A DNA stretch of 61,017 nt from an uncultured bacterium (lineage in GTDB: Bacteria; Cyanobacteriota; Vampirovibrionia; Gastranaerophilales; Gastranaerophilaceae), in assembly GCA_902794035.1 (NCBI GenBank), contig CADBFN010000007.1, positions 1-61,017 on the forward strand, in the 5' to 3' direction. The translations under genes were made by a program, and so were the position numbers. Shown here piece by piece: positions 1-61,017 of this stretch; position 1 is the stretch's first letter, and each line of letters opens with the position of its first letter. A model generated the notes under the pieces. That model ran no database searches. It worked only from the letters and a program-made list of their open reading frames with translations, and was not told where the DNA came from.

Positions 1-204
1 GGTAGATAATTCTTTTTTAAATTGAGTAGAAAATTTCTTACTATTTGAATTTTGGATTAATGTAGGGATTGTTAATGCAGCCACTACACCCACTATGCCG
101 ATGGTTATCATTATTTCTGCCAAAGTGAAGGCAAAATGCTTGCTACGAGAGGCTTTTACCCCCACCCAGAGGTTGAAACGCTTGTTATTACTGCTTTTTG
201 ACAT
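1..204 (-). CDS. Type IV pilin/pseudopilin-like protein, N-terminal part
   Basis: Only the first 68 codons lie in the window; the gene runs off the left edge. The N-terminus shows a prepilin cleavage and N-methylation site: a basic leader, Ala25, then FTLAE (residues 26-30) with Glu at position +5, followed by a hydrophobic stretch to about residue 50. Such proteins are cut by a prepilin peptidase and assembled into type IV pili or type II secretion pseudopili. Ala instead of the usual Gly before the cut is a small deviation. A GAGAGGA ribosome binding site precedes the ATG at 204. The FTLAE-x-hydrophobic-TIPTLI pattern recalls the many pilin-like proteins of gut Melainabacteria (recollection). 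The subtype cannot be decided without the C-terminal part. Confidence 0.85.
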   Translation of the reverse strand, partial: MSKSSNNKRFNLWVGVKASRSKHFAFTLAEIMITIGIVGVVAALTIPTLIQNSNSKKFSTQFKKELST

Positions 205-243
205 AATTTGAAATCCTCTCTTTTTCATAATTCTACTTATTTT

Positions 244-272
244 ATTATTTATTTTTTTTGAGATTTTGTCAA
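244..272 (-). promoter_or_regulatory. Promoter of the pilin-like gene
   Basis: On the minus strand TTGACA (272-267) is followed after 17 bases by AATAAT (249-244), close to the sigma-70 consensus. Predicted transcription start is near 237, giving a leader of about 33 bases that contains the GAGAGGA ribosome binding site. Confidence 0.7.
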
Positions 273-291
273 GATTTACGCAATTTTACGC

Positions 292-321
292 AAAAAAAAA
301 CCCTTTCTTAAAGAAAGAGTT
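292..321 (-). terminator. Intrinsic terminator on the minus strand with no gene before it
   Basis: On the minus strand an imperfect stem (AACTCTTTCT pairing with AGAAAGGGTT, 9 of 10 pairs, 3-base loop) is followed by nine T residues. No minus-strand gene lies upstream between here and the divergent tsaD. It either ends antisense or divergent transcription from the tsaD promoter region, or is the 3' end of a small RNA. The rest of 205-530 is AT-rich and shows no ORF or tRNA. Confidence 0.55.
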
Positions 322-518
322 TGGAATCTTTTTCAATTCCTCGTGTAGAAGGTTAGTGTGTAGTAGGTAGTGTATAATTTATGTCTCGTGTTTATTGTTT
401 ATCTCTTACATTTATATAAAGTATTTTTCCAGTATATAATTGCTATATATTATATATTTCGTTACATTTCTTTACATATAATATAAATATATGCAATATC
501 AATATATTTCTTTTGTAG

Positions 519-530
519 TAAAATTTTTAT
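519..530 (+). promoter_or_regulatory. -10 element of tsaD, leaderless arrangement
   Basis: TAAAAT at 519-524 ends six bases before the ATG at 531, so the predicted transcription start coincides with the A of the start codon. No Shine-Dalgarno sequence and only a weak -35 match are visible. This supports the upstream start for tsaD and fits the same spacing seen at several other genes here. A second, weaker option is GATAAT at 591-596, placed the same way before the ATG at 603. Confidence 0.5.
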
Positions 531-1589
531 ATGGAAAGAGAATGTTTATTTAGCGGTAAAAAAGTACAAGTCGGATTCGACTCTGACATTGATAATTATA
601 TTATGGCAATCGAATCAAGCTGCGATGAAACAGCCTGTGCCATTGTAAAAAACGGCAGAGAAGTCATAGCTAATATTGTTGCCTCACAGATAAAAACACA
701 CGAGAAATTCGGAGGGGTAATTCCTGAAATTGCGGCAAGAGAGCATATGGATGCCATAAATATCGTTATAGAAGAAGCTTTTGCACAATCAGGACTAAAA
801 CCAAAAGATATAACCGCTTTTGCAGGAACTGTTGGTCCGGGGTTGGTAGGGTGTCTGCTTGTCGGGCTAAACGCTGCAAAAACACTTGCGCTTGTCCATG
901 ACAAACCTTTTATAGGGGTTAATCATTTAAATGCACACTTATGCGCAAATTATATTGACACAGACATTAAGCCGCCGTTTATGGCACTATTGATTAGCGG
1001 AGGACACACACAAATAATAGATGTTGAGTCATATTCAAAACAGACAATATTAGGTGAAACAATTGATGATGCAGTCGGAGAAGCTTATGATAAAGTTGCA
1101 AGATTAATCGGATTACCTTATCCGGGGGGACCAAAACTTGATAAACTTGCTCAAATTGGGAATCCTGAAGCATATGAACTGCCTATATCAAAAGTTGAAG
1201 GATATAACTTTAGTTTCAGCGGATTAAAAACTGCTGTTTTAAGATTAGTAAAAAAATTGAAAATCGAAAACGGAAATGACAATTTAACCGAAAAACAAAT
1301 TAACGATATTTGTGCAAGTTTTCAGCAATGTGTATCAAAAACCTTGGCAAAAAAACTCAAAAAAGCAATGCAGGAAAAAGGATATAAACAAGTCGTTATA
1401 GCAGGCGGAGTTGCAGCAAATTCAGAAATCCGCAAAAAAATATTCGAATTTGAAAAAGAAGGATACAAAGTTAATGCTCCTGTTATGAAGTATTGTACCG
1501 ATAACGCTTCTATGGTTGCATCTTGCGCTTATTTTAACAAAAACACATATGATGATGTTGATGTTGAAGTATTCTCAAGAGTAAAATAA
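531..1589 (+). CDS. tsaD: tRNA N6-adenosine threonylcarbamoyltransferase TsaD
   Basis: Transfers the threonylcarbamoyl group from its AMP adduct to A37 of ANN-decoding tRNAs, working with TsaB and TsaE in the cytosol. The 352-residue product has the Kae1/Qri7 signature: ESSCDETA near residue 28, the metal-binding HLNAH motif (His132 and His136), the SGGHT loop, the GEAYDKVAR segment and the C-terminal DNAS motif. The first 24 residues are not typical of the family, and the ATG at 603 (MAIESSCDET) is an alternative start. The ATG at 531 is preferred because a TAAAAT element sits exactly six bases before it. The threonylcarbamoyl-AMP synthase for the same pathway is at 48793. Gene identity is certain; only the start is open. 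Confidence 0.95.
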   Translation: MERECLFSGKKVQVGFDSDIDNYIMAIESSCDETACAIVKNGREVIANIVASQIKTHEKFGGVIPEIAAREHMDAINIVIEEAFAQSGLKPKDITAFAGTVGPGLVGCLLVGLNAAKTLALVHDKPFIGVNHLNAHLCANYIDTDIKPPFMALLISGGHTQIIDVESYSKQTILGETIDDAVGEAYDKVARLIGLPYPGGPKLDKLAQIGNPEAYELPISKVEGYNFSFSGLKTAVLRLVKKLKIENGNDNLTEKQINDICASFQQCVSKTLAKKLKKAMQEKGYKQVVIAGGVAANSEIRKKIFEFEKEGYKVNAPVMKYCTDNASMVASCAYFNKNTYDDVDVEVFSRVK

Positions 1590-1598
1590 ACTATTGAC

Positions 1599-1625
1599 AA
1601 AAGGATATCCTCGATATATCCTTTT
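1599..1625 (+). terminator. Hairpin after tsaD, probable weak terminator
   Basis: AAAAGGATAT pairs perfectly with ATATCCTTTT across a 7-base loop and ends in four T residues. It lies just after tsaD and just before the AAGGAG ribosome binding site of the next gene, so it may only attenuate readthrough. Confidence 0.5.
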
Positions 1626-1643
1626 ATCAAAAAGGAGTACACT

Positions 1644-2150
1644 ATGCCAAAAATAGCAAAAATCGGAAATTTAAAAATTCATTGCCTTACATCTTATGAA
1701 GCTGACAGAATTCCTAATATCTCATTAGGAAGAAATTGCAGAATCAAAACAAATAATGTCTTGAAAAAAGACCCAAATTTAAATCAGTTTTTCAATAAAG
1801 AAACAATGGGTGCGTTGGACAATTATGCAGAACATGAAAATTTGGATGTTTATATAAAGCCGCTTGAAAATGATATGTTTAACGATGTTGCAGTTTCCGT
1901 ATTTAAAGATTCAGAAACAAAAGCTGCATTTCCAATGAATGTAGCCAAAACAAAAGAAGAAGTACCGCAATTTTTCAGAGAATTATATAACAAGGTCCAC
2001 AAGGCAGTCTATCCGGATTCAAGAGGAATAGCAGACACTGTTGAACCTAAAAAACCTACTTTTTTCGGCGATTTAAAAATATATATCGAAAATGTTATTG
2101 ACAGATTTAATAATGCAAGATTTGAATTCGCAGAAAAAGTTGTGAAATAA
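1644..2150 (+). CDS. Hypothetical protein, 168 aa
   Basis: I do not recognise this protein. It is a soluble, lysine- and glutamate-rich 168-residue product with no signal peptide or membrane segment. It begins MPKIAKIGNLKIHCLTSYEAD and has a mixed polar sequence ending in a likely helix (residues 145-166). A good AAGGAG site lies six bases before the ATG, which supports the start. It follows tsaD by 54 bases with a hairpin between them and converges with the small gene at 2158, leaving seven bases between the two stop codons. Codon use matches its neighbours, so it is probably a native lineage-specific gene rather than a recent import. Confidence 0.75.
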   Translation: MPKIAKIGNLKIHCLTSYEADRIPNISLGRNCRIKTNNVLKKDPNLNQFFNKETMGALDNYAEHENLDVYIKPLENDMFNDVAVSVFKDSETKAAFPMNVAKTKEEVPQFFRELYNKVHKAVYPDSRGIADTVEPKKPTFFGDLKIYIENVIDRFNNARFEFAEKVVK

Positions 2151-2157
2151 GCCCTAA

Positions 2158-2349
2158 TTAATACGAGCTTTTTCTCATTAATTCTGACAATCTCAATTCT
2201 TGTGCAGGTTGTTTGATAAAAATAGACTTTTTCTTAATTGAAGGAATTGATGTTTGAGTTTTTTTCTTAAATTCACTCAAACCGATTTTGGTTGTTCCTA
2301 TTTCTTTCCCTAAAAATATTGATTGTAAAAATTCGATAAAATTTCCCAT
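2158..2349 (-). CDS. Small basic hypothetical protein, 63 aa
   Basis: A 63-codon gene on the minus strand with a well-placed AGGAGA ribosome binding site and a TATAAT-like element about 20 bases before the ATG, so it is likely real despite its size. The product is rich in Lys and Ser, with a short hydrophobic start (GNFIEFLQSIFLG) and a basic middle containing several KKK/KKS runs. It has no recognisable domain. It converges on the 1644 gene, and its upstream region is shared with the divergent gene at 2461. Confidence 0.6.
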   Translation of the reverse strand: MGNFIEFLQSIFLGKEIGTTKIGLSEFKKKTQTSIPSIKKKSIFIKQPAQELRLSELMRKSSY

Positions 2350-2460
2350 AGTGTATCTCCTGACTTTATTATAATATTTGGCTAAGTAAACACATCATGC
2401 ATTTAAACGATAACAAAAATTAAATTCATTAGACTTTGTGTTATATTTTATTTAGGGATT

Positions 2461-3186
2461 ATGGAGTATATAAATTTGAATAATTCTTACTATAGAAATT
2501 TAGATGAAAATTTTACAAATGCCTTGAATTTTTACGAAACAAATTATTCCCATGAAGAATTAATTGAGCTTCTGAAAAGTGGTAATATACCTCAAAAACA
2601 AATTGCAGCACTAAAACTTGAAAGTATAAAATCAGAAGAAGATGCATTTATCTTGTTATCAAATCTTACAGGACAGGACGGGAAAATAAGAGAGGCTGTA
2701 TCCCTTCGTTTGGCTGAATTTATGTCTGATAAGAACTATATCAAATATTTTAACTTCCCACAATATGTTCAAATATTCTTAGACGCAGTTATCGACATCA
2801 ACGGGAATATCTGCAGAAATGTTATTCAGGCTATTTCTAATTTAAAAGAGAACCCTGATTTTTACAATATATTTTGCCCAAAACTTGCAGAGCTTACTTT
2901 TCATTTGTTGGATATTGTTGAAAAATTTGATTTTCAGGACGGGAAATACAAAGTAAATAAAGAAGCCTTCAAATTGTATTGGTGCCTTGAAACCATATAT
3001 GTATTTTGGGATAAATTTGAGATTGAAGAATTAAAAGAAATTATCACAAGAAGTTCTGATATTGCAGAATATACAATAAGAGAAAAAGCAGCAAAGATAC
3101 TGACACACAACTTTAATGACAATGACTTATGCGTTATTAAAGAAAAGTTAAAACAAGATTCAAATTATTATGTAAGAAGATTTTAA
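2461..3186 (+). CDS. HEAT-repeat-like helical protein, 241 aa
   Basis: The product is almost entirely helical by inspection and shows tandem segments resembling HEAT/ARM repeats, for example around residues 45-75 (KQIAALKLESI, then KIREAVSLRLAEF) and residues 202-241 (TIREKAAKILTH, then YYVRRF). Such repeats form protein-binding scaffolds; no catalytic motif is seen and no partner can be named. TAGGG lies before the ATG. No membrane segment or signal peptide is visible. The gene is flanked by the convergent pair at 1644/2158 and the repeat element at 3222. The HEAT assignment is by pattern only. Confidence 0.6.
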   Translation: MEYINLNNSYYRNLDENFTNALNFYETNYSHEELIELLKSGNIPQKQIAALKLESIKSEEDAFILLSNLTGQDGKIREAVSLRLAEFMSDKNYIKYFNFPQYVQIFLDAVIDINGNICRNVIQAISNLKENPDFYNIFCPKLAELTFHLLDIVEKFDFQDGKYKVNKEAFKLYWCLETIYVFWDKFEIEELKEIITRSSDIAEYTIREKAAKILTHNFNDNDLCVIKEKLKQDSNYYVRRF

Positions 3187-3221
3187 TATCTTCGTGATAA
3201 AATAAAAATATAAATATTAAT

Positions 3222-3300
3222 TGTCATTCTGAGGGGTTCATTTATGAGATTCTTCGCCTAAAGGCTCAGAATGACACCGCCGAAGAATCTCCGATAAATG
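3222..3300. repeat. Interleaved inverted-repeat intergenic element
   Basis: Two inverted repeats are interlocked in the order A, B, A', B'. TGTCATTCTGAG (3222-3233) pairs with CTCAGAATGACA (3265-3276). CATTTAT plus AGATTCTTCG (3239-3256) pairs with CGAAGAATCT plus ATAAATG (3281-3300). It lies between the HEAT-like gene and leuC and ends 17 bases before leuC. The TCATTCTGAG/GATTCTTCG words resemble dispersed palindromic repeats known from other bacterial genomes (recollection). Confidence 0.7.
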
Positions 3301-3317
3301 TAAATAAGGGTGTTATA

Positions 3318-4559
3318 ATGGGACAAACATTAGTAGAAAAAATAATATCACTCCATGCAGATCACAAAGTCAGAGCAGGAGAACTGGTTATAGCAAAAGT
3401 TGATGTATGTGCAGTTCAGGATGGTACAGGTCCTTTAACCGTAGAAGAATTTAAAAAATTAGGGAAAGACAAATTATACAATCCTGAAAGAACTATTCTT
3501 TTTATAGACCATGCTTCACCTAGTCCGAGAAAAGAATTATCAAATATGCACACTACATTAAGAGATTTTTCAAGAGATTACGGCGCGGTTTTATCTGAAG
3601 TCGGTTCAGGTGTTTGCCATCAAAGATTAATTGAAACCTTTGTTAATCCTTGTGAAATATTAGTTGGTGCTGATTCTCATACATGTACATCCGGTGCTTT
3701 AGGCGCTTTTGCAACAGGGATGGGTTCAACAGACATTGCAGTTGCAATGGCATTAGGCAAAACATGGCTGAAAGTTCCTCAAACATTTAAAATAGTTGTA
3801 AACGGGGAATTTAAAGAAGGAATCTGCGCTAAGGATTTAATTCTTCACCTTATCGGAATGATAGGAGCAGACGGAGCGACATACAAAGCACTGGAATTCC
3901 ATGGTGAAACAATAAAAAATATGTGTATGTCTGAGAGATTCACTATTGCCAATATGGCAGTAGAGGCAGGTGCAAAATGCGGATTATTTGTAGCTGATGA
4001 TAAAACTAAAGCTTATCTTGAAGAAAAAGGCAGAGCAGATAAATTTTCAACGCTTGAACCGGATGAAGATGCGAACTATGAAAGAATAATTGAAATTGAT
4101 GCTTCAACAATTGAACACACCGTTTCATGCCCACATACAGTTGATAACACAAAACTTGCAAGAGAACTCAATGATGTAAAAGTTAATCAGGTTTATGTAG
4201 GTACTTGCACAAACGGCAGAATAGAAGATATGAGAACAGTTGCAAATATATTAAAAGGCAAAAAAGTTCATAAAGGGGTAAGAATGCTTATTTGCCCCGC
4301 ATCAAGAACAGTGTATAAACAGGCATTGAAAGAAGGGTTATTAGAAACATTTATTGATGCAGAAGCAACGATTTTACCTCCGGGTTGCGGACCTTGTGTA
4401 GGAATTCACGCAGGAATACTTGCGGACGGGGAAGTTTGTCTGACTACGCAAAACAGAAATTTTATCGGACGACTTGGTAATACAAAAGGATTTATTTATC
4501 TGTCTTCGCCTTATGTTGCAGCATATTCGGCCATAAATGGTTATATAAGTGATAAATAA
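3318..4559 (+). CDS. leuC: 3-isopropylmalate dehydratase, large subunit (aconitase family)
   Basis: Isomerises 2-isopropylmalate to 3-isopropylmalate in leucine synthesis using a [4Fe-4S] cluster. At 413 residues it belongs to the short archaeal/anaerobe-type LeuC/HACN subfamily rather than the 465-residue enterobacterial type. Cluster ligands are visible as Cys297 (VGTCTNGR) and Cys357 and Cys360 (PPGCGPC). The substrate and cofactor signature GADSHTCTSGALGAFATG spans residues 117-134. A small subunit (leuD) would be needed and is not adjacent. In this subfamily homoaconitase or methyl-malate activities occur, so the exact substrate is an inference. An AAGGGTG site precedes the ATG. Confidence 0.88.
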   Translation: MGQTLVEKIISLHADHKVRAGELVIAKVDVCAVQDGTGPLTVEEFKKLGKDKLYNPERTILFIDHASPSPRKELSNMHTTLRDFSRDYGAVLSEVGSGVCHQRLIETFVNPCEILVGADSHTCTSGALGAFATGMGSTDIAVAMALGKTWLKVPQTFKIVVNGEFKEGICAKDLILHLIGMIGADGATYKALEFHGETIKNMCMSERFTIANMAVEAGAKCGLFVADDKTKAYLEEKGRADKFSTLEPDEDANYERIIEIDASTIEHTVSCPHTVDNTKLARELNDVKVNQVYVGTCTNGRIEDMRTVANILKGKKVHKGVRMLICPASRTVYKQALKEGLLETFIDAEATILPPGCGPCVGIHAGILADGEVCLTTQNRNFIGRLGNTKGFIYLSSPYVAAYSAINGYISDK

Positions 4560-4619
4560 TATAAACCGATAAGATAATTACTATATTAATGGTATAATTA
4601 TTTGGAAGGGATAATTTAA

Positions 4620-5414
4620 ATGCAAAATGTTATTGAAAGAAAAAATATAAAAAATATCGATTTTAACTGTGATTTGGCACAGAGTTTCGGTATATATAAA
4701 AACAGCTCAGAATACGAGCTTTTAGATTATGTTAGTTCCGTAAATATCGCCTGCGGGTTTCACGCAGGAGATCCGATTGCAATAAAAGAAGCATTACTGG
4801 CGGCTAAGAACAATAATGTTGTCGTAGGTGCTCACATAGGATATGACGACATTCAGGGATTCGGATATCGTCCTATGGACTTGGAAGAAGATGAGTTAGA
4901 AGCTCTTGTAATGTATCAGGTCGGAGCGTTGATGACCTTTGCCAAAGCATATAATATGGAAATTGAGCATGTCAGACCACACGGTGCATTGTACCGCAAA
5001 GCAATGGAAGATATAGAAACATCAAGAATCATTGCAAAAGCAATAAAAAAATGTTCTCAGTGGCTTGTATATTACGGTGCAGCCGGTAAAAATCTCTCTC
5101 AGATTGCAGAAGAAGAAAATATTCAGGTTGCACATGAAGTTCATCTTGAAAAAATTTATGATGAAGACGGGAACATTGTATTCAGCGCAAAAGATTTAGA
5201 AAACACAGATATTTCAATTTCAAGATTGAAAGATTTGCTGCATAATTCAAGAGTTACAAACAATGCAGGCGGCAAAACAATTGTGGAAGCAGATACAATC
5301 CATTTTTCCAATAAATTATCAAATGCAAAAGATTTAATTATAGCAGCAAACGAAATCGTTTCACCTCTGCCATATAATTACAAAAATGCAATGGAATCAG
5401 GATGGGTAAACTAA
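4620..5414 (+). CDS. pxpA: 5-oxoprolinase subunit A (LamB/YcsF family)
   Basis: PxpA works with PxpB and PxpC in ATP-dependent cleavage of 5-oxoproline to glutamate. Family signatures are clear: DFNCDLAQSFG near residue 19, NIACGFHAGDP, GAHIGYDD and RPHGALY. The length of 264 residues is close to the usual 250. In the first motif Ala-Gln replaces the common Gly-Glu (DLNCDLGES), so the active-site edge may differ. The partner subunits pxpB/pxpC are not in the window. A GGAAGGG ribosome binding site precedes the ATG, and an extended -10 (TGGTATAAT, ending at 4598) lies upstream. Confidence 0.85.
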   Translation: MQNVIERKNIKNIDFNCDLAQSFGIYKNSSEYELLDYVSSVNIACGFHAGDPIAIKEALLAAKNNNVVVGAHIGYDDIQGFGYRPMDLEEDELEALVMYQVGALMTFAKAYNMEIEHVRPHGALYRKAMEDIETSRIIAKAIKKCSQWLVYYGAAGKNLSQIAEEENIQVAHEVHLEKIYDEDGNIVFSAKDLENTDISISRLKDLLHNSRVTNNAGGKTIVEADTIHFSNKLSNAKDLIIAANEIVSPLPYNYKNAMESGWVN

Positions 5415-5469
5415 AATTTCATTTTGATTTTCTTAAATTATTTATCGGTATGAAAAGGTAAAAAGTATT

Positions 5470-6771
5470 ATGAATAAAATAAAAATGCCAAAACAAATAG
5501 GATGGTTAATCCCCGGCTTACAGGTTAAAAGATGGTTTGCTCTTATTTTTGTAGGAGCAATCATGATGACTTTAGGAACATTGATTCTGTTTGATATAAA
5601 ACCCGTATTTTATACAATGCAATTCATCAGCAAAGTTGCAAATAATATTTCTACAGAGTGGCTGGCATTTGGGATTATTATGATAGGTGCGGCATTTTTC
5701 TTCAAAGGCTGGAGAATGACTAATTTATCAATGCTCGATATTAGCGATAACAGAGATAGTGATATATTATTAGAGAACTTATACCGCAAGAGAAAACTTA
5801 ACAGAGGGCCAAGAATAGTTGCAGTCGGCGGCGGTACAGGGTTATCAATGCTATTAAGCGGAATAAAAAATATTACAAGTAATATAACAGCTATAGTCAG
5901 TGTCGGAGATGACGGTGGAAGTTCAGGACGATTGAGAGAATCTTTGGGAATATTACCTCCGGGAGATATTCGTCACTGTATGACAGCTTTGGCTGATGAT
6001 GAAGACTTGGTAACAAAACTTTTTAAATATCGTTTTGACAACGGTGAAGGCATAGAAGGTCACAGTTTTGGGAATTTATTTCTTACTGCAATGTGCGAAA
6101 TTACAGGAGATATGGCATCAGCAGTTAAAGCAAGCGCTAATGTAATATCTATGCGCGGCAGAGTTTTACCTGCAACTCTTGATGATATGCGATTAGCCGC
6201 CAAAATGAAAGATGGCAGGGTTATTCATGGAGAATCGGCTATTCCTGAGGCAAAAGGACAAATTGATAAATTATTTTCAGTTCCGCAAGACTGCAAAGCA
6301 ATGCCTGAAGTAATTCAGGCTATAAGAGAAGCAGAGCTTATTATTCTTGGACCTGGGAGTCTATATACAAGCGTTATTCCTAATTTACTTATAAAAGAAA
6401 TTTCTCAGGAAATATCTAAATCGAATGCAAAAAAAATATATGTATGTAATATCATGACTCAACCTGGAGAAACTGACGGATACACGGTTTCAGATCACGT
6501 TAAAGCTTTGTTGAAACACGCAGGAGTTGAACATTTAGTAGATGCCGTACTTGTAAACAGCAATTTGCCGGATCAACCATCAGAAAAATACAAAGAACAA
6601 GGACAATTTCCTGTAATTGCAGACACTGCGGAAATCCGAAAACTGGGGGTAAATATATGCGCTAAAAACCTTGTAGAACCAAATAAAGACGGTTTAATAA
6701 GACATAGCGCAAGAAAAGTTGCAAGAGCCGTATATTACTGGTACAGAAAAGAGCAAAAAAATGGCAGATAG
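5470..6771 (+). CDS. yvcK: Gluconeogenesis factor YvcK (CofD-like), membrane-anchored
   Basis: YvcK proteins bind UDP-sugars and are needed for growth on gluconeogenic carbon and for cell-envelope homeostasis. The CofD-like domain starts near residue 115: a glycine-rich loop (AVGGGTGLS, 118-126), DDGGSSGRLR (147-156) and PPGDIRHCM (163-171). Unlike the soluble B. subtilis protein, this one has two predicted membrane helices before the domain (about 22-42 and 64-81), as in cyanobacterial-type homologues. AAAAGGT precedes the ATG. Its last 11 bases overlap panB, so the two are translationally coupled in a yvcK-panB-panC run. Confidence 0.9.
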   Translation: MNKIKMPKQIGWLIPGLQVKRWFALIFVGAIMMTLGTLILFDIKPVFYTMQFISKVANNISTEWLAFGIIMIGAAFFFKGWRMTNLSMLDISDNRDSDILLENLYRKRKLNRGPRIVAVGGGTGLSMLLSGIKNITSNITAIVSVGDDGGSSGRLRESLGILPPGDIRHCMTALADDEDLVTKLFKYRFDNGEGIEGHSFGNLFLTAMCEITGDMASAVKASANVISMRGRVLPATLDDMRLAAKMKDGRVIHGESAIPEAKGQIDKLFSVPQDCKAMPEVIQAIREAELIILGPGSLYTSVIPNLLIKEISQEISKSNAKKIYVCNIMTQPGETDGYTVSDHVKALLKHAGVEHLVDAVLVNSNLPDQPSEKYKEQGQFPVIADTAEIRKLGVNICAKNLVEPNKDGLIRHSARKVARAVYYWYRKEQKNGR

Positions 6772-7561
6772 AGTTACAGTAAGAACACTAAAAAAAATCA
6801 AAGACAACGGTGAAAAATTCTCAATGCTTACGGCTTATGATTATTCGACATCTAAGTATTTTGATGATGCCGGGATTGATGTAATTTTGATTGGCGATAG
6901 TCTTGCAATGACAGCCCTTGGATATGAAGATACATATTCTGTTGGAGTCGAAGAAATGACGATTTTTACCAAAGCCGTTGCAAAAGGTGCAAAAAGAGCA
7001 ATGGTTGTTACGGATATGCCATTTATGAGTTATACAATTGATATCCCTTCAGCACTAACAAATATCGGCAACATGGTAAAAAATGGTGCGAATGCGGTTA
7101 AACTTGAAGGCTGCAACGATTATATCGAAAAACTTATAGAATGTACCATAAATATGGGAGTTCCTGTTATGGGGCATATCGGGTTTACTCCGCAAAGTCA
7201 AAATGTTATAGGTGGTCATATTATTCAGGGGAAAACTGAAGATTCCGCATATGAACTTCTAAAACAAGCCAAAAAACTTGAAAAAGCAGGAGTTTTTTCG
7301 ATAGTTCTGGAAATGGTACCTGAAAATGTAGCAAAAAATATCACGGAAAATATTTCAGTTCCAACAATTTCCTGCGGTGCAGGGAGATATTGTGACGGAT
7401 TTGTTATGGTTTGTGATGATTTGTTTGGCAAATTTGATGCTTTTACCCCAAAATTTGCCCGCAAATACGGAGATATGAAATCACTTATTACAGATTGTGC
7501 AATAAAATATATACAAGATATAAAAAATAAGAATTACCCTAACGAAAACGAGGTTTATTAA
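6761..7561 (+). CDS. panB: 3-methyl-2-oxobutanoate hydroxymethyltransferase PanB
   Basis: Makes ketopantoate from 2-oxoisovalerate and methylene-tetrahydrofolate, the first committed step to pantothenate and CoA. Family features are present: MLTAYDYS near the start, the Mg-binding segment IGDSLAM, a VKLEG segment and PVMGHIGFTPQ. I start it at the ATG at 6761 (MADRVTVRTL, 266 residues), which matches the family N-terminus. A longer frame from 6719 would add 14 unlikely residues inside yvcK. It overlaps yvcK by 11 bases and is followed two bases later by panC. No panD was found in the window. Confidence 0.93.
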   Translation: MADRVTVRTLKKIKDNGEKFSMLTAYDYSTSKYFDDAGIDVILIGDSLAMTALGYEDTYSVGVEEMTIFTKAVAKGAKRAMVVTDMPFMSYTIDIPSALTNIGNMVKNGANAVKLEGCNDYIEKLIECTINMGVPVMGHIGFTPQSQNVIGGHIIQGKTEDSAYELLKQAKKLEKAGVFSIVLEMVPENVAKNITENISVPTISCGAGRYCDGFVMVCDDLFGKFDAFTPKFARKYGDMKSLITDCAIKYIQDIKNKNYPNENEVY

Positions 7562-7563
7562 TT

Positions 7564-8421
7564 ATGTTATTACATACAATAAAAGAAGTCAGAGAAAAAA
7601 TTAAAGAATGGAAAAAAGAAGGACTTGTTGTCGGTTTGGTTCCTACAATGGGTGCTTTGCATAACGGGCATTTAAGCCTTATTAAAAAAGCGGTTGAAAA
7701 ATGCGACAGAGTTGTAGTTTCGGTATTTGTTAATCCTATTCAGTTTTGCCCCGGGGAAGACCTAGACAAATACCCAAGAACTCTTGATGCTGATAACAAA
7801 ATGTGCGAAGATGCCGGTGTAAATATTGTTTTTGCGCCAAGTCCTAATGAAATGTACGGTGAAGGTCAAATGAGAACTAACGATTTTCTTACCTATGTTA
7901 TTCCTCCGTTTTTTTATGTCAATAAATTATGCGGGAAGTCAAGAGTTGGGCATTTTGACGGAGTTTGCACAGTTGTAAATAAATTATTTAACATTGTTCA
8001 GCCTGACTTTGCGTTTTTTGGACAAAAAGATGCACAGCAACTTATTATTATCAAAAAAATGGTCAAAGATCTGAACATTCCTGTTGAAATTATACCTTGT
8101 CCTATTGTCAGAGAAGAATCAGGACTTGCGTTGAGTTCAAGAAATAAATATTTATCTGAAGAAGATAAAAAAGAAGCACTTGTTTTATCAAAAATTCTTA
8201 ATAACATAAATTCTTGCTATAAAAATGGTGTGACTGATGTTGAAGCTTTAAAAGAAACAGCGTACGATTTTCTGAATGAGCACCATGAGCTTGAGTATCT
8301 TGAATTTATGAACCAAGAGGATTTGGAAGAAGTTGAAAAAGCAGATAACAATACAAGAGTATTTATAGCCTGCAAAGTCGGAGGCGTAAGACTTATAGAC
8401 AATATTTTGTTAGGTGAATAA
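7564..8421 (+). CDS. panC: Pantothenate synthetase PanC
   Basis: Condenses pantoate with beta-alanine using ATP. The 285-residue product shows the HIGH-like nucleotide-binding motif PTMGALHNGHLSL (about residues 28-40), the FVNPIQF segment, GHFDGVCTVV, FFGQKDAQQL and the KMSKS-like loop SSRNKYLS. Length is normal for the family. A run of aromatic residues (VIPPFFYVN) sits just before LCGKSR. It starts two bases after the panB stop, so the genes are co-transcribed, and the beta-alanine supplier PanD must be encoded elsewhere or replaced. Confidence 0.94.
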   Translation: MLLHTIKEVREKIKEWKKEGLVVGLVPTMGALHNGHLSLIKKAVEKCDRVVVSVFVNPIQFCPGEDLDKYPRTLDADNKMCEDAGVNIVFAPSPNEMYGEGQMRTNDFLTYVIPPFFYVNKLCGKSRVGHFDGVCTVVNKLFNIVQPDFAFFGQKDAQQLIIIKKMVKDLNIPVEIIPCPIVREESGLALSSRNKYLSEEDKKEALVLSKILNNINSCYKNGVTDVEALKETAYDFLNEHHELEYLEFMNQEDLEEVEKADNNTRVFIACKVGGVRLIDNILLGE

Positions 8422-8507
8422 TTTTACCCCCGATTGTCTTATTGCAAAAATAAATCTATGACTAAATAATGTGGTATGATTGGTGTACAAAAGTGAGGGA
8501 TATCTAT

Positions 8508-8894
8508 ATGAGTAAAAAATCAATTATAACAATATTAGCAATTATAATTCTGCCTTTGTTGGCTTTTTGGGGGTTGTCTTATAATAAAGAAGCAACAGCC
8601 ATTGCTGATACAAATTTGCCTCAAATTATCAAATTTTCATCATCAATGTGTCTGGAATGCAAAGAAGTTGAGAAAATTTTTAACGAAATTATGCCAAAAT
8701 ACAAAGATAAAGTTGCATTCACAGCAATTATCGTAGATTCAAAGAAAGATATGAATAATAAACTTATTAAAAAATTTAATATAACACTTGTTCCGACAGT
8801 TGTAATGCTTGATTCAAACGGAAAAGAGTGTAAAAGATTTGAAGGAGCCGTAACAAAAGAAGAATACGAAGCAGAGATTAAAGGTCTTAAATAA
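8508..8894 (+). CDS. Membrane-anchored thioredoxin-like protein
   Basis: A 128-residue protein with an N-terminal signal anchor (residues 5-24) and a thioredoxin fold outside the membrane. The redox motif is Cys48-Leu-Glu-Cys51 (SSSMCLEC), and the cis-Pro loop is visible as LVPTVVML. The ATG at 8508 is chosen because a GAGGGAT site lies just upstream; a frame open from 8469 adds 13 residues without support. Its stop overlaps the start of the next gene (TAATG), a CcdA-like transporter. The pair probably forms an electron relay that reduces extracytoplasmic disulfides. The substrate is unknown. Confidence 0.85.
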   Translation: MSKKSIITILAIIILPLLAFWGLSYNKEATAIADTNLPQIIKFSSSMCLECKEVEKIFNEIMPKYKDKVAFTAIIVDSKKDMNNKLIKKFNITLVPTVVMLDSNGKECKRFEGAVTKEEYEAEIKGLK

Positions 8895-9592
8895 TGGAAG
8901 AATTACTTGTAATATTTCAAAACCAGACAAGTATATATATGATGTTTGCGGCTGCATTTTTGGGAGGTTTGATTGCATCACTTTCGCCGTGCTCTTTGTC
9001 AATGTTGCCACTAATTATCGGCTATGTAGGCGGTTATGGAGAACAAAAACCGGCAAAAACTTTCGTACAAATGATATTTTTTGTACTTGGTGCAAGTATT
9101 GTATTTTCTGTTATTGGGCTGATTTGCGCTTTGACAGGGAAAATATTTGTAGGAAACCCTTATTTTGCACTTATTGCAGCTTCAATAATATTGATTATGG
9201 GGTTAAATATTCTTGGAATTATAGATATTCAATTACCGGTACTGATTAAAGAAATTCCACAAAACAATTTTAATAATGATTTTTTATACCCAATTTTACT
9301 CGGAGCAGTATTTGCAATAATAGGAACACCTTGTTCTACTCCGATATTAGCAAGTATAATGGCTTTTGCATCAGTAAGTGCAAATATGTTTCAGGCTATT
9401 TTAATGTTATTTTTATTCTCATTAGGACAAGGTATAATTTTCATATTGGCAGGAGTTTTGACCTCAAAACTCAAATCCTCGGGCGGAAAATTTTATCAGA
9501 TTTCTGAAATAATAATGAAAGTCTGTGCAGTACTATTGATTCTGGTTGCTTTGTTTATGTACTTTAAAATATTTTCATCTGTAATTGGGTAA
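8894..9592 (+). CDS. ccdA: CcdA/DsbD-type thiol-disulfide transporter
   Basis: A 232-residue, six-helix membrane protein of the CcdA family, which moves reducing equivalents from cytosolic thioredoxin to extracytoplasmic thioredoxin-like proteins. The two conserved membrane cysteines are visible in LSPCSLSMLPL (near residue 33) and GTPCSTPILA (near residue 146), both in the usual Pro-Cys context. It overlaps the thioredoxin-like gene by one base. Together they could serve cytochrome c maturation or, more likely in an anaerobe without visible cytochrome genes here, general periplasmic thiol reduction. Confidence 0.87.
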   Translation: MEELLVIFQNQTSIYMMFAAAFLGGLIASLSPCSLSMLPLIIGYVGGYGEQKPAKTFVQMIFFVLGASIVFSVIGLICALTGKIFVGNPYFALIAASIILIMGLNILGIIDIQLPVLIKEIPQNNFNNDFLYPILLGAVFAIIGTPCSTPILASIMAFASVSANMFQAILMLFLFSLGQGIIFILAGVLTSKLKSSGGKFYQISEIIMKVCAVLLILVALFMYFKIFSSVIG

Positions 9593-9679
9593 GAATATAT
9601 TACAAAAGTTCAATATATGTGTCAAAAATTTTTTTTATTGTATAATGTTTGATATAAAAAATAAATTGCAGGAGGCAAA

Positions 9680-10801
9680 ATGGAAAACATTATATCAAGC
9701 TACGAAAACAGTAACAGAGCAAATATCAATCCGACCAGAATAAAAGTTGTTGGTGTCGGTGGTGGAGGCGGAAATGCCGTTAATCGTATGCTGCAGGCTA
9801 AACTTGCCGGTGTCGATTTTTGTCTTATGAATACTGATCTTCAGGTTTTAAGCTGCAGTAATGTCCCTAATAAGTTACAACTTGGGGTTGAAACCACAAA
9901 CGGATTAGGTTGTGGTGCAGATCCTGTAATGGGCGAAAAAGCTGCAATAGAAGTTAAAGATAAAATTACAAAAGCTTTAGACAACACAGATATGTTATTC
10001 ATAACTGCCGGTATGGGCGGCGGCACAGGAACCGGTGCTGCACCTGTTGTTGCTCAAATCGCACAGGATTTGGGAATTCTAACAATAGCTTTTGTTACAA
10101 AACCATTCTTCTGGGAAGGCAAAAAGAGAATGACTCAGGCAGAAGAAGGCATTGAAAAATTGAAAAAATATGTAGATGCAATTCTTGTTGTTCCTAATGA
10201 TAAACTTCTTCAGGTTGTTAAACGTGAAATAGGTGTAAGAGAAGCATTTTGTGTAACTGATGAAGTGTTATTCAGAGGTATTCAGGGATTGTCTGATATT
10301 ATTACTATTCCCGGAATGATAAATATTGACTTTGCTGATGTCAGAAAAGTTGTTAAAAATTCCGGAACAGCATTGATGGGTATAGGTCGTGCACAAGGAG
10401 AAGGCAGAGCAATTAAAGCTGCGGAAATGGCTATAAACTCTCAATTATTAGAATCTTCAATTGATGGTGCAAGCGGTATAATCGTTAACATAACAGGCAG
10501 TTCTAATATGACTTTATACGAAATCAATGATGCAACAAATGTTATTAACAATGTTGTTAAAGATGATGCTGATGTAATTATCGGAACTTCAATAAACGAA
10601 TCTATGCAAAATGAAATTCAGATTACGGTAATTGCAACAGGCTTTGCAGAAAAAACTTCAAGAGGAGCATTGCAAATGTCAGCAGCAGAATATTTCAGCG
10701 GAAAAACTTCTACAGGGGTTGTTTCATCATCATCTGATTCAACATCAAAAGGTCCTGAATTTCCAAGTTTAGATGTGCCTGATTTTCTTAAGAAAAACTA
10801 G
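9680..10801 (+). CDS. ftsZ: Cell division protein FtsZ
   Basis: Tubulin-like GTPase that forms the division ring. Visible are the GGGGGNAVNRM N-terminal motif (residues 27-37), the tubulin signature GGGTGTGAA (113-121), and the GTP-hydrolysis loop region around NIDFADV. The 373-residue length is normal, with a short linker and a conserved C-terminal peptide (DVPDFLKKN) that recruits FtsA/ZipN-type partners. It is not in a dcw cluster: it has its own TATAAT element at 9641-9646 and an AGGAGG site, and a bidirectional terminator follows. Confidence 0.97.
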   Translation: MENIISSYENSNRANINPTRIKVVGVGGGGGNAVNRMLQAKLAGVDFCLMNTDLQVLSCSNVPNKLQLGVETTNGLGCGADPVMGEKAAIEVKDKITKALDNTDMLFITAGMGGGTGTGAAPVVAQIAQDLGILTIAFVTKPFFWEGKKRMTQAEEGIEKLKKYVDAILVVPNDKLLQVVKREIGVREAFCVTDEVLFRGIQGLSDIITIPGMINIDFADVRKVVKNSGTALMGIGRAQGEGRAIKAAEMAINSQLLESSIDGASGIIVNITGSSNMTLYEINDATNVINNVVKDDADVIIGTSINESMQNEIQITVIATGFAEKTSRGALQMSAAEYFSGKTSTGVVSSSSDSTSKGPEFPSLDVPDFLKKN

Positions 10802-10830
10802 AATTTAAGAATACAAATATAAAAAAAACA

Positions 10831-10860
10831 AAAAAGCTTGATATTATTATCAAGCTTTTT
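10831..10860. terminator. Bidirectional terminator between ftsZ and the giant gene
   Basis: AAAAAGCTTGATA pairs perfectly with TATCAAGCTTTTT over a 4-base loop; A-runs and T-runs on both flanks make it work in either direction. Confidence 0.9.
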
Positions 10861-10884
10861 GTTTTTTAGTAATTTCAGTTATTA

Positions 10885-13800
10885 CTATGCAGATGTTATC
10901 CCAACATTAGGGAATGATTTTTTTACACTATGTTCATATTCCAACAGCTCCTGTAATTGCTCAATATATCTTTCAGCATCTTTTGCGACAGGAGAATTAT
11001 CAGGGAGCAACAACTTTTTCATTAAATCATACCTTTTTTGAATGATTAATAATGGGTTATTAAGGTAATCAATATTTGCACTGACTATCTGACGCAGTCC
11101 TGATATAGCAAGATCAATACTTGTGCCTAAAATAAGAGTTTTTGATTGATCCGGGAGTCTTTTAATATCGTTCAAAGCATCATCAATAGCAGCTTCAAAT
11201 ATTTTTGCACCTTCTCTGTACTTAGTCTTTTTACATTTTTCCATTATTCTGTTTTTGTAGTCTAAAATAATTTTTTCATAATCAGGATTATTATCAAAAT
11301 TTTCTAATTTTTTGAATTCACTTTTTGCAAATTTTGCCTGAGAGTCTGCACTTTTCAGGATTGTTTGAATTCTGTTAAAATTTTTATAAGCAATATCAAG
11401 AGATTCTTTATCAGATATCATTTTTGCAACTTTTTCGGAAAGTCCCAACTGATTTAAGAACAATGCCGCAGTATCAAGACTTTCTTCGTTTAGCATAGGT
11501 GCAACTATAATATTTAATCCGTCATCAGAATCCATAGAAACAACAGTTCCGTTAGTCAATTCTAAAGTTGAATTTTTGAATGCATCTCTGACAGCATTAA
11601 GATTACCTTTTCTTGCACATTCCATTAATGTTGTTTGCAATTCCATCATATCAGCCTTATATAACAAAGATTTCAGATTAGTTTTATATGTATCTTTCAA
11701 GGCTTGTAGAGCATTTTTTGACGTTTCAGAATCATCAGAATACTTTGTATCCGGATGTTTTGCATCTTTTGTACAAAGCATTAAATACTCTTTCATATAT
11801 CTGTCAGGAGTTTCAAGAAGTCTGTGCTTATAGAACAGATCTCTGAACTGATTAAATATTTCATCTGCATTTTCTACATTTTGCGAGTATGTATCTGCAA
11901 TATTTTTTGAAACATCAGAACTTTCATCTGTTAATGTTGAATTAAAATGGTCTTTTACCCAAACGGCTTTTGATTTAACAGAAATCCATTTATTTATTAA
12001 TTCAAGAGCCTTATTCTGATACTTAGGCTCAAACAAAGCCATGATATAAGTCTTTTTATATTCATCAATATTATCTAAAGTAACTTTTTGAGCTTCTTTC
12101 ATTGTCTTGCCATCTGCAGTTTTTTCATACAACTTGAATAAATTATATACGGAATTAATATATTTTCTGAATTGTTCAACATCACGAGATCCTGACGCCA
12201 ATAATTGTTCTGCTTCAGCTCTTGTATCATCAATAGTTTCATCATTGGAATTTAATGCCATTAATCTATTTATATCTGAAGCAATTTTTTTGTATTGAGC
12301 AGGTGTCATATCGCCTGTTTTAGGCAATTTTGAATCAGCATAATTTTTCATATCCGTAACTATTTCAAGTGAAAACTGCTGATTTTTGTAAGCATAGATA
12401 TAATCCATATAATTATTTAATTTTTCACTGAAAGTATTAAGCGAATTTTCTATATCTTCAGGAGTAGAAATTTCAACCTGCGGATATGCAGGAAAAACTC
12501 CATACTTCCTGAATGCATCATCTTTGTATTTATTAAATTCCTTTTTAACAGTTAATTCGCGGAAATTATAATAAAAATCTGAATATAAATCATCAAATGA
12601 ACGCTTACCGCCAACATAAGTCCCGCCGCTTAAATTTCTTGAAAGTTTTTTCAAGTCATAATATGCACGCGTTTTACTTTCATCAATGTCTTTATAATAA
12701 CTTTCTGAGAATACAGTATTTATAAATGAATTTTTGATTGTTTCATTTCCTGTACGAATCATTTTGACTATATCGTATCCGCTAATAGATTTAATACCTA
12801 AATCTGTATCTGTAATTTTTGAATCATATTTTTGAATATACTCTTTTTGAGTCATATTTCTCAGGCTATTGAGGATTTGCGCAAATTCTTTATCTGTTTT
12901 TGGAGCAAATTCTCTGTCAATCCATTGCGCTATTTGTTGATTACGATAAGAATTGAATCCTGTTTTTACATCTTTTTCAGTAATTGTCAAATTCTTTTCA
13001 ATCAGTGGTCTGATTTTATCTGATAAAGCTTTTATTTTATCCTCTGAAACTTTTGTCTTAATTTTCATGGACTTTTCAAATTTTGCCTGCATTAAGTCAA
13101 TACCTTGACTTATGCTGCCATTGTATTCATTACCTTTGACATTTTTCATCGAATTAACGATTTTTGTCATAGCTTTATAGCTTAAATTCAGATTATTTTC
13201 CTGAGCAAAAGTTTTCAACTCACTATATATATCTTTTCTTGAGCTTTCTGTAGCGTATCTTATAATTTCAGGATTTTTAGCCATAATATAATCAAAATTT
13301 TTACGTGCTTCTGCCTGAAGCTTTTTATGCAATTTATCAAGGTCTTTTTGAGATTTCACTTCAACATTATATGTATTTATATCAGGAATATCATCATAAG
13401 ACTTTATAATCGCAACCTTTTCTGAAATAAGTCTTAATTTATCATCAGGTGCAAGTTTATAATATTTTTCTTCAGAATCAATACCTTTATCAAAAGTACC
13501 ATCTCCATCAATTCTTTTTAATAAAAGAGGATACAATTTTCTTGATGCATCACCAGCAGTTTCTATTTTTTTAATAGTCGATTTTAACTCGTCCCTTGTC
13601 ATATTAGAAGCGTACTCAGTTAATTCATCAATATAATCATACGAAGGGAGCAAAAGAGTTTGCTTTATAGTTTTTACAGTACTCATCGCCTTAGGAGAAA
13701 CGCCCTGAAGGATCAAAGAACGAATCAGCGGGAATGAATATTGTTCATTACCATCATTTACTAGTTTATTGTATCTTCTTGACGGAATTCTTTGAGGTTT

Positions 13801-16800
13801 ATATTCACCTTTTCTGTCAATTAAATTATCATCTATTTTGCCGTTCTGATACTGATCATTTGTAATATATCCGAGTTGTCCGCCATATTCTGCAGAATAA
13901 TCAGTTCTCAATAATCCCTGAGAATCAGTCCAGACATTTTCGTGTTCTGAAGCACCCCAACTATTGTCGTGAAATATAATATCATGAACTTTTTTTGTAT
14001 CTTCAGAAACTAAAACTGTAGGTTTTACATCAACAACATATTGAGCATGCATTGCGGGTTCGTCATCTTTGACAGAAGTCATTGATGTCCCTGAATAAGG
14101 AGCATTTTTTATCTTGTTCAAACCTGTACGAATATTTCTTTCTTCATAGTACGGTCGGTCGGTCATGTGTTCAAAAATTTTCAATGCCTGATTTTCCATC
14201 AAACCACTTTCATTTTCTTTTGTCCAATATTCTCCTTTTTGAACACCGATTTCTCTGTTTAATTCTTCTAAAGGCTCTTTCATAAACGTATAAATATCAT
14301 TAAGACGTCTTGTTGATGTTGCATACCATGAATTAATATTCTGTCTGTATTTCGCAAGAGCCTCTTTTTCCATTGGAGTGAAAGTTGTTATCTCTTTTGG
14401 CAAATCCTTAAATTTAACCCTTAAACCTTCATCATTATCCTGACTTTTGTAATATTTATCAAATTTATTTCTCAAAGAAGTAAGTTCTTTTTCAGTTGGG
14501 ATTTCGCCCATATTTTCAAGCTTTCTCAATACTGCATATTTTGGATCCGCAGTATTTAACAAAGTTCCGTCTTCAGAACTGATTTGCAAAGTATCCTGAA
14601 GTGTCTTTATTATAAGTGACATATTATTAAAACTTGTTGCAAGGACTTGATATAACTGTTGTGTAACTTCTATATCAGCATCCTGAGGAGCACCGTTTAT
14701 AAGATTAAAGCCTGCTATATAAGAAGGATTTGGTTCTCTGAACAAAAGTTCAAAAGTATTGTCAAATGAATCTTTTAAATCCAATAAATGCGATTTATGA
14801 CCGGATTTATTCAGAATTTCTAAATACTGTTCTTCCGTACAGTTTTCATCATCCAAAATATCCAAATACTTATCAAATGTATTTAGTAAAATATTTCTGT
14901 TAGGCTTCAAACCAAATTCATCAGCAACAGATTCAATTTCGCTTTTATCTTTTGTTACTTCTATTTCATTTCTTATAGCACCTATTTGAGTCGATAGGAC
15001 TTGTTTTCTGTCTCCAAGCAATAATGCATGATATAAATCATCCATAAAAGTAGTTCTCATAAGATTTACGGTATTTACATAATCATCCATAACTTCAGCC
15101 AACACTTCGTCCGGATTAGCTAAATCACCTTTTTCCTGAGCTTTTTCTCTAACTTCATTGCCAAATCTTTCAAATAATTTTTCTTTTAATTCAGGATTAA
15201 TTTTTCCTGAACGAATATTATTGCTAAGAGTTTCAAGATTTTTTATCAAAAAGGATTCGTTATCGGGTATATTTAACTGATTCATTAAATCCGTAAGATA
15301 TTTCGGGATATCCAATGCAAAAGTATGCATTGTCCTATAAGCTGCGGCAGCATTAAATAAAGCTCTGCTGTCGGCATATCTCTGAGCCTCTGATGTAGAA
15401 TAACCTTTATTTAAGTCATGTATTTCAGTTATTAAATCAACTATATCATTTGATTTTTCTTCTATTAATTTTTTATTACTGTCAGAAGGTAAAATACTTG
15501 ATAAATAATTTGCAACTTTTTGAGATTTTGATTCATCTGTTTCATTATTTATAAAAGAGTATTTTAATTTTAGACCGTCTAATCGTTTTTGCTTGTCTGA
15601 ACTATCTACAGACAAAGATATTAAATCACTGCCTATATGCCTTATTTCATCTTTAGTCAAAGAAGGGGACATTTTATGAAGTATAGAATAAATTAATGTT
15701 GTATCCTTATGAATTTCAGAAATATTTTTAGCATCCTGAGATGATTTTATTGAAGTGTAATATTTTTGTTTTTCAATTTTTCTTTTGCATGAAACGACGG
15801 CTTCTTTTGATTTCATACAACTTCTGTAATAATCTTGGTATTTTTCTTTTTCTGCGTCTATATCTTTATGAATATGCGTATCATTAAAAGTTCCAAAATT
15901 ATCCTTATCAAACGCGCTATATGCTCCAATTACATCATTAAACGCACCTGCAGTATCTGCAGCATTCATCCAGTTCATTACAGATGTATCGACAATACGA
16001 TATCCTTTTGACAAAGCATAATCATAATCAATTTTAGCCTTTGGAACAGGGACTTTTTGGTGCCTGCCAAGATTTGTTCTGTCATATACCTGCATATAAT
16101 CGTTATTGTCAAGTTCTGTCAATACCATATCAACATAGTTTGACTTATCTTCGTATGCAAGCGCCTTACGGCAAATTGATATTGCAACGCACATACCATG
16201 CTGTTTTTGATTAATTGCTTTTATATTTGGAACTTTTGACTCCGGAGTATTGACGGTAATATCATTTAAGATTTCAGCAAGAACCTGAGTCTTTTTGTCC
16301 TTTAACTGAGGATTGATTACATAATCATCACTCATTAAATAATTCAATTTTTTTAGAATATATAATTTTTGCGCAATAGGAACTTCAGACGATACGACAA
16401 AATAACTTAAATTCCTTTTTATATTGGCAGCATTGGCATTCTTTACATTTTTTAATTCCTCAGGATTTATTTTTGACAAAAGTAATTCGCTGTTTGCAAG
16501 AATTTCTTTTTCTTCTTTGGTAAGATTTTTAGGAGAAGAAAAAGCCAGAGTTAATTTATGCGCAAGTTTTTCCTGAACAGACTTGTCAGACAATTCGAAT
16601 GATTTTTTTGCAGCCGCATTTAACTTTGCTTTCCAATCATTGTACGGTTTTTTGCCTATGTCTATATTCGTTCCGTAACGAAGATTATCAGATACATCCA
16701 GCAAAAAGTTTATATTGTCTTCTCCTGACACATTTCCCAAATCTTCAATAGCTTTTGATATTCGTCTTTGGTTAGGAAGATTCAAATCGTAAGGATTGTC

Positions 16801-16881
16801 ATGTTTTAACTGTTCTACAGTATTTCTATCTTGTCTTATACCTGTAAAGGCGGCATAATTATTAACTCTATAAATTCTCAT
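10885..16881 (-). CDS. Giant protein (1998 aa) with a split papain-like Cys/His/Asn triad
   Basis: I know no named family for this protein. It is soluble, mostly helical and Lys/Asp/Asn-rich, with no signal peptide or membrane segment; codon use matches the region. Three motifs fit the catalytic residues of papain-fold (clan CA) peptidases. Cys231 lies in KQHGMCVAIS, preceded by a Gln five residues earlier (Gln227 region) as an oxyanion candidate. His945 lies in EPAMHAQYVVDV and Asn973 in IIFHDNSWG, the classic NSWG form. I checked that the codons at 16189-16191, 14047-14049 and 13963-13965 encode these residues. About 700 helical residues separate Cys from His, and about 1000 follow Asn. No Shine-Dalgarno sequence is visible. 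A secreted or host-directed role is possible but unproven; the peptidase call is inference from motifs. Confidence 0.75.
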   Translation of the reverse strand: MRIYRVNNYAAFTGIRQDRNTVEQLKHDNPYDLNLPNQRRISKAIEDLGNVSGEDNINFLLDVSDNLRYGTNIDIGKKPYNDWKAKLNAAAKKSFELSDKSVQEKLAHKLTLAFSSPKNLTKEEKEILANSELLLSKINPEELKNVKNANAANIKRNLSYFVVSSEVPIAQKLYILKKLNYLMSDDYVINPQLKDKKTQVLAEILNDITVNTPESKVPNIKAINQKQHGMCVAISICRKALAYEDKSNYVDMVLTELDNNDYMQVYDRTNLGRHQKVPVPKAKIDYDYALSKGYRIVDTSVMNWMNAADTAGAFNDVIGAYSAFDKDNFGTFNDTHIHKDIDAEKEKYQDYYRSCMKSKEAVVSCKRKIEKQKYYTSIKSSQDAKNISEIHKDTTLIYSILHKMSPSLTKDEIRHIGSDLISLSVDSSDKQKRLDGLKLKYSFINNETDESKSQKVANYLSSILPSDSNKKLIEEKSNDIVDLITEIHDLNKGYSTSEAQRYADSRALFNAAAAYRTMHTFALDIPKYLTDLMNQLNIPDNESFLIKNLETLSNNIRSGKINPELKEKLFERFGNEVREKAQEKGDLANPDEVLAEVMDDYVNTVNLMRTTFMDDLYHALLLGDRKQVLSTQIGAIRNEIEVTKDKSEIESVADEFGLKPNRNILLNTFDKYLDILDDENCTEEQYLEILNKSGHKSHLLDLKDSFDNTFELLFREPNPSYIAGFNLINGAPQDADIEVTQQLYQVLATSFNNMSLIIKTLQDTLQISSEDGTLLNTADPKYAVLRKLENMGEIPTEKELTSLRNKFDKYYKSQDNDEGLRVKFKDLPKEITTFTPMEKEALAKYRQNINSWYATSTRRLNDIYTFMKEPLEELNREIGVQKGEYWTKENESGLMENQALKIFEHMTDRPYYEERNIRTGLNKIKNAPYSGTSMTSVKDDEPAMHAQYVVDVKPTVLVSEDTKKVHDIIFHDNSWGASEHENVWTDSQGLLRTDYSAEYGGQLGYITNDQYQNGKIDDNLIDRKGEYKPQRIPSRRYNKLVNDGNEQYSFPLIRSLILQGVSPKAMSTVKTIKQTLLLPSYDYIDELTEYASNMTRDELKSTIKKIETAGDASRKLYPLLLKRIDGDGTFDKGIDSEEKYYKLAPDDKLRLISEKVAIIKSYDDIPDINTYNVEVKSQKDLDKLHKKLQAEARKNFDYIMAKNPEIIRYATESSRKDIYSELKTFAQENNLNLSYKAMTKIVNSMKNVKGNEYNGSISQGIDLMQAKFEKSMKIKTKVSEDKIKALSDKIRPLIEKNLTITEKDVKTGFNSYRNQQIAQWIDREFAPKTDKEFAQILNSLRNMTQKEYIQKYDSKITDTDLGIKSISGYDIVKMIRTGNETIKNSFINTVFSESYYKDIDESKTRAYYDLKKLSRNLSGGTYVGGKRSFDDLYSDFYYNFRELTVKKEFNKYKDDAFRKYGVFPAYPQVEISTPEDIENSLNTFSEKLNNYMDYIYAYKNQQFSLEIVTDMKNYADSKLPKTGDMTPAQYKKIASDINRLMALNSNDETIDDTRAEAEQLLASGSRDVEQFRKYINSVYNLFKLYEKTADGKTMKEAQKVTLDNIDEYKKTYIMALFEPKYQNKALELINKWISVKSKAVWVKDHFNSTLTDESSDVSKNIADTYSQNVENADEIFNQFRDLFYKHRLLETPDRYMKEYLMLCTKDAKHPDTKYSDDSETSKNALQALKDTYKTNLKSLLYKADMMELQTTLMECARKGNLNAVRDAFKNSTLELTNGTVVSMDSDDGLNIIVAPMLNEESLDTAALFLNQLGLSEKVAKMISDKESLDIAYKNFNRIQTILKSADSQAKFAKSEFKKLENFDNNPDYEKIILDYKNRIMEKCKKTKYREGAKIFEAAIDDALNDIKRLPDQSKTLILGTSIDLAISGLRQIVSANIDYLNNPLLIIQKRYDLMKKLLLPDNSPVAKDAERYIEQLQELLEYEHSVKKSFPNVGITSA

Positions 16882-16959
16882 AGAATTAAGAAAAAACGTA
16901 AAAATTTATTTTGCTACCTTAATAAAAATTATTAAAAAAATCTTAACAAATATTTAAAT

Positions 16960-16988
16960 TTGAAAAAGATATGCTAATGTACTAAAAT
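16960..16988 (+). promoter_or_regulatory. Promoter of the TSCPD/regulator pair
   Basis: TTGAAA (16960-16965), 17-base spacer, TAAAAT (16983-16988). Predicted start near 16995, followed by the AAAGGAG ribosome binding site of the 17010 gene. Confidence 0.75.
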
Positions 16989-17009
16989 AATAAAAAAAGG
17001 AGAAATAAA

Positions 17010-17288
17010 ATGGGTAAACAGGAAGTTTTGCAGTATCAACCTCAAGGGGTTTGCTGTCAAATGATGCAGGTTGCAGTTGAAGATAACAAGATAGTTGATG
17101 CTGCATTTTTTGGAGGATGCAACGGAAATTTGAGCGGAATCAGAAATTTAATTAAAGGAATGAGCATAGATGAAGTTATAGATCGTTTGGGTGGCGTTAC
17201 TTGCGGACCTAAACCTACAAGTTGTCCTGATCAGCTTGCTGCTTGTCTTTTAGAATATAAACAAAAGAAAATGGCTGAGGCAAAATAA
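17010..17288 (+). CDS. Stand-alone TSCPD domain protein
   Basis: A 92-residue protein that is essentially one TSCPD domain, with the name-giving motif TSCPDQLA near residue 72 and Cys pairs at GVCCQ and TCGPKP. The domain is found free-standing (TIGR03905-like) and at the C-terminus of class II, B12-dependent ribonucleotide reductases, where it binds metal or helps cysteine chemistry (family knowledge). An excellent AAAGGAG site precedes the ATG. It ends three bases before the response regulator, so the two are co-expressed. Its exact role is not known; metal or redox sensing for the regulator is speculation. Confidence 0.85.
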   Translation: MGKQEVLQYQPQGVCCQMMQVAVEDNKIVDAAFFGGCNGNLSGIRNLIKGMSIDEVIDRLGGVTCGPKPTSCPDQLAACLLEYKQKKMAEAK

Positions 17289-17291
17289 TTT

Positions 17292-17990
17292 ATGAATAAT
17301 AAAATTTTAGTTATTGATGATGACCAGTCAATAAATGAATTAATAAAAGTAAATCTTGAACTTGCAGGGTATCAGGCAGTTCAAGCGTATGATGGGATTA
17401 AAGGATTTGCATTAGCAAAACAGGAACTTCCTTCGCTTGTAGTTCTTGATGTTATGATGCCGGAAGTTGATGGGTTCACAGTTGCCAAGCGCATAAGAGA
17501 GAACGAAGAGACAAAAAATATCCCGATAATTATGCTGACAGCACTTTCTCAGCTAAATGATAAAGTAAACGGCTTTAATATAGGAGTTGATGATTATCTG
17601 GTTAAACCTTTTGAAATTGAAGAATTGCTTGTAAGAGTAAGAGCGTTATTAAAGCGAACAAATCAGATACCAAAATCAGCATCAGTGAGGGATTTACAAT
17701 CAATTGGAGAAATTACATTACTGCCGGAACAATACAGCGTAAGAATTGGTGATAAACAAGCAAAACTGACTCCTATTGAATTTGATATATTTAACCTGCT
17801 ATTTCAAAATCACGGTAATATAGTTTCTTCTGCAAAATTACTTAAAGATATATGGGGCTATTCACCGGATGATGATGTTGAAACAATACGAGTTCACATC
17901 AGACATTTACGCAGTAAAATCGACAAAATATCAAATGGCAAAAAGTATATAGAAACTGTCTATGGCGGTGGATATAAATTAAATATTTAA
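17292..17990 (+). CDS. OmpR/PhoB-family response regulator
   Basis: A 232-residue two-domain regulator. The receiver domain (1-120) has the acidic pocket Asp9/Asp10/Asp11, phospho-acceptor Asp53 (VVLDVMMP), a conserved Thr (IIMLTA) and Lys (LVKPF). The C-terminal winged helix (about 135-232) has the OmpR signatures LTPIEFDIFNLL, ETIRVHIRHLRSKI and YGGGYKL. It likely binds DNA as a dimer after phosphorylation. No histidine kinase is adjacent, so it is an orphan here, co-transcribed with the TSCPD protein. Target genes are unknown; the downstream block at 18-23 kb is an untested possibility. Confidence 0.93.
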   Translation: MNNKILVIDDDQSINELIKVNLELAGYQAVQAYDGIKGFALAKQELPSLVVLDVMMPEVDGFTVAKRIRENEETKNIPIIMLTALSQLNDKVNGFNIGVDDYLVKPFEIEELLVRVRALLKRTNQIPKSASVRDLQSIGEITLLPEQYSVRIGDKQAKLTPIEFDIFNLLFQNHGNIVSSAKLLKDIWGYSPDDDVETIRVHIRHLRSKIDKISNGKKYIETVYGGGYKLNI

Positions 17991-18052
17991 AAAGGCAATT
18001 TTTTCTGCTGAAAACACTTTATATATATAAGTAAGTTTTTCAGGGGAAAATC

Positions 18053-19180
18053 ATGTCATTTGTATCAAATGTCGTTAAATACGCATGGAAATACACTGCA
18101 CCAAGGGTGAAAGATATCAGCAAACTGCAATACGTTACACCGGTAACAAAAGATGCAGGATTAAAAATTGTGCATCCAATTAAGCAAGTAGCAGTTTCCG
18201 CCGAAAAAAGTCTGAGTGGTCTGACTCAGGCTTTCAGAGAAAAACTTGATCTTTATAATGCATGCAAATTACTAAAGTCAGAAGGCTTTAATACCGGTAC
18301 ACGAATTATTAACCGATGGAAGCCGGAGTATGGCATACAAATAAACGGAGTTTACAGAAACGCGATAGAAGAACTAAATCAAAGCGGTGCAATAGAACGC
18401 TATATCAGTCAAAGATTTCCGGCAATAAAATCAAAAGCTGATATCGAATACATTAAAGGCATTTTGAACAAATATCTCGAAAAAAACCTTGATATATATA
18501 CATACCCAAGAATAAGCAAAATATTGTCAGGTTTTCATCCTGAAATTGCACAAAAATTAAAAAATGGTGCAATAATTTATATGCCAAATAAAGAAAAAAG
18601 TTATAGCCTGATTACTCAGATGTATAAAGAAATAAATCCTGATGCAAAGATAATTGAAGGCTATAAAAATTTAAAAACATTTTTACAAGACAAAAAGGGA
18701 GTTGAAATAATTGTATTAGATGATTGTCTTGTAAGCGGAAAATCTGCTGCCGGGCTGCATAAAAACATTTTTCTGGATATCCCGGGCGGAAAAGACAAAG
18801 TTAAATCTATGGATATGTATGTTTTGACAGCTTCTTCTGATGGATTAAACAAAGTACCCAAAGAGATTAAAGTACACTACGATTCATTAAAACATTCATT
18901 AACAAGATCTGATTATTTCAAAAATGAATTAGCACCTGAAGAGAAAAATATACTTCTTGCTGCGTTAGGCTCCAGTGATTTAAAATACAATCAGTATTGC
19001 GGTATTATGCTTCCTTATATGTCGCCAAACAACAACAGTTTATTTAGTGCTCACATGATAAGAGAATTATTCAGCGGTCCGGAATGTGCAATTAAAGGTA
19101 TCTTTAGTCCGACAGAAATTGATATTCTTCGTTCAGAAGCAATAAGAAGGGCTTTGCAGCCTGCAGCTGCGGCTGTTTAA
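18053..19180 (+). CDS. Phosphoribosyltransferase-like protein, 375 aa
   Basis: The central part has a PRPP-loop-like signature, IIVLDDCLVSGKSAAG (residues 219-234): two acidic residues followed by a small-residue loop, as in type I phosphoribosyltransferases. An upstream strand-turn-helix (AIIYMPNKEKSYSLI, 173-187) could be the PPi-loop half of the same fold. The C-terminal motif LPYMSPNNNS (320-329) resembles the asparagine pair of the PRTase-like domains found in bacterial conflict systems (from memory, not certain). The first about 150 residues are lineage-specific, with a basic, mildly hydrophobic start but no clear signal peptide. A GGGGA site precedes the ATG. The enzyme reaction is not predictable from sequence alone. 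Confidence 0.55.
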   Translation: MSFVSNVVKYAWKYTAPRVKDISKLQYVTPVTKDAGLKIVHPIKQVAVSAEKSLSGLTQAFREKLDLYNACKLLKSEGFNTGTRIINRWKPEYGIQINGVYRNAIEELNQSGAIERYISQRFPAIKSKADIEYIKGILNKYLEKNLDIYTYPRISKILSGFHPEIAQKLKNGAIIYMPNKEKSYSLITQMYKEINPDAKIIEGYKNLKTFLQDKKGVEIIVLDDCLVSGKSAAGLHKNIFLDIPGGKDKVKSMDMYVLTASSDGLNKVPKEIKVHYDSLKHSLTRSDYFKNELAPEEKNILLAALGSSDLKYNQYCGIMLPYMSPNNNSLFSAHMIRELFSGPECAIKGIFSPTEIDILRSEAIRRALQPAAAAV

Positions 19181-19228
19181 TTCATAATTCTTAATAATTA
19201 AAAGTTTTAAAGCAATTTTTTTTATGTT

Positions 19229-19253
19229 ATTCCTTTGTAAAAACAAAAGGAAT
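19229..19253 (+). promoter_or_regulatory. Hairpin in the leader of the NADAR-like gene
   Basis: ATTCCTTTG (19229-19237) pairs with CAAAAGGAAT (19244-19253) with one bulge. The 3' arm contains the only AAAGG ribosome-binding candidate of the gene, so folding would hide it. Confidence 0.4.
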
Positions 19254-19262
19254 TAAAACTAA

Positions 19263-20180
19263 ATGATAAATATTTCTAATACCCCTAAAGCAGCAAAAAT
19301 TATAAGCATAAACCCAAATATACAGCCTAAAAATAAAACCGGTAAAACAACCGAATACAAATATTTAAACAAAATTTATGACATAAAGGCAAGAGGTGCT
19401 TATCCGAGTAACATATTGAGCAATTTCGCACCAACATCCTTTAAGATCGACGGAGTGAAAGTAAAATCTCTTGAAGGCTTTCTACAATCATTAAAAGTAA
19501 ATAACCCTGAAACCCAACGTAAAATGTGTTTATTAGATGGTTTTGAAGCAAAAAAAATGTCTAAAAGCATAAAACAATCTGAAAATGATATGCTTTTATT
19601 TTGGAAAGGCAAAACTTTTCTTAAAGGTTCTGAAAAATATAAAGAACTGAAACAATCTGTAATAGAAGCAAGTAAAAAAGCTGAAGGCGAATTTTTTAAT
19701 TTTGAAGGCGAAATGATTTCTTCAGTTAATGCTTTTTTGATGGCAATAAAAGTAAATAACCCTGAAATTCAGAATCTAATTTTAAAAATGCCACAGGAAA
19801 ACTTAAAAACTATATCAAAAAATATTACTCCTAAATACCAGATAAGAGATCTGTATTGGAACGGGAAAGTTATAAAACGTGATTCAAAAGAGTATGAAGA
19901 ACTTCTTGATAAAGCATATAAACAAAGATTCAAAAGTGATTTTCTTTTTAGAAAAGCTTTAAAAGACTCAAAAGGATATACACTAATCCACTCAAGAGGG
20001 AAAACCGATATATCAGATACAGTTTTGACACAGAATGAATTTTTAGACAGGCTTAACGATCTTCGAGCTAATAATGAATTAAAATACAAATTACTTGATG
20101 CAATATACTCTCCATATTGTAAATTTAAGGAATTCATAAAATTATTAATGAATAAAATATCCGAATATATAGAACAATAA
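19263..20180 (+). CDS. NADAR (YbiA/DUF1768)-like protein with internal duplication
   Basis: Residues 48-85 (SNILSNFAPTSFKIDGVKV, then LEGFLQSLKVNNPE) and 195-268 (DLYWNGKVIKRDSKEYEELL, then TLIHSRGKTDI, then VLTQNEFLDRL) match what I recall of the NADAR/YbiA superfamily. Its members cleave N-glycosidic bonds in riboflavin-pathway intermediates or remove ADP-ribose from guanine in DNA. Between these parts the middle is duplicated: residues 58-135 align with 144-221, with LKVNNPETQ/IKVNNPEIQ spaced by 85 residues. The 20-base DNA word at 19493 recurs identically at 19748. The fold would therefore be complete only by combining copies, or the protein carries one extra half. No membrane segment is seen. 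Family call likely, function inferred. Confidence 0.7.
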   Translation: MINISNTPKAAKIISINPNIQPKNKTGKTTEYKYLNKIYDIKARGAYPSNILSNFAPTSFKIDGVKVKSLEGFLQSLKVNNPETQRKMCLLDGFEAKKMSKSIKQSENDMLLFWKGKTFLKGSEKYKELKQSVIEASKKAEGEFFNFEGEMISSVNAFLMAIKVNNPEIQNLILKMPQENLKTISKNITPKYQIRDLYWNGKVIKRDSKEYEELLDKAYKQRFKSDFLFRKALKDSKGYTLIHSRGKTDISDTVLTQNEFLDRLNDLRANNELKYKLLDAIYSPYCKFKEFIKLLMNKISEYIEQ

Positions 20181-20193
20181 CAATTATATAAAA

Positions 20194-20222
20194 TTGCAAA
20201 ATGCAATTACATGTTATATAAT
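20194..20222 (+). promoter_or_regulatory. Promoter of the membrane helicase gene
   Basis: TTGCAA (20194-20199), 17-base spacer, TATAAT (20217-20222). The predicted start near 20229 coincides with the GGAGAG ribosome binding site, giving a leader of only about 10 bases. The helicase can thus be expressed independently of the gene before it. Confidence 0.8.
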
Positions 20223-20238
20223 GAGCCCGGAGAGTTTT

Positions 20239-23007
20239 ATGGATAATTTATTAAAATTTAAGGGTAGCTGGAGAGATTATCAAAAACGAATTTTAGATAA
20301 TTTATCTTTTCATCTGAGGGATAAAAAGCTTCATGTTGTCGCAGCTCCGGGAGCGGGCAAAACGACATTAGGGATAGAAGTTATATCAAGAATAAATCGT
20401 CCTACACTTATCCTTACACCGACAAATACGATTAAAAACCAGTGGAAAGACAGAATTTGCTGTGCATTTCTGGATGAAAAAGATTATGAAATAGTTTCAA
20501 CTAATATAAGAGAGCCAAAATTTATTACTGTAACTACTTATCAGGCTTTACTGGCCGCTTTCTGCGGAAAAAATGACGATGAAGAACTTCAGACATATGA
20601 TGAAAATGAAGAGGATATAGATGCGGATTCTATAACCTCATCAAGAAGGTTTAACGATAAAAAAGCTGATGAAGTAATAAATATTTTAAAAAGTGCAAAG
20701 GTTTCTTTGTTATGTTTTGATGAGGCACATCATTTAAGAAAAGAATGGTGGAAAGCGCTAACTTATCTTAATGATAACCTTGAGCCCGAACAAACACTTG
20801 CACTTACTGCGACTCCGCCGTATGATGCCGATTTGAATGAATGGAACAGATATGAAGAACTCTGCGGTGAAATAGATGAAGTAATCTCTATACCTGAACT
20901 TGTACAAAACAATGATCTTTGTCCGCATCAGGATTTTATATGTTTTTCAAAACTTCGTGACAGTGAAAAAGAGATGATTAAAAAGCATGAACTCGCGGTA
21001 AGCCAGTTTGTGGATAAAATCACAAAAGATACCAAACTTATAAAATATTTGAGCAGAATGAGTTTTTTAATAAATACAAATGATGAAGTCGAAAAAATTC
21101 TTGATGCTCCTGAATTTTATGTTTCAATTGCTTCATTGTTACACAATCTTGGCTTTAAAATTTCAAAAGAATTTCCGGAGTTATTTAATGCAAAAGAAAA
21201 AGATATACCAAAGTTTGATTCAACTCAGGCGAAGATATTTTTAAACGGTTTTTTGATAACTCATACCTCAGAATTTAAAGGTTTAGAAGACAAAATTGAA
21301 GATTATCTTGCTCAGGCAAAAAGAGCAGGACTTATTCACAACAAAAAAATTGTACTAAATGAAAGCGTAAAAATTCAGCGTCAGATTGCGTCAAGTACAG
21401 GGAAAATGGATTCAATAGTTGAAATAGTACAAACCGAAACAGAATCGTTAGGCAAAGATTTGCGCATGGTTATCCTTGCAGATTACATTAAAGATAAAGA
21501 TACTGACAATACACACCTGGGTGTAATTCCAATTTGGAGAACACTTAAAAATAAATTTTCGAGTGAACAAGTGAGTCTTGGTGTTCTTTGCGGTTCGCTG
21601 ATTTTATTACCCAAAGACAAACAAAATAATTTTAACACCTTGTTAAATGATAATAATATTGATCTTTCAAGTGTAGCGATATCTGATTATGGAGAGGATG
21701 AAAATTATATCAGAATAACACCAAAAGAAAGTGCAAAAAATGTCATAGTAAGCCTTATTACAGATATGTTTAACAGAGGTCATATAACGATTTTAGTCGG
21801 CACGCAGGCACTTTTGGGTGAAGGTTGGGATGCTCCGAGTATAAATTCTTTGATTTTATCAAGTACTGTAAGTTCTTATATGCTGTCAAATCAAATGCGT
21901 GGCAGAGCAATCAGGATTGATAAAAATAATCCCGATAAAATTTCTAATATCTGGCATCTTGCAACTATCGGAATTCCGTCTGAAAAATCTTTTTCCGAGA
22001 TTTTGTTTACTCCGATAACAACAGACTTTGACCAAAAAGATGAAGTAAATTCCCTGTTTTATGATTACAAGCAATTAACTAAACGCTTTGAAGGCTTTGA
22101 GGCTCCGTCTTACTACGATAAACATGAAATTCGCAACGGTTTGGAACGCTTGTTTACTGCAAAAGAAATTCAAAAACTTATAACGGAAAAAGGAGAAAAG
22201 GCCTTCAGTGAAATGAATGCCAGAACTTTTGCTCTTGCAAAAAACCGGCAACAAACAAAGAATTGGTGGAATAATGCTTTAAATTTAGGCTATAACAATT
22301 CAAAAATGAAATTAAGGACAGGGGTTGAAACAGAAAAATTAAACCTCAGAACTCTGACTTATAATGGTTATCGACAAATATGTATGACATTATTTAGTTT
22401 AATGTTAGCAATATTTCTTGGTCTTATGCCAAATCGTTCGGTTAATAATGAGGCTTTAACAGTGCTATTGGGTTTATATTTAATTATTGCCGTTATATTC
22501 TTATGCATATTTATAAGAATCGGGCTTAAATATCTGAAAACCGGTTCTGTATCAGGAGTAATGAAGCAAATAGGAATTGTTATGCTTGAATCTCTTTCTT
22601 ATCAGGGGTATATAAAATCGTCCCTAAAAATTGTCGGACTTGAGGTCACTCAGGACGAAGCAGGGGTTTATGTGTCCTGTGCAAATCTTCCTACAGAAGA
22701 AAATAATTTATTTATAAAATGTATGAGAGAATTTCTTGACCCTGTTGAAAATCCGAGATATTTGTTTGTAAGACATGGAAATCTTTTAGGGCAAAAACAA
22801 ACAGATTATTTTTCAATTCCTGCAATTTTGTCAAACAACAAAAATGATGTAAATATTTTTAAATCCTTATGGGAAAAATATATAGGGAAATGTGAAATAA
22901 TCTATACAAGAAACACTCAAGGTCGAATAACACTATTAAGCGCAAGAAAAAATGCATTTTCAAATATGAATCGTCCAAAATCAAAACGACTTTCAAAATG
23001 GCAATAA
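20239..23007 (+). CDS. SF2 DEAD/DEAH helicase with two C-terminal membrane segments
   Basis: A 922-residue protein. The N-terminal half is an SF2 helicase: a DYQKR Q-like entry, Walker A APGAGKTT (about residues 36-43), DEAH (161-164), TATPP, then a second lobe with GTQALLGEGWDAPS and the arginine-finger motif QMRGRAIR (about 550-557). Between the lobes is a helical insert of about 200 residues. After the helicase come two hydrophobic segments (about 715-732 and 740-763) and a C-terminal domain of about 160 residues. A membrane-tied SF2 helicase is unusual. I start at the ATG at 20239, preceded by GGAGAG; the frame is open to 20194. It has its own promoter. DNA or RNA as substrate is undecided; defence is a guess from context. 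Confidence 0.85.
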   Translation: MDNLLKFKGSWRDYQKRILDNLSFHLRDKKLHVVAAPGAGKTTLGIEVISRINRPTLILTPTNTIKNQWKDRICCAFLDEKDYEIVSTNIREPKFITVTTYQALLAAFCGKNDDEELQTYDENEEDIDADSITSSRRFNDKKADEVINILKSAKVSLLCFDEAHHLRKEWWKALTYLNDNLEPEQTLALTATPPYDADLNEWNRYEELCGEIDEVISIPELVQNNDLCPHQDFICFSKLRDSEKEMIKKHELAVSQFVDKITKDTKLIKYLSRMSFLINTNDEVEKILDAPEFYVSIASLLHNLGFKISKEFPELFNAKEKDIPKFDSTQAKIFLNGFLITHTSEFKGLEDKIEDYLAQAKRAGLIHNKKIVLNESVKIQRQIASSTGKMDSIVEIVQTETESLGKDLRMVILADYIKDKDTDNTHLGVIPIWRTLKNKFSSEQVSLGVLCGSLILLPKDKQNNFNTLLNDNNIDLSSVAISDYGEDENYIRITPKESAKNVIVSLITDMFNRGHITILVGTQALLGEGWDAPSINSLILSSTVSSYMLSNQMRGRAIRIDKNNPDKISNIWHLATIGIPSEKSFSEILFTPITTDFDQKDEVNSLFYDYKQLTKRFEGFEAPSYYDKHEIRNGLERLFTAKEIQKLITEKGEKAFSEMNARTFALAKNRQQTKNWWNNALNLGYNNSKMKLRTGVETEKLNLRTLTYNGYRQICMTLFSLMLAIFLGLMPNRSVNNEALTVLLGLYLIIAVIFLCIFIRIGLKYLKTGSVSGVMKQIGIVMLESLSYQGYIKSSLKIVGLEVTQDEAGVYVSCANLPTEENNLFIKCMREFLDPVENPRYLFVRHGNLLGQKQTDYFSIPAILSNNKNDVNIFKSLWEKYIGKCEIIYTRNTQGRITLLSARKNAFSNMNRPKSKRLSKWQ

Positions 23008-23040
23008 AAAAAGAGTTCTCAGTTTGAGAACTCTTTTTTT
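23006..23040. terminator. Bidirectional terminator between the helicase gene and rpsP
   Basis: GAGTTCTCA pairs with TGAGAACTC over a 3-base loop, flanked by seven A and seven T residues. It serves the helicase gene (its stop overlaps the A-run) and rpsP on the other strand. Confidence 0.92.
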
Positions 23041-23054
23041 CGTAATATTTAAAA

Positions 23055-23462
23055 CTATGCTTCTGCAGGCGCTTCTGTTGCAGCTTCTTCAGCCGGTGCA
23101 GCTGCTTCTGCCTCAGCTGCTGCCTTAGCTTCTGCTTCTGCTGCAGCTTTTGCTTCTTCTTCAGCCTGTTTTTTAGCTAAAGCTTTCTTAGAAAGCTTAA
23201 CTGTTTCTTTTTTAACATAATTTAATGTGCCGTCTTCGTTACAATGTTTGATTAAATATTGTACTCTTTCAGTTGGCTGAGCACCTTTTGAAATCCATTC
23301 CAAAGCTGCTGCTTTATCAAATTTCATTTCTTTTGATTTAGGATTATAATATCCTAATTCCTGAATAGGACGACCTTCTCTTTTTGTTGTTGAGTTGATA
23401 ACAATAATTCTGTATGATGGTTGCTTTTTAGCACCTAATCTTTTTAATCTGATTTTTAACAT
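23055..23462 (-). CDS. rpsP: 30S ribosomal protein S16
   Basis: The first about 80 residues are a standard S16: MLKIRLKRLGAKKQPSYRI, then GRPIQELGYYNP and LEWISKGAQPT. The remaining about 55 residues are a tail almost entirely of Ala, Glu and Lys (repeats of AEAEAKAAA), giving 135 residues against the usual 80-90. Similar low-complexity acidic ends occur on rpsE and tig in this window. An AAGGA site precedes the ATG. The gene is monocistronic here; the usual partners rimM, trmD and rplS are not adjacent (rplS is at 54008). A structured leader candidate lies upstream. Confidence 0.97.
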   Translation of the reverse strand: MLKIRLKRLGAKKQPSYRIIVINSTTKREGRPIQELGYYNPKSKEMKFDKAAALEWISKGAQPTERVQYLIKHCNEDGTLNYVKKETVKLSKKALAKKQAEEEAKAAAEAEAKAAAEAEAAAPAEEAATEAPAEA

Positions 23463-23489
23463 TTCTTTTTCCTTCTTTTTTCTAATCTG

Positions 23490-23566
23490 TTCAGTCGTTC
23501 AGGCGCCGCTTCCTGACAAGACCTAAGCCAAAATATAGAGGAAAACTACTTCGGCTATGTACTGAA
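23490..23566 (-). promoter_or_regulatory. Structured leader candidate of rpsP
   Basis: On the minus strand TTCAGT (23566-23561) pairs with ACTGAA (23495-23490), enclosing two hairpins: AGCCGAA with TTTGGCT, and TCAGG with CCTGA. Together this is a small three-way junction ending about 27 bases before the rpsP ATG. Ribosomal protein genes often carry autoregulatory leaders; this one is not a class I recognise. Confidence 0.4.
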
Positions 23567-23621
23567 TTTAATCACAAACATTTTAAATACGCAAGCAATT
23601 ATTAAAAAAAAATGAAGTTCC

Positions 23622-23649
23622 TTGATTTTATGGATATTTATAGTAAAAT
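23622..23649 (+). promoter_or_regulatory. Promoter of tig
   Basis: TTGATT (23622-23627), 16-base spacer, TAAAAT (23644-23649); an AGGGGA ribosome binding site lies before the tig ATG. Confidence 0.6.
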
Positions 23650-23685
23650 CTTAATGTGATACAACATTTTAATTAGGGGAAAAAT

Positions 23686-25098
23686 ATGGAAACAACATTA
23701 ACAAAAGAAAAAGACAATGTAGTGATTTTAAATATGACAATTCCTGCAAACGAAGCAGAATCAGCATATAATCTTGCGGCAAACAGAATTTCACAATATG
23801 TAAACATTAACGGATTCAGAAAAGGTAAAGCACCTAAATCTGTTGTTGAAAGACATGTAGGTGTTGATAGAATTCAGCAAGAAGCACTTGATATGTTATT
23901 ACCAAGATATATTAGTCAGGCTATTACTGAAAACAAATTAGACACTATTACTCAGCCTGCTTTGACTGCATATAATTTTGAACCTGGGCAGAATCTTGAA
24001 GTTACCATTCAGGTTGAAACAAGACCGGAATTCAGTATTGGAACCTACAAGGGAATGGAATTAAAAGCTGAAATAGCTCCAGAAGATAAAGATGCAATGA
24101 ATAAGGCTTTAGATAATTTCTTAACTCAACACTCATCTTTAGAACTTGTTCTTGACAGACCATCAAATGATACAGACATTGTAGTATTTGATTTTGACGG
24201 AACCTGCAACGGAGAAAAGATTCAGGGCGGAAGTGCAAAAGGATATTCATTAGATTTAGGACACTCAAACTTCATTCCTGGTTTTGCAGAACAATTGGTC
24301 GGACATAATATTAAAGACGAATTTACAATTGACGTAAAATTCCCTGATGAATACCACGATGAAAAATTAAAAGGACAGGATGCTAAATTTGATATCAAAA
24401 TCAATGAAATTAAACAAAGAGTATTACCTGAATTAACTGATGAATTTGTTAAAAAATCATCAAGATTCGCTACAGTTGATGAATTAAAAGCTGATATTCA
24501 GTCATTCCTTGATAATCAAAGAGAAAGTTCAAAGAAAATCAGTGCAGAAAATGCAGTATTTAAATCAATTGTTGATTCAACATCAATTGACATTCCTCAA
24601 AGCATGATAGATCGTGAAGTCAGAGCTATTGCAGGTGATTATCAACAAAGAATTTCTGCACAAGGCGGAAATTGGGCTCAGTTCTTAGAAAATCAAGGCG
24701 GAGAAGTTAAATTTGCACAAACATTATCAGAAGAAGCAAAACTAAGAATTAAAAATTCTCTAATTTTAGATAAGATTTCAAAAGAAGAAAACATAACTGT
24801 TGAACAAGCAGATTTGAGCGGGAAATTATCTCAATTAAGTGCAGCATACGGAATTACACCTGAACAATTGGTAAAACAATTTGGTCAAAACCCTTCATTT
24901 GTTAATTCACTATCACAACAGATAGTAAATGATAAAGTAAGAAACTTCTTATTGGAAAACAATAAATTTGAATATGTAGAAGTTGAACCTGCTGCGAAAA
25001 AAGAAGATACAAAAGAAACAAAACCAAAAAGAAAATCTTCCAAAAAAGCAGAAAAAGCAGAAAAAACAGAAGAAACAGAAGAAACAGAAGAAAAATAA
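23686..25098 (+). CDS. tig: Trigger factor
   Basis: Ribosome-associated chaperone and peptidyl-prolyl isomerase. The N-terminal ribosome-binding domain has the signature GFRKGKAP (about residues 44-51). An FKBP-type domain follows (about 165-240), then the helical C-terminal arms. The last about 30 residues are a Lys/Glu/Thr-rich tail (KKAEKAEKTEETEETEE), beyond the usual end, giving 470 residues. It is followed by clpP and clpX, the common tig-clpP-clpX order that links folding and proteolysis, but with a terminator between tig and clpP. Confidence 0.96.
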   Translation: METTLTKEKDNVVILNMTIPANEAESAYNLAANRISQYVNINGFRKGKAPKSVVERHVGVDRIQQEALDMLLPRYISQAITENKLDTITQPALTAYNFEPGQNLEVTIQVETRPEFSIGTYKGMELKAEIAPEDKDAMNKALDNFLTQHSSLELVLDRPSNDTDIVVFDFDGTCNGEKIQGGSAKGYSLDLGHSNFIPGFAEQLVGHNIKDEFTIDVKFPDEYHDEKLKGQDAKFDIKINEIKQRVLPELTDEFVKKSSRFATVDELKADIQSFLDNQRESSKKISAENAVFKSIVDSTSIDIPQSMIDREVRAIAGDYQQRISAQGGNWAQFLENQGGEVKFAQTLSEEAKLRIKNSLILDKISKEENITVEQADLSGKLSQLSAAYGITPEQLVKQFGQNPSFVNSLSQQIVNDKVRNFLLENNKFEYVEVEPAAKKEDTKETKPKRKSSKKAEKAEKTEETEETEEK

Positions 25099-25110
25099 TA
25101 AAAATAGTAT

Positions 25111-25140
25111 AAAAGGCGGAGTCGTCGCTGCGCCTTTTTT
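25111..25140 (+). terminator. Terminator after tig
   Basis: AAAAGGCG pairs with CGCCTTTT over a 12-base partly paired loop, ending in six T residues. Confidence 0.8.
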
Positions 25141-25181
25141 ATATAATTAATAAGTATAGTAAAATAAGAAAGGGAAGAAAA

Positions 25182-25772
25182 ATGAGTTTTGTACCTGTTG
25201 TAATAGAGCAATCAAGTCGTGGAGAGCGTTCTTTTGACATATTTTCAAGATTATTGAGAGAAAGAATTATCTTTTTAGGCACTCAAATTGACGATATGGT
25301 TGCAAATTTGGTAGTTGCACAGTTATTATTATTGGATAGTGAAAATCCTGAAAAAGATATTATGTTATACATAAATTCTCCGGGAGGGAGTGTAACTGCA
25401 GGCTTTGCGATTTATGATACAATGCAGCATATAAGAGCAGATGTTTCTACAATTTGTTTGGGGCAGGCAGCATCAATGGGGGCATTTTTACTATCATCAG
25501 GCACAAAAGGTAAAAGACTTGCGCTTCCACATTCAAGAGTTTTAATTCACCAACCTCTTGGCGGTGCTCAGGGTCAGGCAACTGATATCGAAATTCAGGC
25601 TGCTGAAATTATCAGAATTAAAAAATCTTTAAATGAAATTTTAGCATCAAATACAGGTCAATCAATCAAGAAAATTGAAAAAGATACAGACAGAGATTAT
25701 ATCATGACTCCGCAAGAAGCTTTGGAATACGGAATGATTGATAAAGTTATTTCAAGAGACGAAATTAAATAG
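25182..25772 (+). CDS. clpP: ATP-dependent Clp protease proteolytic subunit
   Basis: Serine protease that forms the tetradecameric barrel fed by ClpX and ClpA/C. The catalytic triad is visible: Ser98 ([11 protein letters not shown]), His123 (HSRVLIHQP) and Asp172 (DTDRDYIMT). The 196-residue length and the start [16 protein letters not shown] are standard for a cytosolic ClpP, with a short propeptide. GAAAGGGAAG lies before the ATG. Nineteen bases separate it from clpX, so the pair is one operon. Confidence 0.98.
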
Positions 25773-25791
25773 TAACAAAAGGGGCTTATAA

Positions 25792-27084
25792 ATGCCAAAA
25801 CATGATGAAAAATTAAAATGTTCATTCTGCGGAAAGACTCAGGATCAGGTAAAAAAACTGATTGCGGGTCCGGAAGTATATATTTGTGATGAATGTGTTG
25901 AACTTTGTAATGAGATTTTAGACGAAGAATTTCTTGACAATAAAGAAAAAGAAATTGAAGGAGCTAAGTCAGAGAAAGAAGAAAAAGCAATACCAAAACC
26001 TCATGAGATTAAAGCATATTTGGATCAGTATATAGTTGGACAAGATGATGCAAAAAAAGTTCTTGCCGTTTCAGTGTATAATCATTACAAAAGGTTGAAA
26101 CACAATACTAATGACTCAAAAGACGGTGTAGAAATACAAAAATCTAATATATTGCTTGTAGGTCCGACAGGTTCAGGTAAAACATTGCTGGCACAAACAT
26201 TAGCTAAAATGCTTGATGTTCCGTTTGCAGTTGCTGATGCGACAACACTAACCGAAGCAGGCTATGTCGGCGATGACGTAGAAAACATATTGTTAAGATT
26301 ATATCAAAATGCGGAATTTGATTCATCAAAAGCCGAACGCGGTATTATTTATATTGATGAAATTGATAAAATTTCAAGAAAATCCGAAAGTACGTCCATA
26401 ACAAGAGATGTTTCAGGTGAAGGTGTTCAGCAGGCACTTTTAAAAATGATAGAAGGCACTGTCGCTCACGTTCCTCCTCAGGGCGGAAGAAAGCACCCTC
26501 ATCAGGAATTTATTGAAATAAATACAAAAAATATCCTGTTCATTTGCGGTGGTGCATTTGTAGGACTGGAAAAAATTGTTGATGCAAGAGCAGGTCAGGG
26601 TAACTCAGTAGGCTTTGGTACGGCTTCACTATCTCAGGCCGAAAAAGATGCCAATGCATTGAAACTCCTGAAAAAATTGCAACCTGAAGATTTACTAAAA
26701 TTTGGATTAATACCTGAATTTATCGGTCGTATTCCTGTTTACGCAGTTTTGGATCAATTAAATGAAAAAACATTAAAAATGATTTTAACAGAACCTAAAG
26801 ATGCCATTTTAAAACAATATCAGGCACTTTTGAAAATGGATGGTGTTGAATTGGAATTTGAACCTGACGCAGTAGATCTTATTGCAAAAGAAGCAATTAA
26901 ACGTAAAACAGGTGCAAGAGCATTGCGTTCAATTGTTGAAGAAATCATGCTTGATGTAATGTATGATGTTCCGACAAAGGAAAATATTGATAAATTCATA
27001 GTTACAAAAGAAATGGTTGAAAATCGAAAAAATGCTGAAGTAGTTCAGCTTCCAACAAAAAAAGAAGAAGGAATAACAGCATAA
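25792..27084 (+). CDS. clpX: ATP-dependent Clp protease ATP-binding subunit ClpX
   Basis: AAA+ unfoldase that delivers substrates to ClpP. The N-terminal zinc-binding domain has Cys10, Cys13, Cys32 and Cys35. Walker A is GPTGSGKT (124-131), Walker [10 protein letters not shown], and the pore loop is the GYVGDDVE segment. The arginine-finger region [11 protein letters not shown] and the sensor-2 region GARALRSI follow. At 430 residues it is a normal ClpX. It is co-transcribed with clpP and followed by a strong terminator. Confidence 0.98.
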
Positions 27085-27095
27085 TGTAAAATATG

Positions 27096-27132
27096 AAAAA
27101 AGCGGTGATTATATTTTAATCACCGCTTTTTT
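27096..27132 (+). terminator. Terminator after clpX
   Basis: GCGGTGATTA (27102-27111) pairs with TAATCACCGC (27117-27126), flanked by six A and six T residues. Confidence 0.92.
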
Positions 27133-27184
27133 ATTGCAAAAGGTTATTTTTTATGCAATTATGTGTATATAGGGAGTATGTTGT

Positions 27185-30010
27185 ATGGGCGAATCGAAAA
27201 CTTTGATTTTAATTGATGGTCATGCATTGGCATTCAGAGAATATTATGCTCTTGAACGTACAGGGATGAAAACAAGCAGCGGAACCCCAACTTGGGCTGT
27301 TTATGGCTTTTTTAAAGCTATTTTTGATTTGCTTAAAAATAAAGAACTTAATGCTGATGCGATCGGAGTTGCTTTTGATGTTTCTCACCACACATTCAGA
27401 ACAGAATCTTATGAAGAATACAAGGCAAACAGAGAAGCAATGCCTGATGAGATGCAAATTCAGATGGGACTGATTTACGAAGGATTACAGGCTTTTAATA
27501 TTCCTATTTATACCAAAGAAGGTTTTGAAGCAGATGATGTTATAGGTACAATTTCAAAACAAGCCTGCGAACTTGGGCATAAAGTATTGATTTTAACAGG
27601 AGATCAGGATTCATTTCAGCTAGTCGATAAAGAAGGATGCGTAAAAGTAATTATCCCTTCAAAGGGGGAATTAAAAGAATATAACTGGGATGAAGTATAT
27701 AAAAAACTCGGAGTATATCCAAATCAGGTTATTGACTATAAAGCTCTAAGAGGAGATACCTCAGATAACATTCCCGGAATAAAAGGAATTGGAGAAAAAA
27801 CTGCCGTCAAACTATTAGAACAATTCAAAACAGTCGATAATGTTCTTGCAAATTATGATCAAATTCAGGGAAATGCAATCAGAGAAAAAATTAAAAACGG
27901 CGTTGAAGATGCAAAATTGAGTAAATATCTTGCAACAATTGTAAGAGATGTGGATATTGATTTTGATTTTGATAAAACAAATATAGAATTGCCTGAGATA
28001 TCAGAAGTTACAGAATTTTTGCGAAAAATGCAATTCTACAGTTTTTTAAAAAACATTGAAAATATTTTAAAAACATTCAATAAAAACAATAGCGCAACTA
28101 CTCAAATAAAAGAAAAACAAAATATAGCACTGGCAGATTCAGATGGTCAATTAGGTTTATTTGCTCAGGCTGTTCAGGCAGAAGTTAATAAAGTTGAATT
28201 AAATTACAAATCAAAATTAATCAACAGCAAAGAAGATTTAGAATTAATGATCACAGAGATAAATAAACAATCTCTAATATCATTAAGAACATTTGCAGAT
28301 ATTGAAAATTGTGTCCGTTTTAATTTATACGGAATTTTACTTGGTTATAATCCGGATTATAAATATGAAAATAAAATAGACATAAAGGATAACCATTGTG
28401 AAACTTATTGCTATTACATTCCAATAAATCAAAATCTTGACAATCAATATGTATTAGAAAAATTAAAGCCAATACTTGAGAACAATAATATAAAAAAAAT
28501 TGTTCACGATACAAAAAAAGAACTGAATATTCTTGGCAACATAGAAGGCATAGTGTTTGATACAATGCTTGCAAGTTACATAAAAGACTCCAGCACTTCA
28601 AACGATTTTGACATACAGTGTATGGAACGTATCAATCATATTTTAACAACTCTGATTTCTGATAATAAAAAAATGAAATTTTCTGATTATTCAATGACTG
28701 ATATAGAAAAATATTCTTCAGACTGCACTGTAAGTTTGTTTAATTTAGCAAAATACTGGTATGAAAATCTTGATGAAAAAGAACTGAAGATATTAAATGA
28801 TATAGAAATTCCATTAAGTTATGTATTATCGGATATGGAAAATGTTGGAATATCTGTTAATATTAAATATTTAAACTATCTGACAAGAAATCTTAACAAC
28901 AAAATATTAATCCTTGAAGAACAAATATATGAATTGGCAGGAGAGCGCTTCAATATTAATTCTCCTAAACAGGTCAGTCAAATACTATTTGATAAACTTG
29001 AGTTAGATACAAAGAAAAAACGAGGCAAAGCAAAAAAATCAACAAGCGCAGAAGTTCTCACAACACTTGCTCAAGAGCACGAGATTGCCCGCCTGATACT
29101 TGAATATCGCAAATATTCAAAATTGAAATCCACATACACAGAAGCATTACCTTTGCTTGTAGATGAAAAAGACGATCGTATCCATACTACATTTAATCAA
29201 ACTGCTACTACAACAGGGAGATTATCTTCTTCAAATCCGAACTTACAAAATATTCCAATCAGAACGCCAGAAGGGAATAAAATAAGACAAGCTTTTGTAC
29301 CTAAAGACAAAAATTCTTCTTTAATCATGTCTGCGGATTACTCCCAAATTGAGCTCAGACTCCTTGCTCATGTATCGGGTGACGATAATTTAATTAACGC
29401 GTTTAATTCAGAAATTGATGTACATACTCTTACGGCTTCAAAAGTTTTTGATGTACCGCTTGACAGGGTTACAAAAGATATGCGCTATAAATCTAAAGCC
29501 GTAAATTTCGGAATTGTTTATGGACAAAGTAAATATGGACTTGCAAAAGCATTAAATATATCTGCCGATGAGGCTCAGAATTTTATTGACAAATATTTTG
29601 AGACTTATCCCAAAATACAATTATATATGCAAGCAATGGTTGAACTTGTACAAAAACAGGGATATGTAGAAACAATATTTGGGCGTAAAAGATATTTGGC
29701 AAACGAAATAAACAGTCCAAACGGAATGATAAGAGAATTCGCCAAAAGAGCGGCCATCAACCACCCAATGCAAGGTTCTGCATCTGATTTGATAAAAATT
29801 GCAATGATTGATTTTTGTAAAAAGTTGAAAAAAAATAATTTGAAATCTAAACTTATATTACAGGTACATGACGAACTTGTTATAGAAACAGAAAAATCAG
29901 AACTTGAAGAAGTAAAAAAACTGGTATTAGAATCAATGGAACTGAATCAGCCGCTAAAAGTACCTTTGCTGGTTGATATAAATATTGGAGAATCATGGAA
30001 AGAATCGTAA
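27185..30010 (+). CDS. polA: DNA polymerase I
   Basis: A 941-residue Pol I. The N-terminal 5'-nuclease domain (1-290) has the acidic motifs EADDVIG and TGDQDSFQL and the helix-hairpin-helix GIKGIGEKTA. The middle 3'-5' exonuclease-like domain (about 335-510) appears degenerate: where DxE is expected the sequence reads SLRTFADIEN. Polymerase motifs are intact: A (SADYSQIELRLLAH), B (RYKSKAVNFGIVYG) and C (LQVHDELV). It is thus likely a repair/Okazaki-processing enzyme without proofreading, like the Bacillus enzyme. An AGGGAG site precedes the ATG. Its end overlaps the 29995 gene by 16 bases. Confidence 0.97.
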   Translation: MGESKTLILIDGHALAFREYYALERTGMKTSSGTPTWAVYGFFKAIFDLLKNKELNADAIGVAFDVSHHTFRTESYEEYKANREAMPDEMQIQMGLIYEGLQAFNIPIYTKEGFEADDVIGTISKQACELGHKVLILTGDQDSFQLVDKEGCVKVIIPSKGELKEYNWDEVYKKLGVYPNQVIDYKALRGDTSDNIPGIKGIGEKTAVKLLEQFKTVDNVLANYDQIQGNAIREKIKNGVEDAKLSKYLATIVRDVDIDFDFDKTNIELPEISEVTEFLRKMQFYSFLKNIENILKTFNKNNSATTQIKEKQNIALADSDGQLGLFAQAVQAEVNKVELNYKSKLINSKEDLELMITEINKQSLISLRTFADIENCVRFNLYGILLGYNPDYKYENKIDIKDNHCETYCYYIPINQNLDNQYVLEKLKPILENNNIKKIVHDTKKELNILGNIEGIVFDTMLASYIKDSSTSNDFDIQCMERINHILTTLISDNKKMKFSDYSMTDIEKYSSDCTVSLFNLAKYWYENLDEKELKILNDIEIPLSYVLSDMENVGISVNIKYLNYLTRNLNNKILILEEQIYELAGERFNINSPKQVSQILFDKLELDTKKKRGKAKKSTSAEVLTTLAQEHEIARLILEYRKYSKLKSTYTEALPLLVDEKDDRIHTTFNQTATTTGRLSSSNPNLQNIPIRTPEGNKIRQAFVPKDKNSSLIMSADYSQIELRLLAHVSGDDNLINAFNSEIDVHTLTASKVFDVPLDRVTKDMRYKSKAVNFGIVYGQSKYGLAKALNISADEAQNFIDKYFETYPKIQLYMQAMVELVQKQGYVETIFGRKRYLANEINSPNGMIREFAKRAAINHPMQGSASDLIKIAMIDFCKKLKKNNLKSKLILQVHDELVIETEKSELEEVKKLVLESMELNQPLKVPLLVDINIGESWKES

Positions 30011-30405
30011 TTTTATTTATTTTTGTACTGATAATGTTTACAGGTCTGAATGCAAAAGCAGAAAATCCTGTCGATTTAACTTCGCTCATAACCGTACAAG
30101 ATGTTAAGCCTCAGGATTGCATAAAAGTTTTTAACACAGATAACGTACATCTTTTATATCTTACTATTGCATCTGTAAATGCAAATAAATTTAAAATAGA
30201 TGAAATACAATCACGCATGGGATATGTTCTTTTTACTGTCGCCAATAAACAATTTCTTGCATCAATATCCAACGTTAATACCCGTCAGGGAATGCTGAAA
30301 ATAACCCCTGTCGATAATAATTATTACTTCCAGCCCGGTATTGTTTCAAATATATATAAATATATAGAGCTAAATTTAAACACTCAATTAGAAAATATTA
30401 AATAA
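29995..30405 (+). CDS. Small secreted or periplasmic hypothetical protein, 136 aa
   Basis: Starts inside the last codons of polA with a GGAGA site just upstream, so translation is coupled. Residues 1-22 are a typical signal peptide (hydrophobic IVILFIFVLIMF core, then LNAKA before a likely cut at Ala22). The mature part of about 114 residues has no cysteines other than one at DCIKVF and no known motif; alternating hydrophobic residues suggest a beta-rich fold. It overlaps the tatD stop by eight bases on the opposite strand. Function unknown. Confidence 0.75.
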   Translation: MERIVILFIFVLIMFTGLNAKAENPVDLTSLITVQDVKPQDCIKVFNTDNVHLLYLTIASVNANKFKIDEIQSRMGYVLFTVANKQFLASISNVNTRQGMLKITPVDNNYYFQPGIVSNIYKYIELNLNTQLENIK

Positions 30406-31174
30406 TTTGCGGGAATATATTCTTTGCATTTATTGTCGTAACGCTTTCAATTTCCTCAGATGGGATCCCACGAAGATTTGCAATTTCCTGAACTACATAC
30501 TTTACATAAGAAGGCTGATTTTCTTTCCCCCTGTATGGAACAGGAGTAAGATAAGGGTCATCCGTTTCCAACAAAAGATATTCTAAAGGAATATTTTTTG
30601 CAACTTCTTTTACTTTAACGGCATTTTTAAAAGTTACAACTCCGCCTATTGCAATATATATCCCCTGCTTTATACATTCTTTGGCAAACTCTAAGCTGCC
30701 AGAGAAACAATGCATTATTACTTTTGAATTTTTGTTGTGTTCTTTCAGGATATTTAGAGTATCAAAATATGCCTCTCTGCAGTGAACATTTATTGGCAGA
30801 TTCATTTGATTAGCAAATTCGATTTGCTTTATAAAAACCTCTTTTTGCAAGTCTATAAAACTCTTATCCCAATAATAATCAAGTCCTATCTCTCCAATTC
30901 CTATAATTTTATTGTTTGATTTGATAATTTTTTCCATATCAGAAAGAGTTTTATCCGTAAAACATTTTACTTCTTCAGGAAAAACTCCGACATAACCATA
31001 CACATCAGGATATTTTTTTACAAGTTCATCAACCTCAAAAATACTTTTGTCATCATATGAAGGAACAATAATTACAACATTTTCATCTGCACAGTTTTTT
31101 AAAGCTTCATCTACAGAATGCTCTTTTAACATATTTACATGTGAATGGGTATTAATTACTGCAATTTTGTCCAT
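30398..31174 (-). CDS. tatD: TatD family metal-dependent deoxyribonuclease
   Basis: A 258-residue TIM-barrel hydrolase of the TatD family (3'-5' nuclease on DNA and RNA, possibly oxidative-damage repair or DNA turnover). Metal ligands are visible: His10 and His12 (NTHSHVN), Glu (GEIGLDYYWD), His in NVHCREA, His in MHCFSG and Asp in LLETDDPYLTP. Length is normal. It has no Shine-Dalgarno sequence, but a TATAAT element ends exactly six bases before the ATG, implying a leaderless mRNA. It converges with the secreted-protein gene (8-base overlap) and is divergent from ahcY. Confidence 0.93.
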   Translation of the reverse strand: MDKIAVINTHSHVNMLKEHSVDEALKNCADENVVIIVPSYDDKSIFEVDELVKKYPDVYGYVGVFPEEVKCFTDKTLSDMEKIIKSNNKIIGIGEIGLDYYWDKSFIDLQKEVFIKQIEFANQMNLPINVHCREAYFDTLNILKEHNKNSKVIMHCFSGSLEFAKECIKQGIYIAIGGVVTFKNAVKVKEVAKNIPLEYLLLETDDPYLTPVPYRGKENQPSYVKYVVQEIANLRGIPSEEIESVTTINAKNIFPQII

Positions 31175-31180
31175 AAAATA

Positions 31181-31186
31181 ATTATA
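31181..31186 (-). promoter_or_regulatory. -10 element of tatD, leaderless arrangement
   Basis: TATAAT on the minus strand (31186-31181), followed by six bases and then the ATG at 31174. The predicted transcription start is the A of the ATG. The -35 match is weak. Confidence 0.6.
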
Positions 31187-31236
31187 ACATTAAAATATTT
31201 GTTACTTGCATTTAACCTAAAATAATTTCATGATAG

Positions 31237-32535
<1,299 letters not shown>

Positions 32536-32551
32536 GGCTATTATAACTAAC

Positions 32552-32580
32552 TTGCAAGAATAACTAATAAAGTCTATAAT
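32552..32580 (+). promoter_or_regulatory. Strong promoter giving a leaderless GNAT mRNA
   Basis: TTGCAA (32552-32557), 17-base spacer, TATAAT (32575-32580), six bases, then ATG at 32587. The predicted transcription start is exactly the A of the start codon, and there is no ribosome binding site. Confidence 0.8.
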
Positions 32581-32586
32581 GTCTAT

Positions 32587-33561
32587 ATGGTTGTTATAAG
32601 AAGATTAAATTGCTTTGATTATCCAAAGCTGAAAAAACTTATTTCATATCTTTGCACTGATGACAGTGACAGACTTGCAAAAAATCTTATGCAGGAACCA
32701 CCTGACATTATAAATGCAATGCTGCCTTTGTCATTGAAATTTCGTTCAGAATCTTTTATTCTTATTGAAGATAATGAGATTTTAGGACTAATTACTGCTA
32801 TTTGTACTCCGGGAAATCCATACAAAATTAACATAACAAGGTTGATATTTAAAGAAAACCGCTATGAAATAGGCAAACAACTAGTTGAATTTTTAATACA
32901 AAAATTAGGCGGCAAAGGTGCAAATACTTTTAGCGTAGTAATTGATGAATGCCATAATGAACTTTTTGACCTGTTCGTAAACGGATGCGGATTTAGACAA
33001 TGCTCATCTGAAACACTGTGGAAAATAGAACAACCAAACCCACAACAAGTTAATTTTAAATGGAGATATGCCCAAAATTCAGATGCCGATAAAATCGCGG
33101 ATTTATATAACGGGGAAGTTGTAAATATTTATAAACCGTCACTCATTCGCCACAGCAAAGAATTTAAGCCAAGATTTTTTCAAGGGTTTACAAAGTTCTA
33201 TAAAACAAGATACGTTTATGAAGAATCCAATAAGCTTTTAGGCTATTTTTCCATAACAACAGAAGACAATATAAATTATATTCTCGATATTACAACAAAC
33301 AGCGGATATCAATTGGAATATGACGACATTATTAACTCAATGTTGAGTGAAATTGCACGCAAAAAACACAAATTTTACCCGTTTATAAAACAAAAAAAAT
33401 ATACAAAAAATTCAGAGCGTCTGGAAAATTATTTGAAATCTAAAAACTATATACCAGTTCAGACTCACTATATATTAGTAAAAGATTTTTACAGAACAGT
33501 AAAAGAAAAATCAGAAAACTGGAATGTATTTATTTTAGGCGAAAGTCAAATCACAGGTTAA
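32587..33561 (+). CDS. GNAT-like acetyltransferase, possibly two-domain
   Basis: A 324-residue protein whose two halves each look like a GNAT fold. In the first (1-155), RRLNCFDYPKL is a typical first strand and helix, followed by ILIEDNEILGLI and a C-terminal NGCGFRQC strand. In the second (158-310), WRYAQNSDADKIADLYN begins the same pattern, with LLGYFSI and a final NYIPVQTHYIL strand. The acetyl-CoA loop (R/QxxGxG/A) is not obvious in either half, so activity is uncertain. The substrate is unknown. It is transcribed from its own promoter as a probable leaderless mRNA. Confidence 0.65.
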   Translation: MVVIRRLNCFDYPKLKKLISYLCTDDSDRLAKNLMQEPPDIINAMLPLSLKFRSESFILIEDNEILGLITAICTPGNPYKINITRLIFKENRYEIGKQLVEFLIQKLGGKGANTFSVVIDECHNELFDLFVNGCGFRQCSSETLWKIEQPNPQQVNFKWRYAQNSDADKIADLYNGEVVNIYKPSLIRHSKEFKPRFFQGFTKFYKTRYVYEESNKLLGYFSITTEDNINYILDITTNSGYQLEYDDIINSMLSEIARKKHKFYPFIKQKKYTKNSERLENYLKSKNYIPVQTHYILVKDFYRTVKEKSENWNVFILGESQITG

Positions 33562-33576
33562 AGGCACTAAAATATT

Positions 33577-33602
33577 ATTACGTTCATTCCAATAAACGTA
33601 AT
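33577..33602. terminator. Perfect hairpin between the GNAT and small-peptide genes
   Basis: ATTACGTT pairs with AACGTAAT over a 10-base loop, inside further AT pairing. It sits at the convergent ends of the 32587 gene and the 33664 peptide gene. There is no long T-run, so termination is likely but not certain. Confidence 0.5.
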
Positions 33603-33663
33603 ATTTACACTAAAAAACTTTCAAACCACACCTGCTTGGCAAATAAATCAGAAAAAAAATATT

Positions 33664-33756
33664 TTATCCTTCTGCGGTTAACTCATCCCAGATGCTTGGT
33701 ACAACAACCAATGCAGTGTAAACAATGAAACCGAACAGGATTAAATTGATAGCCAT
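33664..33756 (-). CDS. 30-residue single-membrane-span peptide
   Basis: A short ORF with the strongest ribosome binding site in the region (AAAGGAGG, five bases before the ATG). It encodes 30 residues: a hydrophobic helix (INLILFGFIVYTALVVV, residues 3-19) and a polar, acidic end (PSIWDELTAEG). Single-span peptides of this kind act as subunits or modulators of membrane complexes, as toxins, or as stress peptides; I recognise no family. The site lies in the loop of a hairpin, and a structured leader of about 100 bases precedes it, which argues for a regulated, real gene rather than a chance ORF. It lies about 150 bases downstream of the AsmA/TamB-like gene on the same strand. Confidence 0.65.
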   Translation of the reverse strand: MAINLILFGFIVYTALVVVPSIWDELTAEG

Positions 33757-33844
33757 GATAACCTCCTTTGGTTATATTGACTTTTGGAGATTCCTCTTTT
33801 CTGCGACCCTGATACTTTTACCAAAGAATCTCCTGTGCTCAGGA
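33757..33844 (-). promoter_or_regulatory. Structured leader of the 30-residue peptide gene
   Basis: Three stems are visible. GGAGATTC and GAATCTCC (33833-33826 with 33793-33786) form a perfect 8-bp long-range stem. TCCTG and CAGGA (33844-33840 with 33835-33831) form a hairpin sharing three bases with the first stem, so the two exclude each other. ATAACC and GGTTAT (33775-33770 with 33763-33758) form a hairpin whose loop holds the Shine-Dalgarno sequence. This is the layout of a translational switch; no known riboswitch class is recognised. Confidence 0.5.
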
Positions 33845-33906
33845 CAGCATTACTAAATCATCCATGTATATTAATCCCAAAATTTGAATAAAAATAACAT
33901 CAATTT

Positions 33907-36900
33907 TTAGTGTTTTATCCAACGAAAACTTTTTACATAATTCGTTCCGTTAATATCTCCGAAAATATCAGCTCTAAACACTCTTACCGCTGTATCTTTA
34001 CTAAAATTAGGAATTTTATTTATGTTGCTTGTAGATTCCGGATTGATATCATTTATATTAATACCAGGAATTTTATTTAATAATCTGTTTAAAGATGCAT
34101 TACCAATCATACCAAGCAATGTTGAGAAATCTTTAGACAAACTGCCATAGACCTGCATATCAGCAACAAGTGCAGATATATCATAACTTCCGGTCAGATA
34201 CATATTAAGTTCTTTACCTTCAGAATAAACATTAATATCATTTACAACACCGTTTTCAACTTTTACATCACCTTTAATCTGAGAGAATTGACCGGTTTTT
34301 AAAGGAGTTATTAAATCAATTATACCATTTACGGATACACCGGTAATTCCGCCTGTTACGAGATTTGCAGCTTTTAACAAATATTCAAGAGATCCGAGTT
34401 TTGGCATTCTGCCATCTTTTACATTAAAAGAGCCTTCTCCGCTAAGAGTATTAACGCACTCAACGCTGTTAGAGCCTTTGAAATATGCCTTAAGATCCCC
34501 TGTTACAAGTCCATACATTTGCCCCGGCATATCTAAGAAATTTTCACTGATAATTTCAGCATCAGCATCTTGAATACTCATAGTCGCATTTGTTTCCATC
34601 GTATCCAGATTGGTAGAAATATCACCGTATATTCTGCCATTTGCAAGGTTTAAGGAATAATTATTTATATGAAGAACATTGTCATTATCCATTGTAATTT
34701 TGGCACTAAAATCATCTGCCTGAGCCTTTTTAATCAAAATTTTATCAGCTATTATTTCACCATTTTTTATAATAAATTGACCGGACGGCATAGAACCTGA
34801 CTGAGCAATTTCTTCTTTTAATTTTAACCTGTTTGTATCGTAATCATTAAACGCATCCAGTAACACATTCAGATCAAAAACATCAGTTCTAAGTTTCAAA
34901 TCTTCAATAATATATGGAGGTTTAGGATTATTTACTATTTTGGCAAGCAAACTTATATCGTTAGTCATTACAACTCCACGCGAATTTAAATTGATATAAT
35001 CTCTTTGCATATCAATATCTATATCGCGAATTGTTGAATTAAACAAAGGAATATCAATACTTGAAACATTCAGTGTTCCTAATGCGTAAGGAGCAAGAGA
35101 AGTCCCGTTTATCAAAACATCTGTCATGAACATTCCCTGTTTTATTGTTGGTTTTTTCAATAAAATATTAAATATTTTAGCATCCGTTGGTTCATAAGTT
35201 TTTATTTTCAGATTATCGAATTTCAGGACATTATTCTTCAGTAAAGAAATTGCGCCGGACATAGATAATTGTTTTTGTTTAGACGTTTTTTTATTCTGGG
35301 AGGTTATAGTCTGAATATAATCAAGAGAATTAATTTTAACTTTATTAGGCATAACAACGACATCAGAATTAATTGAAACAGGATTTGTTGCTATTCCGTC
35401 GATATCAGTTATACCTGATGGAGAACCTGACAGAGTAGCGCCCATATAATAAATTGAAGAATTTTCTTTTATATTCAGATTTGAATTTAAACGTAAATTA
35501 TTTAGCGGACCGCTTACTTTTGATGTAAAATTAGCATCACCTTTCAATTTGACCGGATAAACGGAATTGTTATTAACTAACTTATCAAAAAACTCCTGAC
35601 AAAGCTTGCCTGAAACATACAGATTTAAATTTGGATTTGATAAAATATTAGATATGCTACCATTTATAAATACAGGCATTGAACTTACTTTAGAATTTAT
35701 TTTGCTCAAATAAAGAGTTTTACCGCGCATATTTGCCTGACCTGACAATACATTTACAACCGCATCAAAAGGTTTGTAACGGAAGCTTATATTACTCAAA
35801 TCAGAATTTGAATATATTTCGCCATTTTTTATATTTCCTGAGATATCTATATGCCCCTTAATATCAGAAATATCATCCATCTGATTTTTATATGACTGAG
35901 GTAAATCAATCTGATCTTTTGCTTCACTTACAGAAGCGATATTAAAATTACGGAAATTAAAAACAGCATCCTTAATTTTCATTGCTTTATAAATATCTGC
36001 ACCTGTAAAGGATAATGTAAACGGACTTTCATAAAAAGAACCGTTTATGCCTTTTACACTCAGTTCAGAATTTTTAAGATTGAAATTTGCATTTTTTACC
36101 TTGATAGGGTTTGATGAGTTCACATTGGATAATATTTTACCGGTAGCGGAAATTTTGTTGTAATCCAAACGTGAAGTTTGCGCCTGACCTTTATATTTTG
36201 CGACAAAAGAAGCCTCTAAATTTCCCAAATCGTTTTTAAAAGGAACAAATAAATTCGGATTAGTAGCTTCCCACAAGTTAATCAGCTTAAATCTGTCAGA
36301 AGAAGCCGTCAAATCTATATTTGTATTTTGAGCAGTCCCTTTTACATGTATATGAGAATCTTTAAGCATCCCCTTTATATCATAGTCTGCATCACGTTTA
36401 TCAAAATTAACTTCACCATTAATATTTTTTACAGGAAGATATGTATCCTGGAGAACAGTCGTTGCATTATGAAAAACGATTTTCCCTTTTGCGAATAAAT
36501 CTTCATTGAATTTAATCTGAGTTACATCATCCTGAACTTTACCATATATTGTCAGGTACAAATCCCCAATTCCGTCAGGCTGCCTGAAAGGTAAAGTTAC
36601 TTTCTGAACTTCTGCCAACTCGGGAGAAGAATTTATAACCTTAATCATATCAGGAATTTTTTGTCCCATTGTTCGGGCTTCGACTTTCACATCCCCAAAT
36701 ACGCTGCACTTACCTTCAATATCAGCTTTTTTGCCATTGATTGTCCCTTTGGTTACTTTAAATAAGATATTGCGGTCTTTAAATAATACTTCACCTGCGG
36801 CGTTTTTGAGTTCGAGGTTTTTAACCTGATTAAAAGACGCTGTACCATCCCAAAATCGTAGTTCCCCAAATATATGAGGATCAATTTTCTTACCTGCCGA

Positions 36901-38403
36901 ACGAAGATCAATAGAACCAAAACCTCTTGCTTGCATAACAGGCACAGGCCCCAGTTTGAATTTCAACATCTGATGCAATGGCATTAATACAGTTCTGGCA
37001 ATCGTTAAATCAATAGCATTCGTACTTTTTATATTTAATTCAGAATATTTGGAACCGTCAATTTTTGCGAAACCCGTAACTGAAACGCTCTGAGTGTCCG
37101 TAACAGGAACAAAAACATCCACATCCATTATTTGACGATTAAAATCCAAATCAACAGATCCGCCTTCAGGATTGAGCAATTTAGTATTCACAACATGAAG
37201 ATTGCGAAGTTTTATTTTACCAAAAACATCCGGTAAATTCCCATCGCCTTTAAAACGAAGATGTCCTTCTCCGGTTCCGAAAATATCTGTTTCTTTAAAT
37301 TTATAAAAATTCATATCAGGAGGTATTTCTTTAAACCAAGGTAAAATTTTAACCACATCCTGAAGTCGTGCTTTTCTTATATCTAATTTCAAATCCATAG
37401 CAGGAATTTTTTTCCCTGAAGATAAAAGATTACCTTTTAATGCAAATTTAAAATCTTTTGACTCTATAGAAGTGTTTTTAAAATCAATCCCGCCTGCTAT
37501 CGTTTCAAAATTACTGTTTAAAGACAATTTATCGTGATAAATAATCTGTGAAGGTTTATCAACACCAATAACTTCAAGACCATTTGTCCAAATTGATAAA
37601 TCTACAAGCTTATGACCGGATTTTGTAAGTTTGGTATTTGCATTGACATTGAGAAAACCTGACAATTTTTGAACAACACCATTGGTTAGTACAGGTGCGT
37701 AATATGAAATTGAAGATAAGTCAAAATCTTTTATAGCGGCATTTAATTTTAATTTGTTATCATTAAAATTATTCAATGGTAAATCTAGCTCTACATCAGC
37801 AAAATACGGAGTCTTTTTATTTTCTATGATAAAATTACCCTTTGTAGAGAATTGAATTTTATCATTCAGCACAAATTTCGCATTATTAAGATAATCACCC
37901 CTAATTGCTAATTTTTTATTATTTAACTTGTCATCAAGATTTATATTATATTCCCCGATATCAAGATTTACTTTTGCGATTTTGAATGGCGACTCCTTAG
38001 TTTCCAGCTTTATTGGATTATCACCAATTAAAAATTTTTTATCTTTTGAAAATACGAAATTGACAATTTCTTTGTCCGCAAATATATGAGAAATTTCTAC
38101 TTTTTTAAATAAAAGAGGAAAAAGCTTTATTTTTACTTTTGGATTATCAATAGATAAAGCTTTTGAGCCATCCTTATTTAAAAGAGATATATTATCACTT
38201 TTAATCCAAATCGACGGGAAAGAGCCCATAGATAATTTAGCATTTCCAAGTTTTACATTATAATTCGAAGCGTTATATATCTGAGATTCGATTTGCGACT
38301 GGTGTTCAGGCAAATTAATTATTGCAGGAATACCCCAAATATACCCTGCACTCAAAATTGCAGCAAAAGCTGTTAAAGTTATAATTTTCCACTTCTTTCT
38401 CAT
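33907..38403 (-). CDS. AsmA/TamB-like (DUF3971-type) envelope protein, 1498 aa
   Basis: A membrane-anchored protein with one N-terminal helix (about residues 5-24) and a very long repetitive beta-rich periplasmic part. The N-terminal AsmA-like segment (residues 25-110) contains NVKLGNAKLSMGSFPSIWI and IDNPKVKIKLFPLLF. The C-terminal part (about 1280-1420) has the AsmA_2/TamB-like pattern around DGRMPKLGSLEYLLKAANLV and GQFSQIKGDVKVENGVV. Such proteins form long hydrophobic grooves that carry lipids between inner and outer membranes, implying a diderm envelope. A TATAAT element (38418-38413) lies ten bases before the ATG. Exact subfamily (YhdP, TamB or AsmA) is not resolved. Confidence 0.82.
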   Translation of the reverse strand: MRKKWKIITLTAFAAILSAGYIWGIPAIINLPEHQSQIESQIYNASNYNVKLGNAKLSMGSFPSIWIKSDNISLLNKDGSKALSIDNPKVKIKLFPLLFKKVEISHIFADKEIVNFVFSKDKKFLIGDNPIKLETKESPFKIAKVNLDIGEYNINLDDKLNNKKLAIRGDYLNNAKFVLNDKIQFSTKGNFIIENKKTPYFADVELDLPLNNFNDNKLKLNAAIKDFDLSSISYYAPVLTNGVVQKLSGFLNVNANTKLTKSGHKLVDLSIWTNGLEVIGVDKPSQIIYHDKLSLNSNFETIAGGIDFKNTSIESKDFKFALKGNLLSSGKKIPAMDLKLDIRKARLQDVVKILPWFKEIPPDMNFYKFKETDIFGTGEGHLRFKGDGNLPDVFGKIKLRNLHVVNTKLLNPEGGSVDLDFNRQIMDVDVFVPVTDTQSVSVTGFAKIDGSKYSELNIKSTNAIDLTIARTVLMPLHQMLKFKLGPVPVMQARGFGSIDLRSAGKKIDPHIFGELRFWDGTASFNQVKNLELKNAAGEVLFKDRNILFKVTKGTINGKKADIEGKCSVFGDVKVEARTMGQKIPDMIKVINSSPELAEVQKVTLPFRQPDGIGDLYLTIYGKVQDDVTQIKFNEDLFAKGKIVFHNATTVLQDTYLPVKNINGEVNFDKRDADYDIKGMLKDSHIHVKGTAQNTNIDLTASSDRFKLINLWEATNPNLFVPFKNDLGNLEASFVAKYKGQAQTSRLDYNKISATGKILSNVNSSNPIKVKNANFNLKNSELSVKGINGSFYESPFTLSFTGADIYKAMKIKDAVFNFRNFNIASVSEAKDQIDLPQSYKNQMDDISDIKGHIDISGNIKNGEIYSNSDLSNISFRYKPFDAVVNVLSGQANMRGKTLYLSKINSKVSSMPVFINGSISNILSNPNLNLYVSGKLCQEFFDKLVNNNSVYPVKLKGDANFTSKVSGPLNNLRLNSNLNIKENSSIYYMGATLSGSPSGITDIDGIATNPVSINSDVVVMPNKVKINSLDYIQTITSQNKKTSKQKQLSMSGAISLLKNNVLKFDNLKIKTYEPTDAKIFNILLKKPTIKQGMFMTDVLINGTSLAPYALGTLNVSSIDIPLFNSTIRDIDIDMQRDYINLNSRGVVMTNDISLLAKIVNNPKPPYIIEDLKLRTDVFDLNVLLDAFNDYDTNRLKLKEEIAQSGSMPSGQFIIKNGEIIADKILIKKAQADDFSAKITMDNDNVLHINNYSLNLANGRIYGDISTNLDTMETNATMSIQDADAEIISENFLDMPGQMYGLVTGDLKAYFKGSNSVECVNTLSGEGSFNVKDGRMPKLGSLEYLLKAANLVTGGITGVSVNGIIDLITPLKTGQFSQIKGDVKVENGVVNDINVYSEGKELNMYLTGSYDISALVADMQVYGSLSKDFSTLLGMIGNASLNRLLNKIPGININDINPESTSNINKIPNFSKDTAVRVFRADIFGDINGTNYVKSFRWIKH

Positions 38404-38461
38404 ATCTTATTTATTATAATATAATAAAATTCATAAGGGAATATCAAAAACTCATACAAAT

Positions 38462-39040
38462 CTAGTATTTTTCACATAAAATTTGGAAATAAGATTTTTT
38501 ATGATAACAATTTGGGCAATAATCAGGAGCATTTTTCCCTTCGAATATATACCCGCATTCACGGCATATCCATTTTTGATCTGTTTCTTTTACAAATACA
38601 CATCCATTTTTTACGATATTATACAATTGTCCAAACCTTTGCGCATGGTGCTTTTCGGAATTAATTACATGCTTAAATGTTGACGCAACAGAGTCAAATC
38701 CTTCCTCAAGTGCAATTTTTTCAGCATTAGCGTATAAAAGAGTATATTCTTCTTCTTCACCTTTTATTGCACTTAATAAATTTTCTTCCGTTGAACCGAA
38801 TTCAAACGGATAAAACGAATCCACATGCCCGTTCTGTGTGTAACCTATGTGCTTATAGAATAATTTTGCATGTTCATATTCATTATGTGCAGTTGTTTCA
38901 AAAATTTCTGCAATCTGCTCATACCCTTCTTTTTTGGCAACTGATGCATACATAAGATAGCGGTTTCTTGCCATTGATTCCCCCGCAAAGGCATTTATTA
39001 ATTGTTGCTCTGTTTTTGAACCTCGAAAATTTACAGACAT
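38462..39040 (-). CDS. rbr: Rubrerythrin
   Basis: A 192-residue non-haem di-iron peroxidase of anaerobes. The four-helix ferritin-like domain carries the expected Glu and His ligands (FAGESMARNRY, ETTAHNEYEHAKLF, EEEYTLLY, HVINSEKHHAQRF). The C-terminal rubredoxin domain has CRECGY and CPNCYHK, giving the four Cys iron site. I start at the ATG at 39040, which has an AAAGGAGG site; a longer frame from 39079 adds 13 residues without support. A perfect 16-bp AT palindrome lies just upstream and could be an operator. Likely role: peroxide detoxification. Confidence 0.95.
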   Translation of the reverse strand: MSVNFRGSKTEQQLINAFAGESMARNRYLMYASVAKKEGYEQIAEIFETTAHNEYEHAKLFYKHIGYTQNGHVDSFYPFEFGSTEENLLSAIKGEEEEYTLLYANAEKIALEEGFDSVASTFKHVINSEKHHAQRFGQLYNIVKNGCVFVKETDQKWICRECGYIFEGKNAPDYCPNCYHKKSYFQILCEKY

Positions 39041-39060
39041 TACGCCTCCTTTAAACCGTA

Positions 39061-39076
39061 AATAATATATATTATT
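39061..39076 (-). promoter_or_regulatory. 16-bp palindrome before rubrerythrin, candidate operator
   Basis: AATAATATATATTATT is a perfect palindrome 20 bases upstream of the rubrerythrin ATG. It vaguely resembles Fur/PerR-type AT-rich boxes, but AT-only palindromes also arise by chance in this base composition. Confidence 0.35.
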
Positions 39077-39206
39077 CACACTTCAATTTGCATATACGGA
39101 TGTCTATACTTTTGGGCTATTAAAATTTTTCTAATTGATACTTTTCGGGGATTATTTTGGAAATAATAAAAACAATAATGTATTTACTATGTTAATTAGG
39201 AAAATT

Positions 39207-39371
39207 ATGACTGATTTATTGCATTTTACAAAAAAAATTGCTCAACGTATTCAATACTATGAAGCAATCATAGATTTTTCCGAAGAAACTCACTGGTTTA
39301 ACCCTTTTTATACACCAAGAGATATGGTTGTAATTTGGAATGATGAAAATGAAGAATTCAATAAATATTAA
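39207..39371 (+). CDS. Small hypothetical protein, 54 aa
   Basis: An ORF starting at MTDLLHFTKKIAQ with AGGAAAA seven bases upstream; the frame is open further to 39135. The product is acidic at the C-terminus (WNDENEEFNKY) and has aromatic residues (HWFNPFYTPRDMVVIW) that look like part of a compact fold. No domain recognised. It lies between the divergent rubrerythrin and the kinase gene at 39452. It is probably real, because amino acid composition looks protein-like, but support is modest. Confidence 0.45.
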   Translation: MTDLLHFTKKIAQRIQYYEAIIDFSEETHWFNPFYTPRDMVVIWNDENEEFNKY

Positions 39372-39451
39372 TAATTTTGAAAAAATATAGCAAAAAAATT
39401 TTTTCTTGTGTATTATTAAATTCATATTCTATAATTTAATTGGAATTAAAC

Positions 39452-40303
39452 ATGCTATCTTTACAAGAACAAGAAAAAGAAAAAATATATAAACCGGATT
39501 TCAGCTCAAAATCCGGACGGGAATTACTCGCATTCTACCTTCAGACAAAATTTAAGCAAATATTTTTATATGACAAAAGGCAGCAAACACCTATAATAAA
39601 TGCCATTGCTCCCGATTTTATAAGCAGATTTACAAAAAGAATAATTAACAACCCGTCAAAACGCCTGCTAATTGGTGTAACAGGCGAATCAGCCTCCGGA
39701 AAATCAACAATATGCACAGAAATCCAAAATGTTATAGGGCAATTCCGAATGCCTGTTACAGTTCTCAGTACTGATAACTATTTTAATGATATATCAGAAT
39801 TAATAAACAAATACGGAACTTTTGATAACGTTCGTGACAGCGGGTATGATGTCGATGCCCCTACAAGTTTTCAGCTTGACACTCTGCGCGAAGACTTAGA
39901 AGCTCTGTCTGTGGGAACAGACATTATGGCTCCAATGTATTTACCTAACGGAACCGGAGTTTCAATACCAAATGCGATTGAAGTCAAATCACAAAAAATT
40001 ATTGTTGTTGAAGGCATTGCAACAATGTATGAAAAAGTAAAAGATGTATTTGATATTAAAATATATGTGGAAACAGACAATGAACTCCGTCGTTCAAGAT
40101 TTATTTCAAGAGCCGTAGAAGAACGCAATCAGGATCGGGAAAATGCTATGAAGCACTGGAATTACATCTCTCTTGCCGGTGAAAAGTATGTAAAACCGTT
40201 TAGAAAAGAAGCAGATTTGGTATTAAACGGCAATTCGGATTTGGGCTATTTTGCAAAAATTTTAGAACATATTTACAATATCACTAACAATTTTGAAAAT
40301 TAA
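39452..40303 (+). CDS. Uridine kinase / phosphoribulokinase family protein
   Basis: A 283-residue P-loop kinase of the Udk/PRK family. Walker A is GVTGESASGKST (about 75-86); STDNYFND is the substrate-binding Asp-Asn-Tyr motif, VDAPTSFQLDTL matches the DxPxAFD segment, and IIVVEGIATM matches the Walker B-like VEGI. Unlike plain uridine kinases (about 210 residues) it has about 70 extra N-terminal residues of unclear role. The ATG at 39452 is used; a TTG at 39440 is in frame and could start it four codons earlier. The substrate (uridine, cytidine or another sugar alcohol) is not fixed by sequence. Confidence 0.85.
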   Translation: MLSLQEQEKEKIYKPDFSSKSGRELLAFYLQTKFKQIFLYDKRQQTPIINAIAPDFISRFTKRIINNPSKRLLIGVTGESASGKSTICTEIQNVIGQFRMPVTVLSTDNYFNDISELINKYGTFDNVRDSGYDVDAPTSFQLDTLREDLEALSVGTDIMAPMYLPNGTGVSIPNAIEVKSQKIIVVEGIATMYEKVKDVFDIKIYVETDNELRRSRFISRAVEERNQDRENAMKHWNYISLAGEKYVKPFRKEADLVLNGNSDLGYFAKILEHIYNITNNFEN

Positions 40304-40304
40304 T

Positions 40305-40703
40305 CTACTTTAAATTGACCACTTTTCCGTTATTAATTACCTTTATAAGTTTGCCTGCAATATCACGAACAAACTCATTTATATAATTTTTTTCAGGCGA
40401 TGTAACGGAAATAAATTCCTCAATATAATGTGTATTAGAATCTTTCAACTCTGTTTTGGTAATACGCCTGTATTGTTGAAATTGATTTTTATATGTTTCA
40501 ATACAACCATTATCAGTATATTCCTTATGTTGATACCCGATAATCTCTCTATTGGCATTATATTCAAAACTATCCGTATCTCTGCCAAATTCATCATATT
40601 TTATAAGACGTATTAGTTTATTATTCTCATCATAAATTTCTTTTTCCCTGTGCAGATTAATATTCTCACTTTTAAAACTAATTGTATTAAAAATTACTTT
40701 CAA
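40305..40703 (-). CDS. Hypothetical protein downstream of rex, 132 aa
   Basis: A polar 132-residue protein starting with TTG at 40703, supported by a TAGGAG site at the right distance. Its first 75 residues contain short repeats with YDENNKLIRLIKYDEFGRD and YNANREIIGYQHKEY, which recall YD/RHS-like beta-hairpin repeats or MORN-like strands; the similarity is only visual. No signal peptide or membrane segment. It starts 10 bases after the rex stop, so both are in one transcript, and it may be part of the Rex-linked redox response, though nothing proves it. One base separates it from the convergent kinase gene. Confidence 0.6.
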   Translation of the reverse strand: MKVIFNTISFKSENINLHREKEIYDENNKLIRLIKYDEFGRDTDSFEYNANREIIGYQHKEYTDNGCIETYKNQFQQYRRITKTELKDSNTHYIEEFISVTSPEKNYINEFVRDIAGKLIKVINNGKVVNLK

Positions 40704-40713
40704 TCTAATACTC

Positions 40714-41331
40714 CTAATTCATATCAAACGTAAATTGTAAAAAATTTCCCATCAGATTTTCATTCCAGACCTGAACATCATTAGGAACATCAAGAACTGT
40801 CGGAGTAAAATTCCAAATATATTTAATACCTGCTTTTACCAGAAAATCCGCACTTGACTGAGCAAACTGAGCCGGAACAGTGAGAATTGCAATATCAATA
40901 TAATGCTGCCATACATATATTGGCAACTCTTTTACATCAATAATTTTTTTATTATTTATTTCTTTTCCTATTTTGTTTGGATCATTATCAAAAAGACTTA
41001 TAATATTTAGCCCGTAATTAGCAAAATTACCATAATTTGCAAGAGCCATCCCCAAATTTCCGGCTCCGATAATATATGCCCTTTTGTTTTTTTCAAATCC
41101 TAAAGTAGTTTCAATAGATTTTTTTAATTCTTTTACGATATATCCTACTCTTGATTTACCGGAATTATTGAGCACATTTATATCTTTACGGACCTGAGAA
41201 TCATCAATTTTCAATAATGACGCAATTTGTCCGCTTGAAATATACTCCTCTCCTTTATTTATATAATCACTTAATATGCAGTGATAGAGAGTAAGTCGGT
41301 TTATAACTTTGTCTGAAATTTGCTTTTTCAT
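40714..41331 (-). CDS. rex: Redox-sensing transcriptional repressor Rex
   Basis: Rex senses the NADH/NAD ratio and represses fermentative and respiratory genes when NADH is low. The N-terminal winged helix (about 1-75) has YISSGQIASLLKIDDSQVRKD and the family VGYIVKEL segment. The Rossmann domain begins with AYIIGAGNLGMAL and continues with the FDNDPNKIG acidic end of strand two. I start at the ATG at 41331 (MKKQISDKV), which matches the family. It has no ribosome binding site, but a TATAAT element ends exactly six bases before it. A longer frame from 41346 would begin within that element's spacer. The length from this start is 205 residues. Confidence 0.93.
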   Translation of the reverse strand: MKKQISDKVINRLTLYHCILSDYINKGEEYISSGQIASLLKIDDSQVRKDINVLNNSGKSRVGYIVKELKKSIETTLGFEKNKRAYIIGAGNLGMALANYGNFANYGLNIISLFDNDPNKIGKEINNKKIIDVKELPIYVWQHYIDIAILTVPAQFAQSSADFLVKAGIKYIWNFTPTVLDVPNDVQVWNENLMGNFLQFTFDMN

Positions 41332-41337
41332 ATAAGT

Positions 41338-41365
41338 ATTATACATGAAATATGTTCAAACATAT
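41338..41365 (-). promoter_or_regulatory. rex promoter with candidate operator
   Basis: TATAAT (41343-41338) lies six bases before the rex ATG (leaderless layout). Just upstream, ATATGTT (41350-41356) and AACATAT (41359-41365) form a perfect inverted repeat with a 2-base spacer, placed between the -35 and -10 regions. It contains TGTT and AACA half-sites reminiscent of, but not equal to, the Rex box, so it could be an autoregulatory site. Confidence 0.5.
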
Positions 41366-41384
41366 AATTAAACAACAGATTAGC

Positions 41385-41413
41385 TTGACAATAAAATGTA
41401 TTTGTGTTAAATT
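41385..41413 (+). promoter_or_regulatory. Strong promoter of the rpsE operon
   Basis: TTGACA (41385-41390), 17-base spacer, TAAATT (41408-41413). Predicted start near 41420 gives a leader of about 125 bases that contains a small AAAGG/CCTTT hairpin (41491-41505) followed by a T-run. Confidence 0.8.
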
Positions 41414-41544
41414 GAAGCTTGTCAGAAGTTATACAATTAAATATGATTCCAAAAAGCCGAGAAGGCGTTTGTTTGGCGTATTTATTTCATAAAGGTCAGC
41501 CCTTTAAATAGCATTTTTTAACATTAAATGAAAGGTAAAAATCA

Positions 41545-42201
41545 ATGGAAAACAATGAAGAATTAAAAGCTGAAGTTGTTGAAGAAACATCAACAGAAGT
41601 TGTTGAGCAAGCAGCTGAAACAACAGAAGCAGTTGAAACACCTGCAGAAGAAAAACCTGCAAAATCAAGACGCGGACGCGGCAAAAAACAAAAAATCGAA
41701 ACTGTCGCTGAAGAAAAACCTCAATCAGAATGGACTGAAAACGTAGTTCAAATCAGCCGTGTAACAAAAGTTGTTAAAGGTGGTAAGAAATTATCATTCA
41801 GAGCAATTGTTATCGTTGGAAACAAAAAAGGTCAAGTTGGTGTAGGATGCGCAAAAGCATCTGAAGTTATTATTGCTATCCAAAAAGCAATCGCTGATGG
41901 CAGAAAAAATGTTATCAACGTACCTATTTTCAAAACAACAATTCCTCACCCTGTTCAGGCTAAATCCGGTGCAGGATGCGTAATGCTAAGACCTGCTTCT
42001 CAAGGTACAGGTATTATTGCAGGTGGTGCTGTTCGTTCAGTATTAGAACTTGCAGGTATTGAAAACATTTTGGCTAAATCATTAGGTTCAAAAGCTCCTT
42101 TAAACGCAGCTAACGCTACTTTAGAAGCTTTAAAATCATTATCAACATTTAGTGATATGGCTAAAAAACGCGGCTTATCATTGGCTGAATTTTTAAACTA
42201 G
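41545..42201 (+). CDS. rpsE: 30S ribosomal protein S5 with an acidic N-terminal extension
   Basis: The S5 core (from about residue 63) is intact: [19 protein letters not shown], then [23 protein letters not shown] and [12 protein letters not shown]-like segments. Ahead of it is an unusual extension of about 62 residues, first Glu/Thr/Ala-rich ([20 protein letters not shown]) and then basic ([11 protein letters not shown]). Total length is 218 residues against a usual 165-175. It is the first gene of a four-gene operon with rpmD, rplO and secY. The rest of the spc operon (rplR and earlier) is not upstream; instead there is a promoter and the divergent rex gene. Confidence 0.96.
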
Positions 42202-42268
42202 TATAGAACTACAAACTACAATATAAAAAGTTCTTAAAAGTATTATTTAAATATAAAGGAATAAAAAA

Positions 42269-42463
42269 ATGGCAAATAAAAAAACAGCAGAAAAAATCCA
42301 AATCAAACTTGTAAAAAGTTTAATCGGTTCTTCTGACAAACAAAAAAGAGTCGTTGCAGGTTTGGGTTTAACTAAAAAAGATCAAGTTGTTGAACACGCT
42401 TCAACTCCTACAATTTTAGGAATGGTAAATAAAGTTTCTCACCTTGTAGAGATTGTAAAATAG
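42269..42463 (+). CDS. rpmD: 50S ribosomal protein L30
   Basis: A 64-residue L30 with the typical IKLVKSLIGSSDKQKRVVAGLGLTK-like start (shown here only in part: KLVKSLIG, then GLGLTK), ending in a short strand MVNKVSHLVEIVK that matches the family C-terminus. It lies between rpsE (67 bases) and rplO (50 bases), each with its own ribosome binding site, which is the conserved spc order. Confidence 0.94.
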   Translation: MANKKTAEKIQIKLVKSLIGSSDKQKRVVAGLGLTKKDQVVEHASTPTILGMVNKVSHLVEIVK

Positions 42464-42513
42464 TTACCACTCTTTAGTAAATAATTAATAAAAATAAAGA
42501 AAGAAGGAATAAA

Positions 42514-42963
42514 ATGTCAAATATTACTTTAGAAGATTTAAGACCTGCTGACGGTGCGACAAAAAGAACCGTTAGAGTAGGGCGCGGACGTTCTTCAGGT
42601 TGTGGTAAAACTTCCAGCAGAGGTCACAACGGAGAAGGTCAAAGATCAGGAAGCTCTGCAAAAAGAGGTTTTGAAGGCGGTCAGATGCCGGCTTACAGAA
42701 GATTACCTAAATTAAAAGGCTTCCAAGTATATTCAAAAGTTAATTATGCTCAAATCAATGTTGGAAGAATTGACGCTTTAGGTTTGAAAGAAATCTCATT
42801 AGAAACATTAAAAGAAAAAATGACAATTCATCCAAGCTGCGTTGGTTTAAGAGTTTTAGGCAACGGTGAGATTAAAAACGCAGTAACAGTTAAAGCTGTT
42901 TATTTCACTCCATCAGCAAAAGAAAAAATCGAAGCCGCAGGCGGAAAGGTTGAAATCGTATAA
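42514..42963 (+). CDS. rplO: 50S ribosomal protein L15
   Basis: A 149-residue L15. The N-terminal Gly/Arg-rich extension that threads into the ribosome is present (KRTVRVGRGRSSGCGKTSSRG in part: RVGRGRSSGCGKTSSRGHNG), followed by FEGGQMPAYRRLPKLKGF and the C-terminal globular domain ending VEIV. AGAAGGA lies before the ATG. Its TAA overlaps the secY ATG by one base (TAATG), so the two are translationally coupled. Confidence 0.96.
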   Translation: MSNITLEDLRPADGATKRTVRVGRGRSSGCGKTSSRGHNGEGQRSGSSAKRGFEGGQMPAYRRLPKLKGFQVYSKVNYAQINVGRIDALGLKEISLETLKEKMTIHPSCVGLRVLGNGEIKNAVTVKAVYFTPSAKEKIEAAGGKVEIV

Positions 42964-44303
42964 TGGCAAATGATATTAAAGCACCTTCTACAGAAGACTT
43001 AATGTCAATGTGGAATGCTTCGGGATTGAAACAAAAAATTCTGTTTACGTTGTTAATGATTGCAGTTTGGAGATTTGGTGTTCAGGTGCCTTTATATGGT
43101 ATAAACAATCAGGTATTCTCTACAATAGCATCAGGCAATAACATTATAGGATTTTTGGATTTATTCTCAGGCGGTGCATTAGGTAAGGTATCTATATTAG
43201 CATTAGGTATCGGGCCTTTCATCACATCTTCAATTATTGTTCAGTTAGTATCTGTAGTAATTCCGTCGCTGGAAAAATTGCAGAAAGAAGAGGGTGAAGA
43301 AGGTCGCCGAAAATTATCACAATATACAAGAATATTTACGGTTGTACTTGCGATATTTCAGGGATTCATATTCATGCTCTTTTTGCATCACTTGCCGGGA
43401 GCAGTAATTCCAAATGTCAGCCACGTTTTATTTTATATTAATTCAGTATGTATCCTTACTGCAGGTGCAGTATTGGTTATGTGGATTTCAGAATTAATTA
43501 CCGAAAAAGGCATTGGTAACGGCGGTTCACTTATAATATTCTGTGGTATTTTATCGGGAATTCCTGTATATGTTCAGAGAACATATCAGCTTGTAAAAGC
43601 CAGTCCAAGTATGCAGCTAGCACTATTAGTACTGCTTACAATTTTCTTCCTTGCAACAATTTTGATTGTAATTATGCAGGAAGCTGTAAGAAAAGTAATA
43701 ATTGTAAATCCTAAACGCCAAATTGGTAATAAGATTTACGGCGGTATGAATTCATTTATTCCGTTTAAGCTGAATCCGGGGGGGGTTATGCCAATCATCT
43801 TTGCGATTGCAATATTGTTGTTTCCATCTACAATATTGGCAATGGTTGGTCAGGCAAACATAAAATCAGTACAACTTAAACATATGATTATAAGCTTAAA
43901 TCACTTTTTAAGTCCTGACGGGATTCCGTATTATATAATGTATGTAGGTTTAATTATAGCTTTGACATTCTTCTATGCTTCAATTATGCCAAACATGCAG
44001 CCAAAAGATATTGCAGATAACCTTAAAAAATATGGTTCATCAATCCCCGGAATTAAGCCGGGCAGACCTACAGCTGAAGCTTTGGATAAAATATTATCAA
44101 AAGTTATATTTATCGGGGCGATTGGTTTAGGTATTGTAGCATTAGTTCCGTCTTTCGGAAGTTACGTTACAAAGATTGAAACATTACAGGGTATAGGTGC
44201 AACTTCTTTGATAATTATGGTAGGTGTTGCTCTTGATTTAATAAATCAGGTTCGTTCTCACCTGCTGGCAAGAAATTATGAATCATTCTTAAAAGATGAT
44301 TAA
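42963..44303 (+). CDS. secY: Preprotein translocase subunit SecY
   Basis: The 446-residue, ten-helix channel of the Sec translocon. Recognisable segments are WRFGVQVPLYGI in the first helix, LDLFSGGALGKVSILALGIGPFI (plug and helix 2; cited here as the FSGGALGKVSILALGIGPF part), EEGEEGRRKLSQYTR in the first cytosolic loop, the ISELITEKGIGNGGSL motif and the C-terminal NPGGVMPIIF and YGSSIPGIKPGRPT segments. It overlaps rplO by one base. The genes that normally follow (adk, map, infA) are absent; a terminator and a convergent isomerase gene come next. Confidence 0.97.
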   Translation: MANDIKAPSTEDLMSMWNASGLKQKILFTLLMIAVWRFGVQVPLYGINNQVFSTIASGNNIIGFLDLFSGGALGKVSILALGIGPFITSSIIVQLVSVVIPSLEKLQKEEGEEGRRKLSQYTRIFTVVLAIFQGFIFMLFLHHLPGAVIPNVSHVLFYINSVCILTAGAVLVMWISELITEKGIGNGGSLIIFCGILSGIPVYVQRTYQLVKASPSMQLALLVLLTIFFLATILIVIMQEAVRKVIIVNPKRQIGNKIYGGMNSFIPFKLNPGGVMPIIFAIAILLFPSTILAMVGQANIKSVQLKHMIISLNHFLSPDGIPYYIMYVGLIIALTFFYASIMPNMQPKDIADNLKKYGSSIPGIKPGRPTAEALDKILSKVIFIGAIGLGIVALVPSFGSYVTKIETLQGIGATSLIIMVGVALDLINQVRSHLLARNYESFLKDD

Positions 44304-44326
44304 TAAAACTTATAACCAATAAGTAT

Positions 44327-44362
44327 AAAAATAACTCCCGCGTTCTACGGGAGTTATTTTTT
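44327..44362. terminator. Bidirectional terminator between secY and the isomerase gene
   Basis: AATAACTCCCG (44330-44340) pairs with CGGGAGTTATT (44348-44358), with T-runs on both strands. Confidence 0.9.
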
Positions 44363-44384
44363 GTTTGTTTATGCTTTTTAATAA

Positions 44385-45683
44385 CTAAGAAATTCTGCCA
44401 GGGACAACAACCCCGCCTTTTAAATTCTTTTTATAGAATTCAACGTGAGGCTGAAGAACAGAGTCAAGAACTTCAGGGAATGATTGTCCGTTCATAATTC
44501 TTGTTACAATTTCCTGATAAACTGTAGCGAAAGCTCTTAATTGAGTCAATCTTCCTGCAGCTTCGGCAGTTAATCCCATACCTTTTGTTTCCACTTTTTC
44601 TACAAAAAGCGAACCGGTAACAGAATAAGATTTTGTTAAAGCTTCAATATAACTTTCGGAATTTTCTCTGCATTCACCTTTATCAACAGGAACTGTTAAA
44701 GCAAAGACAAGTTTGTTTGCAGGGTTAAAATGCGCTTCTGCTGAGTGATGCATTGCATCAGGAACCTTTGCAACCTGTTTTAGAGTATCTTTAACAGATT
44801 CATTTTGCATTTGAGCATGCCAATATACGGTGTTTTCGAATATAGCTCCCATATATTGGTGAACAGAAGCATCAATTCCGTTTGATTTAGCATCGGCCCA
44901 GAAAATACCTTCTTTTAAAGCATCATTGATTTCCAAATCTGCAGTTAAAGATTCTGTTGAAACTGTTTGTGCAGAATTCAGCATTGTAATCATGTCTTCT
45001 TTTTTCATGCCTGCATATGCTAATGTGAATAATGCGTGATCGTCAAAAGCAGAAAATCTTCCGCCTACATCATCATGGATAAACAAATCGCCAATCCAGT
45101 TATTTTCGTTTGAGGTTCTTCTCAATTCTGATTTTTCAGCATTCGCATCAGTTACGGCAATAAAATGTTTATTTGCACAGATTTTTGCTTCCTGTTCAGA
45201 TTTACCCTGAGCTTTATAAGCTTCAATAAGTCTGTTTAAGATTCTCAAAAATCCGTCTTTTGTTTCAAATGTAGAACCTGATTTTGATGCTATAAGGTAA
45301 TTTGAAGAAGTTACATCATTACCTAAACGATATAAAAATCTTTCCCAGCTTGAAGAATCTATATCAGAATAGAATTCAATATCAGTTCTGTTAATGTTTA
45401 AACCATTAATAGATAACATGTGTTCTACTGTATGTTTAGAACCACCAATACCCATTACACTTAATGTTTTAGCTCCTGTAGCTGATTTTAATTTTGAAAC
45501 CATTGAATAAATTTCATCAACTCTTTGAGCCTGTTTTGAAGGTAAATCTACCCAATTCAAAAATTGACCTGATTTATTTGCACGAGAAGAAAATTCTTTT
45601 ACAAATTCAGACACTTTTGAAGAATACTTGCTAAAATCTATTCCAGAGAAATTAGCAGTTAAACTTGAACTTTTAGTCAACAT
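44385..45683 (-). CDS. Glucose-6-phosphate isomerase family protein, divergent
   Basis: A 432-residue SIS-fold protein of the PGI family. The family signature DDVGGRFSAF is clear, as are SVMGIGGSKHTVE (sugar-phosphate loop) and IASKSGSTFET. However, the second PGI signature (FDQxGVExxK with the catalytic Lys) is not found, and the GARDQHT-type Arg loop is replaced by a QYMGAIFENTVYW segment. The start at 45683 (MLTKSSS) has AAAGG seven bases before it. A second, more typical PGI is encoded at 51305. This one may use another sugar phosphate or be bifunctional like some phosphoglucose/phosphomannose isomerases; function not assigned. Confidence 0.8.
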   Translation of the reverse strand: MLTKSSSLTANFSGIDFSKYSSKVSEFVKEFSSRANKSGQFLNWVDLPSKQAQRVDEIYSMVSKLKSATGAKTLSVMGIGGSKHTVEHMLSINGLNINRTDIEFYSDIDSSSWERFLYRLGNDVTSSNYLIASKSGSTFETKDGFLRILNRLIEAYKAQGKSEQEAKICANKHFIAVTDANAEKSELRRTSNENNWIGDLFIHDDVGGRFSAFDDHALFTLAYAGMKKEDMITMLNSAQTVSTESLTADLEINDALKEGIFWADAKSNGIDASVHQYMGAIFENTVYWHAQMQNESVKDTLKQVAKVPDAMHHSAEAHFNPANKLVFALTVPVDKGECRENSESYIEALTKSYSVTGSLFVEKVETKGMGLTAEAAGRLTQLRAFATVYQEIVTRIMNGQSFPEVLDSVLQPHVEFYKKNLKGGVVVPGRIS

Positions 45684-45764
45684 AATCATCCTTTCTTTTT
45701 TACCTATACACGCTTATTATTTTAGCACAAAGTAAATCACATGATTTAAATTAAGAATAAATTA

Positions 45765-45793
45765 TTGACTTGAAATATAAATTTTAATATAAT
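45765..45793 (+). promoter_or_regulatory. Promoter of the nrdDG operon
   Basis: TTGACT (45765-45770), 17-base spacer, TATAAT (45788-45793). Predicted start at about 45800, exactly where the riboswitch begins. Confidence 0.85.
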
Positions 45794-45798
45794 TAATG

Positions 45799-45897
45799 AA
45801 CCAAATAAGGAAAGCATGGGTGAAAGTCCCTCACTGGTCCGCAGCCGTTATAGTCGGAATGCTTATTGGTTTAGTTATTACTTTGCGAGACTGGAGG
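45799..45897 (+). promoter_or_regulatory. Cobalamin riboswitch controlling nrdDG
   Basis: The conserved cobalamin core is present: GGAAAGCATGGGTGAAAGTCC (matching GGGAAxxxGGTGAAAxTCC; given here as two parts, GGAAAGCAT and GGGTGAAAGTCC), CACTGGTCCGCAGCCGT and AGTCGGAATGC. AACCAA/TTGGTT and AAGCAT/ATGCTT close the core helices. The following GAGACTGGAGGC resembles the B12-box hairpin and contains the GGAGG ribosome binding site of nrdD, so ligand binding would block translation. The compact layout, lacking a large P6 extension, recalls the Cbl-II (methyl-/aquo-cobalamin) class; the class is an inference. Confidence 0.88.
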
Positions 45898-45904
45898 CTT
45901 TATT

Positions 45905-48040
45905 ATGCAACAAAAAGTTATTAAACGTGACGGACAAATTGTCGAATTTGATTCCGAAAGAATCACAAATGCCATTTGTAAGGCATCAAATGTTACAAAA
46001 GAAATTGATCAATTCACCGCAAGACGATTGACAAAAAATGTAATCAAAATCGTCAATGATTTTGTAAAAGAAAAACAATCTAACATGTCTGCACCAACAG
46101 TTGAAGAAATTCAGGATATTGTTGAAAAGGTTTTACTATCTTCTGAATACAAACAGACTGCAAAATCTTATATTCTTTATCGCGAACAACACAATAAAAT
46201 GAGAGATTTTGCAAAAAATGCATCAATTGATATGGTTGATGATTATTTAAAACAACTTGACTGGCAGGTTAATGAAAACTCTAATATGGGTTATTCTATT
46301 CAGGGGTTAAATAACTATCTGGCTTCTGCGATGAGTAAAAATTACTGGCTGAATAAAATTTATCCGTCTGAAATTAAAGAAGCTCACGAAAATGGAGATA
46401 TTCATATACATGATTTGAATATAATTTCAGTATATTGTGTAGGCTGGGATTTGAAAGACCTATTAAGTGAAGGTTTTACCGGAGTAGAAGGGAAAGTTGC
46501 ATCAAAACCTGCAAAACATTTCCGCACAGCATTAGGACAAATGGTTAATTTCCTATACACAATGCAGGGAGAAAGTGCAGGGGCTCAGGCATTTTCAAAC
46601 TTTGACACTTTGCTTGCTCCGTTTGTCAGATATGACGGTTTGAATTATCAACAAGTTAAACAAGCTCTGCAGGAATTTGTATTCAATATGAACGTTCCGA
46701 CTCGTGTCGGATTTCAAACTCCGTTTTCAAACGTAACAATGGATTTGGTTGTCCCGTCATATTATAAAGATCAATGTGTAATTGTAGGCGGGGAAATGAA
46801 AGAAGAAACCTATGGCGACTTCCAGACTGAAATGAATATGATAAATAAGGCATTTTTCGAAGTAATGATGGAAGGGGATGCTTCAGGCAGGGTATTTACA
46901 TTCCCAATTCCAACCTACAACATTACAAAAGATTTTGACTGGGATAATCCGGATTTGGAAGGGCTTTGGGAAATGACAGCAAAATACGGTATTCCATATT
47001 TTTCTAATTTTATAAATTCTGATATGAATCCTGAGGATGCACGTTCTATGTGTTGCAGATTAAGAATAGATAACAGACAACTTGAATACAGAGGAGGCGG
47101 GTTATTTGGCTCTAATCCTTTAACAGGTTCAATTGGCGTTGTAACAATTAATCTTCCTAAAATCGGCTATCAGGCGAAATCAAAAGAAGAATTTTTTGAA
47201 ATCTTAAAAGACAGAATGGAAGTTGCTAAAGAATCACTTGAAATCAAACGTAAACTCCTTGAACGTCTTACTGACGGCGGTTTATATCCATATACAAAAT
47301 TCTATTTGAGAGATATTAAATCAAGATTCGGTGTTTACTGGAAAAATCACTTCTCAACTATTGGATTGGTCGGAATGAACGAAGCATGCGAGAATCTTTT
47401 AAATTGCGGAATTATAGATAAGGAAGGTCATGATTTTGCAGTAGAAGTAATGGATTATATGAGAGATATAATTGTAAAATTTCAGGGAGAAACAGGAAAT
47501 AATTACAATCTTGAAGCAACACCTGCCGAAGGAACAAGTTATCGCTTAGCAAAATTAGATAAGAAAAATCTTATTGATATCAAATGTGCGAATGACGAAG
47601 AATACTACTCTCAAGGAGCTGAGCCGTACTATTCAAATTCAACACAACTCCCTGTTAATTGTACAGATGACATATTTGAACTTCTTGATCATCAGGATGA
47701 TTTGCAGACCAAATACACAGGCGGAACAGTTGTTCACATATTTGCAGGTGAAAGAATAAATGATACAACTACAATGAAAAATTTAGTGAAAAAGATTTGT
47801 GAAAATTATCATTTACCATATTTCACATTCTCACCTACATTTTCGGTCTGCCCGACTCACGGCTATGTCGCAGGAGAGCACCAAACCTGCCCTGACTGCG
47901 GAAGCGAATGTGAAATATATTCAAGAATTGTAGGTTACATTAGACCGGTTAAACAGTGGAACAATGGTAAAAAAGCAGAATTTGGCAACCGAGTAACCTT
48001 TAATATGGAAAAAGCAGGAGAACACTGCTGTTGTTCATAA
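45905..48040 (+). CDS. nrdD: Anaerobic ribonucleoside-triphosphate reductase (class III)
   Basis: Oxygen-sensitive glycyl radical enzyme that makes dNTPs. The 711-residue protein has an N-terminal ATP-cone (about 3-95, VIKRDGQIVEFDSERI), the reductase barrel with PTRVGFQTPFSN and Cys-containing RSMCCRLR, and the glycyl radical loop RIVGYIRP with Gly677. A zinc site of Cys649, Cys662, Cys665 and Cys669 lies just before it. The product ends in three Cys. The ATG at 45905 is preceded by GGAGG inside the riboswitch. It overlaps nrdG by 10 bases. Control by B12 suggests that a B12-dependent class II enzyme exists elsewhere in the genome. Confidence 0.97.
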   Translation: MQQKVIKRDGQIVEFDSERITNAICKASNVTKEIDQFTARRLTKNVIKIVNDFVKEKQSNMSAPTVEEIQDIVEKVLLSSEYKQTAKSYILYREQHNKMRDFAKNASIDMVDDYLKQLDWQVNENSNMGYSIQGLNNYLASAMSKNYWLNKIYPSEIKEAHENGDIHIHDLNIISVYCVGWDLKDLLSEGFTGVEGKVASKPAKHFRTALGQMVNFLYTMQGESAGAQAFSNFDTLLAPFVRYDGLNYQQVKQALQEFVFNMNVPTRVGFQTPFSNVTMDLVVPSYYKDQCVIVGGEMKEETYGDFQTEMNMINKAFFEVMMEGDASGRVFTFPIPTYNITKDFDWDNPDLEGLWEMTAKYGIPYFSNFINSDMNPEDARSMCCRLRIDNRQLEYRGGGLFGSNPLTGSIGVVTINLPKIGYQAKSKEEFFEILKDRMEVAKESLEIKRKLLERLTDGGLYPYTKFYLRDIKSRFGVYWKNHFSTIGLVGMNEACENLLNCGIIDKEGHDFAVEVMDYMRDIIVKFQGETGNNYNLEATPAEGTSYRLAKLDKKNLIDIKCANDEEYYSQGAEPYYSNSTQLPVNCTDDIFELLDHQDDLQTKYTGGTVVHIFAGERINDTTTMKNLVKKICENYHLPYFTFSPTFSVCPTHGYVAGEHQTCPDCGSECEIYSRIVGYIRPVKQWNNGKKAEFGNRVTFNMEKAGEHCCCS

Positions 48041-48720
48041 TTGGAGGAATTCAAAAAACTACTTTAGTAGATTTTCCGGAGAAAATTGCGGCCATTGTTT
48101 TTACACAAGGCTGCAATTTTCGCTGCGGATATTGTCATAATCCTGAAATACTTGATTTTAAACAAAATGTGAACTATAGAACAGAAGAATTTATGGAATT
48201 CCTCAAATCAAGAAAGGGCAAACTTGACGGAGTTGTTATAACAGGCGGTGAGCCGACTTTACAAAGCGGATTGTATGACTTCATTAAAGATATTAAGTCT
48301 TTAAATTTTGCAGTTAAACTTGATACAAACGGCACAAATCCTGAAATACTGGAAAAGCTTATTAAAGAAAACCTGCTTGATTACATAGCCATGGACATAA
48401 AAGCCCCTTTTGAAAAATATAAAGAAATCACCGGCGCAAATTGCGACCTGCAAAACATAAAACAAAGCATTAAATTGATTATGAACAGCAACACAGACTA
48501 CGAATTCAGGACAACCGTTCTCAAATCTCAATTATCATTTGAAGATTTTGAAGACATTGGCAAAATGATTAACGGGGCAAAAAAATATTATTTACAAAAA
48601 TTCGTCCCTTCAAAAATTCTAAATAATAATCTATTAAATGAAAAAACTTATTCAGAAGACGAATTTAATGAAATCTGCAAAAACCTCAAAAAATATATAA
48701 AAAATATCTATGTCAGATAA
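48031..48720 (+). CDS. nrdG: NrdG-type radical SAM activase
   Basis: Radical SAM enzyme that installs the glycyl radical on NrdD. The cluster motif is Cys28-x3-Cys32-x2-Cys35 (GCNFRCGYCHNP), followed by the VVITGGEPTLQ segment. The start is TTG at 48031 (MFIIGGIQKTTLVDFP matches the family N-terminus), with AGGAG ten bases upstream inside nrdD. It overlaps nrdD by 10 bases. At 229 residues it belongs to the longer NrdG2/PflA-like branch (anaerobic ribonucleotide reductase activating proteins with DFPGK-like start), not the short E. coli type. Confidence 0.93.
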   Translation: MFIIGGIQKTTLVDFPEKIAAIVFTQGCNFRCGYCHNPEILDFKQNVNYRTEEFMEFLKSRKGKLDGVVITGGEPTLQSGLYDFIKDIKSLNFAVKLDTNGTNPEILEKLIKENLLDYIAMDIKAPFEKYKEITGANCDLQNIKQSIKLIMNSNTDYEFRTTVLKSQLSFEDFEDIGKMINGAKKYYLQKFVPSKILNNNLLNEKTYSEDEFNEICKNLKKYIKNIYVR

Positions 48721-48792
48721 AATATAAAATCTGTAAATGTATAATAATTTATGATATATTTTTTATAAAAAAATAGTACAGGATTAAGATTT

Positions 48793-49377
48793 ATGCTTGA
48801 AAATAAGAATGAAATAATAAAATGCCTGAATGAGGGTGGTGTTATAGCTTATGTAACAGATACAGTATGGGGATTAGGCTGTTTGCCGGATAACGAGCAA
48901 GCCGTAAAAAAAATTTATGAAATAAAAAAAAGAGAAGCCCAAAAACCACTAATACTGATGTCTAATGAAATTTATAATCTGCTTGATTATGTAAAACCAA
49001 TACCCAAAATCGGTCAGAAGCTTATCAAAGAATTTTTCCCGGGAGCACTGACAATTGTTACTGATAAAAGCGAAAAAACTCCTGATTACATCACATCAAA
49101 TTTGAGTACAGTCGGGATAAGAGTCCCTGATAATATTGTTTTTCAGGAAATTTGTTCAATTATACCTGGGCACGTTCTTGCAACAACAAGTGCAAATTTA
49201 TCTCATCAACCATCTGCCAAAACATATGAACAGGCATTGGAGAATATGAACGGGCTTGCTGACATAATAATCCCTGATTACGGGTACCTTGCTAAAGGTT
49301 TAGAATCAACTGTTTGCGGAGTTATGAACAACGAATTAAGAATTTTCAGACAAGGTGCAATTATAATTAATCAGTAA
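48793..49377 (+). CDS. tsaC: Threonylcarbamoyl-AMP synthase (Sua5/YrdC family)
   Basis: Makes threonylcarbamoyl-AMP from threonine, bicarbonate and ATP for the t6A37 tRNA modification, feeding TsaD (encoded at 531). The 194-residue YrdC domain shows YVTDTVWGLGCLPDN near the start, the KKREAQKPLILM basic motif, PGALTIV and TSANLSHQPSA. No C-terminal Sua5 domain is present, so it is the short TsaC/YrdC type. AGGA lies before the ATG; it follows nrdG by 72 bases and could be read from the same transcript. Confidence 0.9.
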   Translation: MLENKNEIIKCLNEGGVIAYVTDTVWGLGCLPDNEQAVKKIYEIKKREAQKPLILMSNEIYNLLDYVKPIPKIGQKLIKEFFPGALTIVTDKSEKTPDYITSNLSTVGIRVPDNIVFQEICSIIPGHVLATTSANLSHQPSAKTYEQALENMNGLADIIIPDYGYLAKGLESTVCGVMNNELRIFRQGAIIINQ

Positions 49378-49398
49378 TTTTATGTTATATATAGTTAT

Positions 49399-49542
49399 AT
49401 GAATAGCGATTACAAAAAACTTTTAAATAAAAAAAAGAAAAAATACTGTGATGTAAAAACAATGGGCGTTAATATTGATAAAAATGAGTATTATGAAATT
49501 ATATTATCAAATTCTGCCCATCCTGAAAACATGAAAAAATAA
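49399..49542 (+). CDS. Small basic hypothetical protein, 47 aa
   Basis: A short ORF beginning MNSDYKKLLNKKKKKYCDVK and ending HPENMKK, with a lysine-rich first half and a balanced second half. There is no ribosome binding site; a TATATA word seven bases before the ATG would allow a leaderless mRNA, as seen at other genes here. It ends one base before the kinase stop codon on the other strand. Sequence composition is protein-like, but evidence is thin. Confidence 0.35.
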   Translation: MNSDYKKLLNKKKKKYCDVKTMGVNIDKNEYYEIILSNSAHPENMKK

Positions 49543-49543
49543 A

Positions 49544-50218
49544 TCATTTCACAGGTATCGTAATTTTAAATACGGTTTCGGATTTTGTCGATTTCACCAA
49601 TTCAAGATCTGAATTTTGACTGTTTAAATATTGTTTGCAAATGTTCAAACCATAACCTGAACCGTTTTGCTTTGAAGTATAACCGCATTCAAAGATTCTT
49701 TTTTGTCTATCCTGAGGAATTTGTTTGCCGGTATTTGATATTTTTAATATTGCAAAATTATCTTTGACTTCGCCTATTATTGATATTTTACCTTTAATTT
49801 CAATAGATTCAACGGCATTTTTTATAATATTAACGATGCAGGAAAGAAAGCGATTTTCATCAATACAAATATCCGCATCATTTTTAATAAAGCATTCAAA
49901 TTCAATATTTTTGTCTTCAACATATGCTTTTGATAATTCAACCGCTTGTTGAACGGTATTTTTAAAATTTATAATTTTAGGTAGGCTCAAATCCAAAGAT
50001 TTTAAATCCGTAACATTCATATTTATTATCTGGAGAGATTTTTGAATACAATCAATTGCATTTAAAACAGATGGATTATTGTAATTATCATTTTCTATAT
50101 GTCTTTTTATAATCTGGGCATACATATCACAAACAGAAAGATGATTCCTTATTTCGTGAGATACAAATCTGATTTGCTGACTCTTAACTTCAATTTCATT
50201 ATTTTTTGTATTTTGCAT
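49544..50218 (-). CDS. Cytosolic sensor histidine kinase
   Basis: A 224-residue kinase without membrane segments or a sensor domain. The H-box is FVSHEIRNHLS with His21; the N-box is NIIKNAVESI, then ISNTGKQIP (G1) and GSGYGLNICKQYL (G2). I start at the ATG at 50218, preceded by AGGAG; the frame from 50245 would begin inside the terminator hairpin of the preceding gene. It lies directly downstream of the NarL-type regulator at 50283 and is its probable partner. With no input domain, the signal probably comes through another protein or an interaction. Confidence 0.88.
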   Translation of the reverse strand: MQNTKNNEIEVKSQQIRFVSHEIRNHLSVCDMYAQIIKRHIENDNYNNPSVLNAIDCIQKSLQIINMNVTDLKSLDLSLPKIINFKNTVQQAVELSKAYVEDKNIEFECFIKNDADICIDENRFLSCIVNIIKNAVESIEIKGKISIIGEVKDNFAILKISNTGKQIPQDRQKRIFECGYTSKQNGSGYGLNICKQYLNSQNSDLELVKSTKSETVFKITIPVK

Positions 50219-50231
50219 TTTTCTCCTTACA

Positions 50232-50267
50232 AAAAAAGGGTTCATACATAATGCAGAACCCTTTTTT
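50232..50267 (-). terminator. Terminator/attenuator between regulator and kinase genes
   Basis: AAAAAAGGGTTC (50232-50243) pairs with GAACCCTTTTTT (50256-50267), followed on the minus strand by a T-run. It would reduce kinase expression relative to the regulator. Confidence 0.8.
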
Positions 50268-50282
50268 AATACTATAAATATC

Positions 50283-50993
50283 TTATGCCGCTGTTGTCAT
50301 AGCCGTTTCCTGTGCAGAAGATGGTTTAAATCCGTGAGTTAGGGCATATAACACAGCATTAGTTCTGTCATTAACTTGTAATTTTTGGAATATATTATTA
50401 ACGTGAGTTTTAACTGTAGTTTCGGAAATAATTAGCTTTTGCGCAATAGACTTGTAGTTAATACCCTGGGTTAATAAATCAAGAACTTCGTTTTCTCTGC
50501 CTGTTAAAGATAACAACAGATTTTCTCCTGCAACAACTTTTGTTTCTTCTTTTGCTGCATTTTGAAAGTATTCAAAGAATCTTGTTGTAAGAATTGATGG
50601 AAGATAAATTTTACCATCAGCGACTGTTTCTATAGCATCAATCAATTTAGATGAAGCCATAGTTTTTAAGACATAGCCTCTTGCACCCAGCTTCATAGCT
50701 CTGTATATCAAATCCGAGTCATCATAACCGCTGAGAATCACGACATTTGTTGATACTCCCATTTTATTAATAGATTGAATAGCCTGTAAGCCATCTTTTT
50801 CAGGCATATTTACATCCATCAACACAATATCAGGACGATATTTTTTTATCAGGCCTAATCCCAAATTAGCACTTCTTGTTGCTCCAACAACACTGTAGTT
50901 TGTTTCTAAAGAAATAAGTTCTTTAATTCCTCTTAAATGATTAGCGTTGTCATCAATTAATAATACTCTCAATTTTCTTGTAAAATCTCTCAT
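50283..50993 (-). CDS. NarL/FixJ-family response regulator
   Basis: A 236-residue regulator. The receiver domain has Asp14/Asp15 and phospho-acceptor Asp60 (IVLMDVNMP), plus VVILSGYDD and the conserved Lys in YVLKTMA. The C-terminal LuxR-type HTH (about 165-225) reads LTGRENEVLDLLTQGINYKSIAQ (cited in part: LTGRENEVLDLL) and ISETTVKTHVNNIFQKL. GGGGGAA precedes the ATG. The downstream kinase gene is its likely partner. Its targets are unknown; the divergent upstream region holds the alternative-hairpin element at 51118-51172. Confidence 0.93.
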   Translation of the reverse strand: MRDFTRKLRVLLIDDNANHLRGIKELISLETNYSVVGATRSANLGLGLIKKYRPDIVLMDVNMPEKDGLQAIQSINKMGVSTNVVILSGYDDSDLIYRAMKLGARGYVLKTMASSKLIDAIETVADGKIYLPSILTTRFFEYFQNAAKEETKVVAGENLLLSLTGRENEVLDLLTQGINYKSIAQKLIISETTVKTHVNNIFQKLQVNDRTNAVLYALTHGFKPSSAQETAMTTAA

Positions 50994-51117
50994 CTTATTC
51001 CCCCGTTTGTTAATTGCTTTCTACACTATACATACTACTCTTTTCAGAGGGGAATTTAATCCATGGAAGGATTGATTAAGAACAAAAGCAAGATTGAAAC
51101 ACTTATCTAAATCTGCA

Positions 51118-51172
51118 GGTTGAGAAAGCTTCTCAACCATGCTCTACACCATGCTTTTGCCGCATGGTTGAG
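51118..51172. repeat. Mutually exclusive inverted repeats (three-arm hairpin switch)
   Basis: Arm 1 GGTTGAGAA (51118-51126) pairs with arm 2 TTCTCAACC (51130-51138) over a 3-base loop. Arm 2, extended as CTCAACCATGC (51132-51142), also pairs perfectly with arm 3 GCATGGTTGAG (51162-51172). Only one pairing can form at a time. It lies in the 311-base gene-free stretch between the NarL-type regulator and pgi, 130 bases before pgi. Nothing else was recognised in that stretch apart from the AT-rich promoter region of pgi. Confidence 0.65.
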
Positions 51173-51304
51173 CAAGAATGTAAATTCAACTATCAATATG
51201 ATTATTGATTCTTAATAAATATTTACTACATAAATGGGTTTTTATTGTATTTTAAATTTGAGCATATTAAGATTATATAGCATATAGAGGAATAAGGGGT
51301 AGTA

Positions 51305-52693
51305 ATGCTTGAACTTGATATCAGAGGAGTAAGCCAAGATATAATCGGCAGCGAAAATGGCTTAAATATACAAGCAGAATTTGAAAATTACAAAACACAA
51401 ATTGCAGATATAGTATCTGATTTATACAAACGAAAAGATACACCCGGTGAAGGATTGCAATGGATGAACTTAGGATACAGTCAGGAAACATCGTGGTATG
51501 TTAAAGAATATGCTGCACTTGTTGAAAACAGATTTGATAATATCCTTGTTTTAGGTATCGGCGGTTCAACTTTAGGCGGAATTGCAATCACTCACGCATT
51601 ACTAAAACCTTACTGGAATTTGCTATCTAAAGAACAACGAGGAGGATATCCGCGTATATTCTTTCTTGACAATGTTGATCCCGATGATATTAACGGACTT
51701 TTAGACATAATTGATTTAAAGAAAACCCTTGTTAATGTTATTACCAAATCAGGTGATACTACAGAGACAATGGCTCAGTATATGATTATCAAAGACAGGT
51801 TAGAGAAAGAATTAGATGATGATTACAGAAAAAATATCATAGTCACTACTGACAAAAAAACAGGAATTTTAAGACAAATATCAGAACAAGAGGGATATAA
51901 AACTTTTGTAGTTCCGGATGACGTAGGCGGGAGATTTTCTGTATTTACTGCTGTCGGACTTTTACCTTTTGCATTAGTAGGAATTAACATTGACGAAATA
52001 ACTGCAGGAATAAGAGATTTAGATGCGCAACTTAAAAATACGAATATTTACGAAAATATTGCAGCACAAAATGCACTTATTCACTATCTGCTAGATACTA
52101 AATACGGAAAAGACATAACAGTATTAATGCCTTATTCTGAAAAATTGAAATTTATTCCCGACTGGTTTACCCAACTGTGGGCAGAGTCCCTCGGGAAAAA
52201 TAAAACAATAGAAGAAAAACCGATTAAAGCAGGCCCGACCCCAATCGGAGCTATAGGTGCAAGAGATCAGCATACACTTATGCAATTATTTAATGAAGGT
52301 CCAAACAATAAAGTAATAAACTTCGTGAGAATCGGAGAATTTGATACAACATTGGATATTCCTCAAATCTTTCAATATACAGGGATTGGTTACTTAGGCG
52401 GGAAAACAGTAAATAATCTTATCAATGCGGAAGCTGATTCAACTCAGGCTACACTTATAGATTATTCAAGACCAACTATAACTATTAAAATTCCGAAAGT
52501 AGATGGTTATCATATTGCACAATTACTATATATGCTTGAAATGCAAACAGCAATAACAGGAGCATTATACAATATCAACACTTTTGATCAGCCATCAGTA
52601 GAGCAAACAAGAAACTACACTTACGGACTAATGGGCAGAATAGGCTACGAGGGATCTGCAAAAGCACTGCATGACAAACTTGAATATGTATAA
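51305..52693 (+). CDS. pgi: Glucose-6-phosphate isomerase
   Basis: Interconverts glucose-6-phosphate and fructose-6-phosphate. The 462-residue protein shows VLGIGGSTLGGIAI, VITKSGDTTETM, the PGI signature VPDDVGGRFSVF, the Arg loop IGARDQHT and a FDQPSVEQTRN segment. In the last, the family pattern FDQxGVExxK expects Gly then a catalytic Lys; here Ser and Arg are found. AAGGGG precedes the ATG. A second, more divergent paralogue is at 44385. Nearest well-characterised relatives would be Thermus/Bacillus-type PGIs of about 415-450 residues. Confidence 0.92.
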   Translation: MLELDIRGVSQDIIGSENGLNIQAEFENYKTQIADIVSDLYKRKDTPGEGLQWMNLGYSQETSWYVKEYAALVENRFDNILVLGIGGSTLGGIAITHALLKPYWNLLSKEQRGGYPRIFFLDNVDPDDINGLLDIIDLKKTLVNVITKSGDTTETMAQYMIIKDRLEKELDDDYRKNIIVTTDKKTGILRQISEQEGYKTFVVPDDVGGRFSVFTAVGLLPFALVGINIDEITAGIRDLDAQLKNTNIYENIAAQNALIHYLLDTKYGKDITVLMPYSEKLKFIPDWFTQLWAESLGKNKTIEEKPIKAGPTPIGAIGARDQHTLMQLFNEGPNNKVINFVRIGEFDTTLDIPQIFQYTGIGYLGGKTVNNLINAEADSTQATLIDYSRPTITIKIPKVDGYHIAQLLYMLEMQTAITGALYNINTFDQPSVEQTRNYTYGLMGRIGYEGSAKALHDKLEYV

Positions 52694-52746
52694 TTAAAGT
52701 TTATTTATGATAAAATCTTATTGGCAGATTATCAGAAAGGGATTAA

Positions 52747-53817
52747 ATGAAAGTATTAGTAGGATTATCAGGCGGAGTCGATTCATCAGTTGCAGCATTA
52801 ATATTAAAAGAGCAAGGTTACGAAGTAATCGGAGCAACAATGTCTATTTGGGGGAAACAAGGACTGGCCGTTGCTGAAGGTAAACACAATGCTTGTTACG
52901 GTCCTGATGAAGTGGAAGATATAGAAGCTGCACAGAATCTTGCCACTCAACTTGGAATTCCTTACCACGTTGTAGATTGCGTAACCAAATACGAAGATAT
53001 AGTAATTAAAAACTTTAAAAAAGAATATCTTGACGGTCATACTCCAAATCCTTGCGTTTGGTGTAATGCATTGATAAAATTCGGAGTTCTGCCTGAAATC
53101 GCAAGACTTAACGGAGTTGAATTTGATAAATTTGCCACAGGACACTACGCAAAAGTTGAAGAAGAAAACGGCAGATACATTTTAAAAAGAGGGATTGCGC
53201 CACACAAAGATCAATCTTACTTTTTATACAGATTAAAACAAGAACAGTTGAAAAATATAATTTTACCTCTTGGTAATTATACAAAAGATCAAATAAGACA
53301 GATTGCGAAAGAAAATAATCTTCAGGCTGCAGATAAACCTGACAGTCAGGACTTTTACGGTGGAGATTATAATGAACTTCTTGGTGTTGAAGATAAAATC
53401 GGGAATATAGTTGATACAAACGGTAAAATTCTCGGCACACACAAAGGTATATGGAATTATACAATAGGTCAGAGAAAGGGTATCGGAGTTTCTTCAACAG
53501 AGCCTCTATATGTATTAGAATTAAAAAAAGAATCAAATGAAGTTGTTATAGGACCGGCAGACAAAACATTTAAGAAATCTCTAATCGCAAATGATTTAAA
53601 CTGGATAGCAATTGAGGATTTAAAAGAACCTAAAAAATGTCAGGCAAAAATACGCTCAACCCAACAACCAACACCTGTTGAAATTCGCCCGTTACAAAAT
53701 GGCGAAGTAGAAGTCATATTTGACGATATGCAAAAATCTATTGCAATCGGTCAATCTGCGGTATTTTATGACGGTGACAAAGTATTAGGCGGCGGTGTAA
53801 TTAAAAGCGTTTTATAA
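52747..53817 (+). CDS. mnmA: tRNA-specific 2-thiouridylase MnmA
   Basis: Thiolates U34 of Lys, Glu and Gln tRNAs. The PP-loop is GLSGGVDSSVAA (residues 6-17); the tRNA-binding and catalytic segment NPCVWCNALIKFG has Cys103 and Cys106; HKDQSYFLYRL and IGQRKGIG complete the family. The second catalytic cysteine of the E. coli enzyme (Cys199, in DSxxICF) is missing: the sequence reads PDSQDFYGGDY (residues 198-208). With CxxC at 103/106, the protein may use an iron-sulfur or alternative sulfur relay. Length is 356 residues. AAAGGG precedes the ATG. Confidence 0.93.
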   Translation: MKVLVGLSGGVDSSVAALILKEQGYEVIGATMSIWGKQGLAVAEGKHNACYGPDEVEDIEAAQNLATQLGIPYHVVDCVTKYEDIVIKNFKKEYLDGHTPNPCVWCNALIKFGVLPEIARLNGVEFDKFATGHYAKVEEENGRYILKRGIAPHKDQSYFLYRLKQEQLKNIILPLGNYTKDQIRQIAKENNLQAADKPDSQDFYGGDYNELLGVEDKIGNIVDTNGKILGTHKGIWNYTIGQRKGIGVSSTEPLYVLELKKESNEVVIGPADKTFKKSLIANDLNWIAIEDLKEPKKCQAKIRSTQQPTPVEIRPLQNGEVEVIFDDMQKSIAIGQSAVFYDGDKVLGGGVIKSVL

Positions 53818-54007
53818 AGAAACGCCCTATTGCATATGTTACAAATCTTTATACTTGCCTTTGCCTATTGCAAATAAAAAATGTTTATTATACTATCAAA
53901 TATGCAAGCGTGCGCTCATGTGGATTTTTATGTGGAAAAAATCTTTTTAAACGTGAGTTAAGGAATTGTATAAGTAGCAATTATTAGAAATATAAAGGAA
54001 AAACAAA

Positions 54008-54364
54008 ATGATTAACCCTGTTATTGATGAATTAGAAAAAGAATATTTAAAGGATTCTTTACCTACTTTCAACGCAGGTGATACTGTTAAAGTATTCGTT
54101 AAAATTGTTGAAGGTAACAAAGAAAGAATTCAGGCTTTTGAAGGTACTATTATTAAGATTCACGGTGCCGGCCTAAATAAGACAATCACTGTAAGAAAAG
54201 TATTCCAAGGTGTTGGTGTTGAACGTGTATTCTTAATCAACTCTCCGCGTATAGATAAAATTGAAGTTTTAAGACGTGGAGATGTAAAACGTTCAAAACT
54301 TTACTACTTGAGAGAACGTTCAGGTAAAGCAACTCGTATTAAGGAAAAAATTGAAAAAAGATAA
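54008..54364 (+). CDS. rplS: 50S ribosomal protein L19
   Basis: A 118-residue L19 with [20 protein letters not shown], then [21 protein letters not shown] (cited in part: [17 protein letters not shown]), [21 protein letters not shown] and [10 protein letters not shown]. It is separated from S16 (23055), its usual operon neighbour. The 190-base leader contains a TATACT element (about 53890) and a 7-bp hairpin (GCTCATG at 53914 with CGTGAGT at 53952) but no recognised regulator motif. Its last 14 bases overlap the next gene. Confidence 0.96.
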
Positions 54365-55193
54365 AACACATATTCATTGGTATCCGGGGCATATTGCCAA
54401 AGCTGAAAGGAAATTAAAAGAACAACTTTCGCTAGTGGATGCCGTAATAGAAGTAATTGATGCGAGAATACCACTTTCAAGCAGATATGACAATATTACG
54501 GGACTTCTAAATCAGAAGCCCCGTTTTTTACTTGTAAATAAATCAGATTTAGTTGATAAAAATGAGCTTGATAAATACATTGAAATTTTAAAAAGAGAAA
54601 CAGAAACCTCTGTTATCCCGACAAGTGCAAAATCAAATAAAGACCTCAATATTATTATAAAAGAGGCAATAAGATTATCAGAGCCACGCATTGCGGCAAT
54701 TATGGCTAAAGGTCTTTTGCGCAGACCGGCAAGGATTATGGTTGTAGGACTTCCAAATGTAGGCAAATCAAGTATTATAAATAAATTGACCCGTTCATCA
54801 AAAACAAAAACAGGTGCAAAAGCCGGTGTAACAAGACAACAGCAGTGGGTAAGAATTAACCCGCAACTTGAACTTCTTGATACTCCTGGTATTATACCAA
54901 TGAAACAGGAGGATCAAATGCGTGCAACGAAATTGGCATTTGTAAATTCTGTCGGAGATAATGCGTATTCAAACGATTTTGTTGCAAAAGAGCTTTTGAA
55001 TGTGCTAAATGATAAACAAGTCAAAGTTTTCAAAGAATATTATGCTCTTGCGGATGCAGAATTAACACTTGAAAATATTGCCCTGAACCGCAAATGGCTT
55101 ATAAGAAATCAGGAGCCTGACATTGAACGCACTGCAGGTTATGTTTTAAAAGACTTCAGAGAAGGCAAAATCGGCAAATTTATTTTGGATTAG
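54351..55193 (+). CDS. rbgA: Ribosome biogenesis GTPase YlqF/RbgA
   Basis: Circularly permuted GTPase needed for late 50S assembly. The G motifs appear in permuted order: G4 NKSDL (about 62-66), G5 TSAKSN, then G1 GLPNVGKSS (about 133-141), and G3 DTPGI. The start [16 protein letters not shown] is typical of the family. A TTG at 54351 is the only plausible start codon, with AAGGA before it inside rplS, so it is translationally coupled to L19. It ends with a 4-base overlap with recF on the other strand. Confidence 0.93.
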
Positions 55194-56302
55194 GATAAAA
55201 CACTTCCGCTTTCAATTTTATAAATCTGAACATCTTTTAAAAATTCATCTTCAAAAAGAATTGTATCTACAGATGTTATTATTGTTTGCGTATCATCAGA
55301 AATAGATTTTAACAAATAATTTTGTCTGATATCATCAAGTTCTGCTAATACATCATCAAGAAGTAAAATTGGTTCGTCACCTATTTTTTCGGTTATCAAA
55401 TCCAGTTCTGAGAGTTTTAAAGCCAAAACAATCGTTCTTTGCTGGCCCTGTGATGCAAATTTTGTACCATCAAGCCCGTTTATTGAAAAAATAATATCAT
55501 CTCTGTGAGGTCCGACACAAGCCTGACACCTTTTTATTTCTTCATCTTTTCTTGCATCTAAAGAGGCTTTGAAAACAGTCTGAATATCATTTATATCCTC
55601 AATGGCATCATCATCTATAAAAGAACAGTCATATTTTATTGAAAGATTTTCTGTTTCGCTGATTGTTAAATGTTTATTTTTTGCAATCTTCTCAATCTCT
55701 TTTATATATTTTTTTCTGATATAAATAATATTACTACCGGTCACTGAAAGCTGTTCATTCAAAATGCTCAACAGAGTATCATCATATTTCCCTGTTTTTG
55801 CACATTGTTTGAAATAATTATTTTTTTGTATTCTTATTTTTTCATATTTAGAGAGTCTGTCATCATATGCAGGATAAATTTGAGATATAGCTCTGTCCAG
55901 CCAATCTCGCCTGTCTTGTGGAGCACCTCTTAACAAAAGCAAATCAGATGAAGAAAACAACACACATTTTATAACATTTTTAAAGTCTTTTATTGCCGAT
56001 TTTACCCCATTAATTTTTAATTCACGTTTTTTATCACAATTGTATTGATAAAATAATTCCGTTTGAGTATTGTTTTTGAATATTTGAGAGTTTATAGAGA
56101 ACTTATCCGCTGAGAACTGAATCAAATCCGTATTACTTGTTGTTCTTGGCGATTTCAGAGCAGATAAGAAATAAATGCTTTCAAGGATATTTGTTTTTCC
56201 CTGCGCATTTTTACCGATAATAAGAGTTTTATTTTTATCAAATACAAGCTCTAAATCGGAACAATTACGATAATTATTCAGCTTAATCTTCTCTAACTTC
56301 AT
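55190..56302 (-). CDS. recF: DNA replication and repair protein RecF
   Basis: SMC-like ATPase that helps load RecA at gaps. The 370-residue product has Walker A GKNAQGKT (30-37), the ABC signature region FASQGQQRTIVLALKL, Walker B PILLLDDVLAELD and the LNNYRN start typical of RecF. I start at the ATG at 56302: the frame is open to 56338, but a good promoter places transcription start exactly on the 56302 ATG and puts the upstream ATG inside its -35 box. It is not next to dnaA/dnaN/gyrB. It converges with rbgA. Confidence 0.95.
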   Translation of the reverse strand: MKLEKIKLNNYRNCSDLELVFDKNKTLIIGKNAQGKTNILESIYFLSALKSPRTTSNTDLIQFSADKFSINSQIFKNNTQTELFYQYNCDKKRELKINGVKSAIKDFKNVIKCVLFSSSDLLLLRGAPQDRRDWLDRAISQIYPAYDDRLSKYEKIRIQKNNYFKQCAKTGKYDDTLLSILNEQLSVTGSNIIYIRKKYIKEIEKIAKNKHLTISETENLSIKYDCSFIDDDAIEDINDIQTVFKASLDARKDEEIKRCQACVGPHRDDIIFSINGLDGTKFASQGQQRTIVLALKLSELDLITEKIGDEPILLLDDVLAELDDIRQNYLLKSISDDTQTIITSVDTILFEDEFLKDVQIYKIESGSVLS

Positions 56303-56308
56303 AGAGTC

Positions 56309-56338
56309 ATTATACTTTAAATATATGATTTTTGCCAA
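56309..56338 (-). promoter_or_regulatory. Promoter of recF, leaderless arrangement
   Basis: TTGGCA (56338-56333), 18-base spacer, TATAAT (56314-56309), six bases, then ATG at 56302. The predicted transcript begins with the start codon, and no ribosome binding site is possible. Confidence 0.75.
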
Positions 56339-56402
56339 AATATGGACTTTAGGTAATGAATTGTGTATAATAGAAGAGTTCAGATAAGATAGAGGTTAAT
56401 GT

Positions 56403-56654
56403 ATGCTGCCTGTAATTACGGAAGATATTGCACAAAAAGTTTTTGATGAGATTTTTACGGATATGCCAAAATGGCGTAAGGAAATGATTCATTATATAAA
56501 AGACGAAAACCCTGAAATCAATTCAGCAATAATTGAAGCCGCAAACAAAACAGACTTAGATCCAAAGGCGGTTGCACTTGGAGCATATATGTCATATACA
56601 TTATTGGAATTAGCAGCAAAAGAAAGTGAAGATATCCTTAATTATACAGAATAG
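56403..56654 (+). CDS. Small acidic hypothetical protein before pilT, 83 aa
   Basis: An 83-residue acidic, helical protein (MLPVITEDIAQKVFDEIF to ESEDILNYTE) with no membrane segment. AGAGGT lies eight bases before the ATG, and a TATAAT element lies upstream at about 56370. It ends 15 bases before pilT and is surely co-transcribed with it, so a role with the pilus retraction motor is plausible. No domain recognised; it may be a lineage-specific adaptor. Confidence 0.7.
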   Translation: MLPVITEDIAQKVFDEIFTDMPKWRKEMIHYIKDENPEINSAIIEAANKTDLDPKAVALGAYMSYTLLELAAKESEDILNYTE

Positions 56655-56669
56655 AAAAGGTTATTATAT

Positions 56670-57755
56670 ATGGTAATAGAAGATTTATTAAAAGAAATTA
56701 TAGAATGCAGAGGCTCAGACTTACATATATCAAGCGGATTACCACCTATCAAACGTGTAGATGGTAACCTTATCCGAATGGATTATCCTGCGTTGACATC
56801 AACTCAAGTAGAACAGTTATTATTTCCAATGATGTCAAATGACCAAAGACGCCGTTTAGAACAAGACTGGGAACTAGATTTTTCATATGGTATCAAAGGA
56901 ATGGGGCGTTTTCGTGTAAACTTCTATAAAGATAAAGGCTCATATGCCGCAGCATTCAGAACAATCAATTCTGAAGCTCCGACATTAGAAAATATGAATA
57001 TGCCTCCAATAGTTACAGAAATTGCACAAAAACCAAGAGGTTTGGTTCTTGTTACAGGACCTACAGGTTCAGGTAAATCAACAACTCTTGCGGCAATGAT
57101 AGATTATATTAACAGAACAAGAGCAGAACATATCCTGACAATTGAGGATCCAATCGAATTTGTTCATACTTCAAAGATGAGTGTAATTCACCAAAGAGAA
57201 TTAGGTATGGATACACGTTCTTTTGCAAATGCACTTAAATCTGCATTGCGTGAAGACCCTGATATCATACTTGTAGGCGAAATGCGTGACCATGAAACAA
57301 TTGCCTTAGCTCTAACGGCTGCAGAAACAGGTCACCTTGTCTTTGGAACACTGCACACTTCATCTGCATCTCAAACAATTGACCGTATTATTGACGTATT
57401 TCCTCAAGGACAACAACAACAAATAAGGGTTCAGTTAGCAAACTCGCTTGTAGCAGTATTTGCTCAAACACTATTACCTAAACTTCTTCCTGACGGTTCA
57501 TCAAAAGGGCGTGTTATGGCACAGGAAATCATGGTTGTAACACCTGCGATTGCAAACTTAATCAGAGAATCTAAAGCCGCACAGATATATTCTACAATTC
57601 AGACAAGTGCTGAAGCCGGAATGCAGACTTTAGAAGCATCATTGGCAAAACTTGTTAATGGAGGTCAGATAACTGAAGAAAGTGCATACTCTAAAACATC
57701 AAGACCTTCAGAATTGGGAAGATTAATAAATAAAAATGCAACAAATTTAAACTAG
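56670..57755 (+). CDS. pilT: Type IV pilus retraction ATPase PilT
   Basis: Hexameric ATPase that depolymerises type IV pili for twitching motility. Walker A is GPTGSGKS (130-137), the Asp box DPIEF, Walker B PDIILVGEMRD and the His box HLVFGTLHT; the AIRNLIRE-like PilT motif appears as AIANLIRE near residue 292. The 361-residue length is typical. It fits the pilin fragment at the left edge and shows that a pilus system operates. The gene is followed closely (15 bases) by a membrane protein gene, forming a three-gene run. Confidence 0.95.
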   Translation: MVIEDLLKEIIECRGSDLHISSGLPPIKRVDGNLIRMDYPALTSTQVEQLLFPMMSNDQRRRLEQDWELDFSYGIKGMGRFRVNFYKDKGSYAAAFRTINSEAPTLENMNMPPIVTEIAQKPRGLVLVTGPTGSGKSTTLAAMIDYINRTRAEHILTIEDPIEFVHTSKMSVIHQRELGMDTRSFANALKSALREDPDIILVGEMRDHETIALALTAAETGHLVFGTLHTSSASQTIDRIIDVFPQGQQQQIRVQLANSLVAVFAQTLLPKLLPDGSSKGRVMAQEIMVVTPAIANLIRESKAAQIYSTIQTSAEAGMQTLEASLAKLVNGGQITEESAYSKTSRPSELGRLINKNATNLN

Positions 57756-57770
57756 AAAAGAGGTAAACCT

Positions 57771-58547
57771 ATGGCGTTAATGACAGATGCTTTAAGCGAT
57801 GCCCTGAGCGAAAATTTTTCTATTGTGAAAATTCTGGTTTATGCTATTCCTGTTTTTATATGTGCTTATGCTTTTATACACAAAAATATTCCATTATTCA
57901 TAATTCTTGCCATACCTACGGCAATATTACTACTCGCACTTTTAAGTAACGGCATAGCTAATATTACCAGCAACAAAAGAGAAATATTAACTCTTAATGT
58001 TTTTAGTCTGATACCTGTTGCAATTAAGCTATTTTTAGCAATTACACCACAAACAATAATGACAATCGGAATCGGATTTTGTCTGACATACTTCATCCGC
58101 ATACCTGAGGAATTAAAATACGGTCAGCTAATATACGAATGTATTGTCTGGGCACTATCAGCATCTGTTATACTAACTGAATACTTCGCATTTTCTAAAC
58201 GATTAGATGTAAAAGCCCCGTACAATTTGCAAATGATTTCAGAATCAACAATAGACATACTTGTAAATATTATATTTCTTATCCCGCAATTAATCTTAAT
58301 TGACGGAATACTGGTTGGTATTGCATGGTATATGTTTTTCTTATTCAAATATTCTCTCCAGCACCCATTGTTTGTTTATTACTGTTCTGCAATATCAATA
58401 TTTAATATTTCTTTTTTAGCCAGCTATATCGCACAAATTTCATATGAAGCAATAAAAGAAAAAGATGAGCTATATAACGACAACTATTATATTAAGACAA
58501 AAAAATATGAAATTTTAAATAATAAAAAAGAAGAAAAAGAGAACTAA
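57771..58547 (+). CDS. Multi-pass membrane protein downstream of pilT, 258 aa
   Basis: A 258-residue protein with about six hydrophobic segments (roughly residues 20-37, 41-60, 77-90, 93-112, 121-140, 164-190 and 199-220) and a charged, lysine-rich C-terminal tail of about 35 residues in the cytosol. I recognise no family. An AGAGGT site lies before the ATG. Being 15 bases after pilT, it is co-transcribed with the pilus motor and may anchor or regulate the pilus machine, but this is only position-based. It overlaps the end of uvrB by four bases. Confidence 0.75.
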
Positions 58548-60532
58548 TCTTTCATCTCCCTCAATTTCTTTAATTGATCGCGAATTTCGGCAGCTCTTTC
58601 AAAATCCAGTATTTTTGCAGCTTTGTGCATATCTTTTTCTAATTTTGAAATAAGCTTAGGTAAATCTTTCTTTTCTACACCCATTTCAACCATTTGTTCG
58701 GCTACAACATCCTCAAAATTACGATAACTTGCGATTAAAGAAAGAAGATTATTTTCAATAGGTTTTTTAATTGTTTGCGGTATAATTCCATATTTTTGAT
58801 TGTATTCAATCTGAATTTTTCTTCTTCGTTGTGTTTCTTTGATTGCATTATTCATAGAATCGGTAATCTTATCTGCATACATTATCACTTCACCACAGGC
58901 ATTTCTTGCTGCACGACCGATTGTTTGTATCAAACTTGTTTCAGAACGCAAAAATCCTTCCTTATCTGCATCCATGATTGCAACAAGTGAAACTTCAGGA
59001 ATATCTAACCCTTCCCTTAGCAAATTAACACCAATCAGAACATCAAATTCGCCAAGCCTCAAATCTCGCAGAATTTCGACCCTTTCAATAGATTTTACTT
59101 CTGAATGTAAATATCTGACCCTGATTCCTTCCTGAAGGAAAAAGTCTGTTAAATCCTCAGCCATTCTTTTGGTTAAAGTCGTTATTAAAATTCTTTCATC
59201 TTTTTCTGCACGTTTTTTTATTTCAGCTTTCAAATCCGCAATCTGAGTATCTATAGGACGAACTGAAACTTTTGGATCCAGAAGTCCGGTCGGTCTTATG
59301 ATTTGTTCTACAATCTGCGAAGATGTTTCCTTTTCAAATTGTGCAGGTGTTGCGGATATGTATATTTTTTGTCCCACTTTATCGTAAAATTCTTCATTTT
59401 TAAGAGGTCTGTTATCTTTGGCACAAGGCAAACGGAAACCGTAATCAACCAAAACCTGTTTTCTTGAACTGTCACCATTAAACATACCTTTAATTTGAGG
59501 TAATGTAACATGAGATTCATCAACTATTGTTAAAAAATTATCAGGGAAATAATCAAGTAAAGTTGCAGGGGCAGTTCCCGGAGCACGTCTTTCAAGAATA
59601 CGAGAATAATTTTCTATACCTGTGCAATAGCCCATTTCTTTAATCATTTCAATATCATATTTTACACGTTGTTCAAGTCTTTGTGCTTCGACAAGTTTAT
59701 TTTGATTATTAAGTTCTACAAGTCTGTCGGATAATTCTTGGCGAATCAATTTTATTGTTTCTTCCTGATTTTCATCATCAGTAATATAATGCACTGCAGG
59801 ATAAATAACAATTTCTTTTGGAGTATCAATTATCTCACCGGAAACCTGATCAATTTTAACTATTTTTTCAAGCTCATCCCCAAAGAAATATAATCTTGTC
59901 ACTACTTTTTCATAAGGAGGCATAATTTCTACTATATCTCCACGAACCCTGAATGTTGAATATTTTAATTCAACATCATTTCTTTCATATCTGATTTCAA
60001 CCAGATATTTCAAAAGAGCATCTCTGTCTATATCATCACCACTATGCAGAGTAATAGTACCTTTAAAATAGTTTTCAGGAACACCTAAACCATAAATACA
60101 ACTGACAGACGACACAACAATTACATCATCACGTTCATAAAGACTTCTTGTAGTATTATGTCTCAATCTGTCAATTTCTTCATTTATGCTTGACGATTTT
60201 TCAATATATGTATCAGTTCTCGGAATATATGCTTCCGGCTGATAGTAATCGTAATAACTGATAAAATATTCAACGGCATTCTCAGGAAATAATTCTTTAA
60301 ATTCGTTATATAATTGCGCGGCTAAAGTTTTATTATGAGCAATAATAAGAGTTGGACGCTGTACTTTTTCTATAACATTTGCAATCGTAAAAGTTTTACC
60401 TGACCCTGTTATACCAAGTAATGTCTGCGTGTCATCACCCTGTTCAATTCCTTTGACAAGTTTGTCTATTGCCTGAGGCTGATCTCCAGAGGGTTTGTAA
60501 TTTGAAACTAATTTGAATAACTTATGCTCCAT
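58544..60532 (-). CDS. uvrB: UvrABC excision nuclease subunit B
   Basis: Damage-verification helicase of nucleotide excision repair. The 662-residue protein has Walker A GITGSGKT (40-47), the [12 protein letters not shown] beta-hairpin that inserts into DNA, the DESH motif and the helicase motifs [15 protein letters not shown] and QTIGRAARN. The C-terminal UVR domain (about 627-662) binds UvrC and UvrA. No ribosome binding site is present; a TAAAAT element ends six bases before the ATG, so the mRNA is probably leaderless. An inverted repeat upstream may be an operator. Confidence 0.97.
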
Positions 60533-60538
60533 AACTAA

Positions 60539-60566
60539 ATTTTAGTATAAATATACACATAAACAA
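60539..60566 (-). promoter_or_regulatory. Promoter of uvrB, leaderless arrangement
   Basis: TTGTTT (60566-60561), 16-base spacer, TAAAAT (60544-60539), six bases, then ATG at 60532; predicted transcript start is the A of the ATG. Confidence 0.7.
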
Positions 60567-60574
60567 TATTATCT

Positions 60575-60595
60575 GAATATCTCGCTAAGATATTC
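60575..60595 (-). promoter_or_regulatory. Inverted repeat upstream of the uvrB promoter
   Basis: GAATATC (60575-60581) and GATATTC (60589-60595) are perfect 7-bp half-sites separated by 7 bases, just upstream of the uvrB -35 box. It is a candidate binding site for a damage-response repressor, but it does not match the LexA boxes I know. Confidence 0.4.
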
Positions 60596-60610
60596 TAATT
60601 ATGTTCATTT

Positions 60611-61017
60611 TATCTTTTTGTCATGAAGCAAAAAGAAAAAACGAACCAAAAAAGAAAAACTCGCTGATGACAATACCGCCTTACGGCGGCATAAGACTGC
60701 TTACGCAGTAATATGTGTTTTTGCCTATCGGCAAAAATCTCATAGCGCTCTTGCTCGTTCGCAATAAACGGCATCGTTCGCAATCAGGCAGAATATTCAT
60801 TACTGCCATAATTGCTCAACTGTCGCTATCGCTCCTGCCTCTGCTCACTCGCGCTAAGGACAACGGCGCGCACTTGCAAGATGTCCGACCTTTACGAAGT
60901 GAGCAATCATTGTTTGCAACACGGCAACAAGGCGGGATTTGTTTGAACGATAGTGAGTTATCCCGCCTGTATGTGGAGCATAGCCCGAGCAGAGGATATA
61001 AGGTATAAGCCGTATCC
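60611..61017. repeat. GC-richer, repeat-rich intergenic tract running off the window
   Basis: This stretch holds a row of short stem-loops. CCGCC-TTAC-GGCGG spans 60676-60689 and ACTGC-TTAC-GCAGT spans 60696-60709, sharing the same TTAC loop; TTTTTGCC-TATC-GGCAAAAA spans 60718-60737. The word TCGTTCGCAAT occurs twice (60755 and 60774), and GGCGGGAT (60931-60938) pairs with ATCCCGCC (60960-60967). GC content is clearly above the neighbours. A 97-codon ORF exists but looks like a by-product. It is probably a dispersed repeat or remnant of a mobile element. Confidence 0.6.

Follow-up and report, generated by a model that had tools for sequence, protein, structure and literature searches.

A predicted giant papain-like cysteine peptidase, split by a large helical insert, in the Gastranaerophilales

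Cysteine peptidases of the papain family (C1A) and the short bacterial C1 forms carry the motifs NQ-x(3)-G-x-C-x-A-[F/I]-S and HA...N[S/T]WG in a domain (PF00112) that spans about 220 aa, without a giant insert, in the examples matched in this work. Bleomycin hydrolase (C1B, Peptidase_C1_2, PF03051) has the papain fold, the Gln, Cys, His and Asn residues and no obvious signal peptide, all within about 450 aa and without large helical arms. Calpain (C2) adds calcium regulation and accessory domains. Transglutaminase-like enzymes have a Cys-His-Asp triad and lack the NSWG motif. The papain-like fold can also tolerate interruption, and in the ubiquitin-specific deubiquitinases (UCH, PF00443) a large insertion separates the core helix from the sheet (PMC10318531). 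The inserted part is their beta "fingers" domain, with which they grip ubiquitin.

The giant protein described here shares the two motifs of the C1 peptidases in the same register, and it shares with bleomycin hydrolase a predicted papain fold, the four catalytic residues and the lack of an obvious signal peptide. Unlike either group, it carries a giant insert and helical arms of great size, and its sequence similarity to C1 domains lies below detection. Calpain's calcium regulation and accessory domains are not seen in it, and its insert is all-helical, in contrast to the beta fingers of UCH.

The protein is encoded in a window of 61,017 nucleotides (the whole stretch of DNA that was analysed) from an uncultured bacterium of the Gastranaerophilaceae (GCA_902794035.1, contig CADBFN010000007.1). 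As the initial annotation had it, an intact ORF (10885-16881) encodes 1998 aa from an ATG start; it lies on the minus strand, as do all parts of the protein given below. Full-length homologues with 37-72% identity occur in the same genus, and the 1.79-Mb genome contains a single copy of the gene. Searches of Pfam at E<=1, of PDB sequences and of NCBIfam gave no match to the protein, which agrees with the earlier remark that the insert and the C-terminal part contain no known domain. Matches in PHROG were weak and unnamed, no signal peptide is visible by eye, and a literature search returned nothing on a giant papain-like family; most likely, the family is previously unnamed and undescribed. 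A role in anti-phage defence was considered and set aside, since PADLOC gave no match. Elsewhere in the window, a protein of 1498 aa with an N-terminal membrane segment (33907-38403, minus strand) looks AsmA/TamB-like by eye and has no Pfam match, and a PRTase-CE domain protein (PF24390) adjoins a phage GP30.3-like protein (PF08010) at 18053-20180 on the plus strand.

Conservation was assessed in an alignment of 51 non-redundant homologues, reaching down to about 25% identity. Cys231 (16189-16191), the predicted nucleophile, His945 (14047-14049), the predicted general base, and Asn973 (13963-13965), the third residue of the triad, stand exactly where the initial annotation placed them, and each is invariant (51/51) in the homologue comparison that it had called for. 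Gln225 (16207-16209), the predicted oxyanion-hole residue, is likewise invariant (51/51) and lies six residues before Cys231, the same offset as that between Gln19 and Cys25 of papain. Both C1 motifs, Gln-x5-Cys and Asn-[Ser/Thr]-Trp-Gly, are therefore present, at Q225/C231 and from N973. Within HDN[S/T]WG, residue 974 is Ser or Thr and both Trp975 and Gly976 are invariant (51/51); Ala directly follows His945 in 49 of the 51 homologues. Among the eight cysteines of the protein Cys231 alone is invariant, the next best being kept in 29/51. The Cys-His spacing, 714 residues here, varies from 467 to 765 among natural variants that keep all the catalytic residues, and the His-Asn spacing stays at 20-31.

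The fold and domain layout are predictions, drawn from an AlphaFold2 model of residues 1-1040 (pLDDT 90.6, pTM 0.86) that was made with the unchanged sequence and the 51-row homologue alignment. A conserved all-helical N-terminal domain (residues 15-190; 16312-16839) is indicated by model blocks mostly above pLDDT 85 and by the conservation profile. Conservation, the model, VIA-align and hhalign together delimit a first catalytic half that resembles the papain L domain and holds Gln225 and Cys231 (residues 191-345; 15847-16311), and a second that resembles the R domain and holds His945 and HDNSWG (residues 883-1025; 13807-14235). By DSSP, Cys231 opens helix 231-244 and His945 opens strand 944-959, with Asn973 immediately after strand 962-972; this is the clan CA order of Cys at a helix start, His at a strand start and Asn after the next strand. 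The clan CA assignment made initially thus gains support from the conserved residues and their canonical placement in the model.

Structural comparison leans the same way. In VIA-align, the best bridging match among the matches listed was calpain (1qxp; Z 6.3, 192 residues aligned, model residues 190-1023), followed by bleomycin hydrolase (1gcb; Z 6.0, 152 aligned, model residues 35-1023), both with Z below the tool's safe level. These two were the sole listed rows to span both catalytic halves, so that the comparison proposed in the initial annotation, as far as it was taken, aligns the predicted fold with two clan CA peptidases across the insert; single domains inside a 1040-residue model score low, and a Z of about 6 is not decisive alone. 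Foldseek found nothing at E<=0.001 for the same model among PDB and viral structures, because helical parts dominate it and draw chance helical matches.

Another line of evidence comes from profile comparison. When 21 C1 peptidase domains from the class and phylum search loci were aligned by hhalign with the two catalytic halves, one at a time, NQ..HGMC of the first half fell on NQG..GSC of C1 (E 0.0021) and HA...HDNSWG of the second on HA...NSWG (E 0.035), both weak values, against E 0.18-0.63 for reversed controls; the alignment was unguided and brought all four residues, Gln, Cys, His and Asn, into C1 register. Searches of each half against Pfam and PDB profiles returned no peptidase and chance-level matches only. 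PF00112 and PF03051 matched neither the protein nor any of the 51 homologues over each half, so that its sequence places the protein outside family C1 as the current models define it, and the Pfam profile of calpain C2 matched neither the protein nor the catalytic halves of the homologues. PF00112 matches are themselves rare in the class and absent from the window's genome. In one relative genome (L128, G164:C58), open frames of about 1200 aa carry two C1 peptidase domains, as against the usual bacterial forms of 300 aa.

The triad is indeed split by a large insert, as first proposed; the insert proper, however, is not 700 residues long but about 540 (residues 346-882; 14236-15846; all-helical by DSSP of the model), less than the Cys-His spacing because part of that spacing is ordinary papain-fold sequence. 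A module of 237 residues within it (544-780; 14542-15252) is missing as one block in loci L039-L043, and a nearly identical stretch (535-773) is absent from the distant L044. Its absence in two separate lineages shows that the insert is modular, and the catalytic residues are independent of the module. Beyond the catalytic halves lies a nearly all-helical C-terminal arm of about 930 aa (residues 1065-1998; 10888-13689; AlphaFold2 mean pLDDT 85.9), whose model gave no significant match to PDB folds. In the conservation profile the arm averages below the catalytic halves, and it is far shorter in L039-L042.

The reading that best accounts for these observations, to which a probability of roughly 0.7 can be given, is that the giant protein represents an undescribed family of papain-like (clan CA) cysteine peptidases and is active as such, in the following way. 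The L-like half (about 191-345) and the R-like half (about 883-1025) would form one papain fold, in which Cys231 would act as nucleophile, His945 as base and Asn973 to orient His945, with Gln225 forming the oxyanion hole. The helical insert of about 540 residues would leave the fold at the junction of the two halves and then re-enter it. The insert, the helical domain at the N-terminus and the C-terminal arm of 930 residues would together most likely enclose or flank the cleft, so that access may be restricted to selected substrates or partners. The sequence, its conservation and the selection on it are observed; that the protein cleaves others, that the helical arms gate this cleavage and that its role is cytosolic and either house-keeping or regulatory is what we infer.

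The distribution of the family bears on this role. Among 382 genomes of the class, 95 encode a relative: 92 of these belong to the same family, and the remaining 3 come from other families within the order. The relatives include rumen genomes (RUG and RGIG records), and the window's genus has the gene in 25 of 32 genomes. A profile search of 386 genomes of the phylum found no relative outside the order, the only one in which the family is known so far. In the gene tree, genera g15, g16, g20 and g32 are monophyletic, g1 includes one g5 sequence and g30 is nested in g19. The tree thus mostly tracks genera, which indicates mainly vertical inheritance with losses, and dN/dS values of 0.07-0.19 among close relatives indicate purifying selection. 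The gene is monocistronic and convergent with ftsZ, with its own terminator, a computed bidirectional intrinsic one between the two genes (10831-10860). No neighbour is conserved family-wide as an operon partner; ftsZ and a response regulator adjoin the gene in one subclade of the genus only. A phage or plasmid origin was also considered and rejected, as searches of viral contigs, phages and plasmids found no relatives of the gene. The context is a better fit to a chromosomal house-keeping or regulatory enzyme than to a horizontally spread toxin.

The N-terminus carries a short tag, F-x-G (Phe12-Thr-Gly14; 16840-16848), followed by a conserved R-[Q/E]-D-R-N, with Phe12 present in 49/51 homologues. 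Elsewhere in the window's genome, unrelated proteins repeatedly start with a similar polar stretch that ends in F-x-G/A, among them those encoded at 44385-45689 of the window (minus strand), L082:16521-17612, L089:6937-8658, L091:2108-2512 and L094:13648-14502. By a crude test on the sampled part of the genome, the density of F-x-G/A per 1000 positions is about 1.5 in residues 8-30 and about 0.3-0.5 in residues 61-240, a modest, roughly 3-fold enrichment near N-termini. The protein at 44385-45689 (434 aa, with an F-S-G start and no Pfam match) is phosphoglucose isomerase-like by eye; a normal Pgi is also present (51305-52693), and relatives of the 434-aa protein adjoin the giant peptidase in L026-L028. 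Since two genomes without the giant peptidase have similar F-x-G/A starts, the idea that the tag marks its substrates is not supported. The tag may be a lineage-specific address. It is conceivable, and quite doubtful, that the family joins a papain cleft gated by the huge helical insert, and tunable through the 237-residue module, to an F-x-G address common to unrelated proteins, which would bring the protease together with the tagged proteins at a single location, either within the cell or outside it.

Several other explanations deserve weighing. The same fold and triad could serve a different acyl-transfer reaction, as a transglutaminase, deamidase, deconjugase or acyltransferase, and papain-like superfamilies do include such enzymes (PMC10318531). 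This appears unlikely, in that Gln at Cys-6, His-Ala and Asn-[Ser/Thr]-Trp-Gly constitute a C1 peptidase signature that aligns with C1 peptidases. The transglutaminase-like enzyme raised in the initial annotation is the less supported option, the third residue being Asn in 51/51 and lying inside N[S/T]WG; a peptidase, also raised there, is favoured over it because of Q-x5-C and N-[S/T]-W-G. The toxin-like effector, its third suggestion, finds no specific support in a single-copy, mostly vertically inherited gene that is under purifying selection and lies in neither a mobile nor a toxin-immunity context. A more elaborate version, in which the protein is exported by a Sec-signal-free route, marked by F-x-G, and acts on neighbouring cells, could draw on the conservation of that tag and on its recurrence in the genome. 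It is nevertheless improbable: the phosphoglucose isomerase-like protein also has the tag, as do genomes that lack the peptidase, the enrichment of the tag is modest, conserved secretion, immunity or mobile genes do not lie beside the gene, phage and plasmid copies were not found and the gene tree mostly tracks genera.

There is very little room for a catalytically dead scaffold with a papain fold. The giant helical parts do make up most of the protein, as such a scaffold might suggest, but every catalytic residue is invariant, in contrast to the diverging arms and remaining cysteines. That an unrelated giant helical protein carries the motif by chance is just as improbable and has been largely refuted by the 51/51 invariance, the canonical predicted topology and the bridging matches to two clan CA peptidases, even though no sequence profile of a peptidase matches and the profile-profile E-values are individually weak.

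An active papain-like peptidase of this kind would mean that a little-understood group of gut bacteria, those of the rumen included, has a further enzyme family, conserved and widespread, that lacks annotation. If the predicted model is right, the family would also show how far the papain fold can be split with its active site held fixed, and its natural long- and short-insert forms provide a ready comparison for the role of the insert.
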